NCBI GenBank assembly: GCA_913031625.1
Contig: CAJWGB010000027.1
Location: forward strand, 1 to 36,612
Origin: an uncultured Planctomycetaceae bacterium
Lineage (GTDB): Bacteria; Planctomycetota; Planctomycetia; Planctomycetales; Planctomycetaceae
Direction of reading: 5' to 3'
Length of the DNA: 36,612 bases
Position 1 is the first letter of the stretch; each line of letters starts with the position of its first letter. Both the position numbers and the translations under genes were made by a program. Below the pieces are notes generated by a model. That model ran no database searches. It had not been told where the DNA came from and saw only the letters and a list, made by a program, of their open reading frames with translations. Below are positions 1 through 36,612 of the stretch, in pieces.

Positions 1-135
1 CGTTCTGAGGTTCACCGTTCTGAGGTTCACCGTTCTGAGGTTCACCGTTCTGAGGTTCACCGTTCTGAGGTTCACCGTTCTGAGGCTCACCGTTCTGAGG
101 CTCACCGTTCTGAGGCTCACCGTTCTGAGGCTCAC
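1..135 (-). repeat. 15-bp in-frame tandem repeat (EPQNG), nine copies visible
   Basis: Nine head-to-tail 15-bp units occupy 1-135 and may continue beyond the window. On the plus strand the unit reads cgttctgaggttcac (five copies, 1-75) or cgttctgaggctcac (four copies, 76-135). They differ by one synonymous base (Glu GAA or GAG on the coding strand). Because the unit is a multiple of three, copy changes keep the giant gene in frame. The near-perfect nucleotide identity points to recent slippage or unequal crossover. Confidence 0.97.
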
Positions 136-3100
136 GAGTTTGCTGTGCCTGAGCCTGTGCCTCGGCTGCAGCAAGGAGCGGCTCAATCGCTTCGGAAAGA
201 TTCTCCGCTTCCTGCCGAAACGTATCTTCTGCGTTCGCCAGAGCCTGCTGCGCCTCCTGAGCCTGCTGGTTGTTGGGGCCCTCGTCCTGTGGCATCCCGC
301 TGTCAGGCATTCCCCCCTGAGCCGGCTGCTCGCCCTGATTCTGATTGTTTGCCTGCGTCTGCTGAGCAGCCTGAGCTTCGGCCTGTGCATTCGCCATCGC
401 TTCGGCGGCTGCCTCATTAAGCTGGTTTTGCGCAGTCTGAGACTCGTTATCCGCTGCCTGCTGAATATTTTCAGCGACCTGCTGAATCGGCTCAGCGGCC
501 GCTTCATTATTGAGTCGTCGTTCGTGCCTTGCAGCACGTGCCACGTCTTCGGCAGTCTGCTTGACGTCCTGAGTGACCTCCTGCTGCTTCTGCTCGGCAG
601 CCGCCAGTTGTCCCTGAGACGGGGTCAATTCGTCACCAAAGTCGGACTTCGACTTCAACCCCTGTGCTTTCTCGTTCAACTGCTTCGCAACTTCCTGAGC
701 CTTCTCAGCAAACTCGTCTGCCAGTTCAGTGGCTGGGTTAGGAGCATTCAGCGGAGCGGTGGCCGACTTGTTTATCTCCTCATTCTTCTGCTTCACTGCT
801 TCGGCTTCGGCAACTCGCTGTTTCTCAACAGCCTTCGTTTCTGCCACACGTTTGTCCTCAACCTCCTGCTTTCGAGCTTCCTCACGCGCGACCGCAGCTT
901 TCAGCGACGGGTTGTCTGGCTGGCGGGCAAGGTTTCGTTTGGCGGCGTCAATTCGACGTTGAGCTGCCTTCTGTTGATTCTCGGCGACACGCACCTGCTG
1001 TTCGGCCTGACGTTTGCGCAGGTCAGCCTCTCGCTGTTCATTCGCCATATTGCGTTTCTGAGCTTCCACAAATGCCTTGCGCTGTTCTTCAGAAGCCTGC
1101 TTTGCGGCCTGTCGGGCTTTTTCGTCAGCATGGATCTTTTGATCCTTGCCGGTTTCAGTTTGCTTCTTCGCCTCATCCAGTGCGGCGGTCGCTTCGGCAA
1201 TCCGTTCAGCCGCTTCATTTGCCGTTTGCTGAAGATCTTCCAGTGGCTGGGTCTCACGGGATGCATTTGCTTTCGCTGCCGCCTGATTCAGTTTCTGCTG
1301 GGTCTCTGCCAGCTTCTTCTGAGCTTCCGGCGTCTTTCCTCGGGCTGCCGCCTGATTTGCCTGAGCAACAAGTTCGTTGGAAAGCTTTTGTGCTTCCTGA
1401 CCGAGTTGCCGCAGTTCTTCTGCCAGATCCTTCTTCTTCTGAACGAACTCCTGGTCCGATTGTTCGTTCGACTGCTGGAGACGTTCATCTTCCACAGCTG
1501 CGTTCTCCAGCGCTGCCTTTGCCTCTTCCAGCGTATTGCGTGAAATCTCAGACAGTGCTTCCTGCATCGCCGGATTCTGCTTGAGTTCCTCTTCCAGCTC
1601 AGCAATCAGATCTTCCGTGTCCGTCTGGGCCATTTCAGCCAGTTCGTGGGCATTCTCAAACTGCTGATTCATCTCAGCCGCAATTCCCTGTTGCTGTTCC
1701 GTGGCCCGCAGCTCTTCCCGGGTCTCAGCCACATCTTCGCCGGCGTCGAGTTTTTCAAAGTGCTCAGCAATCAGCTCAAGCGCCTGTGCTGTCTTCTCCT
1801 GCTCTTCGGCTGACCGGGAAAGCTCATTTGCCTGTTGCTGCTGGTCATCTGCCTGTTTCGCAGCATCCAGCGCCTGATTCATCTCCGCCGCTGGTTTCTG
1901 GACGAGGGCGATACTGTCGTCTGCATCGCGAGCACGCTCCAGTTCTTCTTCGTCCAGAATGTCCTGCGAATTTGCGTCTTCAACCAGAGCTTCAAAAAGG
2001 TCTTCCAGTTGCTCATTAACCGCTTCACGCTGCTGCTCCAGCTGAGCAACCTGTTCGTCGGCCTGCTCCGGAGAATCAGACTGTTCCACTTCATCCGCCG
2101 CCTGAGTGGTTTCATCTTCCAGCCTGCGAACCGACTCCGCAGCTGCCCGAGCCATTTCCGGTATCGTCGGAGCATACTTCGCGATCACAGCGCGCGCTTC
2201 CGCCATGACGGGCTTCAACTCTTCGGCCACCCGGTCAATACCATCACGAATCTCTTCCACTTCATGACCGGCGCCGATGACGATGTCTCGTCGCCAGCGA
2301 CGTTCCGTGATTCTCTGTTGAGCGTCCCGGTGCGCCGGACTTGAACGCAGCTGGTCAATCTTTGCGACGATTTCGTTATCGACCTTTGCCGCCCGCAACA
2401 TTGCTGCCGCATTCAACAGACCATTGGAAACGAACTCCCACTGACGTGGATTGTCAGTTCGACCTTCCAGCTTCTGAGCGTCCCAGCGTTCCTGACTGAG
2501 GAGTGCTCGAATCGCATGCTGCAGTTCAACGACAGCGTGTCCGGCCTCGAGAACACGGTACGCAGGAGCAATCTCCATCAGGTGATCCGCGACTTTGGAT
2601 TCCTGTGGCTTGGTGGCCTGATGCTGGTTAAGCAGTCCGGTTGTGGCACGATGAGTCAGTCCGGCATCCGCGGCATACTGAGCATCTGCATCACGACGAG
2701 ACTGGGTGAGTGACCTGCGTTCGCGAAGCTGATCAACTCCCGGTCGCCGCTTGCTGGTAGTCTCAGCCAGGAACTGATCCGCCTGCTTTCGAAGATCCAG
2801 GCCCTGATCCAGATCTGCTGCGTCCGCTGCCTGCCGAGCAAGATTCGTTTCCTGACGTACACTGTTGCTGAGCTGATAGATTGGATCGTAAAGCGTCCCG
2901 GACCGATTTTGAAAGTCGCGTCGTGCACCGACAACGCGTGCCGGCAGACTGCCGTCCGTGATCTCATACCGATCCTTTGCTTTGAGTTCATTGTATATCT
3001 GAACAGAAGCTGCCTTCAGTTCAGGGAGTTTGTCTTCAGACTCTGTCCCGGCATTCAGGCGATCCCGATGAGTCGTGAGCCACGTGAGCAGTTGATCAAC

Positions 3101-5299
3101 ATGAGTGTTGTTACCTGCGGCGAGGCGATCCTTGTGGGCCTGCAGAAGTTTTTCAAGGGCATCGAGTTGGTTGATGATCAGCGTTTCCTGTCGCAGCAGT
3201 CGAACCCATGTCTGCGTCGGACTGTTCACAATCAGTTCCTGTTGCCGTTTCATGGCTGTCAGGTCATCCGCAACGGCTGCGACGAAGTTGTGAGTCGCCA
3301 GCGCCTGATAGTGGATGGAGGCGGACTTCGCGTCGTCCGCCATCCGCTCATAGGCGTACTTCAGTCCGTTCAGAATGTTCTGTCGGGCGGCCTCGTCTTT
3401 TGCCTCGCCAAGCTGTTGCATGTGCCAGTCCGGAGACTGACCATGATCCCTGCGAATTCTGGCAATCACGCGACCCGTCAGGTCGAGGTCTGCTGCATCA
3501 GCACCCGGCGGCATGACTTTTTCGACGCGACGAATCTCCCTGAGCACTGATGCAGACTCTTCACGCACTCGAGACGCCATTTCAAGCAGTGCCACACGGT
3601 GGGCCGCCTGCTGTTGCTCAGTTCCTTCTTGCTTACGAAGCTGTTCAATGAGCTCCAGAGCAGACGTCTTATTCTGTTCTGCAATGTCGGCCAGTTCTTT
3701 GAGATGGTCATAGACACCGAACTTATAATCCATCAACGCATGTCGCTCCGGATCAAAGTCTGCCGCAGCCACGATAATGCGAATCGGAATCGACTCTCCC
3801 TGGTTGCCCTTGCGATCCGTGGCAACCAAACGGGTAGTCACCTGATCGCCAACCTGCAGATCATGTCCGACAAGATCCCAGTCCCACGCCGCAGTGACCG
3901 TTCGGCCTTCCTGATCAGTATTACTGGTTTCCAGCGACACAGTCTGCCACTCAGATCCATTCACTGAGATCTGCTGCTCCAGAGTCTCAACAGGGAGATC
4001 GTCTTCCGCCATTCCTTTCAGGGCAAGAATATCGTTGGGCGGAAGGAGCAGAGAAGACTCCTGCTGATCGACAAAGCCGGCACGTGGCACAAGATCCGGC
4101 AACGGGCTGATTTCATACTTTGGGCTGAACGGGTTATCGAATCCCGTTTCCCTGGAAACAAGATGGACACGGTAAACGGCATCCTGCGTTACCGGAACAT
4201 CTGCTCCCCACACGGCGTCAGATCCCTTTCCAATTCGTTTCAACGGGATCGTCTGAATCTCATCCGAATCAATCGGGTCGATCCTCAGCTCTGCCTGAGA
4301 AACCTGCTGGTCCAGTCTGCATGCCAACTGAACAGTTGTGCCTTCCAGAATCCGAAGATCACCATTCGTATCGGCTACCGTTTCTTTCTGGAGCCGACTG
4401 TACTCCGGGTACTCAAACGTCTTCTGAAACTCCACGACACGCGGCCGCGGACGAGACTGAATCGTATACCGTTTGGTGATCGCATCTCCGGCAAAAACTC
4501 GGTACTCCACGTCTTCATTGCTGACGTGAATATTCGCGAGATACTCGGACGCTTCTTTCGGGCGCATTGACTGACGCACGGTTCCATTTTCAGGTGTCCG
4601 CGTTTCCAGCGTGACTTCACTTACATCCCCGCCGGAAATTCCCACAAGGACGGCAACGGTCTCGTCTTCGGCCATGGTTAAAGACGACGGAGTCGGCTCG
4701 AGCACCTCAATCTGAATGCGGCTGACCCGCGCGATATTAGCGCCTGGCATCATTGCTCGACGAGCAAGCTGCTGGAATCGTGGATCATCAGACATCCAGA
4801 GTGCAGCCGCGATTCCGGCAAACACAAGTGCGGCCAGAGCCCAGCGGCCAATAAGCTTCAGCGGCAGCAGTCGGCCAACCCGAACTTCCACCATCTGCTG
4901 AGCGACCTCGCCCTGCAACAGACTTCGGAAGACTGGTGAGTCATTAATGGCAGATGGGTCATCTGTGGCCAGCTCAACAGCTGAAAGCAGCTGTTCGCGG
5001 AGCTCGGGCTCGGCAAGCTCGACCCGTGCAGCGATCTCTTCGCGATCCGGCGACTTAAAAAGCCGACGAACTGAGGTCCACCAGACAACCAACGCAACAA
5101 TTGAATAGGCACCCGCACTCAGGCTCCAGCGTGTGGAATCAGACAGGAGCCAGTACCAGTCGATGGCCGCCACAATCGCCATGCACACGACAAACGTCGC
5201 AATGCCGGAGAACAGTCCACGAGCAACAATCAGGCGACGGCGACGTCGAGCAAAATGCTGCAGTTTACGAACAACGACCGGATCCAGTGCTGTACTCAT
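1..5299 (-). CDS. Giant membrane-anchored coiled-coil protein, DUF4175-like (3' end outside window)
   Basis: One uninterrupted frame starts at ATG 5299 and stays open to the window edge, giving at least 1,766 residues; the stop lies outside. GGAGG about 6 nt before the ATG supports this start. Three hydrophobic segments are visible at about residues 24-46, 60-80 and 147-170, then a beta-rich region (about 190-500) with Ig-like character. From about residue 540 the protein is a long Ala/Glu/Gln/Lys-rich coiled coil. The visible end contains nine EPQNG pentapeptides. The architecture (N-terminal membrane helices, extracytoplasmic beta domain, very long coiled coil) matches DUF4175-type proteins of planctomycetes, which are often encoded near MoxR, DUF58 and VWA (Bat-like) genes; that comes from family knowledge, and no such gene adjoins it here. 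Function unknown; an envelope structural or Bat-complex role is inference. Confidence 0.85.
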   Translation of the reverse strand, partial: MSTALDPVVVRKLQHFARRRRRLIVARGLFSGIATFVVCMAIVAAIDWYWLLSDSTRWSLSAGAYSIVALVVWWTSVRRLFKSPDREEIAARVELAEPELREQLLSAVELATDDPSAINDSPVFRSLLQGEVAQQMVEVRVGRLLPLKLIGRWALAALVFAGIAAALWMSDDPRFQQLARRAMMPGANIARVSRIQIEVLEPTPSSLTMAEDETVAVLVGISGGDVSEVTLETRTPENGTVRQSMRPKEASEYLANIHVSNEDVEYRVFAGDAITKRYTIQSRPRPRVVEFQKTFEYPEYSRLQKETVADTNGDLRILEGTTVQLACRLDQQVSQAELRIDPIDSDEIQTIPLKRIGKGSDAVWGADVPVTQDAVYRVHLVSRETGFDNPFSPKYEISPLPDLVPRAGFVDQQESSLLLPPNDILALKGMAEDDLPVETLEQQISVNGSEWQTVSLETSNTDQEGRTVTAAWDWDLVGHDLQVGDQVTTRLVATDRKGNQGESIPIRIIVAAADFDPERHALMDYKFGVYDHLKELADIAEQNKTSALELIEQLRKQEGTEQQQAAHRVALLEMASRVREESASVLREIRRVEKVMPPGADAADLDLTGRVIARIRRDHGQSPDWHMQQLGEAKDEAARQNILNGLKYAYERMADDAKSASIHYQALATHNFVAAVADDLTAMKRQQELIVNSPTQTWVRLLRQETLIINQLDALEKLLQAHKDRLAAGNNTHVDQLLTWLTTHRDRLNAGTESEDKLPELKAASVQIYNELKAKDRYEITDGSLPARVVGARRDFQNRSGTLYDPIYQLSNSVRQETNLARQAADAADLDQGLDLRKQADQFLAETTSKRRPGVDQLRERRSLTQSRRDADAQYAADAGLTHRATTGLLNQHQATKPQESKVADHLMEIAPAYRVLEAGHAVVELQHAIRALLSQERWDAQKLEGRTDNPRQWEFVSNGLLNAAAMLRAAKVDNEIVAKIDQLRSSPAHRDAQQRITERRWRRDIVIGAGHEVEEIRDGIDRVAEELKPVMAEARAVIAKYAPTIPEMARAAAESVRRLEDETTQAADEVEQSDSPEQADEQVAQLEQQREAVNEQLEDLFEALVEDANSQDILDEEELERARDADDSIALVQKPAAEMNQALDAAKQADDQQQQANELSRSAEEQEKTAQALELIAEHFEKLDAGEDVAETREELRATEQQQGIAAEMNQQFENAHELAEMAQTDTEDLIAELEEELKQNPAMQEALSEISRNTLEEAKAALENAAVEDERLQQSNEQSDQEFVQKKKDLAEELRQLGQEAQKLSNELVAQANQAAARGKTPEAQKKLAETQQKLNQAAAKANASRETQPLEDLQQTANEAAERIAEATAALDEAKKQTETGKDQKIHADEKARQAAKQASEEQRKAFVEAQKRNMANEQREADLRKRQAEQQVRVAENQQKAAQRRIDAAKRNLARQPDNPSLKAAVAREEARKQEVEDKRVAETKAVEKQRVAEAEAVKQKNEEINKSATAPLNAPNPATELADEFAEKAQEVAKQLNEKAQGLKSKSDFGDELTPSQGQLAAAEQKQQEVTQDVKQTAEDVARAARHERRLNNEAAAEPIQQVAENIQQAADNESQTAQNQLNEAAAEAMANAQAEAQAAQQTQANNQNQGEQPAQGGMPDSGMPQDEGPNNQQAQEAQQALANAEDTFRQEAENLSEAIEPLLAAAEAQAQAQQTREPQNGEPQNGEPQNGEPQNGEPQNGEPQNGEPQNGEPQNGEPQN

Positions 5300-5669
5300 C
5301 AGATTCCTCCGTCAGGACCACTCTGTCACGCGATGCTGGCCACCGAGTCACAGAGGAAGAACGCACAGCGTAACACGGATGCCCCAAAATCGGAAAGAAA
5401 GACAGCGTTTTAGGCCGTCCCGGTGCGGCGACTGGGCTAATTAGGGCGGTTATGGGATGTGCCAGCCTGCCCCGCGGGAACGGCTTCAAAATGGCTTCAC
5501 TGAAAGAACGCGGTCGAGCGGGAACTCAGGTGCGCCGCACATACGGCTTACACAGCAGACCTCTGCAATCAGAGGTAAGCCGCTTCGCTCACGCCCTCCG
5601 TTCGTCGGAATTACTTCTGATTCAGCGCGCCCAGGGACATCCACAAAATCAAGCCGTGAGACCAGCCCA
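5300..5669. other. Intergenic region between PQQ-like gene and giant coiled-coil gene
   Basis: No convincing gene. Short open frames exist on both strands but have Arg/Ser/Pro-rich frameshifted composition and no ribosome site. The part next to 5299 carries the Shine-Dalgarno of the giant gene and presumably its promoter. A nested inverted repeat lies at 5544-5582 and is listed separately. Confidence 0.6.
5544..5582. other. Nested inverted repeat, possible RNA hairpin
   Basis: An outer pair cggctta (5544-5550) / taagccg (5576-5582) encloses an inner perfect hairpin acctctg (5559-5565), loop caat, cagaggt (5570-5576). The pairs share one base and compete slightly. It lies about 90 bp beyond the stop of the minus-strand PQQ-like gene. 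There is no T-tract, so an intrinsic terminator is possible but unproven; it could instead be a leader structure for the giant gene. Confidence 0.35.
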
Positions 5670-6911
5670 CTACTTCTGTATTCGATACAGGTGCGTCTCA
5701 CTTCGCAGCAGGATGGCTTCGTCTACAAATGCGTAAGACGCAAACGTGCGTGATGAGCCATCACCAAGCTGGCTCTTCCCCAGTTCTTTGTATTCCGTTC
5801 CGGGCTCGACCACGACCGTCTGTCCCTTTTCGCTCTGGAAGTAGATCCGCCCATCTGCGAATACGGGAGAGGCCGAAAAACCGCCTCCGAAACGTTCCTG
5901 CCAGTGCACATCGCCGGTCAATGCGTCCAGGCACGTCGCTACACCGCGGTCGTCAACCATGTAGATTTCCGCCCCAATCAACAGAATGGAGGGTGACTTG
6001 GGAACGCCCTTCTTCGTCTGCCATTTGACGTGTGACTCTGTTACGTCTCCGCTTCCCGTTGGGTCGATAGCAAACAGCTGGCCGTCACCAAATCCGCTGC
6101 AGACATAAACCAATCCGTGACCGGTAATTGGTCGAGGCACAACCGAATACCCTTCACCATACTTTACGCGCCACAATTGTTCGCCGGTACCTGGGTCATA
6201 AGACCACACGGCTCCGCTGCCTGGACACACAGCCTGCTGCTTCTCGTTGACACTGATAATCGTCGGTGTGCAGAAACTGAACCCTCGAGAGACGTTAACA
6301 TCTCGTTCTTTACGCCAGACCTCTTTGCCGTTCGTACGATCGAGCCCAACCACAAACTGTTCATCACGACCATCACAGCAGATGATCAACATCTTCTTTG
6401 TCACTGCCGGTGATCCGCCATTGCCGTGCAATGGCATATAGAGCAACTCGTTGTTCTTCCAGACCACATTACCGTCCAGATCCAGGCACGCGGTCCCATG
6501 CGGACCGAAGTGGACGAACATCTGACCATTGTCGATGACGGGAGTAGGGCTGGCGTGGCTGTTCTTTCCATGAATCTCAACACGTTCCTCATCCGCCTGA
6601 ACAAAAATTTCTTTGTCCCAGATGGTCGTTCCATCTTTGGCGCTCAGGCACAGCACTCTCAACGAGCGAGCCTTTGACTCTTCATCTTCTGCGACGGCCG
6701 TGGTCAGATAGATTCTTTCTCCAACAACGACGGGAGATGACCATCCAATTCCCTTAACGGGCACTTTCCACGCAATGTTCTCCTCTTCGCTCCACGTGAT
6801 CGGGAGGTTCGAGAATTCTGCATGTCCCTGGCTCGTCCCGCGAAACTCAGTCCAGTCACCCGCAAAGCAGACTGGCGAAACACAGAACAGAAGAGTGGCA
6901 ATTGATTTCAT
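5670..6911 (-). CDS. Secreted PQQ-like beta-propeller repeat protein
   Basis: 413 residues. I take ATG 6911 as the start because it gives a clean signal peptide (MKSIATLLFCVSPVCFAG); an in-frame ATG at 6935 would put an acidic extension in front of it. The mature protein opens with D-W-T-E-F-R-G, typical of planctomycete secreted propellers, followed by repeated blades with G-x-x-[VL]-W motifs (for example 'GKEVWRKE', 'GEQLWRVK', 'GDVHWQER') and aromatic strands. These are the PQQ_2/BamB-like repeats. Real cofactor binding is doubtful, since such proteins often lack a quinone site and may simply be binding scaffolds. It lies 36 nt after the symporter gene and is probably cotranscribed with it. 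Substrate unknown. Confidence 0.9.
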   Translation of the reverse strand: MKSIATLLFCVSPVCFAGDWTEFRGTSQGHAEFSNLPITWSEEENIAWKVPVKGIGWSSPVVVGERIYLTTAVAEDEESKARSLRVLCLSAKDGTTIWDKEIFVQADEERVEIHGKNSHASPTPVIDNGQMFVHFGPHGTACLDLDGNVVWKNNELLYMPLHGNGGSPAVTKKMLIICCDGRDEQFVVGLDRTNGKEVWRKERDVNVSRGFSFCTPTIISVNEKQQAVCPGSGAVWSYDPGTGEQLWRVKYGEGYSVVPRPITGHGLVYVCSGFGDGQLFAIDPTGSGDVTESHVKWQTKKGVPKSPSILLIGAEIYMVDDRGVATCLDALTGDVHWQERFGGGFSASPVFADGRIYFQSEKGQTVVVEPGTEYKELGKSQLGDGSSRTFASYAFVDEAILLRSETHLYRIQK

Positions 6912-6947
6912 GAAAGGAGCCTCAGTCGGCAGCAATAGAGAGGGGAA

Positions 6948-8921
6948 TCAGGCGGTTGGTTTCGAGTCTGCTGCGTCCGTCTTCTTTTGGAAGAAGTACT
7001 TCGCAACGATGCTGTGTGAAGGTGGATCTGTGGCGAGAGCAATCACAATTCCGGCGACGAATGAGGTCACGATGCCAATCACGACCGGATCAATGGAAAA
7101 CGGTCGTAGTGGTTTGGTAAAGCCGTCCCCTGCCAGCCAGCCGCCCATATACAGCGACAGGTGGCTCAGGAATCCGCAGACCATACTGCCGATTGCTCCC
7201 TGCCCGTTCATCCGTTTCCAGTACAAGGCAAGGGAGACGGGTGCAAGAAAGCAGGCCGCCAGGCCGCTACCCACATAGACAATCAGGTACTGAAGGTATT
7301 CCGGAGGGTTCGTTGCAACAAGGACCACCCCCACACCGACCAGCATCGTACAGAGGTAGCTCATTCGCTGCAGCTGCCTGCTGGTGGCCTGCGGATTGAT
7401 ATTTCTCTGATAGACGTCCCGAACGATCGACGACGAAATCATCAGCAGAAAGCTGTCGACCGTGGACATCACGGCAGCAAAGGGCGCTGCCACCAGCAGT
7501 CCGGCCAGCCAGCCCGCACCGATATTCTCGGTCAGCGTCACCGCCATCTGCGGCATGATGCGATCCGACTCGACCTCCATCCCTGGGATCAGCAGCCGCG
7601 AACAGCAGAAGATCACCACCAAAGGGAAGTAGATCAGGGAGAAGTACACCGCGACAGTCGCGATGGAAAACCGCAGTGTCCGCGTGTCCTTAAAGGCCAT
7701 CAGCCGGACCATGCTGCTTGGCTGACCCGTTCCCGAAATCGCCCAGTAGAAGAACATTGAAAACGCGAGCGACATGGGCAGGAAACCGAGGTCGTCTTCA
7801 GCGTGTGGGCCAGGTGCTGTGACAAAAGAACCCGGCTGATCGTCTCCGGGATAGGCGGCCATTACAGAGCTGTTGATCGAAACGATCTGAAGCTCCGAAC
7901 TGAACTCCACATCGGATCCTTCTGCCAGGACACGACCAAGGTCGCCCTTGTCCACGATCTCAATGCCACCCACAAATTTTGTCTTTGGATCGGCGAACAC
8001 AACGTCACCGGATTTGTCCAGAACGACCGGATCGCCGGTTCTGAAAATGCGTTCGCCCTGATTCAGCCAGACGCCTTTGGGATAACTGCTGCCAGCGGGG
8101 CCTTTCAAAGTCAGTTCGACTCGATGAGGAGGCACCATTGCGGCCAGTTCTTCGGTCGCCGTCTGCATTCCGCCCACCTGATAGATGGCCAGTGGCAGCA
8201 TGATGACAACACCAAGAACCATTACTACGCCCTGCATGACGTCCGTCCATACAACCGCATGAAACCCACCCCATGTGGTGTAGATGATTACGGCGATTCC
8301 GAACGTGACCAGACACAGCAGGTACCCTGGATCCACACCACCGATAATGGGAGCACCGGGAGGAACCATTCCGCCGAGGCCATCTCGGAGACTGACATAG
8401 AACGAGTTGTCACCCAGCAGCGTCTGCAGAATCATACTGCCGGCCTTGAACTGACCAACAAGATTAACGCACGTAAAGAAGATCAGCAGGGAAGAAGCAA
8501 GGACTGAAAACGACGGGCTTTGAAATCGGTCTCGCAAAATGTCAGGAACAGTGATGGCCCCGGTCTTTCGAGCAACCTGATTGATCCGTTTACCGAGCAA
8601 TCCCATCGTGCAGATGGGAAAGATCATGTAGCTGCCAATCCACAGTGCAAGGACCCAGCCGTGCGTGTAGATCAGCGAAGGAAAGCCGGTGAATGAACCA
8701 CCAGACGCACTTGTTGCAGCAAAGGTCAGAGCCAGGGCCCAGACTCCCAGGCTTCGGCTACCGAGAAAATACTCACTCAGGAATGCGCGGTTCTTCAACA
8801 AATGGCTGGAAATCGCAGCCAGACCAAACACAGCCAGCGTGTAGAGAACAAATGTCACCAGCGCCCCGGATCCGGCCGCTGCGAACGTCAACACTTCAGG
8901 AAGTTCATTGAAAATCAGCAT
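6948..8921 (-). CDS. PanF-like sodium:solute symporter (SSS family) with large insert
   Basis: 657 residues starting at ATG 8921. This start is preceded by GGGAGG and overlaps the TGA of the upstream gene (TGATG); a longer frame to 8999 would have an Arg-rich extension unlike a transporter. Segments resembling E. coli PanF are easy to see: 'EYFLGSRSLGVWALALTFAA', 'YTTWGGFHAVVWTDVMQGVV', 'APFAAVMSTVDSFLLMISSS', 'NPPEYLQYLIVYVGSGLAAC', 'LALYWKRMNGQGA'. About 13 hydrophobic segments are present. Between 'GGMQTATEELAAMVPP' and 'LGFLPMSLAFS' there is a hydrophilic insert of about 110 residues (265-375) where PanF has only a short loop, so the protein is longer than the usual 480-500. The substrate may be pantothenate or another carboxylate. 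Family confident; substrate inferred from the YhdT neighbour and sequence resemblance only. Confidence 0.9.
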   Translation of the reverse strand: MLIFNELPEVLTFAAAGSGALVTFVLYTLAVFGLAAISSHLLKNRAFLSEYFLGSRSLGVWALALTFAATSASGGSFTGFPSLIYTHGWVLALWIGSYMIFPICTMGLLGKRINQVARKTGAITVPDILRDRFQSPSFSVLASSLLIFFTCVNLVGQFKAGSMILQTLLGDNSFYVSLRDGLGGMVPPGAPIIGGVDPGYLLCLVTFGIAVIIYTTWGGFHAVVWTDVMQGVVMVLGVVIMLPLAIYQVGGMQTATEELAAMVPPHRVELTLKGPAGSSYPKGVWLNQGERIFRTGDPVVLDKSGDVVFADPKTKFVGGIEIVDKGDLGRVLAEGSDVEFSSELQIVSINSSVMAAYPGDDQPGSFVTAPGPHAEDDLGFLPMSLAFSMFFYWAISGTGQPSSMVRLMAFKDTRTLRFSIATVAVYFSLIYFPLVVIFCCSRLLIPGMEVESDRIMPQMAVTLTENIGAGWLAGLLVAAPFAAVMSTVDSFLLMISSSIVRDVYQRNINPQATSRQLQRMSYLCTMLVGVGVVLVATNPPEYLQYLIVYVGSGLAACFLAPVSLALYWKRMNGQGAIGSMVCGFLSHLSLYMGGWLAGDGFTKPLRPFSIDPVVIGIVTSFVAGIVIALATDPPSHSIVAKYFFQKKTDAADSKPTA

Positions 8922-9400
8922 CACGCTTCCTCCCCTGCTGCTTCTTCGCCTGGGGCTGAACCGAGGTCGCCGTCTTTCATCCTGTAAAAGCAGAACCAAA
9001 TCGTCACTGCATCAGCAACCAACCACGGAAATACGATTCCCCACGCCACCCAGCCTGGAATTCCAAGGACGGTCGGGAATGTAGCCGGATCAACAGGTCC
9101 CGGATATCCGTTACTCAGGCAGACAACCATCGTCCAAACGAAGCAGCAAACCCACATCAACAGTATGACGCGTGCTTCCCGAAAGCTGTCTGTGAACAGT
9201 GTATCGGGCTCGAGAGTCGGGTCCTGTTCGGGCGGAATCGTCTGCTCTGGGAGCACTGGATCCGCTGCCGAGACATCGACAGCGTCCGACGGTTGATCGG
9301 ACGCCGGCGGGCTTTCAAACGGTTTGGTCACAGTCCGGGCCTGGAAGGATGCTGGAGGAGGGAGAGCACCCACGTGTGTGGATACAGGTCCCGATTCCAC
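8921..9400 (-). CDS. YhdT-like (DUF997) small membrane protein with Pro-rich N-terminal extension
   Basis: 159 residues if translation starts at GTG 9400; the start is uncertain because the frame has no ATG before the membrane part and the upstream Shine-Dalgarno is weak. Residues 1-70 are Pro/Ser/Thr/Glu-rich and look disordered. The rest has two hydrophobic segments ('ILLMWVCCFVWTMVVCLSNG' and 'VAWGIVFPWLVADAVTIWFC') followed by 'RMKDGDLG', the pattern of DUF997/YhdT. In E. coli yhdT overlaps panF; here the stop overlaps the symporter start as TGATG, so the two are translationally coupled. It probably assists or stabilises the symporter, which is inference from conserved pairing. Confidence 0.75.
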   Translation of the reverse strand: MESGPVSTHVGALPPPASFQARTVTKPFESPPASDQPSDAVDVSAADPVLPEQTIPPEQDPTLEPDTLFTDSFREARVILLMWVCCFVWTMVVCLSNGYPGPVDPATFPTVLGIPGWVAWGIVFPWLVADAVTIWFCFYRMKDGDLGSAPGEEAAGEEA

Positions 9401-9582
9401 ACTTTTCCCATGAGCCTGTCAACCAGGCCGGACTTTTGCAGGTCGCGGGCGAATCTCAGATCCAGGTGGTACTGAAATCTGCGGCATGAAATACGGCGTC
9501 GCACCAGCACACCAGACCCCGGTCAGGCACACTGCGAGAATGAGACGGGGAACTGTACATCATGCAACACAATGAATGCAGC

Positions 9583-9623
9583 TGGCCCGGGTGAGACATG
9601 ATGTCGCTGTCTCACACGGGCCA
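9583..9623 (-). terminator. Long hairpin downstream of second PQQ-like gene
   Basis: Arms tggcccgggtgagac (9583-9597) and gtctcacacgggcca (9609-9623) pair over 14 of 15 positions around an 11-nt loop. It begins 37 bp past the stop of the minus-strand propeller gene, as expected for a terminator, but only a few Ts follow on that strand. Termination is therefore probable rather than certain. Confidence 0.5.
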
Positions 9624-9659
9624 AAGCGGTATCAGATTTATGAGACCGATGTGCGCTGC

Positions 9660-10889
9660 TTACTTCCAGCTCCAGACCGACACCCCGTTTAGCTCTCGCA
9701 CAACGATGTCCCCGTCGGCGACAGCCAGATGAGCCCAGGTTTCTGCTTCGCTCACCTTACGGCTCGACACTTCTTTGTATTCATCGGGACCTGCGTTGAT
9801 CAGTCGCAATATACCTCGCTGGTCCAGAGTCAACATGGTGGTCCCGTTAACAACCGTGCTCCAGTACTTCCCGAACGGCCGAGTCGTCCATGCCACGCTG
9901 CCATCGCCCGGATTAACACAGTGAAACCTCTGATTACGCAGATGCATGTAGACATGCTCGCCAATCAAAACAGGAGACGACATGTATCCCTGAGCTTTCG
10001 TGTTCCACTTCTGACTCACGCTGAATCCGCTGTCTGAGCGTCGAACGTCGAACAGAAAGCTGCCTCCGCCGTAGGTACTGGTGAATACAGTGTCTCCAAT
10101 CACCAATGGCGTCAGAATGTTCATCCCTCGAAAAGCTTCTACTTTGGTCGACCACAGTGCCTTGCCAGTCTCCGGGGCAACTGCGAACAGAGATGAACGG
10201 CTTTGGACGACAAGCTGTTTCACGCCACCAATTGTTGCGATAACAGGAGAGGAAAAGGCGCTCTCGCTCATGGAGCCAAACAGTCCGCCACCTTCTTTTC
10301 CTGTTCTCCAGACGACTTTCCCTGTTGCCTTATCCAGCTTGAAGAAAGCACCAGCCGCCTGAAAGTAGATAAATTCCCCATCGATCAGTGGGGAGCAGAC
10401 ACACCCGAAGCTGGGCAATGACGATTTGAACTCCGCCGGAAAATCAAGTCGCCAAACTTCTTCACCAGTCTCCAGTTCGAGGCAGACCAGCACATCTCGA
10501 ATTCCGGCCACATAGAGGTATTTGCCGTCTGTCGCAGGAGTGGACCTGATCCAGCTACCGTTCTCACGAGCGAAGAAAGGAACAGACATGGCTCCCGGCC
10601 ACTCCTTCTTCCACAGTTCCTTGCCCGTCGCACGGTCAAGAACCCGAACCACTTCGTGCGACTTATCCCGAGTCTCGGTTACGACAATTCGGTCTCCGGA
10701 GATCAGTGCGCCTGAGTAGCTGGGGCCCAGCCCAACGCGCCATTTGCGGGTCAGACGCTGCTCATCCAGCGATTCCGGCCATGCGGTTGCTCCGTTGAGG
10801 CGACAGTCGCGAGATGGTCCGCGCCATTGGGGCCAGTCAGCTGCCAATGAGACACACGCAAGAAGGGTCCAGATCAGAATTGATCGCAC
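9660..10889 (-). CDS. Secreted PQQ-like beta-propeller repeat protein (second copy type)
   Basis: 409 residues from GTG 10889; GGAGG five nt upstream makes this start convincing. Residues 1-16 form a signal peptide (MRSILIWTLLACVSLA), followed by D-W-P-Q-W-R-G-P, the planctomycete propeller opening. Blades carry motifs such as 'GKELWKKEW', 'GEEVWRLDF', 'GKVVWRTGKE' and 'GSVAWTTRPF'. It is similar in kind to the 5670-6911 product but clearly diverged, so not a recent duplicate. It probably acts outside the cytoplasm as a binding or assembly protein; ligand unknown. It is transcribed divergently from the POTRA gene, with a 170-bp shared upstream region. A hairpin follows its stop. Confidence 0.9.
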   Translation of the reverse strand: MRSILIWTLLACVSLAADWPQWRGPSRDCRLNGATAWPESLDEQRLTRKWRVGLGPSYSGALISGDRIVVTETRDKSHEVVRVLDRATGKELWKKEWPGAMSVPFFARENGSWIRSTPATDGKYLYVAGIRDVLVCLELETGEEVWRLDFPAEFKSSLPSFGCVCSPLIDGEFIYFQAAGAFFKLDKATGKVVWRTGKEGGGLFGSMSESAFSSPVIATIGGVKQLVVQSRSSLFAVAPETGKALWSTKVEAFRGMNILTPLVIGDTVFTSTYGGGSFLFDVRRSDSGFSVSQKWNTKAQGYMSSPVLIGEHVYMHLRNQRFHCVNPGDGSVAWTTRPFGKYWSTVVNGTTMLTLDQRGILRLINAGPDEYKEVSSRKVSEAETWAHLAVADGDIVVRELNGVSVWSWK

Positions 10890-11062
10890 GATAGCCTCCG
10901 GAATTTTGACGAATCTATTCTCCGATCGGGTTCTAGACCTCTCGTTTCATCCGGCCACCAGAATTTCTGACAGGCCTAAACACGACCGAACATTCACCTT
11001 TTCGCCTGCGACCGGGTTGAACTACATTCTTTGGGCATTTACCTGAGAACATGGAGGTTCAA
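10890..11062. promoter_or_regulatory. Divergent upstream region
   Basis: This 173-bp gap separates the divergent propeller and POTRA genes, so it must hold both promoters unless either is expressed from elsewhere. A TTGAAC is visible about 45 bp before the POTRA start on the plus strand, but the matching -10 element is poor. No clear operator palindrome was seen. Confidence 0.4.
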
Positions 11063-13651
11063 ATGGTTCATGGAAGACAAATCTGCACGGTCCTGACCCT
11101 CGCATTTTTTACGTCCACCGGATCGTTGGCTGACGATCAGGCGTTTGACGAATGGGACCAACGGGATGTCTGGCAGCTGGAGTTTACCGGCAATGAAACG
11201 TTCGAGGCCGGAGACATTCGGAATGCCGTCGCTCTTGACGGCCAGGTGCAGGCCAACGTGAACCCGGCGATCTCACCTGAGAAGTTCCACGCAGCGCTCG
11301 TTCAACGCATCGCGGACGGATATCAGTCAAAAGGTTTTGACGACGTTCAGGTCGAAGTCAGCGGAGAAGGGGTTTCGAAACCTGTCACGGTTCGGATTGC
11401 GGAAGGCCCGCGCTATCGCTGTGGCGATGTGCGGATTACCGGTTGGACGGGACCTGATGCAGATGCACTGCTGCGACGAATTCGACTGAAGGAGAAAAAG
11501 GACAACGAATCAAATTCACAGGAGAAAGAGGACACCGCTGATGAAAGCGTCAGGTGGAAGGTCGGGAAACCCGCCTCATTCGCAGCCACTCATATCAGTG
11601 CGCTCGAGAAAAGAGCTCACGCGATCATGGGCGAAATGGGCTTTCACTTTGCAAAACTTTCGGTCGAGGCAGAAAAGAACAAACAAACTTCCACGGCAGA
11701 ACTGGTGATCACTGTGCATGAGCCCGGCCCCCGTCAGAAGATCAGTGAACTTCAATTTGAGGGACTCACGCGTCACACCCCAGCCGATCTTTTTGAAGTG
11801 CTGGACCTGCCGGACGAACTGACAGCCACCCGGGCTCTGCATCAACAGATCCGGAACCGCCTGATCGCAACGGGACGTTTTGTTTATGTGCGGACGTCTC
11901 TTGAGCCCCCCTTCGGACCGAACCACGTACTGCCACTGGTCGTTCATGTGCGTGAGTTTGAAGATGTTCCCCGGCTGGGTGAGCCACTGAACCCGACCCA
12001 ACAGGCGATGGTAAATCTCGCACGCTACATTCGACGACTTCCAGAGACTGGCGAAGACCTGACATTTCACCTTGCTGGCGCGGGGCTCACAAATCAGATC
12101 AGCGACGCAGCCAAGGCAGTCACAGGCCCGAAGAACGAATGGCCGGCGGCCCTGCGACCGGATGCAGTTGATTTCCGACTGACCCTGTCAGGATCCGGGG
12201 GGGGGATGTTGCGTGCTGTGGTAGCTCGCAGGGACGGACTGAAACTCATTGACGCCACCGTTCCATTTGTGGCCGGACACCTGGGCGCAGTCAATCATGG
12301 CAATCGTACGCGATGGGTGTGCGAGAACTTTCCTTTCGGAGGAATCATCACGTTAAGCATTGCGGGACACGAACCGGACCCGGAAGGTCATCAGTTCACA
12401 CTGAATTTTGCTGCCGGCGTGAGTTCATCAGCGGACGAACCACTCAAGACTCTGATCCAGGCAAACCCGGCCGCCCTGATCAATGCATACTCCAAAGTGA
12501 ACGACCTGGAAACAACTGCCACACAAAACACCACGGTCGTCCGCTGGGCGCAGGGGCACATGGAGATCGATAACAACTCCGGAGCACTGACCTCCATGAG
12601 AATGGAGTCAAATGGAGCCGTATTGACCGGACGATCCGGAGCTGGAATCCTTGACGCCCAGGTTGCAGGGTTGAAGCAGGAAACAGCAAACCGGGACAAC
12701 CTATGGTCAAAAGACCGAGCACTGGCTGGCTTCGTGCAGTTTGCCGCCGGTTCCTGGCAGTCGCTGATGGAGTCCACTGGTGAACCGCTCTCGCCGCTCA
12801 TGGAATTCGCCCTGAAAACTCTGAAGGACCGAACTCTCTTTGATCACATCCAGAATCAGTTTGCCGCTCTCAATGCAGAAGCCAACTTCTCAATTCCCTA
12901 CGAACCACAGAAGAATCAACCCGGAATCACGCAGACATGGGGTCTGCACGCATTAAAGGGACTTGTGCCGACCGGCTCTGCTCCTCACCGCCTCGCCGCG
13001 TCAATGCTGCACGCTCAGGCGTCGGGAGAATCCAATGCACTGTCAACTGTGCTGGCTGACATCACCCGCAACAGTGATCACGGACCGGTGACCTGTGTCC
13101 TCAGTGGAACGTTGCTTCCCACGTATCGCGCACCTCTGGCCCGAATCGGCCTAAGCCGGTTTGACGAACACAGCCTTCCGCCGGTAATCGAAACCATTCT
13201 TCGCGAACCGTGCGTGGTCACCAATCTGGTTGTCCAGGTGATTGACGGCGTGCGGTCCATGAGCGACAGAGAATTTGAACAACTGACCACACTCATCAAT
13301 CATGTCCATGCTGGGGCGAAGCAGGACGAACAGCAGGTGCCTCTGACCGCTCTTCTAATCCCACTGCATGTCACACGGAATTATCCGTCCGACGACGCTC
13401 GGGATATCGCGGTCGCATTTGCTGCCGGGATCTGGAAAGTCTGGGGACGCGAACAGACACGCCAGACACTCCTGAGCTGGCTGCCGCAGGAAGAATTCGC
13501 TCAGATCTTTCGACAGGCGTCGCAATCAACCCCAATCAGAGGGAAGGGAACAAAGGCCACCGAAAAGGTTGAACACAAGCTGAAACCAATCGATCTGCCC
13601 AAGCCAGAAGAGAGCGGATCCTTCTTCAGGAAGCCGACGAAGATCAAGTAG
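11063..13651 (+). CDS. Secreted POTRA-repeat protein, C-terminal part unrecognised
   Basis: 862 residues from ATG 11063, chosen because TGGAGG sits five nt upstream; an in-frame ATG at 11051 lacks a site. Residues 1-23 are a signal peptide (ending SLA). Three POTRA-like units can be read: about 37-112 ('VWQLEFTGNETFEAGDI' with a 'GYQSKGFDDVQVEV' strand), 119-220 ('CGDVRITG', then 'EMGFHFAKLSVEAE') and 226-298 ('ISELQFEGLTRHTPADLF', 'TGRFVYVRTSL'). A charged linker (about 143-165) lies inside the second. The remaining 560 residues match no family I recognise and do not look like a BamA-type barrel; the C-terminus is basic (FFRKPTKIK) instead of ending in an aromatic strand. POTRA domains normally bind unfolded outer-membrane proteins, so an envelope assembly or scaffold role is plausible but inferred. 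Confidence 0.8.
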   Translation: MVHGRQICTVLTLAFFTSTGSLADDQAFDEWDQRDVWQLEFTGNETFEAGDIRNAVALDGQVQANVNPAISPEKFHAALVQRIADGYQSKGFDDVQVEVSGEGVSKPVTVRIAEGPRYRCGDVRITGWTGPDADALLRRIRLKEKKDNESNSQEKEDTADESVRWKVGKPASFAATHISALEKRAHAIMGEMGFHFAKLSVEAEKNKQTSTAELVITVHEPGPRQKISELQFEGLTRHTPADLFEVLDLPDELTATRALHQQIRNRLIATGRFVYVRTSLEPPFGPNHVLPLVVHVREFEDVPRLGEPLNPTQQAMVNLARYIRRLPETGEDLTFHLAGAGLTNQISDAAKAVTGPKNEWPAALRPDAVDFRLTLSGSGGGMLRAVVARRDGLKLIDATVPFVAGHLGAVNHGNRTRWVCENFPFGGIITLSIAGHEPDPEGHQFTLNFAAGVSSSADEPLKTLIQANPAALINAYSKVNDLETTATQNTTVVRWAQGHMEIDNNSGALTSMRMESNGAVLTGRSGAGILDAQVAGLKQETANRDNLWSKDRALAGFVQFAAGSWQSLMESTGEPLSPLMEFALKTLKDRTLFDHIQNQFAALNAEANFSIPYEPQKNQPGITQTWGLHALKGLVPTGSAPHRLAASMLHAQASGESNALSTVLADITRNSDHGPVTCVLSGTLLPTYRAPLARIGLSRFDEHSLPPVIETILREPCVVTNLVVQVIDGVRSMSDREFEQLTTLINHVHAGAKQDEQQVPLTALLIPLHVTRNYPSDDARDIAVAFAAGIWKVWGREQTRQTLLSWLPQEEFAQIFRQASQSTPIRGKGTKATEKVEHKLKPIDLPKPEESGSFFRKPTKIK

Positions 13652-13671
13652 ATCAGATCGAACAAACGAAC

Positions 13672-13701
13672 AAAAAACGCTGCGGGAGTACCGCAGCGTT
13701 T
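13672..13701 (-). terminator. Intrinsic terminator of the SPFH-GYF gene
   Basis: A perfect 11-bp stem aaacgctgcgg (13675-13685) / ccgcagcgttt (13691-13701) with a 5-nt loop. On the minus strand it is followed by six Ts (A-run 13672-13677 on the plus strand), 14 bp past the stop of the minus-strand SPFH gene. On the plus strand it is followed by Gs, so it should work mainly in one direction. Confidence 0.88.
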
Positions 13702-13714
13702 GGGGGATCAGAGC

Positions 13715-14830
13715 TTAAGGAGCAGGTGGCGGTGGTGGAGGAGGCGGAGCTCCAAAGGAGCCACTGAGTTCCGGTACCTGGCCTGCTGCCGCCCAGCCGG
13801 CCATTCCGTTCTGCCAAACCATAGACTCACGAGTCACTTCACCGGAGGCAATGCCGGCACTGATCTGTTGCAGAGTGTATGGGCCCTGAGTCTGACCATT
13901 GACTGCGACGTGCCATGCGGCTGCAGCAGGTGGTGGTGGAGGCGCTCCTCCTCCTCCTGCCGGGGGAACCCCCATTCCAGGTTGCATCATCCGACCGGCC
14001 ATGGCAAAGCCCATTCCGAGTCCCATTCCTTCCGCTGCACCTCCGCCGCCTTCATTCTCCGCCGCCAGCGTCATGGCATTACCCATCTGGTACTGCTGGA
14101 ATTTATTCATATCGCCGATCACGCCCATGCTGGTTCGCGTATCGAGAGCTTTCTCGACCGCTTCCGGCAGTGAGATATTAACGATCATCAACTGCGGCAG
14201 TTCAAGGCCGTATTCGTCGTCGATCTTTTCCTGAACTGCTTCACGCAGCTTCTCACCGAATTCTGTGTACTGACTGGCGAGGTCCAGTGCTGCAACATTA
14301 GAGGTGCCAATAATGTCCGTAAACGTCGAAATGATCATCGACCGCAGCAGCTCAGTGACCTCGTCAGAGTCGACGACCTGATCAGTGCCGACCAGTTCTT
14401 CGAGGAGAATCCTGGGGTTCTCCGCCTTCAGTGCGTAGGTTCCAAAAGCACGAATTCGAATCGGACCAAACTCCGGATCCCGCAGCATGATGGGATTCGG
14501 CGTACCCCATTTCAGATCTGTGATCTGACGGGTGCTGACAAAATAGACTTCCGCCTTGAATGGGCTGTTGAACCCGTACTTCCAGCCGGCAAGTGTGCTG
14601 AGCAGCGGAAGATTGTCTGTCTTCAGTTCATAATGACCAGGCTCGAATACGTCAGCCACCTGACCTCGATGGACAAAGACGGCTGCCTGCCCAGGGCGAA
14701 CGATGAGCTGAGCGCCGTTCTTGATTTCGTTTTGATACCGCGGAAAACGCCAAACCAGCGTGTGGCGAGAATCGTCGACCCATTCGATGATGTCGATCAA
14801 TTCGTTCCGAAGTTTCTGAAACAGTCCCAT
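13715..14830 (-). CDS. SPFH/band-7 domain protein with C-terminal GYF_2 (DUF4339) domain
   Basis: 371 residues from ATG 14830 with AGGAG six nt upstream. Residues 1-250 form an SPFH/band-7 region of the YdjI (virion core protein-like) type: 'IVRPGQAAVFVHRGQVADVF', 'GPIRIRAFGTYALKAENP' and 'EKIDDEYGLELPQLMIVNIS' are recognisable. A Gly/Met/Ala-rich linker (about 255-285) and a poly-Pro/Ala stretch follow. Residues 306-352 are a GYF_2 domain, 'WHVAVNGQTQGPYTLQQI' with 'MVWQNGMAGW'. The tail is eight consecutive prolines then AP. There is no N-terminal membrane helix, so it is probably cytoplasmic and peripheral. SPFH proteins oligomerise into membrane-associated rings; the GYF domain likely recruits proline-rich partners. 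Function inferred only at this level. Confidence 0.9.
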   Translation of the reverse strand: MGLFQKLRNELIDIIEWVDDSRHTLVWRFPRYQNEIKNGAQLIVRPGQAAVFVHRGQVADVFEPGHYELKTDNLPLLSTLAGWKYGFNSPFKAEVYFVSTRQITDLKWGTPNPIMLRDPEFGPIRIRAFGTYALKAENPRILLEELVGTDQVVDSDEVTELLRSMIISTFTDIIGTSNVAALDLASQYTEFGEKLREAVQEKIDDEYGLELPQLMIVNISLPEAVEKALDTRTSMGVIGDMNKFQQYQMGNAMTLAAENEGGGGAAEGMGLGMGFAMAGRMMQPGMGVPPAGGGGAPPPPPAAAAWHVAVNGQTQGPYTLQQISAGIASGEVTRESMVWQNGMAGWAAAGQVPELSGSFGAPPPPPPPPAP

Positions 14831-15136
14831 GAATGACTCCTGAATGTGGAGGAATGCTGATGATCAGGTCGACCGGCATTCTAATCAGCGAAACTGCCGC
14901 GGAAAACCGGCCATGGCCAAAGCCGTGCAACGTTGCACAAAGCAGTTCGGATCACTGCGTTTTGGCCACAAAACAGCAGCATTCAGGGGCCTTCAGCCTG
15001 ACGAATCCATCGGTCTACTCACTTTTCGCCACGTCATATCGGACAGATCAGCGAGAGAACAGATTTCCAGGTGGATCTGTGTCTTCCGGCGTGGCTCGGC
15101 AGGAGTCTGCCCCATGCGGCGCTTGATTACCAGTCC
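14831..15136. promoter_or_regulatory. Upstream region of SPFH-GYF gene with two palindromes
   Basis: No gene is supported in these 306 bp. Two perfect palindromes sit side by side: ggccatggcc (14909-14918) and gtgcaacgttgcac (14925-14938), 80-108 bp upstream of the minus-strand SPFH start. On the minus strand a TAGAAT that could serve as a -10 lies between them and the start codon; its -35 is poor. The second palindrome, with its central CG flanked by AA/TT, resembles a LacI-family operator. Confidence 0.45.
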
Positions 15137-16474
15137 CTAATTGGGAACCGTGATCCCATGACGACGAATCTTGTTATAGATCGTCTTTTCGCTCACGCCT
15201 AACTGGCGAGCAGTCAAGGCCTTGTTGCCCTCGCATCGGCGAAGAGCCAATTCGATGGCTTCTTTTTCCAGCTCTTTGAGCGTTCGAATGCCACGACCGG
15301 GATCCGGAGTTGCCCCGGCTTCCTGAACGGGAATGTGAGAGATTCGGATCTCATCGGCCGTCAGCAAGTCGCCATTCAGGAAAGCAACCGCGCGTTCCAG
15401 CACGTTTTCGAGTTCCCTCAGATTACCCGGCCATGAATGCTGTCCCAGTGCGTCGATGAGGCTGGAGTCAAATACCGGGCAGTCACGTTCGAACCGCTCG
15501 CAGATCCGTTTCAGCATGCCGCTCACCAGATCCGGAAGTTCATAAATCCGCGACCGCAATGGCGGCATGACAATCTGCAGTACATTGAGTCTGTAGAACA
15601 GGTCCTCTCGAAAATCTCCGTTCCGGCACATATCAGAGAGGTTACGGTGTGTGGCGGCAATGATCCTGACATCGCATTGATAAATCTTGTTGCTACCGAC
15701 TCGCTGTGCCTGCTTGTCCTGTAGAAACGTCAGCAGCTTCGGCTGAAGACGAATGGAGAGGTCTCCGATTTCATCAAGGAAAAGAGTTCCGCCATCTGCA
15801 ACCTCCACCTTACCTTCGCGATCACGGTCCGCACCTGTGAATGCGCCTTTGGCGTGACCGAAGAGTTCGGATTCCGCCAGTTCTGACGGCAGCGAAGCAC
15901 AATTCAGTGGAACAAGTCGAGCCTGATTGCGTTCGCTGTGTTCATGAATCCACTTTGCAGCGAGACTCTTACCCGTACCACTTTCTCCAAGAATCAGAAC
16001 AGGCGATTTTAATTCAGCGGCCCGCTGCAGGTCAGCCTGAATGCCGCCGAGGACGAATTCTGATCCCTGAGTGGAACACGCCTGTGAGTCTTCCCGAGGC
16101 GCCCGAACCTTCAGCGCAGCCTTGCGAGTCACCGAGACAACAACATCTGCATCTACAGGCTTCTGAAGATAATCGACCGCTCCCAGCTGAATGGACGACA
16201 CGATGTCAATCACCTGCTCCGACCCGGAGATCATCACAACCTGAGTTGCTGGAAACTGACGCCGCATCATCCTGAGACACTGGTGCCCCTGCGTTTGGGG
16301 AAGGCACAGGTCCAGCAGCATGACATCAACGTCCCCCGTCATTCTGTCCAGAGCCGACTCCGCGTCCGGGAAGTCAGTGACGATCATCCCAGCGTTTCGC
16401 AGGCATTCGGCAATCGTGGTTCGTACGACAGGATCGTCGTCCACAACGAAAACTGAGATCTCTTTTCCGGCCAT
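15137..16474 (-). CDS. Sigma-54-dependent response regulator, NtrC family
   Basis: 445 residues from ATG 16474 (GGGGA upstream). An N-terminal receiver domain (about 6-118) has the acidic pair D12/D13, phosphoacceptor D55 in 'VMLLDLCLP', S83 and K105. The AAA+ module (about 138-375) has Walker A GESGTGKS (163-170), an intact GAFTGA loop (210-215) that contacts sigma-54, Walker B LFLDEIGD (231-238) and the '[12 protein letters not shown]' arginine-finger region. The C-terminal Fis-type helix-turn-helix (about 405-442) ends '[20 protein letters not shown]'. All catalytic parts are present, so it should be a working activator of sigma-54 promoters. No histidine kinase is adjacent and its targets are not evident; no sigma-54 promoter was seen nearby. 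Confidence 0.95.
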
Positions 16475-16908
16475 AAATGTCCCCTGAGTCCAGTGTTGCC
16501 CACGACGTCCTCAGGCATGATTTGCATGCTCGAATTTAGGGAATTTCCGAGCAGCCACGATACGATTGCATGCATCCTGCAGCCGAACCACGCCGCGAAA
16601 CCACGAAACCGGGGGAAACTACCTATCCGCTGGCGGCTCAGTTCGAGACATCTGAATCGGACCAGCCGGCAGAAAGTCGCATCCATCTCCCCGCTGGTCC
16701 ATGTGCAATTGCCGTAAAGGTCGAAAGAACTGTCAGGTGAGACACTGATCATCTGCTACTGGGCCTGACCCGGATCAGGATATTTCGTTCTTCAGAAAAA
16801 GAGAAAAGCGAACGCACAACTACTCAACACAGCGGGCACCTCCTGTCAGAATGCTCCCCCTGGGGGGCTTGATGCCTTCTCTTTGTCATTCTGCATCATG
16901 GGTATCCA
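16475..16908. promoter_or_regulatory. Divergent intergenic region, response regulator / peptidase
   Basis: This 434-bp gap separates divergent genes. No convincing coding sequence is present. It holds a small inverted repeat cctga-N6-tcagg near 16765 and a cccccTggggg palindrome near 16857, close to the peptidase start. No strong -35/-10 pair and no sigma-54 (GG-N10-GC) promoter could be assigned. Confidence 0.45.
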
Positions 16909-18018
16909 ATGTCCGAACCGAATTACTCGTCTCGTCGCTCAAAGCTCGTCCGATCATTTAAGTCCGCCGGAATTGATGCACTGCTGGTTTCCGGGGAATC
17001 CAACGTCCGGTACCTGACTGGTTTCACAGGGGACTCAAGCTGGCTGTACATCAGTCGCAACACGACCATTCTGATCAGTGACAGTCGTTATCAGACGCAA
17101 CTCCAGGATGAGTGCCCGGACCTTGACGTCGATATTCGGGATGCACGCAAGCCGATGACCGAAGCGGTCGCCGCGATTATTCGTAGTGCTTCGCCCAGAA
17201 ATCCGGGTTTTGAGTCGTCTCACCTGACATTCGAGCAATACCAGACTCTGGCTGCGGCCGTGGATCCCGTAACTCTGGCACCAACCAGCGGGCTCACGGA
17301 ACGGTTGAGGGAAATTAAAGACAAATGGGAACTGCAGCAGATTCGCGACGCCGTCATGTTTGCGGAACGCGGGTTTGCAGTCGTCCGCAGCAGTCTCACT
17401 CACAGTCAGACGGAAACAGAAGTTCGGTTCCTGCTGGAGGCTGCAATGCGGAGCTTTGGGGCAACGGGCCCCGGTTTTGAGCCCATCGTTGGAGTTGGGC
17501 CGACAGCAGCGCTCCCACACGCTCATGCTGGCAGTCGCCAGGTCAGCGAATCACCAATTCTGTTGATAGACTGGGGAGGAGAAACGCAGTCAGGTTATCG
17601 AAGCGACCTCACACGAGTCCTGGTGACTGGAAAAGTCACCAAACAGATGCGGACCGTCTACGAGACCGTACTGAAAGCTCAACAGGAAGCAATCAAGGCA
17701 ATCAAGCCCGGGGCGCTGTGCAAAGATGTCGACGCCATTGCGAGAAACATCATCGCAGACGCCGGATTTGGGAAGTATTTCGGTCACGGCCTGGGGCACG
17801 GGATCGGTCTGGACATCCATGAATCCACTCGAATGAGCCCGCTTTCCGATCAGATTTTTGAGCCGGGAATGGTGATTACCGTGGAGCCCGGAATTTATCT
17901 GGCAGGCAAGTTTGGGGTTCGGATTGAAGATGACATCCTGGTAACCCGTGACGGTCACGAAGTTTTGACCAGCGTTCCCCGCGAATTCGATGATGCGGTT
18001 GTGGAATTCCTTGCATAA
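16909..18018 (+). CDS. Xaa-Pro peptidase, M24B family
   Basis: 369 residues from ATG 16909; the ribosome site is weak, but the N-terminus aligns with family starts ('RRSKLVRSFKSAGIDALLVS'). An N-terminal creatinase-like domain (about 5-135, with 'NVRYLTGFTGDSSWLYI') precedes the pita-bread catalytic domain. The five metal ligands of the M24 family are all present: D221 (LLIDWGG), D233 (RSDLTR), H297 (GHGIGLDIH), E326 (VEPGIY) and E340 (RIEDD). It should cleave X-Pro bonds in peptides with two Mn or Co ions in the cytoplasm. It lies upstream of accB-accC as in many bacteria, although the efp gene often found between them is absent here. Confidence 0.95.
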   Translation: MSEPNYSSRRSKLVRSFKSAGIDALLVSGESNVRYLTGFTGDSSWLYISRNTTILISDSRYQTQLQDECPDLDVDIRDARKPMTEAVAAIIRSASPRNPGFESSHLTFEQYQTLAAAVDPVTLAPTSGLTERLREIKDKWELQQIRDAVMFAERGFAVVRSSLTHSQTETEVRFLLEAAMRSFGATGPGFEPIVGVGPTAALPHAHAGSRQVSESPILLIDWGGETQSGYRSDLTRVLVTGKVTKQMRTVYETVLKAQQEAIKAIKPGALCKDVDAIARNIIADAGFGKYFGHGLGHGIGLDIHESTRMSPLSDQIFEPGMVITVEPGIYLAGKFGVRIEDDILVTRDGHEVLTSVPREFDDAVVEFLA

Positions 18019-18182
18019 AACCAGCATTTTCGAGAGAGTGTGCGACCTTAGAGCAGTGCGGACAGGTTCCGCGCAGCGTTAAACAGGGGTGTCTGCAGGG
18101 GATAGCGTCAGCGAAGCCACTGACATTCAGCACCCAGATCTCCAACCAAATGATTCGCGGTCCGGCCGCGGGGAAATGTCAG

Positions 18183-18671
18183 ATGGCCAAGGCGACAGAT
18201 AACAGCGACAGTTTCGATCTGGATCGATTCCGAAAACTGCTTCAGCTGATGGAAAAACACGATGTAACGGAAGCCAATCTTCAGAAGGGCGACGAATCGT
18301 GGAAGGTTCGACGCGGTCCCCGAGAAGTCGTGGTGGCACCTCAGGCTGCCCCTGTTGCAGCTCCAGCACCAGCCCCGCCCGCAGCAGCTCCCGCGCCAGC
18401 TCCATCTGCAGCAGCCCCCGCTGCTCCGGCAGGTGTCACAATTGACGCTCCGACAGTGGGAACCTTTTACTCGGCTCCCGGACCTGACTCACCTCCGTTT
18501 GTCAGTGTCGGTTCCACAGTCGGGCCCGAGACCACCATCTGCATCATTGAAGCGATGAAGGTGATGAATGAGATTCCGGCAGAGAAGTCCGGAAAGATTG
18601 TCGAAGTTCTGGTGGAGAATGGAGATCCCGTCGACTTTGGAACGCCCCTGTTTCGAATTGAGCCTGCCTAA
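18183..18671 (+). CDS. accB: Biotin carboxyl carrier protein of acetyl-CoA carboxylase
   Basis: 162 residues from ATG 18183, which has GGGGAAA upstream; an in-frame ATG at 18150 has no site and would add a basic extension. Residues 8-48 form the conserved AccB N-terminal segment ('[20 protein letters not shown]'). An Ala/Pro-rich flexible linker follows (about 55-85), then the biotinyl domain (about 87-162) with the EAMKVMNE motif; K126 is the biotin attachment site. It carries carboxybiotin from AccC to the carboxyltransferase in malonyl-CoA synthesis. accC starts 59 nt downstream in the same direction, so the two are almost certainly cotranscribed. Confidence 0.97.
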
Positions 18672-18730
18672 CCCCACTGGGGGAAGCAGGACGACCGGAA
18701 GACCAATTTTCGTTCGAGAGTCCACCGAAC

Positions 18731-20068
18731 ATGTTTCAGAGAATTCTGATTGCCAACCGCGGCGAGATCGCGCTGAGAATTATTCGTGCCTGCCGTGAGC
18801 TGGGAATTGAGTCCGTCGCTGTCTTCAGTGAAGCAGACCGAGGCGCTCACTATCTTGAACTGGCCGACGAGGCATGGTGTATCGGCCCCGCTCAGGCAAC
18901 TGACAGCTATCTGCTGATCAAGAACCTGATCAGCGTTGCCGAGATCGGTAACGTTCAGGCCGTTCACCCGGGCTATGGTTTTCTCGCTGAGAACGCCCAC
19001 TTCGCTCAGGTCTGTCGTGAATGCAATATCGAGTTCATCGGGCCTCCTCACCAGGCCATGTCGCAGTTAGGTGACAAAGTCAGCGCCCGTGAGATCGCTA
19101 TGAAGGCAAAAGTTCCCTGCGTGCCGGGGAGTGACGGCCTGATAGAAGACGCTGATGAAGCGGTTCGCATCGCGAACGAGATTGGCTACCCGGTCCTCAT
19201 CAAGGCGACAGCCGGTGGTGGTGGCAAGGGCATGCGAGTCGCTGACGATGAGACTTCTCTGCGTGCTGGCCTGCAGTCAGCTGCCGCCGAGGCAGAAAAA
19301 GCATTCAGCAACGCAGGCGTCTACCTCGAAAAATACATCGGACGCCCACGGCACGTTGAAGTTCAGATCATTGCGGATACCCACGGCAATGTCGTCCACC
19401 TGTGGGAACGTGACTGTTCCATGCAGCGAAAGCACCAAAAGCTGATTGAAGAGAGCCCCGCTCCGAATCTCCCACAAAATGTCCGCGAAGACATCTGCAA
19501 TTCTGCAGTTCGACTCGTGAAAGAGGCTGGTTACTACAACGCGGGAACCGTTGAGTTCATTGTCGACAGTGACTTCAACTTCTACTTCATCGAAGTAAAC
19601 GCCCGTATTCAGGTTGAGCACCCGGTGACGGAGCTCGTGACAGGGATTGATCTGATCAAACAGCAGATCCTTGTGGCCGCTGGCGAGGAGTTGCCGTTCA
19701 GGCAGGAAGACATTCCCTGCAATGGTTCAGCAATTGAATTGCGTGTGAATGCAGAAGATCCTGAAAACGACTTCCGCGGCAGTCCGGGAACGATCTCGAA
19801 ACTTCGACTGCCTGGTGGTCTGGGAGTTCGATTCGATTCCCATGTTCATGAAGGCTACACAATCAGTCCGTACTATGACTCCATGATTGGTAAGCTGATT
19901 GTGCATCGACCAACGCGTGAAGAGTCGATTGCCTGCATGAAGCGATGTCTGCGGGAATTCACCGTGGAAGGCATCAAGACAACACTGCCGCTCGCGGAGA
20001 AGATGTTCGAAGACGACGCCTTCGTCGCGGGGTCGGTCGACACGACTTACGTCGAACGCACCTACTGA
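18731..20068 (+). CDS. accC: Biotin carboxylase subunit of acetyl-CoA carboxylase
   Basis: 445 residues, the normal length of AccC. It opens with '[20 protein letters not shown]', followed by the '[15 protein letters not shown]' motif, the ATP-grasp glycine-rich loop '[17 protein letters not shown]', '[19 protein letters not shown]' and '[16 protein letters not shown]', which holds the catalytic Arg and Glu residues; 'ELRVNAEDP' is also conserved. It carboxylates biotin on AccB using ATP and bicarbonate. The N-terminal, ATP-grasp and C-terminal domains are all complete. Carboxyltransferase genes (accA, accD) are not in the window. pfp follows after 100 bp. Confidence 0.98.
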
Positions 20069-20168
20069 TCAATGCTGCTCGCTGAGCGAGCCCAGGCGAA
20101 TCATTCTGATTTCCAGCGACCCAGACGTCGCTGTGCCTGTCATACATTTTGTATTTAGGGGAAGAGTT

Positions 20169-21428
20169 ATGCCTAACGACATCAAGAAAGTCGCGCTGCT
20201 GTTTTCAGGCGGCCCGGCGCCGGCAGCCAACGCTGTCATTTCAACCTGTGCGATCTCATTCATTAACAACGGCATGGAAGTTGTTGGCATCCGTCACGGC
20301 TATTCCAGTCTGATCGACTACTCGAAAGATCGCCCGCTTCAGGAAGGTCAGGATTACCTAAACCTGACTGAAAAGATGCTGCGACGAACACGCAGCAAGC
20401 AGGGCATCATTATTGGGACTGCTCGAACAAACCCAGGGAAGTTTGTCAGCAGTCCGGCAGATCTCGAGGACCCCGAAAAGACGGCCCCTCTCCAGCGAAC
20501 ATACGACGGTCTCTGCTCCCTTGGCGTCGATGCACTCGTGTCTATTGGTGGAGACGACACACTTAAGACAGCCAACAAATTCAAGCTGTTCCAGGAACGT
20601 CTGCCGGAAGGAAGTAAGCAGATTCCCGTTGTCCACGTTCCCAAGACAATCGACAACGACTACAAGGGCATCGACTTTACCTTTGGCTACTTCACCGCTG
20701 TGGAAACGCTGGGCACCGAGATCCGCAACCTGCACGCGGATGCTGAAGCAGGCCGCTCATACTTCATCGTTGAGAGCATGGGACGCAGCGCTGGCTGGCT
20801 GGCATACGGTGCCGCGATTTCCGGTGAAGCCAGTATGGTGATCAGTGTCGAAGACATCACCGACGATTACCTGGCTCCGGAATCCACAGCCACCCGCAAA
20901 GTGATGGACATTGACAAAGTGGTTGGCAACATCGTGAAAATGATGCGTTACCGCCAGGAGAAGCAGGGCAAGGAATACGGAATTGTCGTTCTTGCTGAAG
21001 GCCTTGCAGAGTACCTGTCTGACGAAGTGCTGAAGGATATTCCTCGCGATGACCACGGCCACATTTCTGTGGCTCACGTCGACCTTGGCAAGATGTTCGC
21101 ATCCCGCATCTCAGCCGAATTTGAGAGACAGACAGGCACCAAACGCAAAGTCACCGGATTGCAGTTGGGGTACGAATCACGTTGTGCTCGCCCACACGCG
21201 TTTGACGTAATGCTCGGGAGCCAGCTGGGTGTCGGAGCATACCGAGCTCTGTGCGAAGAGAATCACAACGGTGTGATGGTTTCCGTTTCAGGCCAGCTGG
21301 ATCTTCAGTACGTCGACTTCGAAGACCTTGTTGACCCGGACACTCTGGTCACGGTTGTTCGATTCATCGAGGCCGGTTGTGACTTCCACAAGCTCGCTCG
21401 ATTCCTCGAAACGAGCATCAACGATTAG
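20169..21428 (+). CDS. pfp: Diphosphate-fructose-6-phosphate 1-phosphotransferase (PPi-dependent phosphofructokinase)
   Basis: 419 residues from ATG 20169, which has GGGGAAGAG in front; the in-frame ATG at 20133 lies before that site. The PFK fold is clear: 'KVALLFSGGPAPAANAVIS', GGDDT (127-131), PKTIDND (158-164) and 'MGRSAGWLAYGAA'. Family knowledge: Asp at the second D of GGDDT (D130) and Lys in PKTID (K159) mark PPi-dependent enzymes, whereas ATP-dependent ones carry Gly at both positions. The enzyme should therefore interconvert fructose-6-phosphate and fructose-1,6-bisphosphate reversibly with pyrophosphate. It is followed by a strong intrinsic terminator. The gap from accC is 100 bp, so cotranscription with accBC is possible. 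Confidence 0.95.
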   Translation: MPNDIKKVALLFSGGPAPAANAVISTCAISFINNGMEVVGIRHGYSSLIDYSKDRPLQEGQDYLNLTEKMLRRTRSKQGIIIGTARTNPGKFVSSPADLEDPEKTAPLQRTYDGLCSLGVDALVSIGGDDTLKTANKFKLFQERLPEGSKQIPVVHVPKTIDNDYKGIDFTFGYFTAVETLGTEIRNLHADAEAGRSYFIVESMGRSAGWLAYGAAISGEASMVISVEDITDDYLAPESTATRKVMDIDKVVGNIVKMMRYRQEKQGKEYGIVVLAEGLAEYLSDEVLKDIPRDDHGHISVAHVDLGKMFASRISAEFERQTGTKRKVTGLQLGYESRCARPHAFDVMLGSQLGVGAYRALCEENHNGVMVSVSGQLDLQYVDFEDLVDPDTLVTVVRFIEAGCDFHKLARFLETSIND

Positions 21429-21473
21429 AACCAGCAATCCTGTCGTCATCAAAGATGACGTAACAGACCCGCG

Positions 21474-21507
21474 CAAAGCCTGGCTGTTCTGCCAGGCTTT
21501 GTTTTTT
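21474..21507 (+). terminator. Intrinsic terminator of pfp
   Basis: An 11-bp stem caaagcctggc (21474-21484) / gccaggctttg (21491-21501) with a 6-nt loop is followed by six Ts (21502-21507), 45 bp after the pfp stop. A smaller hairpin cgtcatc-aaa-gatgacg lies at 21444-21460 just before it. Confidence 0.93.
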
Positions 21508-21605
21508 GGCTTTGGGTGCGAACTTAATGAGAGGTAGCTACGCTGCATTCACTGGAATCGAATAACGTCGCACAGTGAGGCACGTCCCAACGATGAAAGA
21601 ATACA

Positions 21606-24176
21606 ATGCTCTTCGCATGGTGGCACAGCCCGGAACTCAGCGATCCACACTGGTTGTGGCTGGGGCTGCTGTTGCCTCTCGTGTGGATCGTTTCAGGACG
21701 ATCACTTGTCGACCGCCCGAAACGCCAGCTGGTCGCTTCTGCAGTCATCAGGACTGCCATTGCAGCACTGATCATTCTGGCCATCTGCCGGGCAACTGTC
21801 ATGCAGTCCGGGCGGCAGGTCTTCACTGTCTTTGCTGTGGATGAAAGTCTCAGCGTCGACTCGAAGGCGGGCAGTGCCAGGGCGGCTGAATTCATAAACA
21901 AGGCAACAGCACGCGTTGCAGAGGATCGGTGGAAGGTTGTTCGATTTGCGTCGACACCCACCGCGCCCGATGACAAAACGTCTCGCGGTAAATGGCAGCT
22001 CGGGAGCAATCCTGAAGCAGCACTTCGAATCGCTCAGGCGACAGTGCCGGCTGGCAGCATCCCGCATATCATCCTGATGACAGACGGCAATCAGACTCAG
22101 GGCGACGCAGCCTCCGCAGTCGCCGGGATGGGAGGACGAGTGTCAACAGTTCTGCTTCCGAGTCGCAGCAATCCGGAAATACAGGTTTCCGAAGTTCGCA
22201 CGCCTGGTCAGGTTGCTGAAGGAGAACCCTTCGAGGTGGAAGTTGTGGTCGACGCTAATCACGACGACACCGCAGTCGTGGAGGTCTACAACGGTGACTT
22301 TCGAGTCATTTCAGAATCAAAGCACATTAACGCCGGCGAAAATGTCTTCCGATTTACTCAGCAGACGTCGGCTGCGACCGAGATTTCAGCGCGTGTCCGT
22401 CGCGCTGCTGATACTTCTGATGAGTCATTTCGCGACACCATCGCCGACAACAATAGAGCAGCGGGACTCGTCTTCACACGCGGCAAACCAAAGGTTCTGT
22501 TCATTGACCGGATTCCTCAACAGGCTCGAAATCTTGAGTGGGCCATGCAGGAAGAAGGAATCGTTGTGGAAACTCGTCCGCCGTCAGGGATGCCCAGGAC
22601 AATGGCAGAGCTGCAGCGGTTTGACGTCCTCGTTCTGTCGAGTATTCCGGCACCTGATCTGGACGCCGATCAAATGGAGATGATCCGTCGTTATGTCAGC
22701 GACCTTGGTGGTGGACTCATCATGCTTGGGAGTGACAACTCTTTTGGCCTCGGCGGCTACTACCGCACTGTGATCGACGACGTCCTGCCGGTTCACAGCG
22801 ACTTTCAGAAAGAGAAGGAGAAGCCCGGGCTGGGGATGGTGCTGGTAATCGACAAATCCGGCTCTATGGGCGGTCAGAAGATCGCTCTGGCACGAGAAGC
22901 GGCACGGGCGGCAGTCGAACTCCTGAGCCCAAAAGACTTTATTGGAGTGATCGCGTTTGATGGGTCTTCCTTCTGGGTCAGTGAAATGCGTCCTGCCTCT
23001 CAAAAGACGGCAGTCATGGACCGAATTGCCTCCATTGAAGCGGGCGGTGGAACAACCATGTACCCTGCGATGGAAGAGGCCTTTCGCGCACTGCAGTCGA
23101 CAGAGACTCGTCTGAAACACGTCATCATCCTGTCGGACGGCTACTCAACGCCTGGCGACTTTGAAGGACTGACGCAGCAAATGGCCGCCGCCCACATGAC
23201 CGTCTCGACGGTGGGGATCGGCGACGCAGACCAGGCAATGCTGGAACAGATTGCCCGACTCGGTGATGGTCGGTATTACTTCTCCAAAGACCCGACTTCT
23301 ATCCCACAGATCTTTGCACGGGAAACGATGACCGCGGGCAAATCGGCCATTCAGGAAGAACCATTTCTTCCACTTCAGGTACGTGCGACCTCCGTCCTGA
23401 AAGACATCGATTTTGAGGAAGCTCCGTTTCTCCTGGGTCATGTCATGACCCGCCCAAAAGCCACGGGAGAAATCATCCTGACAACAGAGCAGGGCGACCC
23501 GCTGCTGGCGTGGTGGCGCTACGGTCTCGGAATGTCCGTGGCATTTACTTCGGACGCGCAAAGTCGCTGGGCCGCAGAGTGGCTGACATGGGACGGCTTC
23601 AATCGATTCTGGGCGCAGACGATTCGCCACTGTATGCGAAGATCGGACATGAAGAATTTCGGGCTGCAGATCGAGCGGCAGCATGACCGCTGCACCGTCA
23701 GAATTGACTCACTGCGTCCTGATGGCGAGTTTGTGAACGGCGCAGAGACGCGACTGACACTCATTCCTGAAGACCAGCCGGCACAGTCCGTGCCTGTGCA
23801 ACAGACAGCGCCCGGGCGGTATGAGGCACAGTTTGCCTCACCGGCGGCTGCCGGGACATGGCACCTTCAGGTTACCCAGTCGATCAACGGAACGTCACTC
23901 TTTCAGCAGTCACGTGGATTTGTGACCGGCTACCACCCGGAATACCGGATGAAACCTGAGAACACAGAACTGCTCAAATCCATCGCGGAGCAATCCGGAG
24001 GTACGTGGAATCCAGAGGCGGAATCGGTCTTCAAACCTGGTCCTCGGGAATCGGCTCTCACTGTCACTGAGCTCTGGCCACTTCTGTTGATTGTCGCCAT
24101 AGTTCTGTTTGCTGTTGATGTCGCTGTCAGGCGGCTCGACCTGGGGATCATCTTCAGCGGCAACGCCGCAACCTAA
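21606..24176 (+). CDS. Membrane VWA-domain protein with glutamine-amidotransferase-like domain
   Basis: 856 residues. Two N-terminal hydrophobic segments ('LWLGLLLPLVWIV' and 'VIRTAIAALIILAICRATVM') precede a degenerate VWA-like strand ('VFTVFAVDESLSV'). A class-I glutamine-amidotransferase-like domain spans about 298-398 ('GGGLIMLGSDNSFGLGGYY'); I see no catalytic Cys nucleophile, so it is probably non-enzymatic. The main VWA domain (about 412-590) has an intact MIDAS, D416-x-S418-x-S420 in 'VIDKSGSMGG', plus 'GGGTTMYPAM' and 'ILSDGYS'. A C-terminal membrane helix lies at about 817-840. This layout is common in planctomycetes near MoxR/DUF58 (Bat-like) genes, but none adjoins it here. The start ATG has only a GAAAGA upstream, so it is moderately supported. 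Function unknown; metal-dependent protein binding at the membrane is likely. Confidence 0.88.
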   Translation: MLFAWWHSPELSDPHWLWLGLLLPLVWIVSGRSLVDRPKRQLVASAVIRTAIAALIILAICRATVMQSGRQVFTVFAVDESLSVDSKAGSARAAEFINKATARVAEDRWKVVRFASTPTAPDDKTSRGKWQLGSNPEAALRIAQATVPAGSIPHIILMTDGNQTQGDAASAVAGMGGRVSTVLLPSRSNPEIQVSEVRTPGQVAEGEPFEVEVVVDANHDDTAVVEVYNGDFRVISESKHINAGENVFRFTQQTSAATEISARVRRAADTSDESFRDTIADNNRAAGLVFTRGKPKVLFIDRIPQQARNLEWAMQEEGIVVETRPPSGMPRTMAELQRFDVLVLSSIPAPDLDADQMEMIRRYVSDLGGGLIMLGSDNSFGLGGYYRTVIDDVLPVHSDFQKEKEKPGLGMVLVIDKSGSMGGQKIALAREAARAAVELLSPKDFIGVIAFDGSSFWVSEMRPASQKTAVMDRIASIEAGGGTTMYPAMEEAFRALQSTETRLKHVIILSDGYSTPGDFEGLTQQMAAAHMTVSTVGIGDADQAMLEQIARLGDGRYYFSKDPTSIPQIFARETMTAGKSAIQEEPFLPLQVRATSVLKDIDFEEAPFLLGHVMTRPKATGEIILTTEQGDPLLAWWRYGLGMSVAFTSDAQSRWAAEWLTWDGFNRFWAQTIRHCMRRSDMKNFGLQIERQHDRCTVRIDSLRPDGEFVNGAETRLTLIPEDQPAQSVPVQQTAPGRYEAQFASPAAAGTWHLQVTQSINGTSLFQQSRGFVTGYHPEYRMKPENTELLKSIAEQSGGTWNPEAESVFKPGPRESALTVTELWPLLLIVAIVLFAVDVAVRRLDLGIIFSGNAAT

Positions 24177-24380
24177 TTGCGGATTTTGGGAAGTCTGCGG
24201 TCTCGAAATCAGTAACTTCGCCCGGGAAACAAAGGGAATTTCGGTCCCAGCGGAAAGCTAATGCGCCTTGCGGTCGAACATCAGCCCAACCGGCAAACCA
24301 CACGTGATTTGCAGTCGATCGCAGAATCGCATTTGGTATGGTGAATGCAGTAAACGCATGTTTCTGCTTCTGGAGCACAC

Positions 24381-25556
24381 ATGACAGATCAGGTTAATCC
24401 ACCTCAAAGAACCCTTATGGGTCCTGGCCCCAGCGACATTCACCCCAGTGTCCTGGCAGCACTTGCAGCTCCGACTGTTGGTCACCTTGACCCGTACTTC
24501 CTCCAGATCATGGATGAAGTACAACAGATGCTGCGGGAGGTGTTTCAGACCGAGAACCAGATGACGATGGCAATCAGCGGTACAGGAAGTGCCGGGATGG
24601 AGACATGCGTCGTCAACCTCGTTGAGCCACGTGACAAGGTGATCGTCTGTCAAAACGGGGTCTTCGGTGGGCGAATGGCAGACGTGGCCCGCCGTGCTGG
24701 CGGAGACGTCACGGTCCTTGAGCGTCCGTTTGGCGAAGTCTTTTCAGCCGACGAAATCGCCGCAGCCGTGGATCAGCACAAACCCAAAGTTGTCGGAATC
24801 GTTCACGCGGAAACGTCAACCGGCGCTCTACAGCCACTCGAAGAAATCAGCCGAATTGTTCACGATGCAGGCGCTCTCCTGCTGGTGGACTGCGTAACTT
24901 CGCTGGGTGGCCTCCCTGTCAGCATTGATGCTGTAGGAATCGACGCTGCTTACAGTGGCACTCAGAAATGCCTCAGCTGTCCGCCAGGTCTTGCTCCAGT
25001 CACATTCAGTCCTCGGGCGCTGGAAGCAATGGACGCTCGGTCCAACGCGGTTTCCAGCTGGTACCTCGACATCAGCATGCTCCGGAACTATTGGGGGGCT
25101 GACCGAGCCTACCATCATACGGCTCCGATCAATATGAATTACGCACTTCATCAGGCCCTGCGACTGGTGCTGGATGAAGGCCTTGAAAACCGATTTGCTC
25201 GCCACCGCCAGCACCACGAGGCATTAAAAGCGGGGCTTGAGGCACTGGGCATTTCTTATTCGGTGACCGAACCGTCACACCGACTGCCAATGCTGAACTC
25301 CGTGTTGATCCCGGAAGGGATTGATGACGGCCAGGTGCGCAGCCAGTTGTTGAATGAGTTTGGAATCGAAATCGGTGGCGGCCTGGGGCCAATGAAAGGA
25401 AAGACATGGAGAATTGGATTGATGGGCGAAGCAGCCTCTTCAACCAACGTTCTTTCGTTCCTTGCCGCCGTCGATCAGTGCCTTGCAGCTCAGCGACAGT
25501 CGGCCCCAACCGGAGCCGGCACTGCTGCAGCGAGCGCTGTGTATCTCAATTCTTAA
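24381..25556 (+). CDS. Class V PLP aminotransferase, serine/alanine-glyoxylate type
   Basis: 391 residues. It opens '[20 protein letters not shown]', the family start, and contains '[17 protein letters not shown]', '[18 protein letters not shown]' and '[15 protein letters not shown]'. The PLP-binding K196 lies in '[17 protein letters not shown]'. C-terminal '[15 protein letters not shown]' is also typical. It should transfer an amino group between alanine or serine and glyoxylate in the cytoplasm, giving glycine and pyruvate or hydroxypyruvate. Which amino donor is preferred cannot be read from sequence alone. eno starts 39 bp downstream on the same strand, so a shared transcript ending at the eno terminator is likely. 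Confidence 0.94.
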
Positions 25557-26870
<1,314 letters not shown>

Positions 26871-26899
26871 TGGTGGATTCACAATTGGTTAACGTCCTG

Positions 26900-26927
26900 A
26901 GCCCGGCCCTGTGCCGGGCTTTTTTTT
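26900..26927 (+). terminator. Intrinsic terminator between eno and the FtsB-like gene
   Basis: Stem agcccggc (26900-26907) / gccgggct (26913-26920), loop cctgt, followed by eight Ts (26920-26927). It lies 29 bp after the eno stop and only 12 bp before the next start codon. Confidence 0.92.
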
Positions 26928-26939
26928 GCTGGATCATTC

Positions 26940-27599
26940 ATGAGCGACGAGCTGCCAGACCCTGAAGAATCAGAAGACCTGCCTGAAGCCCAGGAAGCCT
27001 CTGCAGTTGCTGCGTCTGCAGAGCCGCCGCACCCTCGTACACTTTGGCCGGTCTCAATCTGCTTCTGGCTCACACTTCTGCTTGCTGCTGTTGTCTACGG
27101 CTCTGTATTTCTTGCTCCCAAACTGGCAGTCTGGAATCGACTTCGTTTCGAGCACGAACAGAATGCTGCGCGTCTTGTGGAACTGGATAATGAAGTTGAA
27201 TACCTCGAACGTGTCGAAGACACGCTCAGGACAGATCCGGATTTCCTGCGGAGGCTCTCAGAGAATTCGCATTTAATCAACGACGGTGAACTCATCCCGG
27301 TCAGCGGCAACCTGCTGTTCGGTGTGGATGACGAAGAACAGAAGACTGAGACGGCCGCTAACGCTCCGCCACTCCAATGGCTGATTGAGCGACTTGCAGC
27401 TGATCGAAGTCTGAGAAGTGGGTTGCTGGCGTTTACTGCAGCCCTGGTCGTATTGGCGTTTACGTTCCTGAATGACGCCGGAACCGGATTGATCAGCGAC
27501 GCAGGATTCGTCATTCGCAGATTGTTCACGCTGCCCGCAGGACGTTATCGAGTCGCCGCTCAACGTGCCGCAGTCCGATCGGAAACGGACGAAGAGTAG
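26940..27599 (+). CDS. FtsB/DivIC-like septum formation initiator protein
   Basis: 219 residues. An acidic N-terminus (1-30) is followed by a membrane helix (about 37-59, 'VSICFWLTLLLAAVVYGSVF'), a coiled coil (about 66-98, 'RFEHEQNAARLVELDNEVEY') and 'TDPDFLRRLSEN'. This helix-coil-'DP.F' pattern is that of FtsB/DivIC division proteins. Unlike the short FtsB, it continues with a second hydrophobic segment (about 158-178, 'SGLLAFTAALVVLAFTFL') and a charged tail. The position directly after eno supports the call, because ftsB follows eno in many bacteria. Most planctomycetes lack FtsZ (family knowledge), so any division role would be unusual. ATG 26940 is the only plausible start, with just a partial GGA site upstream. 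Confidence 0.55.
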   Translation: MSDELPDPEESEDLPEAQEASAVAASAEPPHPRTLWPVSICFWLTLLLAAVVYGSVFLAPKLAVWNRLRFEHEQNAARLVELDNEVEYLERVEDTLRTDPDFLRRLSENSHLINDGELIPVSGNLLFGVDDEEQKTETAANAPPLQWLIERLAADRSLRSGLLAFTAALVVLAFTFLNDAGTGLISDAGFVIRRLFTLPAGRYRVAAQRAAVRSETDEE

Positions 27600-27952
27600 A
27601 GTGCAGGTATCTGCTCAAGGTGTCGGCTGAATGGAAACCCGACGCGTCAGCAAAGGATCTGCGTTCAAACGCAGCACTTCCCCTCGCTGACCGGGAATTT
27701 GCATCCATCATTGCAACTTGCTGCCAGAATTGGCTTTCCTGCATGAAGTACATGTGAGCCGAAGGCTGTAAAGCCTCGGGTGTCAACGAGCGGCCAGACG
27801 GTGCGTTTCACCCGGACGCTCACGCGTCTCGGCTAACAACAAGCATGGCTGCCCAACGACTTATGTCGACGGATGCAATTTTCTGTGACCTATCGGGTTC
27901 CCAGATGCGTGGCAACAAATACGCCGAAGATCCAGCGAAAGGAATCACTCAT
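27600..27952. other. Intergenic region between convergent genes
   Basis: This 353-bp gap separates the ends of two convergent genes. No coding sequence is supported. Nested inverted repeats at 27646-27691 (outer gtcagc/gctgac, inner ctgcgt-tcaa-acgcag) could terminate the FtsB-like transcript but lack a T-tract. A REP-like palindrome follows at 27757-27834. Nothing else was recognised. Confidence 0.5.
27757..27834. repeat. REP-like imperfect palindrome
   Basis: Two 26-bp arms (27757-27782 and 27809-27834) mirror each other at both ends: agccga...cgggtg on the left, cacccg...tcggct on the right, with diverged middles and a 26-nt centre. The form recalls the short palindromic intergenic repeats often seen in planctomycete genomes; only one copy is in this window, so repeat status rests on resemblance. 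Confidence 0.4.
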
Positions 27953-29611
27953 TTACTTCGGTGCGTGGAATTCGAAGAACGAAAACCCGAAGTGCACGAG
28001 CAGTGTGAACAGTGTTGACCAGAGAATCGTCTGAGTCACGCCCTTACTGATATCAGGCGCCGACTGTTTGGGAGACGATCCACACTTCCACGAGATCATG
28101 GCCATGCCGACAGCACATGTCAGCAGCTTGGCAAACAGCCAGTCAGTTCCCTTTGGCAGAACTGACTCAGGCAGTCGAAGCTCCCGATGAAAATGGTACG
28201 CCCAGAACGCAATGCCTTCCTGAGAGTGGGTCGCCAGAAAGGCAACAGCACTGGTCAGACTGGCAACGGCATAGCTGAAGAATGTCAGTAACGGAACGCC
28301 CAACAGGAATGCATACAGTATCGGCGTTCGGATCGTACGCCACGGACGCATCCCGACAGTCCGCATGGCATCCAGCTGGTTGCCGTAGACTTTACTGCCG
28401 ACGTCCGCAGACACTGCTGCTCCCGAACGCGCAGCAATCAGAATTGTGCACAGGATGGGGACAAGAAACCGGTACAGCGAAAATCCGGTGGCATGTAGCA
28501 GGTTTTCTATCAGCAAGGGCTCGGTGTACTGGCGAAATGGCAGATACCGAAAGATGAAGTCCTGCGCCACGAATCCAATGATCATCCCGGCAACAGCAAT
28601 ATAGAACAAGGCTGACGGGCCACATACGAGCCGCACGTAATGCCATGTTGTGCGCGTTCCCCAGCGGAAGCTTCTCCAGAGAGGAAGCAGGGCCACCGGT
28701 AGAACCAGCAGTTGTTCAACGAAGTCGCCGATGGCACAAACTGCTCGGCCGATCTGCCGAGCAGCTCTCCTGAGAAGTCCGTCCGGCTGGATTGCACTGG
28801 CGTCCACGCGAGGTGGCTCACCCAGGAGTTCGCCCAGCCGATCCCAGTCGTCAACAGCCACTTCCTGAAGCTGCAGAGTGTGATGATTCAGAAGCACAAC
28901 GTGATCGGCGATGCCTCGCAGCGCCTCAAAGTCATGGGTCACAATGACGGAGGTCCGCTGAAATTTCTTCTGGGTTTCCCGGATCAGTTCCGCAACCTGG
29001 GCAGCCGTATTTCGATCGAGTCCCGACGTCGGTTCATCGTATAGAATGATGTCTGTGTTCATCCCAAGAGCACGGGCAATTGCCAGACGCTGCTGCTGCC
29101 CGCCACTCAGGACAGGCGTTGGGCGATCGTCTGGAACACCCAGTTCTGTCAGCAAGTCACGTGCCTGCGATTTCGACTGTTGTCCGCGTTGATCTGAGGA
29201 ATGCTCAACAGCGATCTCGATGTTCTCGCTGGGAGTCAACTCATCGAACAGAGCAAAGCTCTGAAAAACCACAGCGACCGGGTGAGTTCTATGATTACGC
29301 TGCGAATTTTCAGCGTCGCCGAACTTTATCTTCCCTGAATACCTGATTGCCGGATCCTGCCTGTCGATCAGACCCGCAAGGATCTTCAGCAGCAACGACT
29401 TTCCAACACCACTGCAGCCCAGGACAAGAGTGATCTTTCCAGCCGGGAATCCGGCACCTGACTTCTCAAGCAGAACTCGGCCGCCGGCACTCAGCTGAAA
29501 ATCAGTGATTTCAATCTGTGTTCCGGTTTCCACAGACTCAAGCTCAACGGTCTCCGTTTCAGGTGTTGGAACGTCTGCCTCCGGCCTAGTGTTGTCAGAT
29601 TCAGCGGTCAT
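27953..29611 (-). CDS. MlaF-MlaE fusion: ABC ATPase fused to MlaE-type permease
   Basis: 552 residues from ATG 29611 (GGAG seven nt upstream). A longer frame to 29674 would overlap the preceding gene. The N-terminal half is an ABC ATPase: Walker A GCSGVGKS (65-72), Q-loop 'VVFQSFALFDELTPSENI', signature 'LSGGQQQRLAIARALG', Walker B 'IILYDEPTSGLD' and H-loop 'VIVTHD'. A linker leads to an MlaE permease domain (about 300-552) with several membrane segments and the hallmark 'AARSGAAVSADVGSKVYGNQ' followed by 'LDAMRTVGMRPWRTI'. In E. coli these are separate proteins (MlaF, MlaE) that move phospholipids between the membranes with the MCE protein MlaD. Here both are in one chain. Its upstream neighbour ends 13 nt before this start, so they form an operon. 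Confidence 0.93.
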   Translation of the reverse strand: MTAESDNTRPEADVPTPETETVELESVETGTQIEITDFQLSAGGRVLLEKSGAGFPAGKITLVLGCSGVGKSLLLKILAGLIDRQDPAIRYSGKIKFGDAENSQRNHRTHPVAVVFQSFALFDELTPSENIEIAVEHSSDQRGQQSKSQARDLLTELGVPDDRPTPVLSGGQQQRLAIARALGMNTDIILYDEPTSGLDRNTAAQVAELIRETQKKFQRTSVIVTHDFEALRGIADHVVLLNHHTLQLQEVAVDDWDRLGELLGEPPRVDASAIQPDGLLRRAARQIGRAVCAIGDFVEQLLVLPVALLPLWRSFRWGTRTTWHYVRLVCGPSALFYIAVAGMIIGFVAQDFIFRYLPFRQYTEPLLIENLLHATGFSLYRFLVPILCTILIAARSGAAVSADVGSKVYGNQLDAMRTVGMRPWRTIRTPILYAFLLGVPLLTFFSYAVASLTSAVAFLATHSQEGIAFWAYHFHRELRLPESVLPKGTDWLFAKLLTCAVGMAMISWKCGSSPKQSAPDISKGVTQTILWSTLFTLLVHFGFSFFEFHAPK

Positions 29612-29624
29612 GCGTCTCTCCGAA

Positions 29625-30989
29625 TCATTGATCCTGTGGCGTGAGTGGACTCTGAATCTCACCGGAGTACCCAACCGGATAAATCATGGGAGACTTCTGC
29701 ATATCCACAACACGGACAAAGTCACGAGGAGTTGACGACCCTGACTCAACGACATCCGTTTCCTCACCCTGAACCGGCACAAGGACAAACCAGCGACGGT
29801 CTTTCTGAAGAATCTGCAGCCGCAGAATCCTGGAAAACTGAGGCGTGATTCCACTCTCACGCGTCCCAAACAGGATGTCGCCAATATGCCTCACCATAGG
29901 TTCAACCCGCCCGCCGGCGATCTGCATGACAGTGCGTGTTTCCTGCTCCTTGAGATAACCCTCGACGGAGTCACGCAGGCGTTCATTCTCGATCAATGAC
30001 TCCCGGACAATATTCCAGATCAGTCGCTGAAGTTCCGGATCTTCGGCTACCTGTTTAAGGTTTTCCCTAAGCACCGCTTTGACTTTGGGATTGTCCATAG
30101 ATCGCCGCACAATACGTTCCGTCACCTTGATGAACTGATCTGTTCTTGACTCAAGCTCGGGGATTGCTTCCTCCCGAACGAATCTCTGAAACTCACCCTT
30201 CACACGGTCCTTCTTCGGCAGGGGGGACTGATCAAACACGTATCGCCATGCGAATCCCCACAGTGAGACTCGCTTCCAGAGGTCACGGCCGACGTCTTCA
30301 ACCACCGGGGTTGCTTCAGCCTGAACGATTGGCAGAATCTCCTTTCTCACAAGAGGCACGAGGTCTTCCTTAAGAATCTCAGTCTCATAACGGTCACCGA
30401 TCGCTTCGAACTCACTGCGATGGGCTTTGAGTATGTCGGGGAGCTCCTGCTCGACAGCCTTCAACGCTGTCCGAATTCCTTCAGAGATGACAGGCCGCAG
30501 TTCAAGGAGCAACTGCTGTTTGTTCTTCTGCCACTCCTGAGCAAGGTACTCTTTGATTTCATCCTGTCGCTCCTTCGGTGCAAGCGTGCGAACAACAGAG
30601 TCAAGCGACAATGAGGTGCGGTGATAATGGAGTTCGTAGCCATCCGGACACCTGTTCAATGCATTGCGAAAGATCTCGAACTCAAACTCCTTCTGCCATG
30701 ACGCATCGCGACTGGTTCCACCGTCGATGTTGTTCAGAATTCCAACCTGACGATAAGAACCATCATCCAGCAACTGGAAGACGGGGTCGTCCAGTGCCAC
30801 AAGCAGATGGGTGGGATATTCAGTCCGCAGGACCTCAGACTGTCCGGTGACCCATTCACCAACATCTTCGGTGAGTTCCGGGATGCTGCTGGATTGAGCT
30901 GCCAGCTCGCTGCGCAACGTAGTTCCCGCCCACCACACTGCTGCCGTGATGGTCAGAATCCCAATCAGAAAGTGTCGGTACGTCTGCAT
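29625..30989 (-). CDS. Membrane-anchored protein of unknown family, partner of the Mla-type transporter
   Basis: 454 residues from ATG 30989, with no good Shine-Dalgarno. A single N-terminal hydrophobic segment (about 7-27, 'FLIGILTITAAVWWAGTTL') should anchor it with the rest in the periplasm. A short segment near residues 60-90 ('HLLVALDDPVFQLLDDGSYR' followed by 'QVGILNNI') faintly resembles the start of an MCE domain. The middle is mostly helical and charged ('EYLAQEWQKNKQQLLLEL', 'EILPIVQAEATPVVEDVG'), which suggests a long helical tube or coiled coil. It lies 13 nt before the MlaF-MlaE fusion, the place where an MlaD-like substrate protein would be expected. The pairing is seen; the MCE-like role is inference. 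Confidence 0.7.
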   Translation of the reverse strand: MQTYRHFLIGILTITAAVWWAGTTLRSELAAQSSSIPELTEDVGEWVTGQSEVLRTEYPTHLLVALDDPVFQLLDDGSYRQVGILNNIDGGTSRDASWQKEFEFEIFRNALNRCPDGYELHYHRTSLSLDSVVRTLAPKERQDEIKEYLAQEWQKNKQQLLLELRPVISEGIRTALKAVEQELPDILKAHRSEFEAIGDRYETEILKEDLVPLVRKEILPIVQAEATPVVEDVGRDLWKRVSLWGFAWRYVFDQSPLPKKDRVKGEFQRFVREEAIPELESRTDQFIKVTERIVRRSMDNPKVKAVLRENLKQVAEDPELQRLIWNIVRESLIENERLRDSVEGYLKEQETRTVMQIAGGRVEPMVRHIGDILFGTRESGITPQFSRILRLQILQKDRRWFVLVPVQGEETDVVESGSSTPRDFVRVVDMQKSPMIYPVGYSGEIQSPLTPQDQ

Positions 30990-31117
30990 GATGTGATTGT
31001 AGGCAAATCAGGTGCCTGAGGAGAGAGCTCTCCGTAGTTCGACAGGTCGAATGAATTCCTGGACTCCATCTCTCGCCTAACGATGCTACTGCTCTCAGAT
31101 GTCAGGTGCGCGCATAG

Positions 31118-31151
31118 AAAAAGCGGGTTTCACTGTGGCGAAACCCGCTTT
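31118..31151 (-). terminator. Intrinsic terminator of the coiled-coil membrane protein gene
   Basis: A perfect 12-bp stem aaagcgggtttc (31120-31131) / gaaacccgcttt (31140-31151) with an 8-nt loop. On the minus strand it ends in five Ts (A-run 31118-31122 on the plus strand). It lies 21 bp past the stop of the minus-strand gene ending at 31173. Confidence 0.9.
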
Positions 31152-31172
31152 GTACCCTTTTGTGACGAGCTG

Positions 31173-32723
31173 TTACTTCTTGAACAGACCGCTGATTGCA
31201 CCCGTTGATGATGATGTCGGAGTGCGACGTTTTGAGAATTTGCCGGAGATGACAGCCGAGCTTTCACGCTTGGCTCCCCGTGCTCCGACTGCTCGGCTGT
31301 GAGCACCGTTTGGAAGCACAGCCGGGAATCCATCCGCAGATTCAGGGGTCCATGCAATCTGTCGACGCTTATAGCCAATATGCTCAAGATAGGTCGAAAG
31401 ACCCACTTCATAGATACCGCGTTTTTCAGCTTCCTTACGGAGGACATCCGCGTTCTCATTGATCTGGCGATACAGGTCTTTGAGCTCTGCGTTGGCAGTC
31501 GACTGATCACCAAGATCAGCGATGACGATGAATCGTGTCCTGGCAGAAATCAGTGTCCTGGCTTCGTCTTCAGTGATGATCTGTCCGCGACCATCAAGAA
31601 ACTCGCCTTTGTCGTCGACCTGAACAGACACCTTGCTGCCGGAACGCTGCACCTGACGATGGAATTCGGCTCGACTGAGTCCATCAAGACGGACAGCACC
31701 AACAACGGCAATCTCCAGAGCCTGACCTGACTGGAAGACCGGGTTGAAGACGGGGTCCAGTTCAGCAATTGGGCTGCCGAGCTGCTCATCAAGAATCTTG
31801 GCTTCTGCACGATGTGGGCCAAGGATTCGAACGACTTCAATCTTGCCTTTGATGTCTTCTGTTCGAGCTCGACCAACGCCGGAATTATCTTTTCGGTAGA
31901 CCGAGAAGGACACCCCAACCTGCAGACCATCTGCACTGCCGATGTTCAGGTAACACAGCTCTCGCACATGATCAACAGTGTCTACCATTCCATCTGGAGT
32001 AAAGAATGTGAGGTCCTGTCGGTCTCGCAGTCGAGACCGCAGATTGACAACAGAAAGTCGATACTCATCTCGCTCTGATTCAAGATCTTCGATGCGGGCA
32101 CGAGACTCATTTTCAAGGTCCGAGTATTTCTGTTTGAGTTCCCGGATCTCAGCATTTCGCTCGTCGTTGATTGCTTCCAGTCTCTTCATTTCTTCGTCGT
32201 GCTCTTGTTCAATTGCAACGACACGATTGTTGAGTGCCTCTTTTGCGGTCTCAAGAGTTGAGATCTTATCGTCCTTGTTCTTGAGGTCATTCGTGAACCG
32301 AGCCTGAGCAGCATCGAGGTTCTGCTTTCGCTGAACAGCTGCGTGGTTGTAGCGATCGCTTTCAACCCCGGTGTTGCGGAGAGCGTCAAGCCACGTGCCC
32401 GAGTTTGCTCCGGCCTGTGTTTCCGGTCGTGCCCATTGAGCAATATTAGCCTGGGCCGTCTTCTCAAGATCTGTCTTGAAGTCAGCCAGATCATCGGACA
32501 CTTTCGGGTCCTGAATCCCGACCAGCCGCTGCAGCTCTGTGAGTTGAGCTGACAGGTCTTTCACGTCTGTTGTTCGCTCAGACGCAGTGCGTTCAGATTC
32601 GTTGAGTTTGGCAGCGAGGGCCTCTCGCTCTGTGTTCGTCATGTACCATGCGACCGCAAATCCGATGGAAAGGACTACGAAAATAGCGAGGCCAATGATC
32701 GGTCCGGTTTTGTTTTGAGCCAT
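31173..32723 (-). CDS. Membrane-anchored coiled-coil protein, unknown function
   Basis: 516 residues from ATG 32723; only a GGGA lies upstream, so the start rests on the membrane segment following it. Residues 9-27 form one membrane helix ('IIGLAIFVVLSIGFAVAWYM'). Coiled coil follows at about 30-70 and 130-235 ('EQEHDEEMKRLEAINDERNA' and neighbours). Residues about 240-440 look globular and mostly beta: 'LCYLNIGSADGLQVGVSFSV', 'GKIEVVRILGPHRAEAKIL', then a stretch around 'SGSKVSVQVDDKGEFLDGRG'. The tail is basic and Ser/Thr-rich, ending SGLFKK. I recognise no family. Layout (anchor, coil, beta domain) is loosely like MreC and suggests an envelope scaffold, but that is inference. It has its own terminator. 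Confidence 0.8.
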   Translation of the reverse strand: MAQNKTGPIIGLAIFVVLSIGFAVAWYMTNTEREALAAKLNESERTASERTTDVKDLSAQLTELQRLVGIQDPKVSDDLADFKTDLEKTAQANIAQWARPETQAGANSGTWLDALRNTGVESDRYNHAAVQRKQNLDAAQARFTNDLKNKDDKISTLETAKEALNNRVVAIEQEHDEEMKRLEAINDERNAEIRELKQKYSDLENESRARIEDLESERDEYRLSVVNLRSRLRDRQDLTFFTPDGMVDTVDHVRELCYLNIGSADGLQVGVSFSVYRKDNSGVGRARTEDIKGKIEVVRILGPHRAEAKILDEQLGSPIAELDPVFNPVFQSGQALEIAVVGAVRLDGLSRAEFHRQVQRSGSKVSVQVDDKGEFLDGRGQIITEDEARTLISARTRFIVIADLGDQSTANAELKDLYRQINENADVLRKEAEKRGIYEVGLSTYLEHIGYKRRQIAWTPESADGFPAVLPNGAHSRAVGARGAKRESSAVISGKFSKRRTPTSSSTGAISGLFKK

Positions 32724-33092
32724 GGTTCAGTCCCAAAGAGAAGCTGTTGAACGTCGGTTCTGCGTCTGTTTGCTTCCTGCCTGAGTCAGACGTCGTGTGT
32801 TCACCATAGATGATGCAAACGGGATTATTCCTATTAATCCGCTCACATCTCCGTAATTGATCAGACCGCCGGGGCAGAGTGCGTTCAATAACGGGAATAG
32901 TGAATATGTCTGTATTGGTATGGTGACCGGCGCCAGCCAGAGTGTCAAGAAGATACTCCGCCAACCCGAAGGCGCAATTCCTGCCGGTTCCCATTCACGT
33001 ATCGACCCGAGCAGTCGTGAAATTCAGCAGGTACTCACAATCGCCATTCCTGCGGATTCTGCCGGTTGTAAGCCGGGATTCCCCGTAGCCGG
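32724..33092. promoter_or_regulatory. Upstream region of the coiled-coil membrane protein gene
   Basis: A 369-bp gap on the 5' side of the gene starting at 32723 and the 3' side of the gene ending at 33093. No convincing coding sequence. It should carry the promoter of the coiled-coil gene; AT-rich stretches around 32820-32850 are candidates, but no clear -35/-10 pair was found. No strong terminator hairpin for the ASPIC gene was seen. Confidence 0.4.
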
Positions 33093-35996
33093 CTACCTTG
33101 GGACCTCGTAGGCCCGTTGCCCTTCTATTATGTGAATCTGGGTACCCTGCGGAGGTTTCGCGACCTCAGTGGAATGCCCCGAAGGCCAGACAATCTCAAC
33201 CTGCTGAATGGGCGATTGACAGCCAGCAAACGCGACACGCTGATTGGAACACTGATATCCATCACCGGCAGTGATCTGATGCAACTGAGACCATGCGCCG
33301 CTGGCCCCCGTTCCTGAGACACGAATCTGAGTGCCGATCGCATCTCTTCCGGATTCTCTGCCCGTCACGGACACGCTGATCCAGGAGTTGCTTCCGGAGT
33401 CGCTCTCATTGGTTAAGAGGAATGTCGGAGCGTCAAGAAGCCCCACTGCCAGGTCCGGCTTCCCGTCTCGATTCCAATCCAGACGAGCCACCGCGCGGCC
33501 GACCATCTTCTCTGAACTCCACTCGCCGACGTGCCCCGGTTCGTGAAGAGCAAATCCTTCACCCGCCCATTCAAACAGAAATGGCGACATCTGGTACGGA
33601 GTACCTTCTGCGGAAAGGTCTTCCGTATGGCCGTTGGCGACAAACAGCTCCTGCCGGCCATCAAGATTCGCATCCAGAAACTGCGTGCCAAAACCCAATA
33701 CGGGCAAAGTCGATTCATGCAGCTGAAACGTGAGCGTTCGGTCTTCGAACAGGGACGGTGCGATTGTCGAGTAAATCGTATTTGATTCATGCAGGAAGTT
33801 TGTGACATGAATCTCCGGACTGCCGTCCTGGTCACAATCTGCAAACGCAATTCCCATGCAGGCTTCGGCCTTGCCGCCTCCACTGTAGGCAAGGCCGGCC
33901 GCGACAGCACTCTCTGCCCACGACTGACTGTCGGCATCATGCTGATAATAGAGATTCGCCGTCGTGTCGTTCGCCACAAAGATCTGCAGCGCATCACCAG
34001 ATCGAAACCCGAGGACCCCGAGCCCCTTACCGATCGGCGCCGTGTCGGAAAACACATCCGTCCCGTCACTGAAGGTGCCGTCTCCTGCGCTCAACAGGAT
34101 TCTGTCCCGCGCGGCCGTGAAATCGTAAGGCGTACACATGACTGTGCCGTGCTCTCCCTGACACAGTCGATCGAAGACATCGTCGTCGCTGACATAATTA
34201 ACATCGTATACATCCGGATCACCATCACCGTTGAGGTCAGCGATCATGCACGATGTCGTCCACGCGTCGGAAATGTCAGGAAGTTCTGCATTTGAAAACG
34301 TCCCGTCTCCGTTATTGATCCACAATTCGTTCGTGTGTGTGTTGGCAACATAGACGTCGGGAAAGCCATCACTGTTTATGTCACCCACAGCGACTCCCTG
34401 ACCGAATCCCTGCTCTTCGGCAATCCCGGCCACCGAAGAAACCTCTTCCAGCCGCTGCCCCATCCTGTTCAGGAAGACGCGGTCGTGGTGGCGATCGTCC
34501 TGAGCCTGCCAGAGTTTTCCCTGTGTGCAGAAGATGTCTTCCCAGCCATCCCGATCAAGGTCCAGACTGGCGATGCCGCCACCCGTAAACTCAAACATAC
34601 GGCGAGTTGGAACCTCAGCGCCTTTGAAATACGTGAAGTCGAATCCCATGTTGGCAGCCTGACGACGAAACTGAATGTTGTCTGACACCCCGACGGAAGC
34701 ATGACTCTCCATTGGCTGGATCACGGGAACCGGCAGATCAGACAGGTCAATTCCAAACGCCGGGTTCAGATGAATGGCAGTCTGCTGCAACGGCAAACCA
34801 CTGATCTCTTCCCGAAGGGACACCATGAGTTTCTGGAGCCGATTGTCAGGCTGAGGCATGGCGAGCGCCGAGGTCCCCCATGCCCATGCTTCCCAGAGGC
34901 GGCCCGTTTCATAAAAGGTGCTGATGAGACTGTATGCAGACTCGAAGTCAGCTGTGCCGCCGGAGAAAATGACAGTCTGTTGCAGGTCGCGCAGCTGATT
35001 CAGTTGGTCGACTCGGTGAGAAAACGGTTCCGCATCTCCGTCGCGGCCCAATTGTCGGAGCAGGGTTGCCGTCCGATTCAGTGGTTCGAGAGCTTCGGGC
35101 TTCAGCCTCGCCGCTTCCCACGCACATCGAAGCGCACCTTTGTGATCTCCCCGAGAATCCGCCAGCAGAGATGCCGCCATCCATTCCTCGGCCGAACCAG
35201 GCTGCCAGTCGGCCGGCACCAGTGTCGCAATCTCCTCCAGCTGATGTGTATTGCGCAGCAGTCCGCAGAGGACGGAAAACCAGGCATCGTGAATCGACTC
35301 AGAGTCCGACTCCGATTGCCGCATAATGCGTAATGCTTCCTGATGATTTCCCTCCATGGTCAGCTGAGTCACCTCACCCAGAACGGGCATCGGGTCCAGA
35401 GGGGCGGCTTCCTTGGCACGGCTCAGTAACTCGGGATCAGTCAGGCCGCCGGACTCCTTGAGAATGAGCATGAGTAGATCGGTGTCCACACCAGCACGCA
35501 CAAGGAAAAGCACGTGGGGTACGGCTTCGTCGCGTCTGCCACACAGTCCAAGCAATCTGGCACGGGCATCGTGAATCTGCTGATCATCCGGCGAAGTCTC
35601 GAGAATCTGCTGATAGAGCTGATCTGCCTTTTGAAACTGAAGAACGTCGTAATGGCAGATTTTTGCAAGCAGTCTTGCACTTTCAGGCCAGTCGGGAGCC
35701 GACGAGGGGATACGGGACAGAACCTCTACGGCATTCTGTGATTCTTTGCGGTGATCAAGCGCCTGTCCGGATATATAGAGCGCAGTGGAGTTGTTCGGGG
35801 CAGCCTCGAGCACCGCTATGGCATACTCGCCAGCTGCTGCAAACCGTCCCTTCGAAAGCTCAATCCGAGCCAATCGGAGATTTTCTTCAACACTCGAGAC
35901 CTGAGTCGTGTAGAGTAGAACTCCTGCCACCGTGACGATCCACGCGGCAAGCCCTCCCAGAACCCACTTTTTTTTTCCTCCCTTACTCAAACGCAT
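33093..35996 (-). CDS. TPR / FG-GAP (VCBS) / ASPIC-UnbV secreted protein
   Basis: 967 residues. An N-terminal anchor or signal (about 11-31, 'WVLGGLAAWIVTVAGVLLYT') follows a basic stretch. Residues about 38-330 are helical TPR-like repeats ('GRFAAAGEYAIAVLEAAPNN', 'ADQLYQQILETSPDDQQIHD'). Then come at least six FG-GAP/VCBS calcium loops of the D-x-[DN]-x-D-G type: 'LDLDRDGWEDIF', 'GDINSDGFPDVYV', 'ADLNGDGDPDVY', 'ADCDQDGSPEIHV', 'LDANLDGRQELFV' and 'LDWNRDGKPDLAV'. The C-terminus is an ASPIC/UnbV domain ('GRDAIGTQIRVSG', 'VEIVWPSG'). The family is greatly expanded in planctomycetes, exported, and probably binds ligands or partners outside the cytoplasm. The start is ambiguous: AGGAG lies just one nt before ATG 35996 but six nt before TTG 35990. 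Confidence 0.93.
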   Translation of the reverse strand: MRLSKGGKKKWVLGGLAAWIVTVAGVLLYTTQVSSVEENLRLARIELSKGRFAAAGEYAIAVLEAAPNNSTALYISGQALDHRKESQNAVEVLSRIPSSAPDWPESARLLAKICHYDVLQFQKADQLYQQILETSPDDQQIHDARARLLGLCGRRDEAVPHVLFLVRAGVDTDLLMLILKESGGLTDPELLSRAKEAAPLDPMPVLGEVTQLTMEGNHQEALRIMRQSESDSESIHDAWFSVLCGLLRNTHQLEEIATLVPADWQPGSAEEWMAASLLADSRGDHKGALRCAWEAARLKPEALEPLNRTATLLRQLGRDGDAEPFSHRVDQLNQLRDLQQTVIFSGGTADFESAYSLISTFYETGRLWEAWAWGTSALAMPQPDNRLQKLMVSLREEISGLPLQQTAIHLNPAFGIDLSDLPVPVIQPMESHASVGVSDNIQFRRQAANMGFDFTYFKGAEVPTRRMFEFTGGGIASLDLDRDGWEDIFCTQGKLWQAQDDRHHDRVFLNRMGQRLEEVSSVAGIAEEQGFGQGVAVGDINSDGFPDVYVANTHTNELWINNGDGTFSNAELPDISDAWTTSCMIADLNGDGDPDVYDVNYVSDDDVFDRLCQGEHGTVMCTPYDFTAARDRILLSAGDGTFSDGTDVFSDTAPIGKGLGVLGFRSGDALQIFVANDTTANLYYQHDADSQSWAESAVAAGLAYSGGGKAEACMGIAFADCDQDGSPEIHVTNFLHESNTIYSTIAPSLFEDRTLTFQLHESTLPVLGFGTQFLDANLDGRQELFVANGHTEDLSAEGTPYQMSPFLFEWAGEGFALHEPGHVGEWSSEKMVGRAVARLDWNRDGKPDLAVGLLDAPTFLLTNESDSGSNSWISVSVTGRESGRDAIGTQIRVSGTGASGAWSQLHQITAGDGYQCSNQRVAFAGCQSPIQQVEIVWPSGHSTEVAKPPQGTQIHIIEGQRAYEVPR

Positions 35997-36140
35997 TCTC
36001 CTGGAGCATGTGCTTCGGCAGAACGATTCCGGGTGTCAAATTGAGACCCTAAGCAGTTGATTCAGTTGCCCGACGGTATCGGAATCAGTAAAGTGATCCC
36101 GGTATTTCCATAATCTACTTTTTTCCCAAGGAAAACTCCC

Positions 36141-36311
36141 GTGCGTAATCTTCTTTTTGCTCTTCTGTTTGGTTTCACAATGATCGGCTGTGGTGGCGCC
36201 GAAGGCGATGCTGACACGACTGACTCCGATCAGCAGGATCAAGAGGAGCACGCGGCATTTATGGAAGGCGGTGAAGATGCAGTGGCTGGTGGCGGTGGCG
36301 ATGATCATTAA
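36141..36311 (+). CDS. Small secreted lipoprotein, unknown function
   Basis: 56 residues from GTG 36141, with AAGGA eight nt upstream. It has a textbook lipoprotein signal: basic start (MRN), hydrophobic core 'LLFALLFGFTM' and a lipobox ending in C17 (MIGC). The mature part is short, acidic and Gly-rich, rich in Asp/Glu/Gln, ending 'GGGGDDH'. Small lipoproteins of this type are common in planctomycetes but have no assigned function. It is divergent from the ASPIC gene, with 144 bp between the starts. It could be an inert exported peptide; no domain is visible. Confidence 0.65.
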   Translation: MRNLLFALLFGFTMIGCGGAEGDADTTDSDQQDQEEHAAFMEGGEDAVAGGGGDDH

Positions 36312-36612
36312 TTCGAAACTTTCTACCGCGTGCGGGGTTCATGCGATGGACCCCGTGCTGCAGGTCGTGTTTGTGCAATGCACAACTCACAGGATTGTCC
36401 CGCCTGACAATCTCTGTGGCGTCCGGTCACGATACTGTTGAACGCCGGCTTTGAGACAACCCGTCGATTGTCGTTCGCGGCTGCTAAGTGATTGATCTCC
36501 GGAGCTCTTACGCGTCTGCATCTGTAGCAAACCCAGGTTTGTAGCGTGCCTGCAAAAGAGGGCGCTCGTTTCGGAAGAGGGCGCTAATTTCAGCTGAGCG
36601 GGAAGCGTTCAG
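36312..36612. other. Non-coding right end with small repeats
   Basis: No gene is supported in the last 301 bases. A hairpin cggggttcat-gcg-atggaccccg (36333-36355, one mismatch) lies 21 bp after the lipoprotein stop and may be its terminator, though no T-tract follows. Further right are an inverted repeat caaacc-ca-ggtttg (36528-36541) and an 11-bp direct repeat aagagggcgct (36556-36566 and 36575-36585). These may belong to regulation of a gene outside the window. Confidence 0.45.

What the first reader, a model, noticed from the sequence alone, without database searches (positions are those of the whole stretch)
27953..30989. Fused Mla ATPase-permease with an unrecognised anchored partner
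ATPase and permease of a phospholipid transporter are one polypeptide, and the gene before it encodes a 454-residue anchored helical protein in place of a clear MlaD. This may be a distinct form of inter-membrane lipid transporter suited to the planctomycete envelope.
Basis: partly seen in the sequence, partly recalled or inferred. Interest (0 to 1): 0.55.

Follow-up and report, generated by a model that had tools for sequence, protein, structure and literature searches.

The report
Lipid transporter with helix-split ring protein
In planctomycete bacteria, two neighbouring genes appear to make an unusual pump for moving lipids between the cell's membranes: motor and membrane channel are one protein, and the ring protein that normally sits on top seems to have its pore loop blown up into a long helical arm.

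Summary
27953-29611(-) is one polypeptide with a complete ABC ATPase and an MlaE permease (start ATG 29611, 552 aa, not TTG 29674); 29625-30989(-) encodes its 454-aa anchored partner, 13 nt upstream. The pair is conserved: the same 18 of 101 same-family genomes hold both genes; of 294 phylum genomes the partner profile matches 66, in 57 directly before the fusion's permease.

The 'unrecognised partner' is best explained as a diverged MlaD-type MCE protein. Its N-terminal part matches MCE profiles. AlphaFold models of two members 22% identical show the seven-stranded MCE barrel broken between strands 5 and 6, at the pore-lining loop, by about 268 mostly helical residues (usual loop 5-27); in the better model MlaD aligns over 96 of 98 residues, Z 12.1. 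Sequence alone does not prove the last two strands. In three sister loci the slot holds a recognised double-MCE protein. The genome also has a canonical mlaEFD set but no MlaA or MlaC match.

Verdict: new variant of MCE lipid transporter. Best mechanism: a ring whose enlarged pore loops form a periplasmic tube on a fused ATPase-permease dimer. Hexamer, tube, cargo and outer-membrane contact are inferred.

The parts
29625..30989 (-). Partner gene, 454 aa: split-MCE protein (MlaD-type, diverged)
   Evidence: ORF; MCE match by profile; predicted fold; homologues
30894..30986 (-). N-terminal membrane anchor, residues 2-32
   Evidence: helix 2-32 in the model; most hydrophobic 19-residue stretch of the family starts at residue 7
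30618..30839 (-). MCE barrel, N-terminal part (strands 1-5), residues 51-124
   Evidence: profile match ends here; matches LetB MCE domains
29805..30605 (-). Helical insertion at the position of the MCE pore-lining loop, residues 129-395
   Evidence: helices 129-392 in the model; median length 268 aa in 33 members
30216..30278 (-). Conserved aromatic stretch near the middle of the insertion (residues 238-258), proposed hairpin tip
   Evidence: conservation; alignment; tip position inferred from helix order
29691..29804 (-). MCE barrel, C-terminal part (strands 6-7), residues 396-433
   Evidence: strands 399-405 and 425-429, aligned with the end of MlaD/LetB/Mce1 MCE domains; not significant by sequence alone
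29616..29621 (-). Ribosome-binding-site-like GGAGAG before the fusion gene
   Evidence: read from sequence
27953..29611 (-). Fused ATPase-permease (MlaF-MlaE type), 552 aa from ATG 29611
   Evidence: Pfam; alignment of homologues; motifs
29024..29449 (-). ABC ATPase domain (ABC_tran match)
   Evidence: residues 76-217 of the 573-aa ORF; motifs
27980..28624 (-). MlaE permease domain

Best explanation
A two-gene MCE lipid transporter of the planctomycete envelope. SHOWN BY SEQUENCE OR PREDICTION: the downstream gene is a half-transporter (ATPase then MlaE-type permease in one chain); the upstream gene is a membrane-anchored protein with the first five strands of an MCE domain (profiles and models) and, by prediction, the last two strands after about 268 residues of amphipathic helices, so that the barrel is interrupted where other MCE proteins have the pore-lining loop. 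INFERRED: the half-transporter works as a homodimer; six partner subunits form an MCE ring on it, as MlaD does on MlaE; their enlarged pore loops, helices running out and back, rise from the middle of the ring as a tube (twelve helical arms if all six hairpins stand upright) whose conserved aromatic tip reaches towards the outer membrane; ATP hydrolysis drives lipid through ring and tube. Because no MlaC or MlaA was found in the genome, a tunnel is likelier than a ferry. Direction and cargo are unknown; glycerophospholipid is the default guess.
For: Fusion: Pfam ABC_tran and MlaE above cut-offs in one frame; ATPase motifs; homologues fused through the phylum sample. Pairing: partner in 18 of 101 family genomes, fusion permease in the same 18 at E <= 4.3e-76 plus one diverged case, G046 at 9e-16, whose locus also has a diverged partner directly upstream (E 7e-22); partner profile in 66 of 294 phylum genomes, 57 of them with a permease match of this type directly downstream (open frame 500+ aa in all but G337, 380 aa), a 58th (G168); where unlinked, the permease was still found in G053, G010 and G380-G383 (in G381 as a 314-aa frame near a contig start). 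Only these two genes stand out as conserved neighbours in 75 loci. MCE identity: partner profile against PDB sequences hits LetB at whole-chain E 8.8e-8, summed over weak domains (best single domain E about 0.5); profile-profile comparison with MlaD-type proteins of the phylum gives E 3.2e-8 for that one comparison, 2e-9 without the anchor helix, ending at column 96 of 114, just before LGGKYIEISPG; PF02470 itself reaches the partners of 2 of 17 partner-bearing genomes, at E 1.8e-4 and 9.6e-4, ending at position 64-65 of 81. Fold: the window model (pLDDT 76.5) has MCE structures in its 26 top rows, best Z 8.2; a member 22% identical (pLDDT 82.2) gives Z 12.3 to Mce1 and 12.1 to the MlaD core, 96 of 98 residues, rmsd 2.9, model 69..446, and MCE structures in its 30 top rows; the best non-MCE row is Z 8.7 at rmsd 33.9. 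Insertion site: Mce4A aligns only up to its residue 104, and Thr106/Ile107 lie in its strand 5-6 loop, the pore-lining loop (PMC8420772, passages). Slot: 3 sister fusions have a recognised double-MCE protein directly upstream. Both arms of the insert show a 3.8-residue hydrophobic period (0 of 300 shuffles as strong for each arm; one sub-stretch, 262-311, 24 of 300). No MlaC or MlaA match in the genome.
Against: The C-terminal strands have no significant sequence match to the end of MCE domains: the C-terminal profile alone matched only at a wrong place; joining it to the N-terminal part helped no more than joining a helical piece (E 1.7e-9 against 2.2e-9); in the sliding test the expected register came out best but with a negative score that 152 of 200 column shuffles equalled or beat. 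The closing of the barrel therefore rests on AlphaFold2, which knows MCE structures, with block pLDDT of about 45-85 in that part; the two predictions share their sequences (31 of the same 33) and are not independent. Foldseek gave no hit at E <= 0.001 for either model (best hits were MlaFEDB chains, E 0.022 and 0.014), the tool warns that Z near 8 may mean only a common arrangement, and pTM is 0.46-0.49, so the course of the helices is unsure. The window protein itself has no PF02470 match. Hexamer, tube and outer-membrane contact were not tested. Partner without a strong permease match: G233 and G257 (79% and 84% complete). One fusion, in G149, has its nearest partner-like ORF 4.6 kb downstream instead of adjacent.
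Confidence: 0.72

Rival explanations
1. The partner is an MCE protein of the ordinary 'anchor - MCE - helical tail' plan (as in Mce1, TGD2, Veillonella MlaD): a shortened barrel followed by a C-terminal needle, and the last strands are an unrelated tail or an outer-membrane-side cap rather than strands 6-7.
For: Only the N-terminal half matches MCE by sequence; the C-terminal match is not significant. Anchor-MCE-helical-tail proteins are known from mycobacteria (PMC8420772, passages), Veillonella (PMC10665443, passages) and plants (TGD2, mentioned in PMC12436622, passages).
Against: Strands 6-7 are missing from the N-terminal half in both models and appear after the helices, where they align with the end of MlaD, LetB and Mce1 MCE domains. 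28 of 33 members keep an insert of 253-272 aa, as expected if its ends must meet.
Confidence: 0.17
2. The pair is an MCE-type complex in which the helical arms do not make a tube but act as a spacer or brace against peptidoglycan or the outer membrane, lipids being handed to a separate carrier.
For: Coiled-coil rows in the fold search (SMC arms, dynein stalk; large rmsd) fit a plain antiparallel hairpin; no tube could be predicted because only single chains were folded.
Against: No MlaC-type carrier in the genome, though an unrelated carrier is not excluded; both arms have a strong hydrophobic face.
Confidence: 0.2
3. The partner is not an MCE protein; the similarity is a chance resemblance of small barrels, and the gene pair is a different ABC exporter with a helical adaptor (MacA/EmrA-like).
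For: No PF02470 or PDB sequence hit for the window protein itself; EmrA appears among weak rows (Z 6.2, rmsd 10.6).
Against: Profile matches to MCE proteins, 26 and 30 consecutive top rows all MCE, MlaE permease partner, and recognised MCE proteins in the same slot of sister loci.
Confidence: 0.04

Closest known systems
MlaFEDB (E. coli, Acinetobacter, Pseudomonas)
   Same: MlaE-type permease, MlaF-type ATPase, single-anchor single-MCE partner encoded beside it
   Different: ATPase and permease are separate chains there (MlaF2E2D6B2; PMC7790496, passages); MlaD's pore-lining loop is six residues (PMC8420772, passages); the E. coli pathway has MlaA and MlaC, no match here
Mycobacterial Mce1 (YrbE-MceG-Mce1ABCDEF)
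   Same: MCE ring on a YrbE permease with an ATPase; long helical part; best fold match
   Different: Six different MCE proteins whose C-terminal helices form the needle above the MCE ring (PMC9882608, passages); here one gene, and the helices lie inside the barrel sequence
Veillonella parvula long MlaD
   Same: Single-anchor MCE protein of 419 aa with a long helical region, in a system without MlaA/C
   Different: Helices and an outer-membrane beta-barrel follow the MCE domain; that paper reports no such barrel in MlaD of the PVC group and located MCE domains with PF02470 (PMC10665443, passages), which scores the present family below its cut-off
PqiB / LetB and Brucella MpcEFDA
   Same: MCE proteins proposed or shown to make trans-envelope tunnels; Mpc is described as an Mla-Pqi chimera (PMC12436622, passages)
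   Different: Stacked MCE rings (three in PqiB, seven in LetB) and/or a coiled-coil needle; pore-lining loops of 16-27 residues in PqiB/LetB (PMC8420772, passages)
Sister fusions with double-MCE protein (L113, L194, L195)
   Same: Fused ATPase-permease with an MCE gene directly upstream
   Different: Two recognised MCE domains; a trypsin-like C-terminal domain clearly in L113 and weakly in L195

Membership tests
MCE protein (MlaD type) | single N-terminal membrane helix | tested here: met
   helix 2-32 in the model; hydrophobic maximum at residues 7-25
MCE protein (MlaD type) | seven-stranded MCE barrel | tested here: met
   on predicted models only: (MlaD core 96 of 98 residues aligned, Z 12.1); strands 6-7 not supported by sequence
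MCE protein (MlaD type) | PF02470 match above the curated cut-off (a detection criterion) | tested here: not met
   no match for the window protein; best partner orthologue 24.0 bits against 25.1; remote profile matches positive
MCE protein (MlaD type) | short pore-lining loop between strands 5 and 6 (5-27 residues in characterised proteins) | tested here: not met
   median 268 residues in 33 members; known lengths from PMC8420772, passages. Hence filed as a variant, not an ordinary member
MCE protein (MlaD type) | hexameric ring on an MlaE-type permease | not testable with these tools
   only single chains were folded; permease partner present
MlaFE-type ABC transporter | ABC ATPase with complete motifs and MlaE permease | tested here: met
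MlaFE-type ABC transporter | ATPase and permease as separate chains | tested here: not met
   one 552-aa chain, fused in the homologues aligned; the genome's other set is separate
E. coli Mla pathway | MlaC shuttle and MlaA in the same genome | tested here: not met
   0 matches to PF05494 and PF04333 in the genome (96% complete); 2 of 14 control genomes, E. coli and Caulobacter, ring
PqiB/LetB/Mce1-type tunnel | tube made by stacked MCE rings or a C-terminal needle | tested here: not met
   one MCE barrel, helices inside it in both models; whether it works like them remains open

The most novel reading that the evidence does not exclude
A third way to build a lipid tunnel from MCE domains: not by stacking rings (LetB) nor by a C-terminal needle (Mce1, PqiB), but by enlarging the pore-lining loop of a single ring tenfold or more, so that gate and tube are one element; driven by a fused homodimeric ATPase-permease transporter and reaching the outer membrane by its aromatic hairpin tips. 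In the tree the split-MCE fusions form one side of a branch next to fusions with ordinary double-MCE partners, fitting a single origin (support only 87/66).
Probability: 0.45. Interest if true: 0.78.

Novelty: new variant of a known kind. Interest (0 to 1): 0.6.

Why it matters
How lipids cross the periplasm is a long-open question, and the planctomycete envelope is unusual and little understood (general knowledge). This pair's partner occurs in about 26 planctomycete families of the sample, as numbered, yet scores below the standard MCE profile, so it would probably be annotated 'hypothetical protein'. If right, it shows that the pore-lining loop of an MCE domain can carry a whole helical domain, gives a compact two-gene lipid transporter to study, and offers profiles (partner and fusion) with which to find hidden MCE systems elsewhere.

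Tried and rejected
Partner by single-sequence search: no Pfam family above cut-off, no NCBIfam match and no PDB match below E 0.09, and a single-protein scan of genome contigs found no relative (27 stretches matched a pattern, 0 confirmed); the alignment-based scan confirmed 34 of 42. DUF445: weak Pfam matches in 7 of 33 members, best E 0.0088, in the helical part where looked at (3 of 8 proteins); below cut-off, taken as helical resemblance. C-terminal strand tests by sequence: negative. Internal repeats in the insertion: self-similarity exceeds shuffles (0 of 100), but those shuffles also destroy helical periodicity, so nothing is claimed. Other conserved neighbours (an outer-membrane protein or lipoprotein): none found with simple ORF calling and BLASTP in 75 loci, some of them the same contig twice; the third most frequent cluster occurs in 6. 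Fold matches of the helical insertion on its own were not searched. Literature: no description of a split MCE domain or of this pair in the listings; only passages of five papers were read, and the library holds openly licensed PMC papers only, so this is weak evidence of absence. Distribution outside Planctomycetota: no other phylum was searched by profile; the scan covers all species genomes held but by one short peptide pattern; one of its 34 records is titled Verrucomicrobia (L142), and its fusion falls among planctomycete ones in the tree.
Full report
What is there. On the minus strand lie two genes 13 nt apart. The downstream one (27953-29611, 552 aa from ATG 29611) has an ABC ATPase and an MlaE permease in one frame, both above Pfam's cut-offs, and the ATPase motifs. 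The upstream one (29625-30989, 454 aa) has a membrane anchor and no family match above cut-off.

The genome (G000, 6.7 Mb, 444 contigs) has a second MlaE (304-aa frame, E 2.8e-73) with an ATPase and an MlaD beside it on contig 16, and a 579-aa frame with two MCE domains on contig 14. The fused system is thus additional to an ordinary mlaEFD set. The MlaC and MlaA families have no match in the genome, while 2 of 14 controls (E. coli, Caulobacter) ring.

Conservation. In 101 genomes of the same family the partner was found in 18 and the fusion's permease, at E <= 1e-15, in 19: the same 18 at E <= 4.3e-76, plus G046 at 9e-16, where a diverged partner (E 7e-22) lies directly upstream. In 16 of the 18 the two genes are adjacent; in the other two (G053, G010) the fusion lies on another contig. 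In 294 genomes of the phylum the partner profile matched in 66, spread over 26 families as numbered there plus one with a marginal match (G161, E 6e-4). In 57 of the 66 a permease match follows directly; G168 makes 58. Of the other eight, five have both genes on different contigs (G132, G156, G283, G362, G370), two have no strong permease match (G233, G257) and one is the marginal match. In 34 named loci, 27 have the fusion next after the partner. Of the seven without it, L128, L134, L135 and L145 have a strong permease match elsewhere in the genome (in L135's genome only a 314-aa frame near a contig start), L129 is the contig of G053, and L130 and L149 are pieces from one isolate (not searched further). 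Nothing else in the neighbourhood stands out as conserved.

What the partner is. Its profile matches LetB in the PDB sequences at whole-chain E 8.8e-8, summed over weak matches to profile positions about 50-127 (best single domain about 0.5). Profile-profile comparison with MlaD-type proteins of the phylum gives E 3.2e-8 over the anchor and the first five strands (2e-9 without the anchor), and stops where MCE proteins continue with LGGKYIEISPG. The Pfam MlaD model reaches the partners of 2 of 17 partner-bearing genomes just below its cut-off, likewise ending at position 64-65 of 81. Structure prediction for the window protein (33 sequences, pLDDT 76.5) gives anchor, five strands (51-124), helices (129-392) and two more strands (399-405, 425-429). 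A second prediction with a member 22% identical in first place (L148; 31 of the same sequences, pLDDT 82.2) gives the same order. Foldseek alone reached no E <= 0.001. The second half of the barrel is therefore supplied by the C-terminus, on prediction. The sequence of those strands does not show it significantly.

The break lies at the pore-lining loop. In Mce4A the alignment with strands 1-5 ends at residue 104, and its strand 5-6 loop holds Thr106 and Ile107 (PMC8420772, passages). That paper gives loop lengths of five (Mce4A), six (MlaD) and 16-27 (PqiB, LetB) residues; here it is about 268 (28 of 33 members 253-272). The insertion's two arms are amphipathic with a period near 3.8 residues (0 of 300 shuffles as strong for each arm, though for one sub-stretch 24 of 300 were), and near its middle is a conserved aromatic stretch (residues 238-258).

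Sisters. Three fusion relatives (G116, G353, G220) have, directly upstream and overlapping, a recognised double-MCE protein. A permease tree of 49 hand-picked rows places the 41 split-MCE fusions on one side of a branch (87/66, not strong), with those three together (100/98) and unfused MlaE apart on a 100/100 branch. A recognised MCE protein in the partner's slot supports the reading of the partner and suggests the order: separate MlaE/MlaF, fusion with ordinary MCE, fusion with split MCE. The tree is midpoint-rooted for drawing and that order is inference.

Mechanism. MlaE resembles eukaryotic ABCA/ABCG transporters (PMC7790496, passages); ATPase followed by permease in one half-transporter is also the ABCG order (recalled, not tested). 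By analogy with MlaD6 on MlaE2, six partner chains would ring a fusion dimer. With helical hairpins growing from the pore-lining loop, a tube from ring to outer membrane is the simplest reading, since no MlaC was found. Each arm spans about 100-130 residues, 150 A or more if one straight helix (1.5 A per residue, general knowledge); breaks between helices and conserved prolines would shorten this. Cargo and direction are not shown.

Assessment. The MCE identity rests on three kinds of evidence (profiles, predicted fold, slot replacement); the split at the pore loop is likely but rests on prediction; hexamer, tube and lipid transport are inferred. This is a new variant of a known kind. No description was found in the searches named under Tried and rejected, in a library limited to openly licensed papers.

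Noticed in passing
L113:7772-9484(-) and L195:6774-8228(-): Double-MCE proteins with a C-terminal trypsin-like domain (PF13365: E 2e-8 in L113; E 0.0015, below cut-off, in L195), directly upstream of a fused ATPase-permease; an MCE-protease chimera. L194 has a similar layout without a Pfam match in that part.
   Followed up: partly
L196:4624-8016(+): Unfused operon in G302: permease frame (487 aa), ATPase (251 aa), MCE protein (393 aa), overlapping by 1 and 8 nt; possible pre-fusion layout.
   Followed up: partly
L111:3-1454(-): In G149 a diverged partner-like ORF (E 4e-27) lies about 4.6 kb downstream of the fusion, with two ORFs between whose N-termini carry P-loop-like motifs (seen by eye).
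   Followed up: no
window 31173-32723(-): 516-aa anchored coiled-coil protein with an unrecognised C-terminal part, upstream of the pair on the same strand; not among the clusters listed as conserved beside the pair.
   Followed up: no
window 33093-35996(-): 967-aa TPR, FG-GAP and ASPIC/UnbV protein; relatives lie near the pair in two other loci, L081 and L092.
   Followed up: no
window 26940-27599(+): 219-aa protein with a weak DivIC (septum formation initiator) match, E 0.013, below cut-off, after enolase (enolase named by eye).
   Followed up: no
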